DNA from: Polynucleobacter sp. AP-Melu-500A-A1
GTDB lineage: Bacteria > Pseudomonadota > Gammaproteobacteria > Burkholderiales > Burkholderiaceae
NCBI RefSeq assembly: GCF_018882125.1
Contig: NZ_JACVOZ010000001.1
Location: 248,001-312,000 of the forward strand
Length of the DNA stretch: 64,000 nt
Reading direction: 5' to 3'
In this document: piece by piece, positions 1-64,000 of the stretch
Layout of the letters: the number at the start of each line of letters is the position of its first letter
How positions within the stretch are numbered: position 1 is the first letter of the stretch
Position numbers and translations under genes: made by a program
The notes under the pieces: model-generated
Told to the model about the DNA's origin: nothing
The model's database searches: none
What the model saw: only the letters and a program-made list of their open reading frames with translations

Positions 1-2111
<2,111 letters not shown>

Positions 2112-2114
2112 CTT

Positions 2115-2606
2115 ATGAAATCAAAAAAAACAAAACCACCGAAGGTGGACCGATCTTCTGTCGTTGTGAAAACCTCCCCTATACATGGCAAAGGGGTTTT
2201 TGTTGTTAAGCCGATTAAGAAGGGTCAGGCTATTATTGAATATAAGGGTGAGCGCATTAGTTGGAAGTTGGCAGAGAAGCGCCACCCGCACGATCCAAAG
2301 GATCCAAACCACACCTTTTATTTTTCCTTGGACGATGGTCGTGTAATCGATGCTAAATACGGCGGCAATGCAGCGCGTTGGATTAATCATTCTTGCAAGC
2401 CGAGTTGTGAAACAAAAGAAAAAGAAATTAATGGTGAGCCCCGCGTGTTCATTTATGCGAAGCGCTCATTAAGGGTTGGTGAGGAGCTCTTTTACGATTA
2501 CTCGCTCGATGTTGAGGGCCGAGTTACTAAGCAAATGAAGAAAGATTACGAGTGTCGTTGTGGCGCAAAGAAATGTCGCGGCACTATGCTCGCTGTCGAA
2601 GACTAA
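2115..2606 (+). CDS. SET domain protein-lysine methyltransferase
   Basis: 163 aa protein that is essentially one SET domain plus post-SET segment, a fold that transfers methyl from S-adenosylmethionine to protein lysines. Visible motifs: HGKGVF (24-29), the cofactor/substrate-site NHSC (91-94) inside GGNAARWINHSCKPSCE, the catalytic-tyrosine region LFYDYS (125-130), and a post-SET cysteine cluster C147-x-C149-x4-C154 that with C94 could hold a zinc ion. Length is close to a minimal SET plus post-SET module. The N-terminus is Lys-rich (MKSKKTKPPK). It starts three bases after the gyrB stop, so it is probably translated from the same transcript. The substrate is unknown; a basic DNA-associated or ribosomal protein would be a guess. 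The fold assignment is firm. Confidence 0.9.
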   Translation: MKSKKTKPPKVDRSSVVVKTSPIHGKGVFVVKPIKKGQAIIEYKGERISWKLAEKRHPHDPKDPNHTFYFSLDDGRVIDAKYGGNAARWINHSCKPSCETKEKEINGEPRVFIYAKRSLRVGEELFYDYSLDVEGRVTKQMKKDYECRCGAKKCRGTMLAVED

Positions 2607-2623
2607 TAAAGCATTCATAGATC

Positions 2624-2848
2624 ATGTTGTATGTAACCATTCAAGAGCTTGAGGCGGCGATTAATTACTGGCGCAGCCAATCTCCGGCGGAAGGCGAGGA
2701 GTTGCGCTTATGCCCCGAGGCGGCCACTCTTGCAAAGCCTTATGCGCTGATGATTGTTCAGGGCGCTCAACGCGTACCTTTGGATGTTTTGGATGGTACG
2801 GCGAGAACCGCCATTCAAAAATTTCTAAAAATAAGTCAATCGTCTTAA
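2624..2848 (+). CDS. DUF3717 family small protein
   Basis: 74 aa. The opening TIQELEAAINYWRSQSPAEG followed by an acidic LCPEAATLAKPYALMI stretch matches the DUF3717 family as I remember it from Burkholderiales (family assignment from memory). No signal peptide or membrane segment; mostly helical composition. Starts 17 bases after the SET gene on the same strand and is likely co-transcribed with it. No function is known for the family and nothing here suggests one. Confidence 0.75.
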   Translation: MLYVTIQELEAAINYWRSQSPAEGEELRLCPEAATLAKPYALMIVQGAQRVPLDVLDGTARTAIQKFLKISQSS

Positions 2849-2949
2849 ACACCAAACCTTTTAGGGTTTAGGGTTATCGCTATATAAAGCAAGCCCATCT
2901 TGCGGTATCCTCAATGTCTTGCCCCAAACAAGGGACAGAGGGTACGAGA

Positions 2950-3711
2950 TTGCAAGAAACAATATTAAAAACCATTGGGCTAGGGAAATCTTTTAAAGGT
3001 TTCTCTGCAGTAAGTGATGTTAATTTAGACGTCACCAGGGGAACCATTCATGCATTGATTGGGCCCAACGGCGCCGGCAAAACCACCTGTTTCAATCTTC
3101 TGACAAAATTTCTTGAACCATCAAACGGACAAATTCTATTTAATGGTTTTGATATTACAAAAGAGGCGCCCGCACAGATTGCGCGACGTGGAATTATTCG
3201 CTCTTTTCAGATTTCAGCAGTTTTCCCCCATTTAACAGTTTTAGAAAATGTTCGTGTTGCACTGCAGCGAGAGTTGGGCACAGAGTTTCATTTTTGGAAA
3301 TCTGGTGAATCCCTCAAGGTTCTAAATGGGCGCGCCATGGAGCTTCTTCATGAGGTTGGTTTGGAAGAATTTGCCCACGAACAAACTTTAAATCTAGCGT
3401 ATGGCCGAAAGCGAGCATTGGAAATTGCAACTACCTTAGCAATGGAGCCAGAGCTAATGCTTTTAGATGAGCCTACGCAGGGCATGGGGCATGAGGATGT
3501 AGAGCGTGTAACGGAGCTAATTGACCGCGTCGCTAAAGGCCGCACTATTTTAATGGTTGAGCACAATATGAAGGTGGTGGCCTCTATTGCTGATCGGATT
3601 ACCGTACTCCAACGTGGGGCGGTTTTAGCAGAGGGCTCCTATCAAGAGGTTTCTAAAAACCCATTAGTGGTCGAGGCATATATGGGCAGCCATGGAGGCG
3701 ACGCTTTATGA
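2950..3711 (+). CDS. ABC transporter ATP-binding protein, LivG type
   Basis: First ATPase of a branched-chain-amino-acid-type (HAAT) importer, energising uptake through the two permeases downstream. Starting at TTG 2950 it is 253 aa. Walker A GPNGAGKTT is at about 38-46, the signature is the LivG-like LAYGRKRALEIA rather than LSGGQ, Walker B is LMLLDEPTQGM, and the switch is MVEHNM. I prefer TTG 2950 over ATG 2914 because GAGGG at 2938-2942 sits 7 bases before it, while the ATG lacks a Shine-Dalgarno sequence; the upstream start would add 12 residues. Overlaps the next ATPase by 4 bases (ATGA), implying coupled translation. Confidence 0.9.
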   Translation: MQETILKTIGLGKSFKGFSAVSDVNLDVTRGTIHALIGPNGAGKTTCFNLLTKFLEPSNGQILFNGFDITKEAPAQIARRGIIRSFQISAVFPHLTVLENVRVALQRELGTEFHFWKSGESLKVLNGRAMELLHEVGLEEFAHEQTLNLAYGRKRALEIATTLAMEPELMLLDEPTQGMGHEDVERVTELIDRVAKGRTILMVEHNMKVVASIADRITVLQRGAVLAEGSYQEVSKNPLVVEAYMGSHGGDAL

Positions 3712-4412
3712 GCGACATGGCGCTAGAGGTTAAAAATTTAGAGTCTTGGTATGGGGAGTCTCATATTTTGCATGGCCTAAACTTTGCAGTGCGCGATGGC
3801 GAGGTTGTGACTCTTTTGGGCAGAAATGGTGCTGGCAGAAGTACCATGCTTAAAACTATTTTAGGTCTGACTAGCAAACGAACAGGCTCTATCCGTGTTT
3901 TTGGTAACGAGACTATTAATTTACCAACTTATCAAATTGCACGCCTGGGGATTGGCTATTGCCCAGAGGAAAGAGGTATTTTTGGTAGCCTAGATGCTCA
4001 AGAAAACCTCCTGCTTCCTCCAAAAATTTCTTCTGGTGGCATGGAATTAGAAGAAATTTACGAGATGTTCCCCAACCTTTATGAAAGAAGAAATAGTCCC
4101 GGCACCAGGCTTTCTGGCGGCGAGCAGCAAATGTTGGCGATGGCGAGGATTTTAAGAACTGGCGCCAAACTTTTGCTGTTAGATGAGATCACCGAAGGGC
4201 TTGCGCCTGTGATTGTTGAAAAACTTGGCGAGGTTGTTTCTAAATTAAGAAACAGGGGCTTTACGATTGTGCTGGTGGAGCAAAACTTTAGATTTGCAGC
4301 TGAGCTTGCGGACAGACATTATGTGGTTGAAAGCGGTTTGATAGTCGAGGTGGTGGAACGTGCAGACTTAAAGGCGAAGGCCGAAGTCTTAAATGGTTTT
4401 TTGGGCGTTTAG
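3708..4412 (+). CDS. ABC transporter ATP-binding protein, LivF type
   Basis: Second ATPase of the importer, 234 aa. Signature LSGGEQQMLAMARIL, Walker B LLLLDEITEGLAP and the LivF-type switch VEQNF (Gln for His) are all present. The P-loop reads GRNGAGRST at 38-46, so the usually invariant Walker A lysine is Arg44. From memory, Arg here also occurs in some betaproteobacterial LivF homologues, so this may be a subfamily trait rather than damage. The start ATG overlaps the stop of the LivG-type gene. A 28-base gap with an AAGGAAAA ribosome site leads to the binding-protein gene. Confidence 0.9.
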   Translation: MSDMALEVKNLESWYGESHILHGLNFAVRDGEVVTLLGRNGAGRSTMLKTILGLTSKRTGSIRVFGNETINLPTYQIARLGIGYCPEERGIFGSLDAQENLLLPPKISSGGMELEEIYEMFPNLYERRNSPGTRLSGGEQQMLAMARILRTGAKLLLLDEITEGLAPVIVEKLGEVVSKLRNRGFTIVLVEQNFRFAAELADRHYVVESGLIVEVVERADLKAKAEVLNGFLGV

Positions 4413-4440
4413 TTGAGTATTTACTTTTAAAGGAAAAATA

Positions 4441-5637
4441 ATGAAACGGACTTTAATTTCTATGGCAGTAGTGGCTTTAGCCGCAGCCTCTAGTAGTGCA
4501 AATGCAGCCGATCCAACTGCCGTAAAGATCGGTTTTATTACCGATGTCTCGGGCCTATATTCAGACATTGATGGTCAGGGTGGCTTGGAGTCAATCAAAA
4601 TGGCTATTGCCGACTTTGGTGGCAGTGTTTTAGGTAAAAAAATTGAAATAGTTTCTGCAGACCACCAAAACAAAGCAGATATCGCAGCATCAAAAACCAG
4701 AGAGTGGATTGACCAAGATGGCGTAAGCGTTATTTTTGGTGGAACCAATTCTGGAACTGCTTTGGCAACTTCAAAAGTGGCTGCAGAGAAAAAACGAATC
4801 TACATTAATAATGGAGCAGGAACTTCCGCGTTAACGAATGAGCAGTGCACCCCCTACACCATTCACTACACCTATGACACGGTTGCCTTGGCATACGGCT
4901 CAGCTAGAGGGATGATGAATAAGGGCTTAAAGACTTGGTATTTTTTAACAGCTGACTACGCTTTTGGATATGCCCTTGAGAAAGACGCAACGAATGATAT
5001 TAACGCCCTTGGTGGAAAGGTTTTGGGGACATCTAAGCATCCATTAAATGCTAGCGATTTTTCATCTTATTTATTGCAGGCGCAGGCCTCAAAAGCACAG
5101 GTCTTGGGTTTGGCTAATGCAGGTGGCGACACAATTAATTCCGTTAAGGCTGCCAATGAGTTTGGTATTACCAAAACCATGAGGATTGCTGGTTTATTGG
5201 TATTCATTACCGATGTGCACGCAATTGGCATCCAAAATGCACAAGGCCTACTGGCTACCGAGGCCTGGTATTGGGATCAAAATGACCAAACTCGTAAGTT
5301 TGCAAAACGTTTCTTTGAAAAAATGAAACGCATGCCAACCATGGTTCAAGCAGGAAATTATTCATCCACGATGACGTATTTGAATGCTGTTAAAGCTGCT
5401 GGCACTAGTGATTCAGACAAGGTGATGCAGCAAATGCGCAAGGTCAAAATTAACGACATGTTTACAAAAAATGGCTATATCCGCAAAGATGGAACCATGG
5501 TCCATGACATGTATCTGTATGAAGTTAAAACACCAAGCGAAGTTAAAAGCCCATGGGATTACTACAAGCTAGTTGCGACCATTCCGGGTGACAAGGCATT
5601 TGCTCCAGAGTCTTATTCTCAGTGCAGCATTAAGTAA
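4441..5637 (+). CDS. ABC transporter periplasmic substrate-binding protein, HAAT type
   Basis: 398 aa precursor. A signal peptide (KR, hydrophobic stretch, cleavage after ANA near residue 23) directs it to the periplasm. The mature part is a type I periplasmic binding protein of the Leu/Ile/Val, urea and aromatic-acid group: it opens VKIGFITDVSGLYSDIDG and has the FGGTNSGTALATSKVA region of the ligand cleft. Two cysteines (NEQC near 139 and SQCSIK at the C-terminus) could form a disulfide. It lies between the ATPase pair and the permease pair of one operon. The ligand cannot be read from sequence; a carboxylic or aromatic acid is as likely as a branched-chain amino acid. Confidence 0.9.
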   Translation: MKRTLISMAVVALAAASSSANAADPTAVKIGFITDVSGLYSDIDGQGGLESIKMAIADFGGSVLGKKIEIVSADHQNKADIAASKTREWIDQDGVSVIFGGTNSGTALATSKVAAEKKRIYINNGAGTSALTNEQCTPYTIHYTYDTVALAYGSARGMMNKGLKTWYFLTADYAFGYALEKDATNDINALGGKVLGTSKHPLNASDFSSYLLQAQASKAQVLGLANAGGDTINSVKAANEFGITKTMRIAGLLVFITDVHAIGIQNAQGLLATEAWYWDQNDQTRKFAKRFFEKMKRMPTMVQAGNYSSTMTYLNAVKAAGTSDSDKVMQQMRKVKINDMFTKNGYIRKDGTMVHDMYLYEVKTPSEVKSPWDYYKLVATIPGDKAFAPESYSQCSIK

Positions 5638-5639
5638 TT

Positions 5640-6524
5640 TTGGAAATCTTCGGCCTTTCTATTTCTGCTTTGTTAAGCCAGCTCCTTTTGGGGCTGGTTA
5701 ACGGCAGTTTTTATGCAATCCTGAGTTTAGGGTTGGCAGTGATATTTGGCCTTTTAAATGTGATTAACTTTTCACATGGCGCCATGTTTATGTTGGGCGC
5801 CATTGTGACTTGGATGGCTGGACAATATTTTGGAATTAATTATTGGGTGATGTTGTTGCTGGCGCCGATCATTGTTGGCCTTGTTGGCGTTTTAATTGAG
5901 CGTTTATTGCTCAGGCATTTATATAAACTCGATCATTTATATGGACTGTTATTGACTTTTGGTTTAACGCTATTTATCGAGGGCGTACTGCGCTCCATTT
6001 ATGGCGCTTCTGGGTTATCTTATAGCGCTCCCGAGGCTTTGCGCGGAGCTACTGATTTGGGCTTTATGGTGTTGCCAAACTACCGTGCATGGGTTGTGGT
6101 TTCTTCTCTAACAGTGTGTTTTGCCACTTGGTACGTGATAGAAAAAACCAGTATTGGAGCCTATTTACGCGCCGGTACAGAAAACCCAAAACTGGTTCAA
6201 GCATTTGGAGTGAACTTTCCGTTGATGACAACCTTAACCTATGGATTTGGTGTGGCGCTAGCCGCTTTCTCGGGCGTGCTAGCTGCGCCGATCATTCAGG
6301 TTTCACCGCTAATGGGTTCTAACCTCATCATTATTGTTTTTGCTGTGGTGGTGATTGGCGGCATGGGATCTATCATGGGCTCAATAGTCACCGGCCTAGG
6401 ATTGGGATTGGTTGAGGGCCTGACTAAGGTATTTTATCCAGAAGCATCAAGTACTGTGGTGTTTGCGATCATGGTGATTGTTTTGCTCTTTAGGCCAGCA
6501 GGCCTTTTTGGGCGGGAAAAATGA
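5640..6524 (+). CDS. ABC transporter permease, LivH type
   Basis: 294 aa inner-membrane permease with about eight hydrophobic segments. The N-terminal run NGSFYAILSLGLAVIFGLLN followed by VINFSHGAMFMLGA is typical of LivH. The gene appears to start at TTG 5640, two bases after the binding-protein stop, with no clear ribosome site, so translation is probably coupled; the next Met in frame would remove conserved sequence. The C-terminus LLFRPAGLFGREK is the usual family ending. Overlaps the LivM-type gene by 4 bases. Confidence 0.88.
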   Translation: MEIFGLSISALLSQLLLGLVNGSFYAILSLGLAVIFGLLNVINFSHGAMFMLGAIVTWMAGQYFGINYWVMLLLAPIIVGLVGVLIERLLLRHLYKLDHLYGLLLTFGLTLFIEGVLRSIYGASGLSYSAPEALRGATDLGFMVLPNYRAWVVVSSLTVCFATWYVIEKTSIGAYLRAGTENPKLVQAFGVNFPLMTTLTYGFGVALAAFSGVLAAPIIQVSPLMGSNLIIIVFAVVVIGGMGSIMGSIVTGLGLGLVEGLTKVFYPEASSTVVFAIMVIVLLFRPAGLFGREK

Positions 6525-7480
6525 AATCACTTAAATTCTGGCTTTTTCTAGCTGTTTTTGTTGTCGCAATTGCGGCGCCATTCTTTGCCTATCCGATTTT
6601 TTTAATGAAAATTTTATGCTTTGCTCTTTTTGCAGCAGCATTTAATTTATTGCTGGGATATACCGGCCTTCTTTCTTTTGGCCATGCCGCCTTTTTTGGT
6701 GGCGCGGGATATTGTGCAGGCTATTTGATGCGCGACATGGGAGCGGGACCCGCGCTTGGTATAGCGCTGGGGGTCATATTTGCTGCTGCCTTGGGCGCGC
6801 TGATTGGTGGCTTGGCGATTCGCCGTCAAGGGATTTATTTTTCAATGATTACCCTTGCTTTGGCACAGATGTTTTACTTTATATGCCTACAAGCTCCAGC
6901 CTCTGGTGGGGAAGATGGTTTTCAGGGCATTCCGAGAGGTGTGTTGTTTGGCTTTATCAACTTACAAAATGATTTAAATCTCTACTATTTTGTTTTAGTT
7001 CTTGTGCTTGCTGGATTTTTATTTATTGCCAGAGTCATCACTTCTCCATTTGGACAGGTATTAAAAGCCATTAAAGAAAATGAGCCTCGCGCAATATCTT
7101 TGGGCTATAACGTTAATCGTTTTAAGTTTTTAGTATTTATTTTGTCTGCTGCACTTGCTGGCTTGGCGGGCAGTGCTCAAGCGCTAGTTTTGGGTTTTGA
7201 GACCCTCACCGATGTTCATTGGAGCATGTCAGGCCTAGTCATATTAATGACCCTTGTGGGCGGGGTTGGTACTTTGGCGGGCCCTTTTGTGGGAGCCTTG
7301 GTAATCGTTTTGCTTGAACACAGGGTAGGTGAGATTGGAAACTTCTTGGCTCAAATTACTGGAGTGACTTGGTTTAACTCTTTAGGTGAGTCAGTCACCA
7401 TCGTTACGGGCTTGATATTTGTTTTCTGCGTAATGGCTTTTCGCCGCGGCTTGGTTGGGATCTTTACTAAAAAGCAGTAA
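6521..7480 (+). CDS. ABC transporter permease, LivM type
   Basis: 319 aa second permease of the importer, with about nine hydrophobic segments. The family signature LLGYTGLLSFGHAAFFGGAGY is split across residues 44-64, and the conserved region with IKENEPRAISLGYNV occurs mid-protein. It closes the five-gene operon. Its stop codon is one base from the stop of the convergent kinase gene, so there is no room for a terminator outside coding sequence. The arrangement ATPase-ATPase-binding protein-permease-permease is complete, so the importer should be functional. Confidence 0.9.
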   Translation: MKSLKFWLFLAVFVVAIAAPFFAYPIFLMKILCFALFAAAFNLLLGYTGLLSFGHAAFFGGAGYCAGYLMRDMGAGPALGIALGVIFAAALGALIGGLAIRRQGIYFSMITLALAQMFYFICLQAPASGGEDGFQGIPRGVLFGFINLQNDLNLYYFVLVLVLAGFLFIARVITSPFGQVLKAIKENEPRAISLGYNVNRFKFLVFILSAALAGLAGSAQALVLGFETLTDVHWSMSGLVILMTLVGGVGTLAGPFVGALVIVLLEHRVGEIGNFLAQITGVTWFNSLGESVTIVTGLIFVFCVMAFRRGLVGIFTKKQ

Positions 7481-7481
7481 A

Positions 7482-8489
7482 TTACTGTTGAGCACAAGCC
7501 CAACCTAGATCAGCAAGCGCCCCCGATTTTGTTCCGTTTTCAATTGCATCGCTTGCATTGGCATTGCCATCCATCGCGCGTTTGGTAATGCCATGCAAAA
7601 TCGCTGAAATTCGGAATAAGTTGTAAGCCATGAGGAAGGGCCAGTGCTCTGATATTGAGCGCCCAATTCGTTTTTCGTATAAGGCAATATATTCAGCTTC
7701 ACTAGGAATTCCTAAGGTGGCGAGGTCTAGTCCTTGTATCCCACGCCAAAGGGTGGGCGCAATTCTCCAAGCCATGCATTGATATGCAAAATCTGCCAAA
7801 GGATTGCCAAGGGTAGAAAGCTCCCAATCTAAAACCCCAATGATGCGAAAATCCGTTTCGTGAAAGATAAGGTTGTCCATGCGAAAGTCACCATGGATTA
7901 GTGAAGTTGTATCTTCTGCTGGAATATGCTCAGGCAACCAGTTCATCAACTTATGAAGAGAATCAGGAATGGCAATATTGGCTTCACGCACTTGTCTAGA
8001 CCAGCGCGTTATTTGCCGCGAAAAATAATTACCAGGCTTACCAAAGGTTTCTAATCCAAGCGATACATAATCTAATCCATGTATTGCAGAGATAGTCTGA
8101 TTCATTTGCTCATAAATCTGATAGCGCTCGCGAGGTAGAAGGCCTGGCAAAGATTGGTCTACGAAGACCCGCCCATCAAGATATTCCATAATGAAAAAGG
8201 CCGTTCCAATAATGCTTTCATCTTCACAATAAGCCAGCATTTTGGGGACAGGAACATCTGTACTAGCTAGCGCTTTCATGACGCGATGCTCTCGATCAAC
8301 CGCATGCGCTGATGGCAATAAAATACCGCCCGGTTTTTTTCTGAGCACGTAATGCGAGTTGCCATTACTAATTTTGAATGTTGGGTTAGATTGGCCGCCA
8401 GTTAATTGGTTAAGCTCTATCGGACCCTTGGTCAGCCCCAATGCATTTAAGTACTCAGCAAGCGCTTGTTGAAAAGAGAGGGCTTGCAT
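7482..8489 (-). CDS. APH-fold phosphotransferase (ACAD10/11- and LvaA-like kinase)
   Basis: 335 aa from ATG 8489; an ATG at 8531 would add 14 residues and overlap the upstream gene by 29 bases, and neither start has a strong ribosome site. It has the aminoglycoside-phosphotransferase kinase fold: nucleotide loop GGQSNPTF (31-38), catalytic loop HGDFRMDN (189-196, base Asp191), and the Mg-binding DWE (Asp211) followed by STLGNPLADFAY. This subfamily is fused to or clustered with acyl-CoA dehydrogenases (human ACAD10/11) and includes Pseudomonas LvaA, which phosphorylates 4-hydroxyacyl-CoA. The neighbours here are exactly such a dehydrogenase and an SDR, so an acyl-CoA substrate is more likely than an antibiotic (inference). 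Confidence 0.85.
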   Translation of the reverse strand: MQALSFQQALAEYLNALGLTKGPIELNQLTGGQSNPTFKISNGNSHYVLRKKPGGILLPSAHAVDREHRVMKALASTDVPVPKMLAYCEDESIIGTAFFIMEYLDGRVFVDQSLPGLLPRERYQIYEQMNQTISAIHGLDYVSLGLETFGKPGNYFSRQITRWSRQVREANIAIPDSLHKLMNWLPEHIPAEDTTSLIHGDFRMDNLIFHETDFRIIGVLDWELSTLGNPLADFAYQCMAWRIAPTLWRGIQGLDLATLGIPSEAEYIALYEKRIGRSISEHWPFLMAYNLFRISAILHGITKRAMDGNANASDAIENGTKSGALADLGWACAQQ

Positions 8490-8502
8490 AGTCGATTTGT
8501 AT

Positions 8503-9273
8503 TTATAAGCCGTTGATGAGGTGGCCGCCATCTACCGCAATAGTTGCCCCGGTCATTGCATTGCTGGCTTCAGAGGCTAAGAGCAATAATGGCCCATTCA
8601 AGTCTTCTAGATTATTGAAGCGCCTTGAAGGTATACGTGCAAGAATTTTTTGTCCTGCCTCACTTAGTAGAAAGTCGCGATTGAGATCGGTAATGACATA
8701 ACCGGGTAATAACGCGTTGACACGAATTTGGTGGCGCGCAAGCTCTAGTGCCATGACTTTGGTGCTTTGGATTACCCCTGCCTTAGAGATGACATAGGGG
8801 GCAACACCACCAATAACGCGCTCCCCCAAAATAGAGGAAATATTGACAATATTGCCAGGCGTATTAGTGGCAACTAAGCGTCGTGCAGCCTCGGTTGCAA
8901 CCAGCCATGAACCCTTTAAGTTGGTATCAATTACACGATCCCAGTCTTCCTCGGTTTGATCAAGCAACTTGCTATTAATACTCATGCCCGCGTTGTTAAT
9001 AACAATGGTTGGCAAAGACCATGTCATCATTTCATCGAAACACTTCACTACGCTTTTTTTGTTCGTGACGTCTAATTCAAATGCCTTTGCTTGGCCGCCC
9101 AATAGGGTGATTTCATCTACAACAGACTGTAGTTGCTCTATGCGGCGTGATGCAAGGGCTACTTTTGCACCTGTTTGAGCCAGTAGCATGGCGCAGTGCT
9201 TGCCAATTCCACTAGAGGCGCCGGTAATAAAGACTGTTTTGTTATCCAAGCGAAACAGCTGATTAATATCCAT
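8503..9273 (-). CDS. SDR family NAD(P)-dependent oxidoreductase
   Basis: 256 aa classical short-chain dehydrogenase. Cofactor motif TGASSGIG (17-24), NNAG (93-96), catalytic Ser146/147, Tyr160 and Lys164 (YVISK), and a C-terminus ending in TGATIAVDGGHLING. The basic ASRR at 41-44 after beta-2 suggests NADP(H) preference (inference). Its start overlaps the dehydrogenase stop by one base (TAATG on the minus strand) and the kinase follows, so the three form one operon. In a 4-keto/4-hydroxyacyl-CoA route it would interconvert the keto and hydroxy forms; a general 3-oxoacyl reductase is the alternative. Confidence 0.9.
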   Translation of the reverse strand: MDINQLFRLDNKTVFITGASSGIGKHCAMLLAQTGAKVALASRRIEQLQSVVDEITLLGGQAKAFELDVTNKKSVVKCFDEMMTWSLPTIVINNAGMSINSKLLDQTEEDWDRVIDTNLKGSWLVATEAARRLVATNTPGNIVNISSILGERVIGGVAPYVISKAGVIQSTKVMALELARHQIRVNALLPGYVITDLNRDFLLSEAGQKILARIPSRRFNNLEDLNGPLLLLASEASNAMTGATIAVDGGHLINGL

Positions 9274-10442
9274 TACTTGAGTTCTTTGTTTGCAATAATT
9301 TTGCGCGCCATACTCCAGCGGTGTACCTCGTTTGGCCCATCATAAATTCGGAAGCCACGCATATCTTTAAAAATTTTCATGAGTACAGTTTCGCCAGTGA
9401 CTCCTTGGCCGCCTAAAATTTGTACGCAGCGATCAATGACTCGCCACTCAGCTTCGGAGCAAATTACTTTGGCACGGCTTGATTCAAAATTACAAGACTG
9501 CCCTTGATCTAAAAGCCATGCTGTATGCCAAATATTTAACCGAGAGGTTTGTAAATCTATATCGTTATCTGCCAACATGAACCCAGTGCCTTCATGCTCA
9601 CCCAAAACTTTCCCAAAGGCTTCTCTTTTACTTGCGTAGGCAACCGCAATATCGTGCGCGCGTTGTGCTTGACCAAGCCAGCGCATGCAATGGGTTAGTC
9701 GAGCCGGCGCTAGACGTATCTGTGCATTCTTAAATCCTTTGCCTAGCTGGCCCAGTATCTGTTTGGAGGATACGCGCAGCTTAGTAAACTCCAGAACGCC
9801 ATGCCCGCCAGTAAAGCAACTATCCATTGCATCCATATTACGAATCAGCTTTATCCCGGGATCCATCATGTCTGAGAGAAACATAGTTGCAGACCCGTCT
9901 TCACCGCGCGCCATGATGATTACAAAATCAGCGCCATTGGCCCCAGTAATAAACCATTTGCTGCCATTGATAAGATAGTCTTCACCATCTTTGGTGGCAG
10001 TTGTCATGAGCATTGAAGGATCGGAGCCAGCGCCAGGAGCAGGCTCTGTCATGGCAAAGCATGAGCGAATTTTTCCTGCAACTAGAGGCCGTAGCCAGCG
10101 CCCTTTTTGTTCTGGACTGCCAATGGCTTCTAGTAAATGAATATTGCCTTCATCAGGGGCATGAATATTCATCGCGGTCGGCCCCAAGGTGGAGTAGCCA
10201 GCTTCTTCAAAAACAATGGCTTTTTCTATATGGCTTAAACCTAATCCCCCCATTTCAATAGAGGCATGTGGCGTGAGTAAGCCTGCTTTACGTGCTAACT
10301 CAATTAACTCTCTACGTAGATCTTCCCCCGGGCCATGTTCGCTTTGCCGCGGGTCTTTTTCAAATGGGATGATTTGATCGCGTATAAATGACCGTGTCCG
10401 ATCCCGCAACTCTTCTAGTTTGGGCGTTAAAGAGAAGTCCAT
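9273..10442 (-). CDS. Acyl-CoA dehydrogenase family protein (ACAD10/11-like)
   Basis: 389 aa flavoprotein with the whole acyl-CoA dehydrogenase fold: N-terminal helical domain, CFAMTEPAPGAGSDP FAD/substrate strand (about 127-142), ITGANGADF, C-terminal helical domain with QILGGQGVTGE. The C-terminal catalytic segment reads YDGPNEVHR (367-375), with Asp368 where ordinary dehydrogenases have the catalytic Glu of YEG. From memory ACAD10/11 and LvaC have a similar DGPDEVH segment. That supports a role in removing a 4-phosphate or gamma-hydroxyl rather than plain dehydrogenation (inference). First gene of the minus-strand operon; divergent from the TSUP gene across about 100 bases. Confidence 0.88.
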   Translation of the reverse strand: MDFSLTPKLEELRDRTRSFIRDQIIPFEKDPRQSEHGPGEDLRRELIELARKAGLLTPHASIEMGGLGLSHIEKAIVFEEAGYSTLGPTAMNIHAPDEGNIHLLEAIGSPEQKGRWLRPLVAGKIRSCFAMTEPAPGAGSDPSMLMTTATKDGEDYLINGSKWFITGANGADFVIIMARGEDGSATMFLSDMMDPGIKLIRNMDAMDSCFTGGHGVLEFTKLRVSSKQILGQLGKGFKNAQIRLAPARLTHCMRWLGQAQRAHDIAVAYASKREAFGKVLGEHEGTGFMLADNDIDLQTSRLNIWHTAWLLDQGQSCNFESSRAKVICSEAEWRVIDRCVQILGGQGVTGETVLMKIFKDMRGFRIYDGPNEVHRWSMARKIIANKELK

Positions 10443-10545
10443 ATTTTGATTGTAATAGCAGGGAAAACTGAAATCACACTTAAAATTTCCTATGACTAAA
10501 ATACCTTTTGAATAAGGCTACTACGTAAGACCTTATGAATATTTT

Positions 10546-11337
10546 TTGATTGAGCCCCTAATCGAATTTTCTATTTTGATATGGCCATTGCTTTTGGCGA
10601 TGGCCTTTTTTGCAGGTCTTGTAGATGCTGTGGCTGGCGGCGGCGGATTGATTCAAGTCCCAGCCCTTTTCGCCGCCTATCCTGATGCACCGCCTGCAAC
10701 ACTGCTCTCGACCAACAAGGTTTCCGCTGTTGGTGGAACCTTAAATGCTGCACGAAAATATTTGCGCCACGTTTCGCTACCTTGGGCGATTGTTGGGCCC
10801 GCCATCATTGCTGGTTTTGTTGGTTCACTATTGGGCGCCAATGCAGTAAGTAACTTTCCAGCAGAACCATTGCGTAAGGCGCTGCCTTTCGTTTTGTTAT
10901 TTCTTTTGTTCTATACCTTCTTTCAACCCTCGCTTGGCAAAGCTCATGCCCCCAGAGGGGCTAGTCGCTATCAGCAATTCAAAGGGGTTCTGCTAGGTCT
11001 CATTATTGGTTTTTATGATGGATTTTTTGGTCCCGGCACCGGGAGCTTTTTGTTATTTGGTTTTGTGCGCTTTTTCGGTTTTGACTTCTTGCATGCCTCT
11101 GCTGCCACAAAGCTTGTGAATGTATCTACGAATTTGGCGGCAATTCTGATGTTGGCCAGTCTTGGCCAAATTAATTGGCCACTTGGTTTAGCCATGATGA
11201 TTGCTAATATTGCTGGTAGTCAGTTTGGAAGTCGATTGGCAATTCAGCACGGAAGTGCCTTTGTGAGAAAAGCTTTTCTAGTAATTGTGAGCGTCTTGAT
11301 TATGAAATCTGCATGGAACGCATATTTTCTCAATTAA
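10546..11337 (+). CDS. TSUP family transporter (TauE/SafE type)
   Basis: 263 aa membrane protein with about eight hydrophobic segments of the sulfite/organosulfonate exporter family. Family marks: AFFAGLVDAVAGGGGLIQVP near the N-terminus and the repeat GLIIGFYDGFFGPGTGSF in the second half, each a half-repeat signature. The start appears to be TTG 10546. A four-codon frame (ATG 10535, stop 10547-10549) overlaps this TTG, so initiation could depend on termination-reinitiation. Substrate (sulfite, sulfonate, other anion) is not readable. Confidence 0.85.
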   Translation: MIEPLIEFSILIWPLLLAMAFFAGLVDAVAGGGGLIQVPALFAAYPDAPPATLLSTNKVSAVGGTLNAARKYLRHVSLPWAIVGPAIIAGFVGSLLGANAVSNFPAEPLRKALPFVLLFLLFYTFFQPSLGKAHAPRGASRYQQFKGVLLGLIIGFYDGFFGPGTGSFLLFGFVRFFGFDFLHASAATKLVNVSTNLAAILMLASLGQINWPLGLAMMIANIAGSQFGSRLAIQHGSAFVRKAFLVIVSVLIMKSAWNAYFLN

Positions 11338-11388
11338 ATCAGTAGCTTACGATATATTGTTTTTTTGAGGCCAAATTAGTCCCCTTTT

Positions 11389-11404
11389 TGTTTCACGTGA
11401 AACA
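11389..11404. promoter_or_regulatory. parS centromere site upstream of mnmG
   Basis: A perfect 16-bp palindrome TGTTTCACGTGAAACA identical to the chromosomal parS consensus bound by ParB. It lies 40 bases before mnmG and about 3.4 kb before parB, in the same cluster as parA and parB. Its role is to nucleate the ParB-CTP partition complex for origin segregation. Confidence 0.95.
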
Positions 11405-11443
11405 AACAAAATGCTATGATCATCGCCCTATCTGAGGCAAATC

Positions 11444-13363
11444 ATGCGTTATTCCAAAAGTTTCGATGTCATCGTAGTTGGCGGCGGTCATGCTGGGACT
11501 GAGGCCGCCCTCGCCGCAGCGCGCTTGGGATGCGACACCCTTTTAATAACCCATAGCATTGAAAATCTAGGGGCAATGAGTTGCAATCCTTCTATTGGAG
11601 GAATTGGCAAGGGCCATCTAGTTAAAGAAATTGATGCCATGGGTGGAGCGATGGCGGCTGCCACTGATGAGGCAGGTATTCAGTTCCGGATTCTGAACTC
11701 AAGCAAAGGGCCCGCTGTCCGCGCTACCCGCGCGCAGGGAGACCGCGTTTTATATAAGGCAGCAATACGTCGCCGACTTGAGAATCAAGAAAACCTTAGC
11801 CTTTTTCAGGCTGCGGTAGATGATCTCCTGGTGCAGGGCGACCAGGTTCGGGGCGTTATTACCCAAATGGGCTTGGAATTTATAGCCAAAAAAGTTGTTT
11901 TAACCGCAGGCACCTTCTTAGATGGAAAGATTCACGTTGGCTTGAATAACTATGCCGGCGGTCGCGCTGGAGATCCGGCCGCAGTTTCACTTTCAGCACG
12001 TTTAAAAGAGTTAAAGCTTCCACAGGGAAGGCTAAAGACAGGAACTCCACCTCGAATTGATGGCCGCACTATTGATTTCTCCGTGATGCTTGAGCAGCCA
12101 GGGGATTTAGACCCAGTTCCAGTCTTTTCGTATTTGGGCCGTCCAGAACAGCATCCAAAGCAGGTCCCCTGCTGGATTTCGCATACGAATGAAAAGACCC
12201 ACGACATTATTCGTGGTGGCCTTGATCGCTCCCCAATGTATACCGGTGTAATTGAGGGGGTTGGACCACGCTACTGCCCTTCCATTGAGGATAAGATTCA
12301 CCGTTTCGCTTCCAGAAACAGCCACCAAATCTTTTTAGAGCCCGAAGGCCTAACAACCAATGAGTTTTATCCAAACGGAATCTCAACCAGCCTTCCTTTT
12401 GATGTGCAGTGGGACCTGGTTCGCAGCATTCGTGGCCTGGAGTCGGCCGTCATTGTCCGTCCCGGTTATGCGATTGAGTATGACTTCTTTGATCCCCGCC
12501 AATTACGCCATAGCCTTGAGACCAGAGCTATTGGCGGCCTGTATTTTGCGGGCCAGATTAATGGCACGACTGGCTATGAAGAGGCAGCAGCCCAAGGGAT
12601 GTTAGCGGGAATTAATGCTGGTTTGGCTGCAAAAGGCAAAGAACCTTGGATTCCAAAGCGAAGCGAGTCTTATATTGGTGTTTTAGTTGACGATTTAATT
12701 ACACGAGGGGTACAAGAGCCTTATCGGATGTTTACGAGCAGAGCAGAGTACCGCCTGAGCTTGCGTGAAGATAATGCGGATATGCGCTTAACGGCCATTG
12801 GGCGTGAGTTTGGCTTGGTAGATGATTACCGCTGGGAAGTGTTTTGCCGAAAACAAGAGGCTGTTTCACGTGAAACATCGCGTTTGCAGGATATTTGGAT
12901 TGGGCCTAAACATGAAGCAGCCAGCGCCGTTTCTCAGCTCTTAGGCCAAGATTTGTCCCATGAGTGCAATTTGGCCGATCTTTTGAGGCGGCCTGGTGTT
13001 GCCTATGAGGCAATTATTGGCATTGCAGATGGCATATGGTCACCCGGATCGCTAGACCAAGATCTTGGCTTGGCACAGCAAATCAGCGACCAAGTAGAGA
13101 TTTCAGTCAAATACCAGGGCTATATTGATCGCCAAGCGGCTGAAATTGCACGCCAAGAACACAATGAAAGCTTCCCCCTTCCCGAGTCTTTGGATTACAC
13201 CAAGGTGGTAGGGCTCTCCAAGGAAGTTCAACAAAAGCTCAACCTACATAAACCTACAAGCCTAGGTCAGGCCGGCAGAATTTCAGGGGTGACCCCTGCA
13301 GCGCTTTCCTTGCTCTTGGTGCACCTGAAAAAGGGTTTGGGGCGCCCCCAAGAAACCGCATGA
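11444..13363 (+). CDS. mnmG: tRNA uridine-5-carboxymethylaminomethyl modification enzyme MnmG
   Basis: 639 aa FAD-dependent subunit of the MnmE-MnmG complex that builds the cmnm5 group on wobble U34 of several tRNAs. N-terminal dinucleotide-binding motif [19 protein letters not shown] (about 11-29), the family signatures [24 protein letters not shown] and [16 protein letters not shown], and the C-terminal MnmE-interacting helical domain are all present at normal length. It contains a perfect parS site (12862-12877). Overlaps rsmG by 4 bases; the order mnmG-rsmG-parA-parB is the widespread origin-proximal arrangement. Confidence 0.97.
12862..12877. promoter_or_regulatory. parS centromere site inside mnmG
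   Basis: Second perfect TGTTTCACGTGAAACA palindrome, 1,473 bases after the first. It is read in mnmG as part of A473-V-S-R-E-T478, so the coding sequence carries the site without a frame change. Two sites of identical sequence make this a real ParB-loading region. Confidence 0.92.
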
Positions 13364-14028
13364 ACGAGGGCCTGCTTGCTCTAGGGATTCAGGACTTAGG
13401 CCTGAATTTAAGTGATTCTAATATTGCTGATTTAGAGCTTTTTTTGCAAGAAATGGGCCGTTGGAATCAGGTGCATAACTTGACGGCTATTGAAGGCGAG
13501 CAAGAATCCATAAGGCTGCATCTTATTGATTCTATTGCTGTTTTACCTATTATGAGACAATTTCTTAAAGAGGCTTCCCCCAAAATTGCTGACCTTGGAT
13601 CGGGCGGCGGCCTACCAGCAGTTCCGATTGCAATTGTGCAGCCCGAGTGGCATTTGACCTTGATAGAGGCAGTTCGCAAAAAGACCGCATTCTTGCAACA
13701 TGTTCGCGGAAAGTTAAAGCTTAAAAACATTGAAGTACTGAGCGAACGAGTTGAAGATGTTGCAGTGCAACAAAAAGCACAATTTGATGCCGTCATTTCG
13801 CGCGCGTTTACAAACCTTGCCCGCTTTTTAGATCTTTCATTGCCATTTCTCAAGCCCAATGGCCTGGTCTTCGCTATGAAGGGCAAGCGCGCAGACGAAG
13901 AAATGCAAGAAGTTTGCATGGATGATTGGCAGTTGTTGGCTGATGAACCCTTGCATATTCCCAATTTATCTGTGGAGCGGCGTTTTTTAGTACTGCGCCC
14001 CATGAGAAAATCACCCCTCTCCTTTTAG
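13360..14028 (+). CDS. rsmG: 16S rRNA (guanine-N7)-methyltransferase RsmG
   Basis: 222 aa class I SAM methyltransferase that makes m7G527 in 16S rRNA. Motif I is [15 protein letters not shown] (about 79-93), preceded by the family signature [10 protein letters not shown] and [11 protein letters not shown], and followed by [13 protein letters not shown]. The ATG overlaps the mnmG stop (ATGA). Loss-of-function alleles of this family give low-level streptomycin resistance; nothing here looks damaged. Confidence 0.96.
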
Positions 14029-14047
14029 GCAAAGTTACTAAGTAGCC

Positions 14048-14818
14048 ATGGCAAAAATATTCTGCATTGCAAATCAAAAAGGCGGGGTTGGCAAAACCAC
14101 TACCGCTGTTAACTTAGCTGCAGGCCTAGCGGGTCTTAAGCAGCGTGTATTGCTCGTCGACCTCGACCCTCAAGGTAATGCAACAATGGGATCAGGTATT
14201 GAAAAGGCAGATCTAAGCGTCAGTATTTATCAAGTATTAATTGGTCTTTCGGCTGTAAAAGATTGCACGCAGCGATGTGAAAGTTCAGCATACGACGTGC
14301 TGCCTGCCAATCGCGATCTAGCGGGCGCAGAAATTGAATTGGTGGATATCGATGCGCGCGAATCTCGTTTAAAAGATGCGCTTGCGCAAGTGGCCAATGA
14401 CTATGATTTCATCCTGATTGACTGTCCGCCAGCTTTATCGCTGCTGACACTCAATGGATTGTGCGCAGCAAACGGCGTCATCGTTCCTATGCAGTGTGAA
14501 TATTTTGCGCTGGAAGGCTTATCGGATTTAGTTAACACCATCAAACAAGTTCATGCAAACTTAAATCCCGACTTAGTCATTATTGGTCTGTTGCGTGTGA
14601 TGTTTGATTCGCGCATGACATTACAACAACAAGTTTCAGAACAGCTTCTGGAGCACTTTGGCGACAAAGTATTTAAGACCATTATTCCTCGCAATGTACG
14701 CTTAGCAGAAGCCCCATCTTATGGGCTTCCAGGGGTGGCATTCGACAAATCATCACGAGGCGCAAAGTCCTATTTAGAGTTTGGCGCTGAAATGATTGAG
14801 CGCATTAAGCAAATGTAA
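14048..14818 (+). CDS. parA: Chromosome partitioning ATPase ParA (Soj)
   Basis: 256 aa deviant-Walker ATPase. KGGVGKTTT (11-19) carries the signature lysine, DLDPQGNAT is motif A', and DFILIDCPP is Walker B. There is no N-terminal DNA-binding extension, so it is the chromosomal Soj type rather than a plasmid type Ia protein. It forms the DNA-bound gradient that moves ParB-parS complexes. parB follows after 22 bases, and two parS sites lie just upstream. Confidence 0.96.
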   Translation: MAKIFCIANQKGGVGKTTTAVNLAAGLAGLKQRVLLVDLDPQGNATMGSGIEKADLSVSIYQVLIGLSAVKDCTQRCESSAYDVLPANRDLAGAEIELVDIDARESRLKDALAQVANDYDFILIDCPPALSLLTLNGLCAANGVIVPMQCEYFALEGLSDLVNTIKQVHANLNPDLVIIGLLRVMFDSRMTLQQQVSEQLLEHFGDKVFKTIIPRNVRLAEAPSYGLPGVAFDKSSRGAKSYLEFGAEMIERIKQM

Positions 14819-14840
14819 TTTCTGGAAAGATTAAAAGATC

Positions 14841-15731
14841 ATGGTTGCAATAAAGAAAAAAGGTTTAGGCAGAGGATTAGAGGCATTGCTTGGTGAGAAA
14901 ACGCAGCAAGCAAATGCCACTTCAGAAATTAACCGTTTGCCATTAAGCGCATTACAGGCAGGCAAGTATCAACCACGTCAAAAAATAGAGGCCGGCGCTC
15001 TGCAAGAGCTCGCTGAAAGTATTCGCGAACAAGGTGTGATGCAGCCACTGCTGGTTCGTCTTGTGAGCCCGGGTAAGTATGAAATTATTGCGGGTGAACG
15101 ACGTTTCAGAGCCGCTACGATTGCTGGCCTTACTGAAGTTCCTGTTTTAGTTTCGAGCGCAGACGATCAAGCCGCCGCCGCAATGGCCTTGGTTGAAAAC
15201 ATGCAACGGGAAGACTTAAATCCTTTGGAAGAGTCACAGGGTTTAGCAAGGCTTATTGAAGAGTTTGGGTTCACACACGAACAGGCAGCAAAAGCAGTTG
15301 GTAAGTCTCGGAGCGCAATTACAAACTTATTGCGCTTGGCTCAACTGGCAAAACCGGTGCAGGCTATGTTGTTGGCTGGCGATATTGATATGGGCCACGC
15401 ACGCGCGCTTCTCCCTCTGCCGGGCGCAAGCCAAGTAGCTTTAGCCCAAAGAATTGCTGCTCAAGGCCTATCAGTGCGTGAAACAGAGAGAATGTCTGCC
15501 GCTTTAGCCATTGCTGGGGGCCAGATCGGAGATAAAAAGGCCAAAAGCACTACCTCTGGGGGCGTAAGTCGCGATCCAGATACACGTCGCTTAGCACAAG
15601 AGATAGCAGATTTAATCGGATTAAACGTGCAATTTAAGTTCAAAGGTAAGGGCGGCGAGATCCGCATAGGCTTTAGCCAGTTTGATGAGCTTGATTCCTT
15701 ATTAAAAAAGTTGGGTATTGCGACTGACTAG
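14841..15731 (+). CDS. parB: Chromosome partitioning protein ParB (Spo0J)
   Basis: 296 aa CTP-dependent clamp that loads at parS. Start KKKGLGRGLEALLG is the usual ParA-stimulating N-terminus. The CTP-binding region contains QPRQ and GERRFRAATIAGL, LVENMQREDLNPLEE follows, the helix-turn-helix is EQAAKAVGKSRSAITNLLRL, and the C-terminal dimerisation domain is present. Length is normal for the chromosomal form. The target sites are at 11389 and 12862. Confidence 0.96.
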   Translation: MVAIKKKGLGRGLEALLGEKTQQANATSEINRLPLSALQAGKYQPRQKIEAGALQELAESIREQGVMQPLLVRLVSPGKYEIIAGERRFRAATIAGLTEVPVLVSSADDQAAAAMALVENMQREDLNPLEESQGLARLIEEFGFTHEQAAKAVGKSRSAITNLLRLAQLAKPVQAMLLAGDIDMGHARALLPLPGASQVALAQRIAAQGLSVRETERMSAALAIAGGQIGDKKAKSTTSGGVSRDPDTRRLAQEIADLIGLNVQFKFKGKGGEIRIGFSQFDELDSLLKKLGIATD

Positions 15732-15772
15732 TGCCCCTTTGTGAAATGAACTTTGTGAACCAAAAAAAGCTA

Positions 15773-16243
15773 ATGAGTAAAAACGCATGGGACGAAATCG
15801 ATGAGGATTCCTTTAAAACCCTTAGCAAAGATGAAATGGACGCATTGCGTTCAGCAAAGCCACGTAACTTTGCTTCCATCAATTCGTGGTGGATAGTTTT
15901 AGCTCAGGTGGCGATTACCCTAATAATTGCCGGTGCCTGCTTCGTTTTTTCAGGTCAAGCCGATAAAAGCGTTTATACTTATTCGGCTTTAGTAGGCGGT
16001 TTGATTGGATTTTTGCCCTCCACGTTGTTTTTAATGCGCTTAGAGGCGGCAAGAAAGAGTGTCAAACGCAGCCCCGGCGGCTTTTTGGCGGCAATAGTAT
16101 CTGGCGAATTTATCAAAATCCTAGCCACTATCGTTTTGTTCATAGGCTTTGCTCTAAAGCAGCCTGATTTGAAATGGATCCCGTTGCTTGTTACTTATTT
16201 GGCTACGCTTAAATGTTATCTGTTGGCGTGGTTTTGGAAGTAG
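15773..16243 (+). CDS. atpI: ATP synthase subunit I (AtpI)
   Basis: 156 aa from ATG 15773 (a GTG at 15731 would add 14 residues and overlap the parB stop). Four hydrophobic segments after a cytoplasmic acidic N-terminus. GFLPSTLFLMRLEAARKS followed by GEFIKILATIVLF matches the AtpI family, which helps assemble the c-ring and is encoded at the head of atp operons. Position directly before atpB supports the call. The exact start is uncertain because no strong ribosome site is visible. Confidence 0.85.
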   Translation: MSKNAWDEIDEDSFKTLSKDEMDALRSAKPRNFASINSWWIVLAQVAITLIIAGACFVFSGQADKSVYTYSALVGGLIGFLPSTLFLMRLEAARKSVKRSPGGFLAAIVSGEFIKILATIVLFIGFALKQPDLKWIPLLVTYLATLKCYLLAWFWK

Positions 16244-16271
16244 CAAGAAGCAAATAAACAAGGACAAGTAA

Positions 16272-17165
<894 letters not shown>

Positions 17166-17180
17166 CTTTTTTATTTTTAA

Positions 17181-17474
<294 letters not shown>

Positions 17475-17537
17475 TTGTTTTGGCGTGGATGACCACCGGG
17501 TCATCCAACCGTTCTCAACAATACTGAAAGGAATATC

Positions 17538-18008
17538 GTGAATCTGAACGCGACCCTATTCGCGCAAATGATCGTCTTCTTTGTCTTATGGTGGGTGGTT
17601 GCACGTTTTGTGTGGCCTCCATTGGTTAAGGCATTGGACGAGCGTTCAAGCAAAATTGCTGATGGTTTGGCTGCCGCAGAGCGCGGAAAAGAAGAGTTGG
17701 CTCTTGCTAACAATGCTGCTGAATTAGAGCTCTCAAAAGCTCGTCAAGAAGGCGCATTACGTGTAGCTGAAGCAGAAAAACGTGCACAAATGTCAGCCGA
17801 CGAAATTCGCGCTAACGCACAAGCTGAAGCTACGCGCATTGTGTCTCAAGCTAAGCAAGATGCTGACCAGCAAGTTACCCGTGCACGTGAAGTATTGCGC
17901 GCTGAAGTAGCTGTTCTTGCTGTAAAAGGCGCCGAGCAAATTTTGCGTCGCGAAGTTGATGCAAAAGCGCATGGCCAATTACTTGACCAACTAAAGGCAG
18001 AACTTTGA
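17538..18008 (+). CDS. atpF: ATP synthase Fo subunit b
   Basis: 156 aa: one N-terminal membrane helix (residues about 5-25, [19 protein letters not shown]) followed by a long charged, Ala-rich coiled-coil stalk that dimerises and binds delta. GTG start at 17538 with GAAAGGAA just upstream. One base separates it from atpH. Confidence 0.96.
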
Positions 18009-18009
18009 T

Positions 18010-18546
18010 ATGGCTGAATTAGCCACCATTGCACGTCCTTATGCTGAAGCGCTTTTTCAAAGTGCAAAGCCGGCTGAACTCGCTGGAAATTTGGAGCAGT
18101 TAAACGAATTGGCTCAGCTTGCTGCTTTGCCAGAGCTTGCTGCCTTGTCCAACAATCCAAAGGTTTCAGCTGACGATTTAAGCAAACTACTTTCTGGCAT
18201 GGTGAAAACTAAGCTAGACCCTAAGGTTGCTAGCTTTTTAAATCTTTTAAACCAGAACCATCGTTTAGCAGCCCTTCCTGAAATTGCTAGTCAATTTGAG
18301 GCAATGAAGAATAAGAGTGAAGATGCAGCAGAAGTAATGATTACTAGCGCATTCCCTTTAGAGGGTTCCGCGCTAAATGATTTGTTGTCAAGTTTGAAGA
18401 AGCGTTTTGGGGGTAAAGAATTGCGCCCAACTATTCATGTTGATCCAGCATTGATTGGCGGTGTCCGCATTCAAGTTGGTGATGAGGTAATGGATAGTTC
18501 AGTGAAGGCACGGTTAGCTCAAATGCAAGCAAGTCTTGGCGCATAA
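18010..18546 (+). CDS. atpH: ATP synthase F1 subunit delta
   Basis: 178 aa peripheral-stalk protein linking subunit b to the top of the alpha3beta3 ring. Opens ATIARPYAEALFQSAK and ends with the conserved DPALIGGVRIQVGDEVMDSSVKARL region (split here at its midpoint in the family alignment). Normal length; follows atpF directly. Confidence 0.96.
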   Translation: MAELATIARPYAEALFQSAKPAELAGNLEQLNELAQLAALPELAALSNNPKVSADDLSKLLSGMVKTKLDPKVASFLNLLNQNHRLAALPEIASQFEAMKNKSEDAAEVMITSAFPLEGSALNDLLSSLKKRFGGKELRPTIHVDPALIGGVRIQVGDEVMDSSVKARLAQMQASLGA

Positions 18547-18591
18547 GTTATCCCTATTAAGAACATACGAAATAAGACCCAGGAGTAAGTA

Positions 18592-20133
18592 ATGCAACTC
18601 AACCCTTCCGAGATCAGCGAGCTGATCAAAAGCCGAATTAGCGAAATGGGTGTTGACACCCAGTCTCGTAATGAAGGCACTGTAATTTCAGTGACTGACG
18701 GTATTTGCCGCGTTCATGGCTTGTCAGGCGTTATGCAAGGCGAAATGTTGGAATTCCCAAACAACACTATTGGCCTTGCTTTGAACCTTGAGCGTGATTC
18801 TGTTGGCGCCGTGGTGTTGGGTGAATACACCCACATTAAAGAAGGTGACCCAGTTAAATGTACGGGCCGCATTTTGGAAGTACCAGTTGGCCCAGAGTTG
18901 CTCGGTCGCGTTGTAAACGCACTCGGACAACCAATTGATGGCAAAGGCCCAATCAATACTAAGTTAACTGACTTCATTGAAAAAGTTGCTCCTGGCGTTA
19001 TCGCACGTCAATCTGTTAGCCAGCCAGTTCAAACTGGTTTGAAGGCGATTGATGCGATGGTTCCAATTGGCCGTGGTCAGCGTGAGTTGATCATTGGTGA
19101 CCGTCAAACGGGTAAGACTGCTGTTGCGGTTGATGCGATCATTAACCAAAAAGGTAAAGGCGTTTATTGCGTTTACGTTGCGATTGGTCAAAAAGCTTCC
19201 ACTATTGCGAACGTTGTACGCAAGCTTACAGAATTGGGCGCAATGGAGTACACCGTTGTTGTTGCAGCGAGTGCTTCTGAGTCTGCAGCGATGCAGTACC
19301 TTTCTGCATATGCGGGTTGCACTATGGGCGAATACTTCCGCGATCGTGGCGAAGACGCTTTAATTGTTTACGATGACTTGACCAAGCAAGCAGTGGCTTA
19401 TCGCCAAATCTCCTTGTTGCTCCGTCGCCCACCAGGCCGCGAAGCTTATCCTGGCGACGTGTTCTACCTCCACTCACGCTTGCTCGAGCGTGCTGCTCGT
19501 GTGAATGCCGAGTATGTTGAGAAGTTCACCAACGGCGCAATCAAAGGCAAAACAGGTTCTTTGACCGCCTTGCCGATTATTGAAACGCAAGCAGGTGACG
19601 TTTCTGCATTCGTTCCAACCAACGTAATTTCGATTACTGACGGCCAGATCTTCTTGGAAACTGACTTGTTTAACGCTGGTGTGCGTCCTGCGATTAACGC
19701 CGGTATTTCTGTTTCCCGCGTTGGTGGTGCTGCACAAACTAAAGTGATCAAAAAATTGTCAGGCGGTATTCGTACCGACTTAGCGCAATATCGTGAATTG
19801 GCAGCATTTGCTCAGTTCGCTTCTGACCTTGACGAAGCAACCCGCAAGCAGCTCGAGCGTGGTCGCCGTGTTACTGAATTGTGTAAGCAAGCGCAATACA
19901 AGCCACTCCAAGTTTGGGAAATGGCCGCTTCACTCTACGCAGTGAACAATGGTTATTTCGACGACCTCGAAGTGAAGAACGTATTGCCATTCGAAAAAGG
20001 TTTGCAGGATCACTTGAAATCTAAATACGCTGACTTAGTTGGCCGTATTGAAGAAACTAAAGATCTCAGCAAAGATGACGAAGCTGCTTTGCGTGCCGCA
20101 ATTGAGGATTACAAGCGTTCAGCCTCTTTCTAA
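18592..20133 (+). CDS. atpA: ATP synthase F1 subunit alpha
   Basis: 513 aa non-catalytic nucleotide-binding subunit. P-loop [11 protein letters not shown] at about 169-179, the [21 protein letters not shown] strand, and the arginine-finger region with [11 protein letters not shown] near 371-381 are intact. Length equals the E. coli protein. CAGGAG ribosome site before the ATG. Confidence 0.98.
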
Positions 20134-20150
20134 GAGGGCCCGCATAAATC

Positions 20151-21020
20151 ATGGCAAGCACAAAAGAGATACGATCAAAGATCAAGAGCGTGCAAAACAC
20201 GCGCAAGATCACCAAAGCAATGGAAATGGTCGCCGCATCCAAGATGCGTCGCGCCCAGGAGCGCATGCGTAATGCGCGCCCTTACGCTGAAAAAATTCGT
20301 GAGATTGTTGCCAACCTATCTAAAGCTAATCCCGAGTTCCGCCCTGCATACATGGCAACTCGTGAGGTCAAGAGGGTCGGTACGATTTTGGTTACTACAG
20401 ATAAGGGCTTGTGCGGGGGTTTAAATACCAACGTTTTGCGCTTGATAGCAAACCAAGTGCGTGATTTTCAGGCAAATAATATTGAGATTGCGTATACCGC
20501 AATTGGTTCAAAAGGCTTGCAATTTTTGAATCGCTCGAAAGCAAAACTCATTTCACAAACTATTCAAATTGGCGATACGCCGCATTTGGATGTTTTGATT
20601 GGCGCAATTACAGCTCAGTTGGAAGCATTTGAGCGTGGTGAGATTGATGCTGTTTATTTGGCATATACCCGCTTTGTAAATGCAATGAAACAAGAGCCTG
20701 TTTTAGAAAAACTTTTACCCCTAGAGCCAGCACAATTGACTCCAGAAGAGAAGACAGGAAATTCTTGGGATTACATTTATGAGCCGGACGCTGAGTCGAT
20801 TTTGAATGGCTTACTAAAGCGTTACGTTGAAGCGATGATTTATCAGTCTGTTGCCGAAAATATGGCTTCCGAGCAATCTGCGCGCATGGTCTCCATGAAG
20901 GCGGCGTCAGATAACGCGAAGAATGTTATTGGTGAATTGCAATTGGAATACAACAAAACACGACAAGCTGCTATTACTAAAGAGTTGTCAGAAATTGTTG
21001 GCGGAGCGGCTGCGGTTTAA
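20151..21020 (+). CDS. atpG: ATP synthase F1 subunit gamma
   Basis: 289 aa central rotor shaft. N-terminal coiled coil ([20 protein letters not shown]), the Rossmann middle with [12 protein letters not shown], and the C-terminal helix [20 protein letters not shown] that penetrates the alpha-beta ring are all present at normal length. 17 bases after atpA. Confidence 0.97.
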
Positions 21021-21061
21021 GCAGTCAGCGTTTAGGAATACAAAAGAATTTACGGAATTAA

Positions 21062-22477
<1,416 letters not shown>

Positions 22478-22498
22478 TCGAGCTCATCAAGGGAAATT

Positions 22499-22915
22499 AT
22501 GTCAAACATACATGTCGACGTAGTTAGTGCAGAGAAGTCTATTTTTAGTGGTGAGGCTAAGTTTGTAGCCCTTCCAGGCGAAACTGGCGAGCTTGGAATT
22601 TTGCATGGGCACACTCCATTAATTACGCGTATTCGTCCTGGTTCCGTTCGTATTGAAAAAGCGGACGGCGATGAAGAGTTTGTATTTGTTGCTGGTGGCT
22701 ATTTAGAGGTTCAGCCTGATCGTGTCACCGTATTGGCCGATACTGCTATTCGTGGTCACGATCTTGACGAAGCCAAAGCATTAGAAGCAAAGAAACGCGC
22801 AGAAGAAGCAATGCAAAATCGTGGTACTGACTTTGATTTGGCTTTAGCCCAATCTGAGTTTGCTATGGCTGCAGCTCAACTGGCTGCTATTGCTCGCTTC
22901 CGTCGTAAAAAGTAA
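22499..22915 (+). CDS. atpC: ATP synthase F1 subunit epsilon
   Basis: 138 aa: N-terminal beta-sandwich ([18 protein letters not shown]) and C-terminal two-helix hairpin ([16 protein letters not shown]...) that can inhibit ATP hydrolysis. GGGAAATT ribosome site. Last gene of the atp operon; hemE begins 15 bases later, so read-through is likely. Confidence 0.95.
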
Positions 22916-22930
22916 GCGTCGGTTATCCCC

Positions 22931-24043
22931 TTGCTGTTAAATGATCGGTTTTTAAAGGCGTGCCTGGGCGAAGCGGTTGATCAAACACCACTTTGGCTTA
23001 TGCGTCAGGCTGGTCGATATCTTCCCGAGTACAACGCCACGCGCGCCAGAGCAGGCAGCTTTCTAGGGCTTGCAAAAAATCCTGCATATGCAACAGAGGT
23101 AACGCTTCAACCTCTGGATCGCTATCCATTGGATGCTGCAATTTTGTTTTCCGATATTTTGACCATCCCCGATGCCATGGGTTTGGGCTTGAAATTTACC
23201 GGAGGTGAAGGCCCTAGCTTTGATCATCCCCTGCGCGATGAAGTAGCTGTCAAGAAGTTGCATGTAGCCGATATGGGTCAGCTGAAATATGTGTTTGATG
23301 CTGTTTCAGAAATTCGTAAAGCATTAATTTCCGAAGGGAAGCAACGTGTTCCTTTGATTGGTTTCTCTGGAAGCCCCTGGACACTTGCCTGCTACATGAT
23401 TGATGGTTCAGGCTCAGATGATTTTCGTCATGCTAAAACAATGATGTTTAGTCGCCCAGACTTATTGCAGCATATCTTGGATATCAATGTTCAGTCAGTT
23501 TCCGCCTATCTAACCGAACAAGTTAAGGCTGGTGCACAGGCATTAATGATTTTTGATACCTGGGGTGGCATGCTTCCAGATGGCTGGTATCAATCAATGT
23601 CTTTGGCAGCAATGCAAAAAGTGATTGCTCTGTTGCCACGTGAATATGAAGGACAAAGAATCCCGGTCATCATGTTTACCAAGGGTGGTGGAATTTGGTT
23701 TGACGATATGGCTGGCGCTGGCGCAGATGTTATTGCAATCGACTGGACGATGTCTCTGAGTCGTGCTCGCAAACAACTGCTGGCGTTGAATAAGCCTTTG
23801 GCATTACAGGGCAACTTAGACCCACTTATTCTCTTCTCTGAGCACCAACAAATTGCTAAGCAGGCTAGCCTCATTTTGGATGACTTAGCTTGCGCTCCAG
23901 TTTTAAAGCCCGGTCTTCATCCTTTGGATGGGCATGTCTTTAATTTGGGTCATGGGATTTCCCAATTTACTCCGCCGGAGAGCGTTTCTGTATTGGCAGA
24001 AACAGTAATAAATCACTCCAAAGCCCTTAGATCAAAGCGCTGA
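22931..24043 (+). CDS. hemE: Uroporphyrinogen decarboxylase
   Basis: 370 aa enzyme that decarboxylates uroporphyrinogen III to coproporphyrinogen III in heme synthesis. N-terminal signature [15 protein letters not shown] (about 20-34), [15 protein letters not shown] (catalytic Asp), and [16 protein letters not shown] are present. The start appears to be TTG 22931, giving [13 protein letters not shown], which matches the family start; there is no ATG upstream in frame. Confidence 0.95.
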
Positions 24044-24085
24044 TCCTAAGTAAATGCTAACTTAAAATCAAAAACTGATTGAAAG

Positions 24086-24281
24086 TTATGCACAGATAGC
24101 AGCAGAAATGAAAATTCAGTGAGATTGGCTCTAAACATCATCCTTAACTTTTCGATAATCTCATAAGTCATTGATTTATATATAAAATAATTAAAAAGCT
24201 ATAAATGAGTGAAAAATTAGATTGCTGGTAAATTGGCCCATAAATCAGAATCATCAGATGATATCCACAGACTTATCCACA
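24086..24281 (+). promoter_or_regulatory. DnaA-box cluster in the hemE-priA gap
   Basis: The 263-base AT-rich gap between hemE and priA has no gene. It holds TTATGCACA (24086-24094) and TTATCCACA (24273-24281), both exact matches to TTATNCACA, and ATATCCACA (24261-24269) with one mismatch. The last two start 12 bases apart on the same strand. Between the boxes, 24171-24206 is almost pure A/T. This could titrate DnaA, regulate priA, or act as a minor origin-like element; the motif matches are seen, the role is inference. Confidence 0.55.
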
Positions 24282-24306
24282 AGCAAAATAGAAAATTGAA
24301 GTAAAA

Positions 24307-26436
24307 ATGAGTCCTCCTATCGTGGTCCAAGTGGTTGTTGATAAGCCTCTAGCCCAGGGCTTTGACTATCTGTGGGATGCTCAAAAATTAGGCCTTGAGC
24401 CAGCGATCGGCCAGGTGGTAGAAGTCCCGTTTGGACGCTCGTCGCTCATTGGCATAGTCATAAAAGTTAGTGATCACTCCGATTTTGATATTGAAAAATT
24501 AAAAGGGGTGCGGGCCCTCGCTCCATTGCCGCCTTTGGATGCTGCCGCATTAAGGCTGATGAATTTTGCCAGCCAGTACTACATTCATGCCCTTGGTGAA
24601 ACCATCATTCCTACCATTCCGCAGATGTGGAAAAAGCCAAATGACTGGGAAAAAATTCCTAAAAAAATAGCTACAGCACAAGAGAGAAAAAAGAAAAAAA
24701 ATCAGGAAGCGTTGAGCGAGGGATACATTAGCGCAGCACAATTAAATGAAGAGCAAAAGCGCGCCTTAAATGCATTAGCAAAATGCAGTAGTAAAAAACA
24801 ATTCAAAGCAATTTTGTTGCAAGGACAAACTGGTAGTGGAAAGACAGCAGTATTTCTAAATTGGTTAAGTGAAATTTTGGAAGATGAGAGTGCACAGGTA
24901 TTGATTCTTGTTCCTGAAATTAATTTAACGCCCCAATTAGAGCGTCGGGTACGCGCGTATTTTCCTGATAAAAAAATGGCTGTGTTACACAGTGCTGTTC
25001 CTGAGAAGCAAAGAGGCATAGCCTGGTATGAGGCAATGACAGGAAAGGCGCAAATCATTTTAGGCACCAGGCTGGCTGCATTAACTCCGATGCCAAACTT
25101 AAGCGCAGTTGTAGTTGATGAGGAGCATGACCCATCTTATAAACAACAAGATGGCATTCGTTATTCAGCTAGAGATTTAGCAATATGGCGGGCACATGAT
25201 GTTAAAGCCCCCATCCTCCTCTCATCAGCAACACCGTCACTTGAGACTTGGATGGCTGCTAGAGCTGGGCGTTATGAATATATTCGCCTAGATCAGCGCG
25301 CCCAAGGCGCAAGCCTTCCTAAGGTACATTTAATTAATACCCGAGATCCACAAAATCAATTTAGTCCAGGTGATGCTGGAAGGCCAGTAAATAAAGGCCC
25401 CCTTACTAAAACCTTAGTAAACGCTATTAGCCAAAATTTAACGCAGAAAAAACAAAGTTTGATACTGATCAATCGCAGAGGATATGCGCCAGTATTGAGT
25501 TGTAGTGCTTGTTCCTGGTTGTCTTCGTGTCAGCAATGTAGTTCTTATATGGTCATGCATAAAGCAGGTGCATTAGGAAGAAGACCAGTATTGAGTTGCC
25601 ATCACTGTGGCTTAGTCAAAGCCATCCCAGAGCATTGTCCTGATTGTGGAAATGCTGATCTGAAGGTGCTTGGCCAAGGAACCCAAAAAATTGAGGACTC
25701 CATTGAGGAAATATGGCCCAATGCTCGGGTACTGAGGATTGATACTGATTCGAGCAAGAAGAGTAAGGGTGCTGAAGAGTTGTTTCAGGAGATCCATAAC
25801 GGAAATGTTGACCTCGTAGTGGGAACGCAGATGATTGCAAAGGGCCATGATTACCAAAACATTGGTTTGGTAGCCGTGCTCGATGCAGATAGCAGATTAT
25901 TTTCACAAGACTTTCGGGCAGCGGAAAGATTATTTGCGCAGTTAGTTCAGGTGGCTGGTCGTGCAGGCAGGGCTGGCTTGGATGGTCAGGCAGGCGGCGA
26001 TATTTATATTGAAACCCAATATCCAGAGGCGGCAGTTTTTCAGTACTTACTTCGTCATGATGTTGATGGATTTTTAGCCCATACCGCTAATGAGCGAGAT
26101 GAAGCAAAATTGCCGCCCTTCTCTTATCAAGGGCTGGTTCATGCAGAAGCTAAAAGTCTCATGAAAGCCCTTCAGTTCCTGGGTGATCTAAAGGCTCGCT
26201 TACGGGCTGCGGGACTTATTGCTAAGGGGCTTAAAGTTTATGACCCAGTACCAAAGGCAATCATGCGAGTAGCTGGTACTGAGCGTGCGCAACTTGTAAT
26301 TGAGTCCGAAAATCGCAAAGTGCTTCAAGAAGTACTAGAGGCAGTAGATCGTGATTTACGGGAAGATTCTCAAGGACGAATCAGCAAGGGTGAGCGCATT
26401 CGGTGGCTCATTGAGCGCGACCCAATTTCAATCTAA
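24307..26436 (+). CDS. priA: Replication restart helicase PriA (primosomal protein N')
   Basis: 709 aa superfamily 2 3'-5' helicase that reloads replication at stalled forks. Order: N-terminal 3'-OH-binding domain, Walker A LLQGQTGSGKTAVF (about 176-189), DEEH box VVDEEHDPSYKQQDG, zinc-binding Cys clusters CSACSWLSSCQQC and CHHCG/CPDCG, then VVGTQMIAKGHDY and QVAGRAGRAG helicase motifs. Full length. The gap upstream holds the DnaA boxes. Confidence 0.97.
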   Translation: MSPPIVVQVVVDKPLAQGFDYLWDAQKLGLEPAIGQVVEVPFGRSSLIGIVIKVSDHSDFDIEKLKGVRALAPLPPLDAAALRLMNFASQYYIHALGETIIPTIPQMWKKPNDWEKIPKKIATAQERKKKKNQEALSEGYISAAQLNEEQKRALNALAKCSSKKQFKAILLQGQTGSGKTAVFLNWLSEILEDESAQVLILVPEINLTPQLERRVRAYFPDKKMAVLHSAVPEKQRGIAWYEAMTGKAQIILGTRLAALTPMPNLSAVVVDEEHDPSYKQQDGIRYSARDLAIWRAHDVKAPILLSSATPSLETWMAARAGRYEYIRLDQRAQGASLPKVHLINTRDPQNQFSPGDAGRPVNKGPLTKTLVNAISQNLTQKKQSLILINRRGYAPVLSCSACSWLSSCQQCSSYMVMHKAGALGRRPVLSCHHCGLVKAIPEHCPDCGNADLKVLGQGTQKIEDSIEEIWPNARVLRIDTDSSKKSKGAEELFQEIHNGNVDLVVGTQMIAKGHDYQNIGLVAVLDADSRLFSQDFRAAERLFAQLVQVAGRAGRAGLDGQAGGDIYIETQYPEAAVFQYLLRHDVDGFLAHTANERDEAKLPPFSYQGLVHAEAKSLMKALQFLGDLKARLRAAGLIAKGLKVYDPVPKAIMRVAGTERAQLVIESENRKVLQEVLEAVDRDLREDSQGRISKGERIRWLIERDPISI

Positions 26437-26446
26437 TAGATTGTGT

Positions 26447-26839
26447 TTAAACTCCAGGGCCTGACTCGTATTGAGCAAGACTCATAAGTTGTTTGAGCTC
26501 CAAAGAGAGTGAGTCCTTGGATTCTGGTTTGATTTTGAATAGCCACACGCCATAAGGCCTCTCATTGATAAGCTCAGGAGCTGCTTCCACAGCATCGTTA
26601 AGGGCAGTAATTTCACCGCTAATTGGTGCATGTATGTCGCTTGCTGCTTTAACAGATTCAATAGTCGCAATTGCCTCCCCCTGCACTACTTGCTGCCCTA
26701 GCTTGGGCGCCTGAAAGAACATGACATCACCCAATGCTTCTTGTGCGTGGTGACTAATTCCAACCCAAACTAGGCCATCTTCTTCTTGGTCGGCCCACTC
26801 ATGAGTTTCTGCAAATTTAAAAGTGTCTTGGGAGTTCAT
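26447..26839 (-). CDS. gcvH: Glycine cleavage system H-type lipoyl protein
   Basis: 130 aa lipoyl-domain protein that carries the aminomethyl intermediate between P and T proteins. THEWADQEEDGLVWVGISHHAQEALGD is the N-terminal half; the lipoyl lysine is in IESVKAASD (about residue 64), followed by PISGEITALNDAV. No gcvT or gcvP is in the window, so it is a lone copy; partners may be elsewhere, or it may serve lipoate transfer. Convergent with priA. Confidence 0.9.
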   Translation of the reverse strand: MNSQDTFKFAETHEWADQEEDGLVWVGISHHAQEALGDVMFFQAPKLGQQVVQGEAIATIESVKAASDIHAPISGEITALNDAVEAAPELINERPYGVWLFKIKPESKDSLSLELKQLMSLAQYESGPGV

Positions 26840-26842
26840 TAT

Positions 26843-27104
26843 GTATCCTTTGGGAATATTTTATGCTCACTCACATACAGAGTACTCTCAACACAGGATT
26901 AATTTTTCTGTTGACTATAGTTTTTGGATTGATCAATTACCTCAGCAAACAGCATGTCGGTGGTTAAACGATGGCGATCATGTAAAGGTATGCGATGTTT
27001 TATTTGCTGGTTCAATTGGCAGAACTAATTTTCCTCGTGGCAATCATGCTGATTTAGTTCAGGCAATCAAAACCAAATTGTGGCCGCTCGGAGATGGCGT
27101 GTGA
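26843..27104 (+). pseudogene. Remnant of an MBL-fold hydrolase (glyoxalase II/YcbL type)
   Basis: The frame contains FWIDQLPQQTA, then CRWLNDGDHVKV, then VLFAGSIGRTNFPRGNHADL and KLWPLGDGV. These are three separate blocks of a metallo-beta-lactamase-fold hydrolase as I remember the Burkholderiales proteins. The metal motif HxHxDH, the segment between the first two blocks and the CPGHTPGH block are gone, and the end GHGP is missing after a stop. Frame is kept through the deletions, so an open frame of about 87 codons survives, but it cannot bind the metals. Exact 5' limit is unclear. Confidence 0.75.
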
Positions 27105-27152
27105 TTACGCCAATGACTTTAACTACAAAATGAAAACAGCAAAAACTACAAA

Positions 27153-27338
27153 TTAGGTTTTTGCAGAACCAGTGCGGTGTGTCCGGTTATATAGGCAACT
27201 AGCGCAAATCCAACGTTGCTTACGATTGCTAGTTGGAATCCACGTGCCGCCCTCTAATCGCTTTTCGCGACTGCAAGAAGAGCAAAATTTGAGGCTCTGA
27301 GAAGTGTCTTGGGTAGCAGTTGGAGTCGAGGTAGTCAT
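27153..27338 (-). CDS. Small zinc-ribbon-like protein, unknown function
   Basis: 61 aa from ATG 27338 (a TTG at 27344 adds two residues). Two cysteine pairs, CSSC and CASC about 26 residues apart, with basic and aromatic residues between them, suggest a zinc-ribbon or zinc-finger knuckle. It starts 41 bases after the desaturase stop on the same strand and could be its operon partner. I do not recognise the family; no ribosome site stands out, so it may be spurious. Confidence 0.55.
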   Translation of the reverse strand: MTTSTPTATQDTSQSLKFCSSCSREKRLEGGTWIPTSNRKQRWICASCLYNRTHRTGSAKT

Positions 27339-27378
27339 GGGCAATCCGGGTAAGGCAAATCTTGTACAGACTGATATT

Positions 27379-28521
27379 TTACCCGTTTTGTCCCGCTGGG
27401 GCTGGGCTCAGCACAACTCGGACCGAATCAGCGGTCTTATTCCCGTCAAAATCAAGCCAAGCCTTGTTCTCAAAGTCATAAAGCTTGCATTTGCGGGCGG
27501 TATCGAAATACCAGCCCCAGGAGAACTTTTGCACAAAAATACGCTCAGGAAGGATGGTTTCCAGGGTTGATTGAGCCTCTTTTAGGCGATAAAGGGGGAC
27601 GCTCATATCCACGTGATGGGCAGTATGCTCCATGATGTGGTGCATTAATGAGCCCCAAATCCAGTTAAATGTTAGATGAACGGTAGTCGACACAAAAGGC
27701 TGCGCCCGTAACCATTCTGATTTCTTGTCATACCAAGATACATTAGGGTGCGTATGGTGGACGTAGACGACAAAGCCAATCATGCCATTCCAGAATAGGA
27801 AAGGAAGGGCAAAACCGGTAATTAAGCCAATCCAGATGGATTGGCCAGTGGCTAGAGCACCAGCAACAAGACAAGCAATCCAAGCGATCGCAAATGCGGT
27901 AACGAGCAGATTGTCTTTTAAGAAAATTGGACGATCACCAGGCTTATTTTTAGCATTTGGGAAATACTCACGTCTCCACCAAATCTCAATAAGGTAATAG
28001 AAAACAGGGCCCCAGCCACTGCGATAAAGGCGCTCAAGGGTCTTACGCCCTGGGGAGAGGGCGTCGTACTCTGCCTTTGATAAAGGCGCCCAAACAAAGT
28101 CGAAGCCCTTTAAGTTTGTTTGCCCATGATGAACCACGTTATGCCCCACGTCCCATAGGCTATATGGGGTCAAAGATGGCAAAAAGGCTATACGACCCAA
28201 TACTTTATTGAGCTCGCGATTCGGTGTGAAGCTTTGATGGCAGGCATCATGACCCAAAATAAAAATGCGGCCTGTGACAAACCCAGCAATGAGGCCAAAA
28301 ATGATTTTGAGTAGGATGTTTTCAACAAAAACTGTGCCCGCAATACAGCCAAGCCATAAGACCGCATCAATTGCCAGTAGCATGATTGCGCGCCCACTCT
28401 CACCTTGTGCCATTGGGATTAACCAACTCCGAATGATTTTTCGGTGAGGTAATGGCGCCTCAGGAGGCAATGGATTAGTTAGAGAGGGCTCAGATAGCGC
28501 TGAATTTAGATGTATAGACAC
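27379..28521 (-). CDS. Membrane fatty acid desaturase
   Basis: 380 aa from GTG 28521 (TTG 28533 is an alternative). Di-iron integral-membrane desaturase: histidine boxes HDACH, HNVVHHG and HIMEHTAHH, with about four membrane segments placed before and between them. This is the acyl-lipid/acyl-CoA desaturase superfamily that adjusts membrane fluidity; regiospecificity is not readable. The Pro-rich N-terminus is likely cytoplasmic. Monocistronic or followed by the small zinc-ribbon protein. Confidence 0.85.
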   Translation of the reverse strand: MSIHLNSALSEPSLTNPLPPEAPLPHRKIIRSWLIPMAQGESGRAIMLLAIDAVLWLGCIAGTVFVENILLKIIFGLIAGFVTGRIFILGHDACHQSFTPNRELNKVLGRIAFLPSLTPYSLWDVGHNVVHHGQTNLKGFDFVWAPLSKAEYDALSPGRKTLERLYRSGWGPVFYYLIEIWWRREYFPNAKNKPGDRPIFLKDNLLVTAFAIAWIACLVAGALATGQSIWIGLITGFALPFLFWNGMIGFVVYVHHTHPNVSWYDKKSEWLRAQPFVSTTVHLTFNWIWGSLMHHIMEHTAHHVDMSVPLYRLKEAQSTLETILPERIFVQKFSWGWYFDTARKCKLYDFENKAWLDFDGNKTADSVRVVLSPAPAGQNG

Positions 28522-28604
28522 GATAAGATTCAATAAGTTAGAGACAAATGATAGCGGTTTTCACAATTTTTCGCATGACATAGGTCAAAAATCCCCCATA
28601 GTTT

Positions 28605-28680
28605 TGGCGCGCCCGGCAGGAATCGAACCTGCGACCCTTGGCTTCGGAGGCCAATACTCTATCCACTGAGCTACGGGCGC
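28605..28680 (-). tRNA. tRNA-Arg (anticodon CCG)
   Basis: On the minus strand a 76-base cloverleaf with acceptor GCGCCCG pairing CGGGCGC, discriminator G and encoded CCA; D arm GCTC..GAGT region, anticodon loop CTCCGAA (CCG), and T loop GTTCGATT. It reads the codon CGG. Confidence 0.96.
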
Positions 28681-28784
28681 CAGAAGGAAAAAAACGGATA
28701 CCACACTATTGTAAGTGTCTATAACCCTACTCACTAGTTATAATATTCATCGATAACCTTAAACCCACCAAACGATAAATTCCT

Positions 28785-29184
28785 ATGAGCAACGAGCACG
28801 GAAACTTAATTAAGAACCCAAAACAACTCATCATCATGGTGTTTGCAAGCTTTTTTGTGCCCCTGATCATTATTTTATTGTTAATGGTATTTGTAAACAA
28901 CGGTAAGCGTGGCGATTCCTCAAGCGCTACCGATCAACTCATTAAGCCTGTTGGCCAATTAAACTTTAAAGATGCTAGCGTCCAGGGCGAGCCTCAAACA
29001 GGTGGGCAAGTAGCTAAATAAAGAGATTTGTTTTTCCGGTCACGCCTGTGCTGCTAGTTGGCCTAAATTTGGCGACGATAGTGTATGGACTGCACGTTTA
29101 GGTAAGGTTATGCAAACCTGCGGCGAATCAGTTCAGGCAATCATTAGCGATGAAGAGCTGGCTGCGCACCAGCTTTTTGCTTAT
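28785..29184 (+). pseudogene. Frameshifted, haem-site-less cytochrome c5 relic
   Basis: The first 78 codons (28785-29021) give an N-terminal membrane anchor (LIKNPKQLIIMVFASFFVPL) and a linker ending TGGQVAK before a stop. One base later the +1 frame continues as KEICFSGHACAASWPKFGDDSVWTARLG, the expected cytochrome c5 haem domain, and ends SDEELAAHQL. One missing base in a TAT AAA-like run explains the shift. The haem motif CxxCH is now CFSGH, and the methionine-ligand region is deleted. The 3' end runs toward rsmI. Both changes make it non-functional; the intact membrane anchor could still be translated as a small peptide. Confidence 0.8.
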
Positions 29185-30083
29185 TGTTTCTTAGCTTCTT
29201 TTACATCTAGTGCAGCTTGATAAGCTTCTTTTTTAGTCAAGCCCAGAGTTTGTGAAAGAACTGCTGCAATTTCTTTACTGCCCAAGTAGGGGCTTAATGC
29301 TTTAGCCCACTTCAACAGTTGGGAATGGTTAGAGGCCTCATCTTTGCTACCTTGGCGGCCTGCCACCAAAATAACAAACTCCCCCTTTAGGCTTTCGGCA
29401 TCGTTTACCCATTGCGTTAATTGACCCGCATCCAAAGCAACGATTTGTTCAAATTTTTTAGTGAGCTCACGCCCGACCAATACTTTGCGCTCTGGCTCCA
29501 AATGATTTGCCAACAATAATAGTGTTTCGCGAATGTGATGAGGGGACTCGAAAAATAGGCTAGTTTTTTTGCTGCCACTGATGTCTTGTAAATAGGCATC
29601 ACGCTCTTTGGTTTTGTTGGGCCAGAAACCCAAAAACTGAAAGCGCCCTTCAGAACTCAACATTGCAGAGCCAGATGCAGAAATAGCTGCTGCAATAGCA
29701 CTCGCTCCAGGAATTGGAATAACCCTAAAGCCTGCTTTTTCAACTTCGTTCACTAAACGCGCACCCGGATCAGATATCCCTGGGGTACCAGCATCAGAAA
29801 TATAGGCCCAACGTTCATTGTTCGCCAAATGCTGAATAACGGTTTGGGCGCCACTAATCTCATTGTGTTCATGTAGCGCGATACATTTTTTGTGAATCCC
29901 AAATTGTTGCAAGAGAGCTGCGCTATGACGGGTATCTTCGCAGGCAATGCCATCGACTGTATTGAGAACATGTAGGGCGCGCAAGGTAACGTCGCCTAAA
30001 TTTCCAATGGGAGTCGCAACCATATACAGCGCTCTAGCAGGCAAATCCTGCTGCTTTAGAAATTCGAATGCGCCAGTTTCCAT
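29181..30083 (-). CDS. rsmI: 16S rRNA (cytidine-2'-O)-methyltransferase RsmI
   Basis: 300 aa from ATG 30083 (a TTG at 30113 would add 10 residues). SAM-dependent enzyme of the tetrapyrrole-methylase fold that 2'-O-methylates C1402. Motifs LYMVATPIGNLGDVTLRAL at the N-terminus, CEDTRHSAALLQQFGI, YISDAGTPGISDPGARLV, and IPGASAIAAAISASG. Divergent from the DiaA-type gene. Confidence 0.95.
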   Translation of the reverse strand: METGAFEFLKQQDLPARALYMVATPIGNLGDVTLRALHVLNTVDGIACEDTRHSAALLQQFGIHKKCIALHEHNEISGAQTVIQHLANNERWAYISDAGTPGISDPGARLVNEVEKAGFRVIPIPGASAIAAAISASGSAMLSSEGRFQFLGFWPNKTKERDAYLQDISGSKKTSLFFESPHHIRETLLLLANHLEPERKVLVGRELTKKFEQIVALDAGQLTQWVNDAESLKGEFVILVAGRQGSKDEASNHSQLLKWAKALSPYLGSKEIAAVLSQTLGLTKKEAYQAALDVKEAKKQ

Positions 30084-30190
30084 AAGGGGTATTTTGTACG
30101 TAAGAAAGGTCAATAGCTAAGAGGATACGTTGCTTTTGGTTTGTGTTCCTTGCAGAGCCCCCTGCTTGAGCTTTGGCGCATAATATTGTT

Positions 30191-30793
30191 ATGGATAAAA
30201 ACACAATTGAACGGTTGCGCCAAAGAGCATCCCAACATTTTTTAGACAGCATTGCAGTCAAGCAGGAGGCTGAAAGAGTTCTTCCTGAGTCGGTTGCTCA
30301 TGGTGTCGTAGCCATGGTTGAGTGTCTGCGTGCTGGCGGCAAGATCATGGCATGCGGTAATGGCGGCTCTGCCGCAGATGCTCAACATTTTGCAGCAGAG
30401 CTTATTGGCCGCTTCGAAAGAGAGCGTCAAGAGTTGGCGGCAATTGCGTTAACAACGGACAGCTCTATATTGACCGCCGTAGGGAACGACTATAGCTATG
30501 ACGAAGTCTTTAGTAAGCAAGTTCGTGGCTTGGGTAAAAAAGGCGATATCCTCTTGGGCATCTCTACTTCTGGGAATTCCAAGAATGTACTTAAAGCCAT
30601 TGAAGCCGCAAAAAAAATAGGCATCAAAGTGATTGCTTTAACTGGTAACGGTGGCGGAAAAATTGCCACTTTATTAGACGTGGAGGATGTTCATCTCTGC
30701 GCCCCATCTACTCGAACTGCGCGCATACAAGAAACCCATTTAGTGTTGCTTCACGGATTATGTGATGGCGTCGACCATCTCCTGCTAGATTAA
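30191..30793 (+). CDS. diaA: SIS domain protein, DiaA type (GmhA-like)
   Basis: 200 aa from ATG 30191. One SIS phosphosugar-binding domain: ACGNGGSAADAQHFAAELIG, GDILLGISTSGNSKNV, and RIQETHLVLLHGLCDGVDHLL at the C-terminus. The order rsmI, this gene, BON lipoprotein matches E. coli rsmI...diaA-dolP, where DiaA binds DnaA and promotes timely initiation. Phosphoheptose isomerase GmhA is the close alternative and is the usual automatic label; the LCD-VDHLL ending and synteny favour DiaA. The YraN gene that normally sits before diaA is not here. Confidence 0.78.
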   Translation: MDKNTIERLRQRASQHFLDSIAVKQEAERVLPESVAHGVVAMVECLRAGGKIMACGNGGSAADAQHFAAELIGRFERERQELAAIALTTDSSILTAVGNDYSYDEVFSKQVRGLGKKGDILLGISTSGNSKNVLKAIEAAKKIGIKVIALTGNGGGKIATLLDVEDVHLCAPSTRTARIQETHLVLLHGLCDGVDHLLLD

Positions 30794-30809
30794 TTTTAGA
30801 AAGTATCAA

Positions 30810-31460
30810 ATGCAAATTCAAAATCTGAGTAAATTATTAGTTGCTGTAATTGCTGTATCACAATTATCGGCTTGCGGTGTGATTGCAGTTGGTGGCGTTG
30901 CAGCTACTGCGACGATCATGGCCGATCGTCGAACGCCTGGTGTGCAAGCAATTGATAAAGGAATTGAATTGCAAGCAAGCGGTGCTTTTGATAAAAAGTT
31001 TGGCGATGGTGCCCACATCAATGTGACATCATTTAATCAGAAGGTATTGTTGACTGGGGAAGTAAAAGATGCCGCAATCAAAAGCGATGCAGGGTCTTAT
31101 ATTAAGGACTTAAAAAATGCGCGATCAGTGTTTAATGAATTAATCATTGGGCCTAATAGTACTTACACTATGCGTGCCAACGATACTTACCTTGAGTCAA
31201 AAATAAAAACGCAGATGATTTTTACACAGCAGCTACCATCGAACTCCATGGTCATTGTTGCTGAAGGAAGCAGTGTTTATCTTATGGGAATTTTGACTGA
31301 AGCGGAGGCAGACTTAGCTAAAAAAATCGCCAGCAATACAAGTGGCGTAAAGGATGTTTATGCATACTTTGACATTATTTCTAATGCAGAAAAAACCCGT
31401 TTAGAAAATGCTGGAAAGGCAGACGAGTCTCAGCCCTCTAGCCCACCTAAGTTCCAATAA
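30810..31460 (+). CDS. BON domain outer-membrane lipoprotein (DolP/YraP-like)
   Basis: 216 aa. Signal peptide ending LSAC, lipidated Cys22. Two BON domains: residues about 45-115 (QASGAFDKKFGDGAHINVTSF..) and about 125-195 (LESKIKTQMIF..VYLMGILTEAEADL), with a Ser/Pro-rich tail. The E. coli homologue DolP supports outer-membrane integrity and BamA. 16 bases after diaA and in the same order as in enterobacteria. Confidence 0.88.
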   Translation: MQIQNLSKLLVAVIAVSQLSACGVIAVGGVAATATIMADRRTPGVQAIDKGIELQASGAFDKKFGDGAHINVTSFNQKVLLTGEVKDAAIKSDAGSYIKDLKNARSVFNELIIGPNSTYTMRANDTYLESKIKTQMIFTQQLPSNSMVIVAEGSSVYLMGILTEAEADLAKKIASNTSGVKDVYAYFDIISNAEKTRLENAGKADESQPSSPPKFQ

Positions 31461-31475
31461 TTTTTACAAAGCTGG

Positions 31476-31823
31476 ATGAGTGTGCTGCAAATATTGACGA
31501 AAATAATTTTTATTTTTCTTGTTTCATATTTGCAAATCTCTCATGCAGCGAGCGAAAATCAAAGTGCATTTTTAATTGCAAAAAAAAATGCATGCCTAGG
31601 TTGTCATGCGACCAATAAAAAAATTGTTGGCCCTAGCTTTGAATCCATTGCATTGAAATATAAAAATGATCCTAACGCGCAATCATTTTTGAAGAATAAG
31701 ATTTTGAAGGGTGGCGCAGGCTCTTGGGGGGTGGTGCCTATGCCTGCAAACGCAAAATTAAACGATGTTGATTTATCTTTGTTAACAAGCTGGATATTGC
31801 GTGGCGCTCCAGGCGAAAATTAA
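31476..31823 (+). CDS. Periplasmic class I cytochrome c
   Basis: 115 aa. Signal peptide cleaved after SHA near residue 24, one CLGCH haem motif (40-44), GPSFESIALKY and the probable axial methionine in VPMPANA. This is the size and layout of cytochrome c551/c552 electron carriers. Co-directional with the BON gene, 15 bases apart; its 3' end overlaps the convergent GNAT gene by 4 bases. The partner oxidase or reductase is unknown. Confidence 0.85.
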   Translation: MSVLQILTKIIFIFLVSYLQISHAASENQSAFLIAKKNACLGCHATNKKIVGPSFESIALKYKNDPNAQSFLKNKILKGGAGSWGVVPMPANAKLNDVDLSLLTSWILRGAPGEN

Positions 31824-32476
31824 CGAGCCAGGCCAGGCTTTCCTAAAAACCACCACCATGCTTGATTCGATTTCTTCAGATTCGCTTTCATTGCGTAATC
31901 TAAGTCAGCCCATTGCTCATTAGCAGCTTCTTCAACGATGGTTGCAGGACTTGCGGGCGATAACTTAAGGTAAGCATCTGCATCACCATAGGCATATTCA
32001 ACACGCATATCGGCTTTCTGAGCTAGATGCATCATTGCTTTGTTGTTAGCCAAGCAATGCACATACAAAGTCTCAATGCGAGTATTGCGGGAGTGAACCG
32101 CAGAGCGTTGCAGTAGGGCTGTTCCAAGCCCTTGTGAGCGCCCTTCTGGCAATACTGAAACACCAAATTCTGCAGCACGCGCTTGACCTTTGATTTCAGG
32201 TAAATAAGCTAAATGAGCCATGCCAATGAGTTTCAGTTCGTCATCAAACACGCCAAATACATTGTCCTTATTAAAGTCTAGACGCTCAACGTAGTGAGCA
32301 ATCACCTCATCAGGCGTTTGCGTACCAAATCTAAGGCGACGGTCTTCGTCATTGAGCTGCAATAAATGATTGAGGATCTCAGCTTTATGCCCAGCATGGA
32401 GCTCACGAACCGGGACCGCTTGTCCGGCCGTATAGGGCTTTCTGGGTGAGTGATCATTTGCTAATTTATTGTGCAT
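31820..32476 (-). CDS. GNAT family N-acetyltransferase
   Basis: 218 aa with the acetyl-CoA fold: beta-strand IGMAHLAYLP, then AAEFGVSVLPEGRSQGLGTALL, where RSQGLGTA is the pyrophosphate-binding motif A, followed by LYVHCLANNKAMMHLAQKADM. The substrate is unknown. Starts at ATG 32476 and ends convergently with the cytochrome c gene. Confidence 0.88.
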   Translation of the reverse strand: MHNKLANDHSPRKPYTAGQAVPVRELHAGHKAEILNHLLQLNDEDRRLRFGTQTPDEVIAHYVERLDFNKDNVFGVFDDELKLIGMAHLAYLPEIKGQARAAEFGVSVLPEGRSQGLGTALLQRSAVHSRNTRIETLYVHCLANNKAMMHLAQKADMRVEYAYGDADAYLKLSPASPATIVEEAANEQWADLDYAMKANLKKSNQAWWWFLGKPGLAR

Positions 32477-32718
32477 AGCAACATGTTAGCAGGGTTTTAT
32501 GACAGTTTCAGGGTTTTCCCTAGGATATAGTCAAAAAACTGCATTTGAAGACTGAAAACCTCGACTTAGCCCATAAAAAAGTAGTAAACGCTCCAAAACC
32601 CTTAACTTATTAAAAAAGGTGAAATATATTTTTGGTTTGTATCTACCTGAATCAATTGAGTTTATTTTTTGAATCAGAAAATACTTCGCCATATTAGAGA
32701 AAAAGACTACGAAAGGTG

Positions 32719-32747
32719 TTGACGAACCCTTACAAGGGTGCTATAGT
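32719..32747 (+). promoter_or_regulatory. rrn sigma70 promoter
   Basis: -35 TTGACG and -10 TATAGT separated by 17 bases, about 210 bases before mature 16S, with an A/T-rich tract upstream. Confidence 0.85.
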
Positions 32748-32808
32748 CTCACCTCTCTGCTGAATGTTATTTGAAATACAAAACAAGTCAGCCCTCTTTA
32801 AAAATTAG

Positions 32809-34537
<1,729 letters not shown>

Positions 34538-34550
34538 CAATAAAAGCCAC

Positions 34551-34627
34551 GGGTCTGTAGCTCAGCTGGTTAGAGCACTGTGTTGATAACGCAGGGGTCG
34601 TAGGTTCAAGTCCTACCAGACCCACCA
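34551..34627 (+). tRNA. tRNA-Ile (GAT)
   Basis: 77-base cloverleaf, acceptor GGGTCTG pairing CAGACCC, anticodon GAT in the 16S-23S spacer, encoded CCA. Confidence 0.97.
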
Positions 34628-34656
34628 CCAGCCAGAAACATACTTAGTGGGACGTT

Positions 34657-34732
34657 GGGGGATTAGCTCAGCTGGGAGAGCACCTGCTTTGCAAGCAGGG
34701 GGTCGTCGGTTCGATCCCGTCATCCTCCACCA
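34657..34732 (+). tRNA. tRNA-Ala (TGC)
   Basis: 76 bases, acceptor GGGGGAT with ATCCTCC (one G-T pair), anticodon TGC in loop TTTGCAA, encoded CCA. Second spacer tRNA, as usual in betaproteobacteria. Confidence 0.97.
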
Positions 34733-34744
34733 TCATCTAAATGT

Positions 34745-34802
34745 CAAAACTAAGCGAAAACTTAATCGCTTAGTTTTGCCATTTATGGCTGTTCTTTAAA
34801 AA

Positions 34803-34814
<12 letters not shown>
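34745..34814 (+). promoter_or_regulatory. Spacer hairpin, boxA and start of the 23S stem
   Basis: A perfect 12-bp hairpin (34745-34756 with 34767-34778, 10-base loop) follows tRNA-Ala. Then boxA-like GTTCTTTAAAAA (34791-34802), expected to recruit the Nus antitermination complex, and the first arm of the 23S stem at 34803-34814. Confidence 0.65.
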
Positions 34815-37942
<3,128 letters not shown>

Positions 37943-37977
37943 TAGAGTTGTTGATTTATCAGCAACTCGACCCTCTA

Positions 37978-38094
37978 CGCCCGGTGACCATAGCGAATTG
38001 GAACCACTCCTTCCCATCCCGAACAGGACAGTGAAACGATTCTACGCCGATGATAGTGCGGATTACCCGTGTGAAAGTAGGTAACTGCCGGGCA
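37978..38094 (+). rRNA. rrf: 5S ribosomal RNA
   Basis: About 117 bases from CGCCCGGTGACC to CTGCCGGGCA, the two ends complementary; central CCGAACAGGACAGTGAAACG and GCCGATGATAGTG are family-conserved. A hairpin (37945-37954 with 37959-37968) precedes it. Confidence 0.95.
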
Positions 38095-38102
38095 CCAATG
38101 CG

Positions 38103-38134
38103 ACGCCCAGACCCTTTTAGGTCTGGGCGTTTTT
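38103..38134 (+). terminator. rrn intrinsic terminator
   Basis: Perfect 11-bp stem (38103-38113 with 38120-38130), loop CTTTTA, followed by TTTTT. Strong rho-independent terminator eight bases after 5S. Confidence 0.92.
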
Positions 38135-38158
38135 ACTTGTGCAGAGCGTTTAGAGTGA

Positions 38159-38187
38159 TTGACAGAAGCTCCATTAGGAGTCAGAAT
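38159..38187 (+). promoter_or_regulatory. sigma70 promoter of the tRNA-tuf operon
   Basis: TTGACA (38159-38164), 17-base spacer, CAGAAT (38182-38187); tRNA-Tyr begins 12 bases after the -10. Confidence 0.8.
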
Positions 38188-38198
38188 ATTGGGTTCGC

Positions 38199-38283
38199 GG
38201 AGGGGTGTCCGAGCGGCTAAAGGAGGCAGACTGTAAATCTGTTGGCTATGCCTACGTAGGTTCGAATCCTACCCCCTCCACCA
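38199..38283 (+). tRNA. tRNA-Tyr (GTA)
   Basis: 85-base class II tRNA, acceptor GGAGGGG pairing CCCCTCC, long variable arm, anticodon GTA, CCA encoded. Confidence 0.96.
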
Positions 38284-38288
38284 GATGT

Positions 38289-38362
38289 GCGGGATTAGTT
38301 TAATGGTAAAACAGCAGATTTCCAATCTTCGGTCAAGAGTTCGATTCTCTTATCCCGCTCCA
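38289..38362 (+). tRNA. tRNA-Gly (TCC)
   Basis: 74 bases, acceptor GCGGGAT pairing ATCCCGC, anticodon TCC (TTTCCAA loop), discriminator T, CCA encoded. Confidence 0.95.
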
Positions 38363-38380
38363 GAATTTGTATGTGATTTC

Positions 38381-38455
<75 letters not shown>

Positions 38456-38518
38456 AGTTTGGTTTATTAATTGTGTATTTCGTGTTTGGTTTAAGAGTTA
38501 ACTAAAGGCAGATTAAAA

Positions 38519-39709
38519 ATGGCAAAAGAAAAATTCGAGCGGACAAAACCGCACGTAAACGTAGGCACCATCGGTCACGTTGACCACGGTAAAACTACTT
38601 TGACAGCAGCAATTGCAACTGTGCTCTCAAAGCAATTTGGTGGCGAAGCGAAAGCTTACGATCAGATCGATGCTGCTCCTGAAGAAAAAGCACGTGGTAT
38701 TACGATTAATACTGCGCACGTGGAGTATGAGACTGCAAATCGTCACTATGCTCACGTTGATTGCCCAGGACATGCTGACTACGTCAAGAACATGATTACC
38801 GGTGCTGCTCAGATGGACGGCGCAATTTTAGTGTGCTCTGCTGCTGACGGCCCAATGCCACAAACGCGTGAGCACATCCTCTTGGCACGCCAAGTAGGCG
38901 TTCCTTACATCGTCGTTTTCTTAAATAAGTGCGACATGGTAGATGATGCTGAATTGTTAGAGCTCGTTGAAATGGAAGTGCGTGAGCTGTTGTCTAAGTA
39001 TGACTTCCCAGGCGATGACACACCGATCATTCAAGGTTCTGCTAAATTAGCACTTGAAGGTGACGAAGGCCCATTGGGTAAAGAAGCCATTATGAAGTTG
39101 GCTGATGCACTCGATACTTACATCCCCACTCCAGAGCGCGCTATTGACGGTGCGTTCTTGATGCCAGTAGAGGACGTGTTCTCTATCTCTGGTCGCGGTA
39201 CTGTAGTGACAGGCCGTATCGAGCGCGGTATCGTTAAGGTAGGCGAAGAGATTGAAATTGTGGGCATCAAACCCACCCTCAAAACCACTTGTACTGGCGT
39301 TGAAATGTTCCGCAAATTGCTCGACCAAGGTCAAGCAGGCGATAACGTTGGTATCTTGTTACGCGGTACAAAACGTGAAGAAGTTGAGCGCGGCCAAGTA
39401 TTGGCCAAACCTGGTTCAATCACTCCCCATACTCACTTTACTGCCGAGGTTTACATCTTAGGTAAAGATGAAGGTGGTCGTCATACCCCATTCTTTAACA
39501 ACTATCGTCCTCAGTTTTACTTCCGTACTACGGACGTAACGGGTTCAATCGAGTTGCCAAAAGATAAAGAAATGGTGATGCCTGGTGATAATGTCACGAT
39601 TACTGTAAAACTCATCGCGCCAATTGCGATGGAAGAAGGTTTACGTTTTGCGATCCGTGAAGGTGGCCGTACTGTTGGCGCCGGCGTGGTTGCAAAGATT
39701 TTGGCTTAA
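38519..39709 (+). CDS. tuf: Elongation factor Tu, copy 1
   Basis: 396 aa GTPase that delivers aminoacyl-tRNA to the ribosome. G1 GHVDHGKTT (about 19-27), the switch RGITIN, G3 DCPGH, G4 NKCD and G5 SAKLA/GSA are intact, and domains 2-3 are complete. The nucleotide sequence appears identical to the copy at 55351-56541 from the start codon to about eight bases past the stop. It sits between tRNA-Thr and tRNA-Trp. Confidence 0.99.
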
Positions 39710-39723
39710 GTAGTTTTTTATAA

Positions 39724-39799
39724 AGGGGTGTAGCTCAATTGGCAGAGCGTTGGTCTCCAAAACCAAAGGTTGGGGGTTCGATGCCCTCCGCCCCTGCCA
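39724..39799 (+). tRNA. tRNA-Trp (CCA)
   Basis: 76 bases, acceptor AGGGGTG pairing CGCCCCT, anticodon CCA in TCTCCAAAA, CCA 3' end encoded. Between tuf and secE. Confidence 0.96.
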
Positions 39800-39819
39800 C
39801 GATTTGAACTGAAAGTTAT

Positions 39820-40197
39820 ATGTCTCAACAAACAGTAGGTCACTCTGAAGAAAAAAGCAGCTGGGTATCCGTACTCGCCGCTTTAATAGTCGTTGCAGCG
39901 TTAGTGCTTTATTACACGTTGGTCGACCAATCTTTATTGGTGCGCTTGGCAGTTTTGTTTGGCGGCATAGCAGCAGCAGTTTTGATTGTGGCGATTTCAC
40001 CAGATGGGCGGCGCTTTATTGCCTACGCTAAAGATTCTTGGTATGAAGTAAAAAAGGTTGTTTGGCCAACTCGTAAAGAGACTACCCAAATGACACTAGT
40101 CGTATTTGGCTTTGTTCTGATCATGTCTCTATTTTTATGGATGGCAGACAAATTAATTGAGTGGCTAGTTTTTTCAGTGCTACTAGGCTGGAAGTGA
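39820..40197 (+). CDS. secE: Preprotein translocase subunit SecE
   Basis: 125 aa with three hydrophobic segments as in E. coli: two N-terminal helices, then the cytoplasmic amphipathic RRFIAYAKDSWYEVKKVVWPTRKETTQMT and the final essential membrane helix. WPTRKET is the family signature. Nine bases before nusG. Confidence 0.96.
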   Translation: MSQQTVGHSEEKSSWVSVLAALIVVAALVLYYTLVDQSLLVRLAVLFGGIAAAVLIVAISPDGRRFIAYAKDSWYEVKKVVWPTRKETTQMTLVVFGFVLIMSLFLWMADKLIEWLVFSVLLGWK

Positions 40198-40206
40198 GTA
40201 AGAAAA

Positions 40207-40779
40207 ATGATTGATACTGATTTGGCTGTAAATCCCCAAGCAACTGGCAATATGCGCTGGTACGTTATTCATGCTTATTCCGGAATGGAAAAAAGCGTAA
40301 AAAAAGGTCTAGAGGAGCGTATTGCCCGCTCTGGTATGCCTGAGAAATTTGGCCGTATTTTGGTTCCTTCCGAAGAAGTTGTGGAAATCAAAGCAGGCAC
40401 AAAATCAGTTACTGAGCGTCGTTTCTTCCCAGGATACGTCCTGATTGAGATGGAAATGACCGATGAAAGCTGGCATTTGGTGAAAAATACGCCAAAAGTC
40501 ACTGGTTTTGTAGGCGGTGTTCGTAACCGCCCAAGCCCAATTTCTACGGCAGAAGTGGCCAAAATCATGGATCAAATGCAAGCTGGGGTTGATAAACCGA
40601 AGCCTAAGACCCTATTTGAGGTCGGTGAGATCGTGCGCGTTAAAGAAGGCCCATTTATTGATTTCAACGGAAATATCGAAGAAGTTAACTATGAGAAGTC
40701 AAGATTGCGCGTTTCTGTTACAATCTTTGGCCGAGGTACTCCAGTTGAGCTAGAGTTCGGCCAAGTAGAAAAGATGTAA
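40207..40779 (+). CDS. nusG: Transcription termination/antitermination protein NusG
   Basis: 190 aa: NGN domain ([24 protein letters not shown]... [12 protein letters not shown]) and C-terminal KOW domain ([22 protein letters not shown], residues about 138-160). Couples RNA polymerase with Rho and ribosomes. Shares the secE transcript. Confidence 0.97.
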
Positions 40780-40926
40780 AAACAAGGACTTAGTCCTGGT
40801 TTCAGTAGTAAGAAGTTCAGTGGTTAGCAATAACCGAGGAGCGGAGCTAGAAAGCCAAAAACTAGCAAAGCGTTTACTCAACAGCGGTCTTCCCTAATGA
40901 GGTTAGGCGCGCTTTAAGGAGCACAC
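40780..40926 (+). promoter_or_regulatory. rplK leader, no gene
   Basis: 147 bases without an ORF. A hairpin with one mismatch (arms near 40782-40791 and 40795-40803) starts right after nusG. An L1-binding autoregulatory site could lie here but I cannot point to it. AAGGAG (40916-40921) is the rplK ribosome site. Confidence 0.4.
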
Positions 40927-41358
40927 ATGGCAAAGAAGATTATTGGCTTTATCAAGCTGCAGATCCCTGCAGGTAAAGCAAATCCATCACCACCCGTAGG
41001 TCCTGCATTGGGTCAACGTGGTCTTAACATTATGGAATTTTGTAAGGCGTTCAATGCTCAAACTCAGAGCATGGAGCCAGGGCTTCCAATTCCTGTCGTA
41101 ATTACAGCTTTTGCTGACAAGAGCTTCACTTTCATCATGAAGACTCCCCCAGCAACCATCATGATTAAGAAGGCTGCGAAGATCGAAAAAGGATCACCGC
41201 GCCCCCATACCGATAAGGTAGGAAAAATTACACGTGCTCAAGCGGAAGAAATTGCTAAAGCAAAAATGCCAGATTTGACAGCAGCCGATATGGACGCCGC
41301 TGTTAGAACAATCGCTGGTAGCGCCCGTTCCATGGGCATCACTGTGGAAGGTCTCTAA
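40927..41358 (+). CDS. rplK: 50S ribosomal protein L11
   Basis: 143 aa: [25 protein letters not shown]-terminal (thiostrepton-binding) part and the C-terminal rRNA-binding [18 protein letters not shown]. Full length. Two bases from rplA. Confidence 0.98.
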
Positions 41359-41360
41359 TC

Positions 41361-42062
41361 ATGACTAAATTATCTAAACGCGTTAAAACAATTCAATCTA
41401 AAGTTGATCGCAACAAATTCTATTCATTAGATGATGCATTGAACCTCGTTAAAGAGTGTGCAACTGCAAAGTTCGATGAGTCTATTGATGTTGCTGTTCA
41501 GTTAGGTATTGATGCCAAGAAATCTGACCAAGTTGTGCGTGGCGCAGTAGTGCTCCCAGCTGGTACAGGTAAGCATGTTCGTGTTGCTGTTTTTGCCCAA
41601 GGCGAGAAGGCTGAACAAGCTAAAGCTGCTGGCGCAGAAATCGTTGGCATGGAAGAGCTTGCTGAGCAAATTAAAGGCGGCAAAATTGATTTTGATATTT
41701 TGATCGCATCCCCAGACACAATGAAAATCGTTGGTACTTTAGGTCAAGTATTAGGCCCACGTGGTTTGATGCCAAATCCAAAAGTGGGAACAGTGACCCC
41801 TGACGTCGCTACTGCAGTAAAAAATGCAAAAGCAGGTCAAGTTCAGTTCCGCGTTGACAAAGCCGGTATCGTGCACGCAAGTATTGGCCGTCGTTCATTC
41901 GAACCAACTGCATTGAAATCTAACTTACTTGCATTACTTGAGGCCTTAAATAAAGCAAGACCTCCTGCATCTAAGGGAATTTATTTAAAGAAGGTTGCCG
42001 TAAGCAGCACTATGGGTGCAGGCGTACGTGTGGACCAAGCATCGTTACAGGCAGCTGCTTAA
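41361..42062 (+). CDS. rplA: 50S ribosomal protein L1
   Basis: 233 aa with the conserved [19 protein letters not shown] segment and [20 protein letters not shown]. Normal length. In E. coli L1 represses the rplKA mRNA. Confidence 0.98.
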
Positions 42063-42298
42063 AAACTTGTAACAAAAAAGAACTTTGGGTCGACTCCTGC
42101 TCTTTGGGCGGGAGTCGAACATCAAAGACCGTTGGCGAATTAGTTGCTTATAAAGAGTTAATTCTTAATTGTTACGAAAGTAATGGCCAGCGCAGATGGC
42201 GACCCTGAAAAGATTTTCACAAGAGTTTTTGTGAACAAATGATCAGACGCTGGTGTGTAACCCCAACTGGAAACAGTTGGTTTTTATGGAGTTAAACC
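42063..42298 (+). promoter_or_regulatory. rplA-rplJ gap with a candidate L10 leader and attenuator
   Basis: 236 bases, no gene. First a hairpin of 11 bp with one wobble (42090-42100 with 42108-42118). Then a structure resembling the L10 leader: outer CCAGCG (42187-42192) with CGCTGG (42248-42253), inner TTCACAA/TTGTGAA (42216-42222 with 42229-42235). Last, CCAACTG-GAAA-CAGTTGG (42263-42280) followed by TTTTT, a tetraloop hairpin with a U-run just before the rplJ ribosome site; it could terminate transcription early. Roles are inferred. Confidence 0.55.
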
Positions 42299-42961
42299 GT
42301 GCCTTTGAATGTACAAGACAAAAAAGCGATTGTTGCTGATGTCGGCGCTCAATTGGCTGGAGCCCAAACTGTCGTGCTCGCTGAATACCGTGGTATTCCA
42401 GTAGAGCAGTTGACAAAGCTACGTGCTAGCGCACGTGACCAAGGTGTATATCTTCGCGTTCTGAAGAACACATTGGCACGCCGTGCTGCACAAGGCACAC
42501 AGTTTGAGCCTCTTGCTGATTCGATGGTTGGCCCCTTGATTTACGGCATCTCTGCAAATCCGATTGCTTCGGCAAAAGTATTGCAAGGCTTTGCTAAGAC
42601 TCAAGATTTGCTAGTCATTAAAGCTGGCTTATATAACGGCAAGTTGTTAGACGTTGCAGGTGTAAAAGCCCTAGCAACGATTCCAAGCCGCGAAGAGTTG
42701 TTATCTCAGTTATTGGGTGTGATGTTGGCACCCGTCTCTGCGATGGCTCGCGTATTGGGCGCAGTAGCAGCGCAAAAAGCAGCAGGAGCACCCGCTCCAG
42801 TTGCGGCACCTGTAGCTGAAGTTGCTGAAGTTGTAACAGCCCCAGCAGAAGTTGTAGCTGAGGTAGTTGCCCAAACAGCCGCTCCAGAAGCAAGTGCAGA
42901 GCCTGCAGCCGCAGCCCCAGAAACTGGAACAGAAGCAAACGAAACCCCTGCCGCTGAATAA
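42299..42961 (+). CDS. rplJ: 50S ribosomal protein L10 with a long Ala/Glu-rich tail
   Basis: 220 aa against about 165-175 usual. GTG start with GGAG seven bases before. Residues 1-about 162 are normal L10 ([30 protein letters not shown]..., [20 protein letters not shown]). The last about 55 residues are a low-complexity Ala/Pro/Val/Glu run ([22 protein letters not shown]). The L7/L12-binding helix should lie in front of the tail. The tail is acidic and likely disordered; no frameshift is visible. Confidence 0.95.
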
Positions 42962-42997
42962 GCGACAGATTAACTAATTAAGTATTAGGAGCTAAAA

Positions 42998-43375
42998 ATG
43001 GCGATTACTAAAGAAGAAATCATTGAAGCAGTAGGCAGCATGTCCGTTATGGATTTGAACGATTTGGTTAAAGCGTTCGAGGAGAAGTTTGGCGTTTCAG
43101 CTGCAGCAATGGCTGTTGCTGGTCCTGCTGGTGCAGGCGGTGGTGCTGCTGCTGCAGAAGAGCAAACAGAGTTCACAGTGAACTTGCTCGAAACTGGCGC
43201 AAACAAGGTATCAGTAATTAAGGCGGTTCGTGAAATTACTGGTCTTGGCTTGAAAGAAGCTAAGGACTTGGTTGACGGTGCACCGAAGCCAATCAAAGAG
43301 GGCGTTGACAAGAAAACTGCTGAAGAAGCTAAGAAGAAGCTTGAAGAAGCTGGCGCTAAGGCAGAACTCAAGTAA
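42998..43375 (+). CDS. rplL: 50S ribosomal protein L7/L12
   Basis: 125 aa: N-terminal dimerisation/L10-binding domain, Ala/Gly hinge ([20 protein letters not shown]), and C-terminal factor-binding domain ([34 protein letters not shown], read in segments). Stalk protein recruiting GTPase factors. Confidence 0.98.
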
Positions 43376-43602
43376 TACAAACCTCGCTAGCGCTTCTCAA
43401 AAAGGAGCGTTAGCTATGTTGGGTTTGACCATTAGTGGTCAAACCCGATTTCATTTCTGATTGAAATCGGGTTTGCCTTCTGATACGACTGCAGAATGCA
43501 AGTTTGGTCGGACACTGGATCTATACGTTCTAGTGTTGTCCGCCAGTGATTGGTAGTGGCCAATCGCCAAATCTTTGTACAGTCGCTGAATTCGGAGATG
43601 AA
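43376..43602 (+). promoter_or_regulatory. rplL-rpoB gap with three hairpins, two mutually exclusive
   Basis: Hairpin 1 is an imperfect stem near 43386-43415. Hairpin 2 is a perfect 10-bp stem, 43421-43430 with 43437-43446. Hairpin 3 is a perfect 12-bp stem, 43441-43452 with 43463-43474. Hairpins 2 and 3 share bases 43441-43446, so only one can form at a time. None has a U-run after it. The same gap in E. coli contains a partial attenuator and an RNase III site. Confidence 0.6.
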
Positions 43603-46600
43603 ATGAACTATAGCTTCACCGAACGCAAGCGAGTCCGTAAAAGCTTTGCTAAGCGAGTTAACAACCACCAGGTTCCGTACCTGATCGCAACGCAGCTGGA
43701 ATCCTACGCTAAATTTTTACAGGCTGAAAAGCCAGCAATGTCTCGTCTTACTGAGGGACTTCAGGCTGCCTTTACTTCAGCATTCCCTATTGTGTCCAAC
43801 AACGGCTATGCACGTATGGAATACGTGTCTTATCAGTTGTCACAACCACCGTTTGACGTCAAAGAATGTCAACAGCGTGGTTACACCTACCACTCCGCCT
43901 TACGCGCAAAAGTTCGCTTGATTATTTATGATCGCGAAGCACCTACTAAGGTTAAAGAGGTAAAAGAGAGCGAAGTCTACATGGGTGAAATTCCACTCAT
44001 GACAGAAAACGGTTCTTTTGTTATCAATGGTACTGAGCGCGTGATCGTTTCTCAGTTGCACCGTTCCCCAGGCGTGTTCTTCGAGCACGATAAGGGTAAA
44101 ACTCATAGCTCTGGTAAGTTGCTGTTCTCAGCACGCATCATCCCTTACCGTGGCTCATGGCTCGATTTCGAGTTTGATCCAAAAGATATTCTGTATTTCC
44201 GCGTTGACCGTCGTCGTAAGATGCCTGTCACCATTTTGCTTAAAGCAATTGGTCTAAACAACGAACAGATTCTTGCAAACTTCTTCAATTTTGATCATTT
44301 TGCATTGACCGCTAATGGCGCTTCTATGGAATTCGTTCCTGAGCGTTTACGTGGTCAGTTGGCTAATTTTGATGTGCTTGATAAGAATGGCGTCGTTGTC
44401 ATTCAAAAAGATAAGCGTATCAATGCAAAGCATATTCGCGAACTCGAAGCTGCTAAGACAAAAACAATTGCTGTACCAGATGACTATTTAGTTGGTCGTG
44501 TGGTTGCACGCAATATTGTTGATCCAGATTCTGGTGAAATCTTGGCTTATGCTAATGATGAGATCACTGAAGAGTTATTGGCTACATTGCGCGATGCAGG
44601 CATCAAGCAATTGGAAACCATTTACACCAATGATTTAGATTCTGGCGCATATATTTCTCAGACATTACGTACTGATGAAACTGCTGACCAAATGGCTGCT
44701 CGTATTGCCATTTATCGTATGATGCGCCCTGGCGAGCCTCCAACAGAAGATGCTGTTGAAGCCTTGTTCCAGCGTTTGTTCTACAGCGAAGATACCTACG
44801 ATTTATCTCGCGTTGGCCGTATGAAGGTCAATAGCCGTCTGAACCGCCCTGAAATGGAAGGCGCAATGGTTCTGTCGAATGAAGATATTCTCGACACTAT
44901 TAAGTCTCTCGTAGATTTGCGTAACGGTAAGGGTGAAGTAGACGATATCGATCACTTAGGTAATCGTCGTGTACGTTGCGTTGGTGAATTGGCTGAAAAT
45001 CAATTCCGTGCTGGTTTGTCACGTGTTGAGCGTGCGGTTAAAGAACGTCTCGGTCAAGCCGAAACAGAAAACCTCATGCCGCATGACTTGATTAACAGCA
45101 AGCCAATCTCTTCTGCAATTCGTGAGTTCTTCGGTTCTTCACAGTTGTCTCAGTTTATGGACCAAACCAACCCACTCTCAGAAATCACGCATAAGCGTCG
45201 TATTTCTGCATTGGGACCTGGAGGTTTGACACGCGAGCGCGCAGGCTTCGAAGTGCGCGACGTACATCCAACCCACTATGGACGTGTTTGCCCAATTGAG
45301 ACTCCAGAAGGACCAAACATTGGCTTAATCAACTCACTCGCATTGTTTGCGCGTTTGAATGAGCATGGTTTCTTAGAGACTCCATACCGCAAGGTTGCCA
45401 ATAGCAAGGTAAGCGATGAAGTGGTTTACCTGTCTGCGATTGAAGAAGCAAAGTATGTCATTGCTCAGGCTAATGCGACGATCGACAAAAACGGTAAATT
45501 GGCTGACGAATTGGTTTCTGCTCGTCAAGCTGGTGAAACGATGATGGTTGGCCCAGAGCGTATCGATTTCATCGACGTTGCTCCTAGCCAGATCGTTTCT
45601 GCTGCTGCTTCACTCGTTCCCTTCTTAGAGCACGATGATGCGAACCGTGCGTTGATGGGTGCGAATATGCAGCGTCAAGCAGTTCCTTGCTTGCGTCCAG
45701 ATAAGCCATTAGTTGGTACAGGTTTAGAGCGTATTGTGGCGGTTGACTCCGGCACTGTTGTATTGGCAAACCGCGGCGGTATCGTGGACTATGTTGATGC
45801 TAACCGTGTGGTGATCCGTGTGAACGATGATGAAACTGCAGCTGGTGAAGTTGGTGTTGATATTTATAACCTCATCAAATACACCCGTTCAAACCAAAAT
45901 ACCAATATCAATCAACGCCCAATCGTGAAGGTTGGCGATCGTGTAGCACGCGGCGACGTCGTTGCTGACGGTGCGTCTACTGATTTGGGCGAATTGGCTT
46001 TGGGTCAAAACATGACTGTGGCATTTATGCCATGGAACGGTTACAACTTCGAAGATTCAATCTTGATCTCTGAAAAAGTTGTCGCTGATGACCGCTATAC
46101 CTCTATTCATATTGAAGAGTTGTCGGTCGTTGCGCGCGATACCAAGCTTGGTTCAGAAGAAATTACGCGCGATATTTCCAATTTGGCAGAGTCACAACTC
46201 TCCCGCTTGGATGAGAGCGGTATTGTCTACATCGGCGCTGAAGTTGAAGCTGGCGACGTATTGGTAGGTAAGGTAACTCCGAAGGGTGAGACAACTCTCA
46301 CGCCTGAAGAGAAATTACTGCGTGCGATTTTCGGTGAAAAAGCATCTGACGTAAAAGATACTTCTTTGCGTGTTCCTTCTGGAATGATTGGTACAGTTAT
46401 CGATGTTCAAGTCTTCACCCGTGAAGGCATTGAGCGCGACGCACGTGCACAAGCCATTATTCAAGAAGAGCTACAACGCTATCGTTTGGACTTAAATGAC
46501 CAGTTGCGTATTGTTGAAGGCGATGCCTTCATGCGTTTAGAAAAACTGTTAGTTGGCAAAGTTGCTAACGGCGGTCCTAAGAAATTAGCTAAAGGCACTA

Positions 46601-47703
46601 AGATCGACAAGGATTACCTTGCTGATTTGGAAAAATACCATTGGTTTGACATTCGTCCATCAGATGAGGAGATTGCCTCACAAGTTGAAGCCATTAAATC
46701 TTCTATCGAAGCGAAACGTAAGCAGTTTGATGAGGCTTTCGAAGAGAAGCGCACCAAGCTTACCCAGGGCGATGATTTGCAGCCTGGCGTAACGAAGATG
46801 GTTAAGGTGTATTTAGCTGTTAAACGTCGCTTGCAACCTGGTGACAAGATGGCTGGTCGTCACGGTAATAAAGGTGTGGTTTCTAAAATCGCTCCTGCTG
46901 AAGATATGCCATTTATGGCTGACGGACGTCCAGTAGATATCGTCTTGAACCCATTGGGCGTTCCTTCCCGAATGAACGTTGGCCAGATCTTGGAAACCCA
47001 CTTAGGTTGGGCAGCTCAAGGTATTGGCAAGCGTATTGACCAGATGGTGCGCGAGCAAGTGAAACAGGCTGAGCTGCGTAAGTTTTTAAAGCAGCTTTAC
47101 AACGAAACCGGCCGCATTGAAGACATCGATAACTTCACGGATGAGCAAATTACTGTTTTGGCTGAGAATCTTCGCCAAGGCTTGCCATTTGCAACTCCAG
47201 TGTTTGACGGTGCTACTGAAGCAGAAATCGGACGCATGCTCGAGTTGGCTTATCCAGAAGATGTTGCAACATCTTTGAAGATGACACCTTCACGTCAGCA
47301 AATGATTTTGTGCGATGGCCGCACTGGCGATCAGTTTGAGCGTCCAGTGACTGTCGGTGTAATGCACGTCTTGAAACTCCACCATTTGGTCGACGACAAG
47401 ATGCACGCACGTTCTACCGGACCTTACTCATTAGTAACACAACAGCCATTGGGCGGTAAAGCTCAGTTTGGTGGTCAGCGCTTTGGTGAGATGGAAGTTT
47501 GGGCCCTCGAAGCATACGGTGCTTCATATGTCTTGCAGGAAATGCTGACAGTGAAGTCCGATGACGTCGCAGGCCGTACCAAGGTTTACGAAAACATCGT
47601 CAAGGGCGAGCACACGATTGATGCTGGCATGCCCGAATCCTTCAACGTGCTGGTAAAAGAAATTCGTTCGTTGGGTATTGACATTGACATGGAGCGCAAC
47701 TGA
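43603..47703 (+). CDS. rpoB: RNA polymerase subunit beta
   Basis: 1,366 aa from ATG 43603 (GGAG 43594-43597); an upstream in-frame start would add an unconserved 19 residues. Contains the rifampicin region [22 protein letters not shown] with wild-type residues, [17 protein letters not shown], and the C-terminal clamp ending [14 protein letters not shown]. Full length. One base before rpoC. Confidence 0.98.
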
Positions 47704-47704
47704 T

Positions 47705-50700
47705 ATGAAAGCATTGCTCGATTTATTTAAGCAAACGCAGGGCGAAGAGCAGTTTGATGTCATCAAAATTGGTCTCGCATCTCCTGAAAAAATTCGCTCA
47801 TGGTCTTTTGGTGAAGTACGCAAACCAGAAACCATCAACTATCGGACTTTTAAGCCCGAGCGTGATGGCTTGTTTTGCGCCAAGATTTTTGGACCAACCA
47901 AAGACTACGAGTGCTTATGCGGTAAGTACAAGCGCTTAAAGTTCCGTGGCGTAATCTGCGAGAAGTGCGGCGTTGAAGTAACTCTCGCTAAAGTACGTCG
48001 TGAGCGCATGGGCCACATTGAGTTGGCAGCCCCTGTAGCACACATTTGGTTCTTGAAGTCCCTCCCATCCCGTTTGGGAATGGTTCTCGATATGACATTG
48101 CGTGATATCGAGCGCGTTCTTTACTTTGAAGCGTATGTAGTGGTTGATCCTGGCATGACTCCTGAAGGCGCGATGAAGCGCGGTCAGATCATGTCTGAAG
48201 ACGAATACATCGCTAAGACAGAAGAGTATGGTGACGGTGCATTTACCGCCATCATGGGCGCTGAGGGTATTCGCGATCTCTTGCGCTCGATTGATATCGA
48301 TCGTGAAGTAGAGACTATTCGTGCTGATTTAAAAGCTACTGGTAGCGATGCCAAGATTAAGAAATACGCTAAGCGCTTAAAAGTGCTTGAGGCGTTCCAA
48401 ACTTCAGGTATTAAGCCTGACTGGATGATCTTGGAAGTATTGCCAGTATTGCCTCCTGAGTTGCGCCCATTGGTGCCATTGGATGGCGGTCGCTTTGCTA
48501 CCTCCGATTTGAACGACCTCTATCGTCGCGTAATTAACCGTAACAACCGTTTAAAGCGTTTGTTAGAGTTGCGTGCGCCAGAGATCATCGTTCGTAACGA
48601 AAAACGCATGTTGCAAGAAGCGGTTGACTCATTGCTTGACAACGGTCGTCGCGGTAAGGCTATGACTGGCGCTAACAAGCGTCCGCTCAAGTCCTTGGCT
48701 GAGATGATTAAAGGTAAGAGTGGTCGCTTCCGTCAAAACTTGTTGGGTAAACGCGTTGACTACTCTGGTCGTTCAGTCATTGTGGTTGGCCCTACATTGA
48801 AATTGCATCAGTGCGGCTTACCAAAATTGATGGCCTTAGAGTTATTCAAGCCATTCATTTTCAACAAGCTGGAGACTTTAGGAATTGCAACCACGATTAA
48901 GGCTGCGAAGAAAGAAGTTGAAAGCCAGACTCCGATTGTTTGGGACATTCTCGAAGAAGTGATTCGTGAACATCCAATCATGTTGAACCGTGCTCCTACA
49001 TTGCACCGCCTCGGCATCCAGGCTTTCGAGCCAATGCTGATTGAAGGTAAAGCGATCCAATTGCATCCATTAGTTTGCGCGGCATTTAACGCTGACTTTG
49101 ACGGTGACCAAATGGCGGTTCACGTTCCTTTGTCGCTCGAAGCGCAAATGGAAGCGCGTACATTGATGTTGGCTTCGAACAACGTATTGTTCCCAGCTAA
49201 CGGCGAGCCATCGATCGTTCCTTCTCAGGACGTGGTGTTGGGTCTCTACTACGCTACACGTGACAAGATCAACGGTAAGGGCGAAGGCATGGTTTTCGCT
49301 AACATTACTGAAGTAGTACGTGCATACGAAGCGGGTCAAGTTGAATTGGCTTCTCGTGTTGCTGTGCGTATTACTGAGTTTGAGATTGTGGATAAAAAAG
49401 CAGAGGGTGAGGCCCGTTTTGCTGAAAAAACCAAGATCTATCAAACTTCAGTTGGCCGCGCTATCTTGTCTGAGATTTTGCCTAAAGGCATGTCTTTCGA
49501 GGAAATCAACAAGCCTTTGAAGAAAAAAGAAATCTCACGCTTGATTAACACTTCATTCCGTAAGTGCGGATTGCGTGAAACCGTTATTTTTGCTGACCGC
49601 CTCTTGCAGTCTGGTTTCCGTTTGGCGACCAACGCTGGTATCTCAGTTGCGATCGACGATATGCTGATCCCAAGCTCTAAAGAGCGCATCATCACTGAGG
49701 CTTCTGCCAAGGTTAAAGAGTATGACAAGCAGTTCATGTCAGGCCTCGTAACCAATCAAGAGCGTTATAACAACGTGGTTGATATTTGGGGTGCTGCAGG
49801 TGACCAAGTTGGTAAGGCGATGATGGATGAGTTGTCACATGTTGACGTACTCGATCGCCATGGTAAAACTGTGCGTCAAGAATCCTTTAACTCCATCTAC
49901 ATGATGGCGGATTCTGGTGCGCGTGGATCTGCAGCGCAGATTCGTCAGTTAGCTGGTATGCGTGGTTTGATGGCAAAGCCTGATGGCTCCATCATCGAAA
50001 CTCCAATTACTGCGAACTTCCGTGAAGGTTTGAACGTATTGCAATACTTCATTTCTACACACGGTGCTCGTAAGGGTCTAGCGGATACTGCCTTGAAGAC
50101 GGCGAACTCGGGTTACTTGACACGTCGTTTGTGCGACGTTACTCAAGATCTCGTGGTGATCGAAGATGATTGCGGCGCTACGAATGGTGTAACCATGAAG
50201 GCGCTTGTTGAAGGCGGCGAAATTATCGAAGCATTGCGTGATCGTATTTTGGGTCGCGTATGCATTGGTGACATCGTTCATCCTGACACGCAAGAAGTGA
50301 TCGTCCCGAATGACACATTGCTTGACGAAGATCACGTTGATCAAATCGTTGCATTGGGTATCGACGAAGTTAAAGTTCGCACAGTATTGTCTTGCTTAAC
50401 TCGCTTTGGTTTATGCGCGAAGTGCTACGGACGTGATCTGGGTCGCGGTGGTTTGGTCAACGTTGGTGAAGCAGTTGGCGTGATCGCTGCTCAGTCCATC
50501 GGTGAGCCAGGCACACAGTTGACTATGCGTACCTTCCACATCGGTGGTGCGGCATCACGTGCATTGGTTGCAAGCAATATTGAAGCCAAATCAAATGGTG
50601 CACTGAAGTTCTCCGGCACGATGCGTGTTGTTAAAAACGCGAAGGGTGAGCAGATCGTGATTTCACGTTCTGGTGAAGCCTTGATCGTTGACGAGAATGG

Positions 50701-51967
50701 TCGTGAGCGCGAGCGTCATAAAGTGCCTTACGGTGCAACACTCTTGTTAAAAGAAGATGCAGTAGTCAAGGCCGGCGCAAGCTTGGCAACCTGGGATCCG
50801 TTAACACGTCCGATTATTTCTGAGTACGCTGGTATCGCTCGCTTCGACAACGTTGAAGAGGGTGTAACCGTTGCTAAGCAGGTAGATGAAGTTACTGGCC
50901 TCTCGACTTTAGTGGTGATTGACGGCAAGCGTCGCTCTGCAGCAAGCAAAGGCGTTCGCCCGATGATCAACTTAGTTGATGAAAAAGGTAACGAAGTAAT
51001 GATCGCCGGCACTGATCACCCAGTAAACATCGGCCTCCAAGTAGGTGCTTTAATTACAGTTAAAGATGGTCAAAAAGTTGAAGTTGGTGAGGTATTGGCG
51101 CGTATTCCAATCGAATCACAGAAGACTCGCGACATTACTGGTGGCTTGCCACGCGTTGCAGAATTGTTCGAAGCACGTTCACCAAAAGATGCTGCTGTAT
51201 TGGCGAAAGTTACTGGAACAGTTTCCTTTGGTAAAGAAACCAAAGGAAAGCAACGTTTGGTTATTACCGATATGGATGGTGAAGCCAATGAATTCTTGAT
51301 TCCTAAAGAGAAACAAGTTCTCGTTCATGACGGCCAAGTTGTGAACAAGGGCGAGATGATTGTGGAAGGCCCAGCCGATCCACATGACATCTTGACACTT
51401 AGAGGTATTGAAGAGTTGGCTATCTACATCGTAGATGAAGTTCAAGACGTTTACCGTCTGCAAGGCGTGAAGATTAATGACAAGCACATTGAAGTGATCG
51501 TGCGTCAGATGTTGCGTCGCGTGCAGATTACTGATGGTGGCGATACTGCCTACATTACCGGTGAGCAAGTTGAGCGCTCAAAACTCTATGATGCGAACGA
51601 TTTAGTGATTGCCGAAGGTAAGCGCCCAGCTCAATTTGAGAACGTATTACTGGGTATTACTAAAGCATCCTTGTCGACCGACAGCTTTATTTCAGCGGCT
51701 TCTTTCCAAGAAACCACCCGTGTATTGACCGAAGCCGCAATTATGGGCAAGACCGATACACTCCGTGGCCTCAAGGAAAACGTCATAATTGGTCGTCTGA
51801 TCCCTGCTGGTACCGGCTTGTCTTATCGCCGTGCACGTAAGGTTAGAGAGCAATTCGAGCGCGATCGCGCTCAAATGATTGCCGCTGAAGAGGAAGCAAT
51901 GGCTAACATGCCTGTAGAAATTGAGGCTGAAGTCGTTGCTCCTGCTGGGGAGGCTGATCCAAGCTAA
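47705..51967 (+). CDS. rpoC: RNA polymerase subunit beta'
   Basis: 1,420 aa from ATG 47705 ([11 protein letters not shown]). Zinc site [20 protein letters not shown] (near residues 70-90), catalytic NADFDGDQM (Mg-binding Asp triad), and trigger loop region. C-terminal zinc site from [13 protein letters not shown]. Ends in an acidic Ala/Glu tail. Confidence 0.98.
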
Positions 51968-51977
51968 TTTGGTGTTT

Positions 51978-52001
51978 CTGGCCATTAATGGCCAGTTTTT
52001 T
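51978..52001 (+). terminator. Intrinsic terminator after rpoC
   Basis: Palindromic CTGGCCATTAATGGCCAG (51978-51995) followed by TTTTTT. It ends the rplJL-rpoBC transcript ten bases after the rpoC stop. Confidence 0.85.
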
Positions 52002-52011
52002 CCCTATTTGG

Positions 52012-52040
52012 TTGACGGAAAAGGCTGGCCAGGCTAGAAT
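52012..52040 (+). promoter_or_regulatory. sigma70 promoter of rpsL operon
   Basis: TTGACG (52012-52017), 17-base spacer, TAGAAT (52035-52040), about 105 bases before rpsL and just after the terminator. Confidence 0.8.
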
Positions 52041-52144
52041 GCTGAGTTCTACTGATTCAGAAGAAGGTCTTTTTGACCTAGAAATTCTCTAAGTCATTGA
52101 TTTTCTTGAAGAAAGCAACAAAGAATTACTAACCGAGCTATTTT

Positions 52145-52525
52145 ATGCCAACAATTAATCAATTAATACGCAAGCCAAGATCAAGGCTTACCGTTAAAAG
52201 CAAGAGCCCTGCGCTGCAAAACAGCCCGCAGCGCCGTGGTGTTTGTACGCGCGTGTACACAACCACTCCTAAAAAGCCTAACTCTGCGCTGCGTAAAGTA
52301 GCTAAAGTTCGCTTAACCAATGGTTTTGAAGTGATTTCATACATTGGTGGTGAAGGCCATAACCTCCAAGAACACTCAGTAGTGTTAATCCGTGGTGGTC
52401 GAGTAAAGGATTTGCCAGGTGTTCGTTACCATATCGTTCGCGGTTCGCTTGACTTGCAAGGTGTTAAAGACCGCAAGCAATCACGCTCCAAGTACGGTGC
52501 TAAGCGTGCTAAGAAAGCAGCTTAA
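52145..52525 (+). CDS. rpsL: 30S ribosomal protein S12
   Basis: 126 aa. [11 protein letters not shown] and [12 protein letters not shown] carry the two lysines (K43, K88 in E. coli numbering) whose change gives streptomycin resistance; both are wild type. First gene of the rpsL-rpsG-fusA-tuf operon. Confidence 0.98.
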
Positions 52526-52698
52526 TTTTTAAGAATTAAGCAGTAGCAGATTTTGTATTAAGTCATTGTTTGTCAGACTCAAAAGGCAAGTAAGTGGTTG
52601 TTCCGTTTAGAGCTTGATGTATTTCAATCTGTAAATAGTAGGACAACCGGAGTGGGTGATCTATGTGGATCGCCCCTAACTGAACTGAAGGAGTAGTT
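52526..52698 (+). promoter_or_regulatory. rpsL-rpsG intercistronic region, candidate S7 site
   Basis: 173 bases without a gene, longer than the roughly 100 in E. coli. Complementary arms 52596-52604 and 52641-52648 (one bulge) and a hairpin 52654-52661 with 52668-52675 precede the ribosome site GAAGGAG. In E. coli S7 binds this gap and represses; the same use is inferred. Confidence 0.45.
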
Positions 52699-53169
52699 AT
52701 GCCACGTCGTCGTGAAGTTCCCAAACGGGAAATTTTGCCGGATCCAAAATTCGGTAATGTAGAAGTAGCTAAATTCATGAACGTCCTCATGCTGGACGGC
52801 AAGAAATCGGTTGCAGAGCGTATCGTTTACGGTGCCTTCGATCACATCGAGAAAAAAGCAAATAAAGAGCCACTCGAAGTTTTTTCAACCGCTATGGGCA
52901 ATGTTAAGCCAATGGTTGAGGTGAAGAGTCGTCGTGTTGGTGGCGCTAACTATCAAGTTCCTGTTGAAGTTCGTCCATCACGCCGTTCTGCTTTGGCAAT
53001 GCGTTGGGTACGCGAAGCTGCTAAAAAGCGCGGCGAAAAATCGATGGCTCAACGTTTAGCCAACGAATTATTAGAAGCTGCAGAAGGTCGCGGCGGAGCA
53101 ATGAAGAAGCGTGAAGAAGTACACCGTATGGCAGAAGCTAATAAAGCTTTCTCACATTTCCGCTTCTAA
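52699..53169 (+). CDS. rpsG: 30S ribosomal protein S7
   Basis: 156 aa. [21 protein letters not shown]-terminus, [20 protein letters not shown]-like central segment (here [15 protein letters not shown]), and [15 protein letters not shown]. Normal length; nucleates the 30S head. Confidence 0.98.
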
Positions 53170-53196
53170 TTAAATAGCAAAGAAAAGGCACCAACA

Positions 53197-55299
53197 GTGG
53201 CACGTAAAACTCCAATCGACAGATATCGCAATATTGGTATCTCTGCGCACATTGACGCGGGCAAGACCACGACTACAGAACGTGTTTTGTTCTATACCGG
53301 TGTAAACCATAAAATTGGTGAAGTTCATGATGGCGCAGCCACTATGGACTGGATGGAGCAAGAGCAAGAGCGTGGCATCACGATTACATCTGCTGCTACT
53401 ACTACTTTCTGGAAGGGGATGGCCGGTAATTTCCCCGAGCACCGTATCAATATTATTGATACCCCAGGACACGTAGACTTCACTATTGAGGTCGAGCGCT
53501 CAATGCGCGTTTTGGATGGCGCTTGCATGGTTTACTGTGCGGTAGGTGGCGTGCAACCTCAATCAGAAACTGTTTGGCGTCAAGCTAACAAGTATCAAGT
53601 TCCCCGTTTGGCTTTCGTAAACAAGATGGATCGTACTGGCGCAAACTTCTTTAAAGTTTATGACCAGATGAAGGCTCGTCTAAAGGCGAACCCAATCTTG
53701 ATCCAAATTCCAATTGGCGCCGAAGAAAACTTCAAAGGCGTTGTTGACTTGGTCAAAATGAAAGCCATCTACTGGGATGAGGCTTCACAGGGCACTAAAT
53801 TTAGCTACGAAGAAATTCCCGCTGAATTACAAGCGTCTGCTGAAGAGTGGCGTGAGAAGCTACTTGAAGCAGCCGCCGAGAGCTCGGAAGAATTGATGGA
53901 AAAGTACCTCGGTGGCGAAGCGCTGACCGAAGAAGAAATTAAGGGGGCATTGCGTCAACGCACGATTGCCAATGAAATCATTCCGATGATGTGTGGAACT
54001 GCTTTCAAAAACAAAGGCGTTCAAGCGATGTTGGATGCAGTGGTTGAATTATTGCCTTCCCCATTAGATGTGCCACCAGTTCCTTGTGAATTGGAAGATG
54101 GAACTCCTACTACGCGTAAAGCTGCAGATGATGAGAAATTCTCTGCATTGGCATTTAAGATCATGACTGACCCGTTTGTTGGCCAGCTTATTTTCTTCCG
54201 TGTTTACTCTGGAATGATGAAGTCAGGCGACACAATCTATAACCCAATTAAGGGTAAGAAAGAACGCGTTGGTCGTTTACTGCAGATGCATGCAAATCAA
54301 CGCGAAGAAATTAAAGAAGTCTATGCGGGCGATATCGCTGCTGCGGTTGGTCTGAAAGATGCAACTACTGGCGAAACATTATGTGATCCAGATAGCATCG
54401 TGATTTTGGAGCGCATGGTATTCCCAGAGCCAGTGATTTCCCAGGCAGTTGAGCCAAAGACTAAGCCTGACCAAGAAAAAATGGGTCTTGCTTTGAATCG
54501 CTTGGCACAAGAAGATCCATCTTTCCGAGTTAAAACGGATGAAGAATCAGGCCAAACTATTATTTCCGGAATGGGCGAGCTCCATTTGGAAATTTTGGTT
54601 GATCGTATGCGTCGTGAATTTGGTGTCGAGGCAACTGTTGGTAAGCCACAGGTTGCCTATCGCGAAACAATTCGTAAAGTTTGCGAAGAGATTGAAGGCA
54701 AGTTTGTAAAGCAGTCTGGTGGACGCGGTCAATATGGCCACGTTGTACTAAAGCTTGAGCCACAAGAACCAGGCAAAGGTTTTGAATTCATTGACGCGAT
54801 TAAGGGCGGTGTGGTTCCACGTGAATATATTCCTGCAGTAGAAAAAGGGATTCGCGAAACATTGAACTCTGGTATTTTGGCTGGCTATCCAGTAGTAGAT
54901 ATCAAGGCAACATTGTTCTTCGGTTCATACCATGACGTTGACTCCAATGAAAACGCATTTAAGATGGCGGGTTCGATGGCGTTCAAAGACGGTATGCGTA
55001 AAGCATCCCCAGTGCTGCTTGAGCCGATGATGGCGGTTGAAGTTGAAACACCAGAGGATTTCATGGGTAACGTAATGGGTGACCTCTCATCACGTCGCGG
55101 TATTTTGCAAGGTATGGATGACATTCCTGGCGGTGGCAAGATCGTACGCGCTGAAGTGCCATTAGCAGAGATGTTTGGTTATTCAACTGGCTTGCGCTCG
55201 TTGACCCAGGGTCGCGCTACCTACACCATGGAATTTAAGCATTACACAGAAGCACCTAAAAACGTAGCTGAAGCAGTAATGGCTGCTAAAGCGAAGTAA
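53197..55299 (+). CDS. fusA: Elongation factor G
   Basis: 700 aa translocase GTPase. GTG start at 53197. G1 [15 protein letters not shown], switch [13 protein letters not shown]3 DTPGHVDF, G4 NKMDRTGA, then domains II-V with GMGELHLEI. Five domains, full length. Confidence 0.98.
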
Positions 55300-55350
55300 T
55301 TTACCCACATTATTTTGAATATTGACTAGCTAAAGAAAGCAGACAAAAAA

Positions 55351-56541
55351 ATGGCAAAAGAAAAATTCGAGCGGACAAAACCGCACGTAAACGTAGGCAC
55401 CATCGGTCACGTTGACCACGGTAAAACTACTTTGACAGCAGCAATTGCAACTGTGCTCTCAAAGCAATTTGGTGGCGAAGCGAAAGCTTACGATCAGATC
55501 GATGCTGCTCCTGAAGAAAAAGCACGTGGTATTACGATTAATACTGCGCACGTGGAGTATGAGACTGCAAATCGTCACTATGCTCACGTTGATTGCCCAG
55601 GACATGCTGACTACGTCAAGAACATGATTACCGGTGCTGCTCAGATGGACGGCGCAATTTTAGTGTGCTCTGCTGCTGACGGCCCAATGCCACAAACGCG
55701 TGAGCACATCCTCTTGGCACGCCAAGTAGGCGTTCCTTACATCGTCGTTTTCTTAAATAAGTGCGACATGGTAGATGATGCTGAATTGTTAGAGCTCGTT
55801 GAAATGGAAGTGCGTGAGCTGTTGTCTAAGTATGACTTCCCAGGCGATGACACACCGATCATTCAAGGTTCTGCTAAATTAGCACTTGAAGGTGACGAAG
55901 GCCCATTGGGTAAAGAAGCCATTATGAAGTTGGCTGATGCACTCGATACTTACATCCCCACTCCAGAGCGCGCTATTGACGGTGCGTTCTTGATGCCAGT
56001 AGAGGACGTGTTCTCTATCTCTGGTCGCGGTACTGTAGTGACAGGCCGTATCGAGCGCGGTATCGTTAAGGTAGGCGAAGAGATTGAAATTGTGGGCATC
56101 AAACCCACCCTCAAAACCACTTGTACTGGCGTTGAAATGTTCCGCAAATTGCTCGACCAAGGTCAAGCAGGCGATAACGTTGGTATCTTGTTACGCGGTA
56201 CAAAACGTGAAGAAGTTGAGCGCGGCCAAGTATTGGCCAAACCTGGTTCAATCACTCCCCATACTCACTTTACTGCCGAGGTTTACATCTTAGGTAAAGA
56301 TGAAGGTGGTCGTCATACCCCATTCTTTAACAACTATCGTCCTCAGTTTTACTTCCGTACTACGGACGTAACGGGTTCAATCGAGTTGCCAAAAGATAAA
56401 GAAATGGTGATGCCTGGTGATAATGTCACGATTACTGTAAAACTCATCGCGCCAATTGCGATGGAAGAAGGTTTACGTTTTGCGATCCGTGAAGGTGGCC
56501 GTACTGTTGGCGCCGGCGTGGTTGCAAAGATTTTGGCTTAA
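55351..56541 (+). CDS. tuf: Elongation factor Tu, copy 2
   Basis: 396 aa, protein identical to copy 1, and on inspection the nucleotide sequence appears identical too. Sits after fusA as tufA does in E. coli. The homology begins a few bases before the ATG and ends shortly after the stop, so only the gene itself is homogenised. It is a direct repeat of copy 1, 16.8 kb away. Confidence 0.99.
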
Positions 56542-56676
56542 GTAGTAAATAGATTTAAGGCTGTAGAAGTAAATAATATTTAGCGGTTTGCTAACCCGGT
56601 GACATCAGTGCTGCTGATGTCACCGTGCTCTTTAGATGTATAACGTGGCAGCACCACAACGCTCTTTGGAATTAAT
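56542..56676 (+). promoter_or_regulatory. rpsJ leader with perfect 12-bp hairpin
   Basis: Stem 56597-56608 with 56614-56625, 5-base loop, no U-run behind it. It is the strongest structure between tuf and the S10 operon and could be a leader structure; L4 control of the E. coli S10 leader is the only known parallel and the structures are not obviously alike. Confidence 0.45.
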
Positions 56677-56988
56677 ATGCAAAACCAAAAAATTCGTATT
56701 CGCCTTAAAGCATTTGATTACCGTTTGATCGACCAGTCTGCAGCTGAAATTGTTGATACAGCTAAGCGTACTGGTGCAGTTGTTAAGGGTCCGGTACCTT
56801 TGCCAACACGTATCGAGCGTTTTGATATCTTGCGTTCACCCCACGTGAACAAGACATCTCGTGATCAGTTAGAGATCCGCACCCATCTTCGTTTGATGGA
56901 TATCGTTGATCCTACAGAGAAAACGGTAGATGCTTTGATGAAATTAGATCTCCCAGCAGGTGTGGACGTCGAAATTAAGTTGCAATAA
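56677..56988 (+). CDS. rpsJ: 30S ribosomal protein S10
   Basis: 103 aa ([20 protein letters not shown]... [12 protein letters not shown]). Also NusE, a partner of NusB at boxA. Head of the S10 operon, but a promoter lies after it. Confidence 0.98.
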
Positions 56989-57011
56989 ATAGTTGTTTCT
57001 TGACTATTTGC

Positions 57012-57040
57012 TTGTCAAGAACGGGTTTTCTGGATAGAAT
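57012..57040 (+). promoter_or_regulatory. sigma70 promoter ahead of rplC
   Basis: TTGTCA (57012-57017), 17-base spacer, TAGAAT (57035-57040). About 145 bases before rplC, so the operon has its own start after rpsJ. Confidence 0.75.
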
Positions 57041-57185
57041 CTAAGGCTTCGCTCAATTATTCGGGCGAAATTCAAAGTTATATCAGCACTAAAAACGTTG
57101 TAAGTTATTGATTTAGAAGTACTTTTACTTGTAAATCACTTAAATTAATTTTGCCGACCAATCGAAGTCGGCGTGGAGCATGAAT

Positions 57186-57842
57186 ATGAGCTTAGGCTTA
57201 ATCGGCCGCAAGGTCGGCATGACCCGTCTTTTTACGGACGAAGGGGATTCAATCCCTGTGACCGTGATCGACGTGAGCGACAACAGAATCGCTCAAATCA
57301 AGACCCAGGCAACTGATGGCTATGATGCTATTCAGTTGGCTCATGGAACACGTAGAGCTACTCGCGTTACTAAATCAATGGCTGGTCACTTTGCTAAAGC
57401 AGGTGTGATGGCCGGTAATGGGCTTAACGAATTTCGTTTAGATGCAGCAAAAATTGCAGAAATGACTCCAGGACAAGTTATACCTGCTGACACTGCATTT
57501 ACTGCTGGTCAAAAAGTAGACGTTCAGGGCGTTTCTATCGGTAAGGGTTACGCAGGTACCATCAAGCGTTATCACTTCGCTTCTGGTCGCGCATCCCACG
57601 GTAACTCGCGTTCACATAACGTGCCAGGCTCTATCGGTATGGCCCAAGATCCTGGCCGTGTTTTCCCAGGTAAGCGCATGACTGGCCACCTTGGTGACGT
57701 TACTAAAACAGTACAAAATTTAGTCATCGCACGCATTGATGCAGAACGCAATCTCATCATGGTTAAAGGTGCTATTCCAGGTGCTCCGGGCGGTAAAGTA
57801 ATTGTTACTCCAGCGGTGAAGACACCGTTGAAGAAGAAATAA
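57186..57842 (+). CDS. rplC: 50S ribosomal protein L3
   Basis: 218 aa. [16 protein letters not shown] start at ATG 57186, seven bases after GGAG 57175-57178; the ATG at 57180 would be too close. [30 protein letters not shown] in segments carries the peptidyl-transferase loop. Confidence 0.96.
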
Positions 57843-57853
57843 GGAGAGCGAAT

Positions 57854-58474
57854 ATGGAACTTAAGCTTCTCCAAGACAACGGTACTTTAGGTGCGGGCTT
57901 CCAAGCTTCACCAGAAGTATTCGAACGTGAATATAACGAAGCATTGGTACACCAAGTTGTAGTGGCTTACCAAGCAAATGCACGTAGTGGTAACCGTGCA
58001 CAAAAAGACCGTGAGCAAGTTAAGCACACCACCAAAAAACCTTGGCGTCAAAAGGGTACTGGACGTGCACGTGCTGGTATGAGCTCTTCCCCGCTGTGGC
58101 GTGGAGGTGGCCGTATATTCCCAAACTCTCCAGAAGAGAATTTCAGCCAAAAAGTAAACAAGAAAATGTACCGCGCTGGTATGAGATCTATTTTGTCTCA
58201 GTTAGCTCGTGAAGGTCGTTTGAATGTAGTTGATCAATTCAATCTCGATGCCCCTAAGACCAAAGAATTAGCTGACAAAGTTAAAGCAATGGGCTTGGAT
58301 TCAGTCTTGATCATCGTTGATCAGGTTAGCGAGAATTTGTTCTTGGCATCACGTAACTTGCATAAAGTTGCTGTATGCGAGCCACAGCATGCTGATCCTT
58401 TAGCTTTGGTTCAATACAAAAAAGTATTGGTTAGCAAAGCAGCGATTGCAAAAATTGAGGAGTTGCTGAAATGA
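57854..58474 (+). CDS. rplD: 50S ribosomal protein L4
   Basis: 206 aa. [18 protein letters not shown] is the extended loop lining the exit tunnel. Normal length. Overlaps rplW by 4 bases. Confidence 0.98.
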
Positions 58475-58785
58475 GCCAAGTCCGTAAAAACGATCACAAT
58501 CTGATGAAGGTTCTGCTTGGACCGGTTATCTCTGAAAAAGCCACTATGGTCGCAGAGAAAAATGAACAAGTAGTTTTCCAAGTAGCTCGCGACGCAAACA
58601 AGCTTGATGTAAAACAAGCAGTTGAATTGCTCTTTAAAGTGCAAGTTGACTCAGTTCAAATCGTGAATCAAAAAGGTAAGCCTAAGCGCTATGGCCGTTT
58701 TGAAGGTCGTCGTGACCACACTAAGAAGGCCTATGTGAATTTGAAGCCAGGTCAAGAAATTAACTTTGAAGCGGAGGCGAATTAA
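58471..58785 (+). CDS. rplW: 50S ribosomal protein L23
   Basis: 104 aa, [22 protein letters not shown] and [16 protein letters not shown]. Trigger factor and SRP docking site near the tunnel exit. Confidence 0.97.
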
Positions 58786-58787
58786 TC

Positions 58788-59618
58788 ATGCCTTTGATGA
58801 AGACAAAACCGACCTCACCAGGTCGTCGCTCAATGGTCAAGGTGGTCAATCCTGACCTCCATAAAGGTAAGCCTTTTGCACCATTGCTCGAGCCACAGTT
58901 TCAAAAAGCAGGTCGTAACAATAACGGCCACATCACTACCCGTCATAAAGGTGGTGGTCATAAGCATCACTATCGTGTTGTTGACTTCAAACGCAACGAC
59001 AAAGATGGTATTCCAGCAAAAGTTGAGCGCTTGGAATATGATCCAAACCGCAGTGCAAATATTGCATTGATCGTGTTTGCCGATGGCGAGCGTCGATATA
59101 TTCCTGCTGCCAAGGGCATGACTGTTGGCCAAGCCATCGTGAATGGATCTGAAGCCCCTATCAAATCTGGTAACAATTTGCCTATCCGTAATATTCCAGT
59201 TGGTAGTACGATTCACTGCGTAGAAATTTTGCCGGGCAAAGGTGCACAAGTTGCACGTTCTGCTGGTGGTTCAGCAGTACTGCTTGCTCGTGAAGGTGTA
59301 TACGCTCAAGTTCGCTTGCGCTCCGGTGAAGTTCGCCGAGTTCTGATTGAGTGCCGTGCCACTATTGGCGAAGTCGGCAACGAAGAACATAGCTTGCGTG
59401 TTATTGGTAAAGCGGGTGCAAATCGCTGGCGTGGTATTCGTCCAACCGTTCGCGGTGTGGCAATGAACCCAGTAGATCACCCACACGGTGGTGGTGAAGG
59501 TAAGACTGGTGAAGGCCGCGTACCTGTATCCCCATGGGGCACTCCAACTAAAGGTTATCGTACACGTCGTAATAAACGTACAACATCGATGATCGTTCAA
59601 CGCCGTCAAAAGCGCTAA
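58788..59618 (+). CDS. rplB: 50S ribosomal protein L2
   Basis: 276 aa. Contains [19 protein letters not shown] with the catalytic-core histidine, and [15 protein letters not shown] at the end. Full length. Confidence 0.98.
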
Positions 59619-59638
59619 GCGATTAAGGAAAAATAGAT

Positions 59639-59917
59639 ATGACACGTTCAGCTAAAAAAGGCCCATTTTGCGAAGCCAGCTTGGTAAGTAAAGTTGAAAC
59701 CGCACAAGCCAACAAAGACAAAAAGCCGATTAAAACTTGGTCACGCCGTTCAACAATTCTGCCAGACTTTATTGGTCTGACAATTGCTGTTCATAACGGT
59801 CGTCAACACGTTCCGGTTTATGTATCAGAAAACATGGTGGGTCATAAGTTAGGCGAATTTGCCTTGACCCGTACTTTCAAAGGTCACGCTGCTGACAAGA
59901 AAGTAACGAAGAAGTAA
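59639..59917 (+). CDS. rpsS: 30S ribosomal protein S19
   Basis: 92 aa. [14 protein letters not shown] start, [19 protein letters not shown] core, [18 protein letters not shown]. Confidence 0.98.
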
Positions 59918-59927
59918 GGGGATGATG

Positions 59928-60257
59928 ATGGAAGTTAAAGCTATTCACAAGGGCGCTCGTATTTCTGCACAAAAAACACGTTTGGTCGCTGATCAAATTC
60001 GTGGTTTGCCGATTGCTCGCGCATTAAACATTTTGAACTTCAGCCCCAAGAAAGCTGCCTTCATTGTGAAAAAAGTAGTTGAGTCTGCAATGGCCAACGC
60101 TGAACACAATTCAGGTGCCGACATTGATGAGCTCAAAGTTGCAACAATTATTGTTGATAAAGGTACTTCTTTGAAGCGTTTTACCGCACGCGCTAAGGGT
60201 CGTGGCAATCAAATTGAAAAACAAACTTGTCACATTAGCGTGACCTTGAGTAACTAA
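59928..60257 (+). CDS. rplV: 50S ribosomal protein L22
   Basis: 109 aa from the third of three tandem ATGs (59922, 59925, 59928); AAGGGG ends at 59921, and family length favours the third, but the second is possible. [20 protein letters not shown] start. Confidence 0.93.
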
Positions 60258-60265
60258 GGAAAGAT

Positions 60266-61093
60266 ATGGGCCAAAAGATTAACCCCACCGGATTCCGACT
60301 CGCGGTAACGAAGAATTGGACATCACGTTGGTACGCAAACAACACTGACTTCGCAAAGATGCTGAAAGAGGACGTAGATGTCCGCATCTATTTGAAGAAG
60401 AAGTTGAAAAATGCATCAGTAAGCAAAGTCATTATCGAGCGTCCTGCAAAGAACGCACGTATCACTATCTATAGTTCACGTCCAGGCGTTGTAATTGGCA
60501 AAAAAGGTGAAGATATTGAAGTGCTCCGTCGCGAATTACAAAAGCGTATGGGCGTTCCTGTTCATGTGAATATCGAAGAAATTCGTAAGCCTGAAGTTGA
60601 TGCGCAATTGATTGCTGATTCCATTACTCAACAGTTAGAAAAGCGCATCATGTTCCGTCGCGCGATGAAACGTGCAATGCAAAGCGCAATGCGTCTTGGC
60701 GCACAAGGTATCAAGATCATGTCTTCTGGTCGCTTGAATGGCGCTGAAATTGCTCGTCGTGAATGGTACCGTGAAGGTCGCGTTCCACTTCACACATTGA
60801 AGGCTGATATTGATTACGCAACATCAGAAGCCGAAACTACTTACGGCATTATCGGCGTAAAAGTTTGGGTATACAAAGGCGACACATTAGGTCGTGGTGC
60901 TGAAGCTCAAGTAGCTGCTCCATCTGCTGAACCAGCTGCTGAAGAAAAGAAAACGCGTCGTGTTCCAAGCAAAACAGTTGCTCGTAAACCAGCTGCTGGC
61001 ACTGACAAGCCATTAGTTGCTGCTAAGCCAGCAATAAAGCGTGTGCGTAAGGTTGAAGTACCTGCCGCAGATACGCAGAAGTCAGGAGAGTAA
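60266..61093 (+). CDS. rpsC: 30S ribosomal protein S3 with C-terminal basic/Ala-rich tail
   Basis: 275 aa against 233 in E. coli. KH domain with [27 protein letters not shown] for helicase function. The tail after residue about 215 is Ala/Lys/Pro-rich; long S3 tails are common in Burkholderiales, so this looks normal for the group. Confidence 0.97.
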
Positions 61094-61095
61094 GA

Positions 61096-61509
61096 ATGCT
61101 ACAACCAAAGCGTCGTAAGTATCGTAAGGAACAAAAAGGCCGTAACACTGGCGTGGCAACACGCGGTAGTTCTGTAGCCTTTGGTGACTTTGGATTGAAG
61201 GCCGTTGGCCGTGGTCGTTTGACTGCTCGTCAAATCGAGTCAGCACGTCGCGCGATGACACGTCATATTAAGCGTGGTGGCCGTATCTGGATTCGCATTT
61301 TCCCAGATAAGCCAATTTCACAAAAACCTGCTGAAGTACGTATGGGCAATGGTAAAGGTAATCCAGAGTACTACGTAGCTGAAATTCAACCAGGCAAAGT
61401 GCTCTATGAGATGGACGGTGTCGATGAGCAATTGGCACGTGAGGCTTTCAAGCTTGCTGCTGCTAAGTTGCCTTTACAGACCACTTTCGTGATTCGCCAC
61501 TTAGGTTGA
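61096..61509 (+). CDS. rplP: 50S ribosomal protein L16
   Basis: 137 aa. [17 protein letters not shown] start, [19 protein letters not shown] and [17 protein letters not shown]. Full length. Confidence 0.98.
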
Positions 61510-61523
61510 TCGGGATAGATATT

Positions 61524-61718
61524 ATGAAAAATACTGAATTAACATCAAAAGATCTGAATGCTTTGAATACAGAGTTAACCGAGCTCCTAAAGACCGGTTT
61601 TAAGCTCCGCATGCAAAAAGGCACTCAGCAACTCACAAATACCAGCCAATTGGGTAAAAATAAGCGCGACATTGCTCGCGTGAAGACTTTTATTGCCCAA
61701 AAGACTGCACAGAAATAA
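61524..61718 (+). CDS. rpmC: 50S ribosomal protein L29
   Basis: 64 aa from ATG 61524. An upstream ATG at 61506, overlapping the rplP stop, would add an atypical [28 protein letters not shown] and [11 protein letters not shown] are family-typical. Confidence 0.94.
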
Positions 61719-61730
61719 GGAAAAAGGGAT

Positions 61731-62000
61731 ATGACTGAATTATCTAAACCCTTGCGCCGTACCCTAGTGGGCCGTGTTGTTAGCGACAAAATGCAAAAAA
61801 CTGTGACGGTGTTAGTTGAGCGTCAAGTGAAGCACCCAGTGATTGGTAAGTACGTTGGCCAATCGAAAAAGTACCATGCTCATGATGAAGCTGGCACATA
61901 CAAGATGGGTGACACCGTTGAAATTGCTGAATCTAGGCCAATTTCACGCACAAAATCTTGGGTTGTGACTCGTCTAGTCCAAGCTTCAAAGGGTATTTAA
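61731..62000 (+). CDS. rpsQ: 30S ribosomal protein S17
   Basis: 89 aa. [20 protein letters not shown] and [18 protein letters not shown] are conserved. Last gene of the S10 operon. Confidence 0.97.
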
Positions 62001-62183
62001 AGAAATATTAGGGATTTTGGTGAAGTTTCTTCCCAAATCCCTGATTTAAGTAGTAGAATAGAAGGCTTCTCTAGTTTTATTGGAGAATCAGTGTTTTTCA
62101 TTAATTCCGGGTTTTAGCTTTCGTTAAAACCCATAGACGGAACCAAGACTGTTTGCCTTTGGCCAATAAGTTGGGGATTAGAA
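62001..62183 (+). promoter_or_regulatory. rpsQ-rplN gap with hairpin and -10-like TAGAAT
   Basis: 183 bases, no gene. Hairpin of 10 of 11 pairs (62010-62020 with 62032-62042), then TAGAAT at 62054-62059 without a good -35 at 17 bases. Downstream AGGCTTCTC resembles the segment after the rplC promoter (AAGGCTTCGC). Probably the start of the spc operon transcript. Confidence 0.5.
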
Positions 62184-62552
62184 ATGATACAAACCGAAAG
62201 TAGATTACAGGTCGCCGATAATACTGGCGCCAGTGAAGTTTTATGCATCAAGGTATTGGGCGGCTCAAAGCGTCGTTACGCCAGTATCGGTGATGTCATC
62301 AAAGTTAGCGTGAAATCCGCTGCTCCACGTGGCCGTGTAAAAAAAGGTGATATTTATAACGCCGTAGTAGTGAGAACTGCTAAGGGTGTTCGCCGTCCAG
62401 ACGGTTCATTGATTAAGTTCGATGCAAACGCTGCGGTATTGCTTAACGCTAAGTTAGAGCCAATTGGCACACGTATCTTTGGACCAGTAACACGCGAGTT
62501 GCGTACTGAAAAGTTCATGAAGATCGTTTCTCTCGCCCCCGAAGTTATTTAA
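62184..62552 (+). CDS. rplN: 50S ribosomal protein L14
   Basis: 122 aa. [21 protein letters not shown] start, [23 protein letters not shown]. First gene of the spc operon. Confidence 0.98.
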
Positions 62553-62561
62553 GAGGCTGAT

Positions 62562-62870
62562 ATGAAAAAGATTCGTAAAGGTGATTCCGTAGTTCTATTG
62601 ACTGGCCGCGATAAAGGCAAGCAAGGAACTGTAACTGCCGTTCTCGAAAACAAATTAGTGATCGAAGGCGTGAATATTTATAAAAAGAGCGTTAAGCCAA
62701 ACCCAGCTGCAGGTATAACCGGCGGCATGATTGACAAGACGATGCCTGTTCACATTTCTAATGTGGCTGTGGTTGACGGTAACGGCAAGCCATCACGTGT
62801 TGGTATCAAACTCGTTGATGGTAAAAAACAGCGTTTCCTCAAAACCACTGGCGCAACATTGAGCGCATAA
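62562..62870 (+). CDS. rplX: 50S ribosomal protein L24
   Basis: 102 aa. [26 protein letters not shown] motif, and the GINIYKK-like loop (here GVNIYKK). Assembly initiator of 50S. Confidence 0.98.
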
Positions 62871-62886
62871 GGGGCACGGACAAATT

Positions 62887-63429
62887 ATGAGCACACGTTT
62901 TCAAGAGCACTATCAAGCTAAAGTTGTTGCTGATTTGATTGCCAAATTTGGCTACAAGTCTGCAATGGAAGTTCCACGCATTACTAAAGTTACCCTGAAT
63001 ATGGGCTTGGGTGATGCAGTGAACGACAAGAAGATTATCGAAAATGCAGTTGGCGATTTAACTAAAGTTGCAGGCCAAAAGCCAGTAGTAACTAAAGCCA
63101 AAAAAGCGATTGCAGGTTTCAAAATTCGTCAAGGCTACCCAATCGGTGCCATGGTGACATTGCGTGGTCAACGCATGTATGAATTCTTAGATCGCTTCGT
63201 TACTGTTGCATTGCCACGCGTACGTGACTTCCGTGGAATCTCTGGTAAAGCATTTGACGGCCGCGGTAATTACAACATCGGCGTTAAAGAACAGATCATT
63301 TTCCCTGAAATCGAATACGACAAGATTGATGCCCTCCGTGGTCTCAATATTAGTATTACGACGACCGCTAAAACCGACGAAGAAGCAAAAGCTTTGTTGG
63401 CAGCGTTCAAATTCCCTTTCCGCAATTAA
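62887..63429 (+). CDS. rplE: 50S ribosomal protein L5
   Basis: 180 aa. [21 protein letters not shown] and [22 protein letters not shown] conserved; binds 5S rRNA. Confidence 0.98.
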
Positions 63430-63438
63430 GAGGCTAAC

Positions 63439-63744
63439 GTGGCAAAACTATCCCTGATTGAGCGCGAGAATAAGCGCGCAAAAACTGTAGAGAAGTACGC
63501 TGTAAAGCGTGCTGAATTGAAAGCGATCATTGCTGATCAAGCACGTAGCGATGAAGAGCGCTATGAAGCTCGCTTAAAACTACAGGCACTTCCACGTAAC
63601 GCAAGCCCGATTCGTCAAAGAAATCGTTGTTCATTAACCGGTCGCCCACGTGGCACATTCCGCAAGTTCGGTTTGGCTCGTAGCAAGATTCGTGAAATCG
63701 CCTTTCGTGGCGAAATCCCCGGTTTAACCAAGGCCAGCTGGTAA
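63439..63744 (+). CDS. rpsN: 30S ribosomal protein S14
   Basis: 101 aa, GTG start. The long zinc-free type: ends [20 protein letters not shown] and no CxxC motif. [19 protein letters not shown] start. Confidence 0.97.
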
Positions 63745-63768
63745 GCGGCGAAAGAATTAGGAGAACTC

Positions 63769-64000
63769 ATGAGTATCAGCGATCCAATCGCCGACATGTT
63801 GACAAGGATCCGCAATGCGCAAGCAGTGCAGAAACCCGTAGTCTTGATGCCGTCGTCAAAAGTTAAAGTAGCCATCGCAAAAGTGTTGCAAGATGAAGGC
63901 TATATCGAGAGTTTTGAAATCAAAGGTGAAGCAGCTAAGCCAGTGCTCCACATCGATCTCAAATACTATGCAGGCCGTCCTGTTATTGAGCGTATTGACC
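63769..64000 (+). CDS. rpsH: 30S ribosomal protein S8, 3' end outside the window
   Basis: 77 codons present: [18 protein letters not shown] and the [18 protein letters not shown] region, typical S8 start. TAGGAGAACTC just before the ATG. Cut by the window edge; the spc operon continues beyond. Confidence 0.97.

Follow-up and report, generated by a model that had tools for sequence, protein, structure and literature searches.

A Polynucleobacter operon with an ACAD10/11-type kinase as a probable variant of the lva pathway for 4-keto and 4-hydroxy acids

Overview

Three adjacent genes in this DNA, encoding an acyl-CoA dehydrogenase (ACAD), a short-chain dehydrogenase (SDR) and an APH-fold kinase, very probably constitute an entry module that passes 4-keto- and 4-hydroxyacyl-CoA into β-oxidation in a modified form of the lva (levulinate) pathway. 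Its distinctive feature is a kinase of the ACAD10/11 type in place of the LvaA and LvaB of lva operons. Both the lva pathway (PMC6692424) and ACAD10/11 with bacterial relatives of their kinase (PMC11342911) have been described. No description of an operon combining LvaC- and LvaD-type genes with an ACAD11-type kinase, or of mutual exclusion between that kinase and LvaA/LvaB, was found in the accessible literature, a scope that leaves out most subscription papers and does not establish absence from print; the term DUF6285, used below for the LvaB family, was not found in the accessible full-text papers searched.

In the proposed route, a CoA ligase encoded elsewhere would activate the acid, the SDR would reduce the 4-ketoacyl-CoA to the 4-hydroxyacyl-CoA, and the kinase would phosphorylate the 4-hydroxyl with the catalytic Asp of its HGDF motif. 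D368 of the ACAD would then take the C2 proton, with transient redox of FAD, while R243, H251 and R254 hold the 4-phosphate, and expulsion of phosphate would yield the 2-enoyl-CoA. The individual reactions, the sequence in which they occur and the choice of a short-chain substrate (levulinate or 4-hydroxyvalerate, for example) are all predictions from the sequences. Such a reading would tie a widespread Burkholderiales three-gene set with only generic family names to a phospho-elimination route, offer a one-protein kinase option instead of LvaAB for engineering levulinate or γ-valerolactone use, and make the unexplained role of LvaB testable through kinases that have apparently been swapped in nature.

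Gene organization

The window (the whole stretch analyzed, 64,000 nucleotides, positions 248001-312000 of the first contig of a 2.29 Mb genome) was examined up to about 24 kb. The features discussed here are collected in Table 1.

Table 1. The operon and the adjoining transporter genes, in window coordinates
Feature	Position	Strand	Remarks
ACAD, LvaC-type (P0001), 389 aa	9273..10442	minus	Predicted catalytic D368; phosphate set R243, H251, R254; also R248, H214
SDR, LvaD-type (P0002), 256 aa	8503..9273	minus	52-55% identical to LvaD-position SDRs; paralogues in own genome at most 35%
APH-fold kinase, ACAD10/11 type (P0003), 335 aa	7482..8489	minus	Predicted 4-hydroxyacyl-CoA kinase
HAAT-type ABC transporter	2914..7480	plus	Genes for two ATPases, two permeases and a binding protein (4441-5637); weakly linked candidate importer

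A single base, 9273, belongs to both the ACAD and the SDR gene. If the kinase began at its earliest in-frame ATG, at 8531, it would overlap the SDR gene; a start at the ATG at 8489 leaves a 13-base gap. The latter is the likelier start, though not a certain one, because many close orthologues align only from residue 12-14 and five that align further upstream (G069, G135, G014, G121 and G011) cross stop codons there; stops are absent from other upstream-aligning orthologues (G026, G146 and, at greater distance, G065 among them). Given the start at 8489, the layout reported in a preliminary description of this DNA, a set of three genes with a 1-base overlap and then a 13-base gap, is borne out, as is its account of an APH-fold kinase with intact HGDFRMDN and DWE motifs, both of which lie in the open reading frame ending at 7482.

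A Pfam search confirmed all three folds. Among the NCBIfam models, the ACAD and the kinase reach no cut-off, and the SDR is below that of all 25 models listed for it. Scanning for promoters and terminators produced no excess of sites over shuffled sequence. No ligase, LvaR-type regulator, DUF485 or acetate symporter gene is found among the open reading frames adjacent to the operon, where other genes lie instead.

Conservation of the gene set

An ACAD-based scan of genome contigs returned 160 relatives, of which the best 80 (72-91% identical) were kept; the closest named relatives of the operon locus are Polynucleobacter, and these 80 loci extend from there through Alcaligenaceae, Comamonadaceae and Limnobacter to one Pseudomonas. 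Adding the window and a further 22 selected loci (genus, plasmid and Pseudomonadaceae) gave a table of 103 loci, 100 of which were retained as carrying a P0001-type ACAD at 55% identity or more (L147, L148 and L182 were dropped). Open reading frame starts in this table are mechanical, and the short genus loci L010-L038 and the kinase-search loci were left out. The order ACAD, SDR, ACAD11-type kinase on one strand is kept in 56 of the 100 tabulated loci (which include the best 80 of 160), so the association of these genes is not due to chance; a 57th, L116, has the ACAD11-type kinase in a different arrangement.

Within the genus, an ACAD orthologue of at least 73% identity is present in 29 of 151 genomes (a fragment in one, G140), 26 of which also carry a kinase of at least 60%. 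G042 and G099 have an unlinked ACAD11-type kinase (46-50%) in place of the operon kinase. Three genus genomes have the kinase and no ACAD, and in two of these, G001 and G061, the contig starts inside the SDR gene. Neighbors of the operon vary by lineage and include a 3-hydroxyaspartate-aldolase-like gene, a polar amino-acid ABC transporter, TRAP transporters, and members of the D-amino acid dehydrogenase and indolepyruvate oxidoreductase families.

The kinase

For reference, a search for LvaA-type kinases gave 28 matches at E ≤1e-40 in 25 of 248 Pseudomonadaceae genomes, and 12 neighborhoods were fetched. Five of them (L179, L181, L184, L185 and L188) contain a full lva set: an LvaR-like regulator, kinase, DUF6285 protein, ACAD, SDR, AMP ligase, DUF485 protein and acetate symporter. 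The gene order in L184 and L185 is what we take to be that of the P. putida KT2440 lva operon. The assignment of DUF6285 to the LvaB family rests on gene position and size.

The predicted kinase P0003 is of the ACAD10/11 type and not of the LvaA type. It scores 404 bits against the solved structure 3dxp and 244 bits against ACAD11, is 39% identical to mouse ACAD11, and is 23-29% identical to LvaA-type kinases, from which it is separated by the two-group split of the kinase tree. Two own-genome outgroup rows in that tree, built with 18 of the 57 ACAD11-type loci and 14 of the 22 LvaA-type loci, are unreliable (one, L003, being read in a wrong frame) and long branches meet in it, and only that split and the residue counts of named rows are used here. 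P0003 keeps equivalents of the catalytic D220 and N225 and of the ACAD11-type pair of CoA-contact arginines, one beside the αC Glu and the other R176, which were placed at CoA by modeling (PMC12440821; the first is numbered 86 there and 84 by our count, and was matched by description). Both arginines are kept in all 18 ACAD11-type operon kinases and in four of four unlinked ones; in the LvaA-type kinases the same two positions are Arg in 0 of 14 and 1 of 14.

The two kinase types do not occur together. Among the 100 tabulated loci (including the best 80 of 160) an ACAD11-type kinase lies nearby in 57, an LvaA-type kinase in 22, both in none and neither in 21. Of the 22 LvaA loci, 21 have a DUF6285 gene that passes the threshold and the 22nd (L181) has one at 45%, while none of the 57 ACAD11-type loci of this set has any; no DUF6285 match occurs in any of the 151 genus genomes, that of the window included. 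Eight of the 21 loci with neither kinase have less than 2.5 kb of sequence downstream. The other 13, G042 and G099 among them, have at least 2.5 kb, so the gene set is not always clustered, which counts against the preferred reading of the operon. In L114 (at least 2.5 kb downstream) and L118 (short) a third, distant APH kinase, 29-30% identical to the ACAD11 kinase, lies directly upstream, with no DUF6285 gene.

Substrate and import

The HAAT-type transporter is convergent with the operon, and a single base separates its end from the kinase gene. Of the 100 tabulated loci (including the best 80 of 160), 18 carry a transporter of that subfamily, convergent downstream in nine, downstream on the same strand in three and divergent upstream in six; when only loci with 4 kb or more on each side are counted, the figure is 12 of 65. 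All 18 loci belong to the ACAD11-kinase group. Import of the substrate by the adjacent transporter is plausible and no more than weakly indicated, because the binding proteins of the same-strand and divergent arrangements are about 50% identical (62% in L117) and resemble a second paralogue in the window genome just as closely. A strict orthologous link between operon and transporter is accordingly not established.

The same phospho-elimination may serve a substrate other than levulinate, for instance a 4-hydroxy acid that is dicarboxylic, branched or of longer chain, a photoproduct of humic matter or lignin, or a γ-lactone product. The lineage-dependent neighbors of the operon and the lack of an adjoining LvaR-type regulator or acetate symporter gene fit this, as does L064, named Pseudomonas citri, which has the ACAD11-kinase version of the operon and whose genome has nothing closer to an LvaA-type kinase than a 26% match. 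Against it stand the close similarity of the ACAD (67-70%) and SDR to lva-operon proteins and the LvaE-like ligase (51%) in the genome, and we regard it as a serious alternative that falls just short of probable. P. duraquae, P. yangtzensis and P. sinensis are reported not to assimilate levulinate (PMC5018217). The absence of these names from the best 80 of 160 ACAD loci agrees with this but is uninformative, because most of the genus sample does not carry the operon. No paper combining the terms 4-oxopentanoic acid, photochemical and dissolved organic matter was found in the accessible literature.

The short-chain dehydrogenase and other pathway genes

The SDR of the window operon is predicted to act as LvaD does in P. 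putida, where it reduces levulinyl-CoA (PMC6692424). It might instead act later, on a 3-hydroxyacyl-CoA, or on some other carbonyl, with a 4-hydroxy acid that needs no reduction as the true substrate; SDR function is not readable from sequence, and none of the 25 NCBIfam models listed for it reaches its cut-off, but the similarity to SDRs in the LvaD position makes this unlikely.

The genome encodes six AMP-binding ligases. One of them, L198, shares 51% identity with the ligase of the S. stutzeri plasmid lva cluster and 71% with one encoded close to the L094 operon; none of the remaining five exceeds 28% identity to the S. stutzeri protein. The L198 gene is on a different contig from the operon, clustered with genes for ETF subunits and a 595-aa ACAD. 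Ten matches to the enoyl-CoA hydratase family are also present in the genome.

The dehydrogenase

The active-site motif of P0001 is FRIYDGPNEVHR, and the preliminary description was right that Asp replaces the usual Glu: D368 aligns with D753 of mouse ACAD11. In ACAD11, R626, H634 and R637 have been modeled as forming salt bridges to the 4-phosphate, with D753 as the catalytic base, and substitutions abolish ACAD activity, though only partly for R637K and for H597 (PMC12440821, Rashan et al.). The equivalents in P0001 are R243 (R626), H251 (H634), R254 (R637), D368 (D753), H214 (H597) and R248 (R631). None of the six varies across the 100 tabulated loci, best 80 of 160 included (101 rows, with the window twice). 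In five classical ACADs the equivalents of D368, R243 and H251 are never present and Arg at 254 occurs once; R248 is present in all five.

Of the 12 fetched LvaA-type kinase neighborhoods, 11 contain an ACAD with 67-70% identity to P0001 and the same motifs; L182 has no such ACAD. We treat P0001 as LvaC-type, with KT2440 LvaC itself outside the comparison, because the identities between L181 and the S. stutzeri plasmid cluster (ACAD 78, SDR 71, kinase 58, regulator 55, ligase 34, DUF485 30 and symporter 66%) resemble those published between P. citronellolis and P. putida for these genes in turn (78, 67, 59, 52, 35, 31 and 64%; PMC6692424). A quick tree of 60 rows, with classical ACADs as outgroup (several outgroup rows being long), places P0001, its orthologues and the lva-operon ACADs in one group (99), joins this to the ACAD11 group and L148 (88), and sets all of these and L137 apart from the five classical rows (SH-aLRT 97). 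Grouping with ordinary acyl-CoA dehydrogenases, named in advance as the outcome that would speak against the phospho-elimination reading, thus did not occur, and that chemistry is supported by the phosphate-set residues, the Asp and the lva-operon relatives.

Other comparisons are less favorable. A structure-sequence search gave 198.5 bits to 4hr3, 196.1 to ACAD11 and 181.2 to Thermus 1ukw, a small margin over ordinary ACADs, and P0001 is 34% identical both to mouse ACAD11 and to the MCAD-like 1ukw; both points count against our interpretation. That an ordinary acyl-CoA dehydrogenase gene lies by chance beside an SDR gene and a functionally unrelated kinase would agree with these equal identities and with unremarkable HMMER scores against general ACAD families, but it is highly improbable and was rejected on the residues (Asp for Glu with the full phosphate set), the tree with its lva-operon relatives and the conserved gene order.

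The view of P0001 as a plain bacterial ACAD11 orthologue was also rejected, since the genus has a different ACAD with 58-59% identity to ACAD11. The identity of LvaC to ACAD10 and ACAD11 has been given as 62% and 56% (PMC11342911, Paquay et al.), at odds with the 32-35% to mouse ACAD11 of the lva-operon ACADs compared here, among which KT2440 LvaC is not included.

Kinase switching

A more careful ACAD tree was built from 47 rows, after 13 of the 60 (classical, long-branched or kinase-less) were dropped. In it the LvaA-paired Limnobacter and Azoarcus rows fall inside the Burkholderiales group (98/99), among ACADs that are paired with ACAD11-type kinases, at least two changes of kinase type are required, and a single clade of all 16 LvaA-paired rows is rejected (p-AU 6.9e-12). 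Together with the mutual exclusion of the two kinases, this makes them look interchangeable; the direction of change is not readable from the tree. The same kind of ACAD-SDR pair thus occurs with either kinase, and the role common to both would most simply be phosphorylation of 4-hydroxyacyl-CoA. LvaA is reported to be active on 4-hydroxyvaleryl-CoA (as cited in PMC6692424). A Burkholderia kinase related to that of ACAD10 acts on 4-hydroxyhexanoyl-CoA, and Burkholderia proteins related to the kinase and ACAD domains of ACAD10 substituted for them in vitro (PMC11342911).

Because the CoA-contact arginines are kept in ACAD11-type kinases and nearly absent from LvaA-type ones, a further possibility, tentative and on balance doubtful, is that the two kinases are interchangeable for one step and that LvaB (DUF6285) supplies CoA-substrate binding in trans to an LvaA that lost or never had these arginines. 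The window operon would then be a natural LvaB-free version.

Comparison with known systems

The preliminary description had proposed comparing all three proteins with the lva and ACAD10/11 systems, and the outcome is divided: the ACAD and SDR appear to be of LvaC and LvaD type, whereas the kinase sides with ACAD10/11 and not with LvaA. The operon thus shares with lva operons its types of ACAD and SDR and the same predicted chemistry. It differs from them in its kinase type, in having no LvaB-family partner and no adjacent ligase, LvaR, DUF485 or acetate symporter gene, and in the HAAT ABC transporter that adjoins it instead. With mammalian ACAD10 and ACAD11 it has in common the kinase type, the CoA-contact arginines, the catalytic Asp and Asn and identity at the six ACAD active-site residues compared, but its proteins are separate polypeptides, its ACAD is only 34% identical and an SDR is added. 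Other Polynucleobacter have an ACAD11-type ACAD and an unlinked kinase (L129/L130 and L135/L136) with the same predicted chemistry; their kinases are 48-50% identical to P0003, but their ACADs are 58-59% identical to ACAD11 and 33-34% to P0001, and the two genes share no operon. The best solved relative of P0003 is the kinase structure 3dxp, which is labeled a putative acyl-CoA dehydrogenase.

Variants of the ACAD and kinase pair

Other Polynucleobacter genomes carry an ACAD that is 58-59% identical to mouse ACAD11, accompanied by an unlinked kinase of the ACAD11 type (L129 and L130, L135 and L136; Table). Judged by sequence, this combination is a second, separate version of the chemistry predicted for the operon in the window. 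In the alignment, two of the phosphate-binding positions of the L137 ACAD are occupied by His and Arg, but the catalytic place has Glu and the position of mouse R626 has Trp; this enzyme is possibly an intermediate, or a member of another substrate class. In two Hydrocarboniphaga loci, an ACAD of the type of P0001 (the operon's ACAD) lies directly downstream of a third kind of APH kinase, which is 29-30% identical to the ACAD11 kinase and has no DUF6285 gene alongside it.

Coordinates of features in the fetched loci (positions within each locus)
Feature	Locus and position	Context
ACAD	L137:5480-6631	Polynucleobacter genome
ACAD/kinase pair	L129:6318-7535 and L130:5951-7009	other Polynucleobacter genomes
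ACAD/kinase pair	L135 and L136	other Polynucleobacter genomes
Third-kind APH kinase	L114:4899-5990	upstream of P0001-type ACAD
Third-kind APH kinase	L118:4718-5992	upstream of P0001-type ACAD
3-Hydroxyaspartate-aldolase-like gene	L053, L054, L056, L057, L058 and other loci	downstream of kinase
Histidine phosphatase	L105:9406-10089	with LvaA-type kinase
Histidine phosphatase	L143:12381-13058	with LvaA-type kinase
Histidine phosphatase	L146:8243-9004	with LvaA-type kinase
Histidine phosphatase	L179, L180, L181, L186, L188, L189	with LvaA-type kinase
LvaA-type kinase, first copy	L149:7266-8342	Azotobacter salinestris plasmid
LvaA-type kinase, second copy	L149:15986-17062	Azotobacter salinestris plasmid
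Histidine phosphatase annotations and IS21-type element	L148:9372-12712	Azospirillum B510 plasmid

Neighboring genes

Downstream of the kinase, a cluster of 12 loci has a 3-hydroxyaspartate-aldolase-like gene (a label whose match falls below the NCBIfam cut-off), and three of them (L053, L054, and L057) also have a polar amino-acid ABC transporter; together these neighbors hint that the operon's substrates are lineage-specific.

The LvaA-type kinase is often accompanied by a histidine phosphatase gene, whose product perhaps removes a dead-end phosphate. A search with the S. stutzeri phosphatase gave no match in the 57 ACAD11-kinase loci, but this query likewise fails to pick up the Limnobacter phosphatases. 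On the Azospirillum plasmid, histidine phosphatase annotations flank an IS21-type element on both sides, beside the DUF6285 gene, as though a single gene had been split. The two Azotobacter kinase annotations share one protein accession; transposases lie upstream of the first, and the gene after the second encodes a short hypothetical protein rather than DUF6285.

In L179, L180, L181, and L188, lva clusters with the P. citronellolis organization, a DUF6285-like (LvaB-family) gene sits between the kinase and histidine phosphatase genes, and its product is 42-47% identical to the S. stutzeri counterpart. In contrast, the published description of P. citronellolis LA18T reports no lvaB homolog, and its ORF table lacks two numbers at the equivalent spot (PMC6692424).
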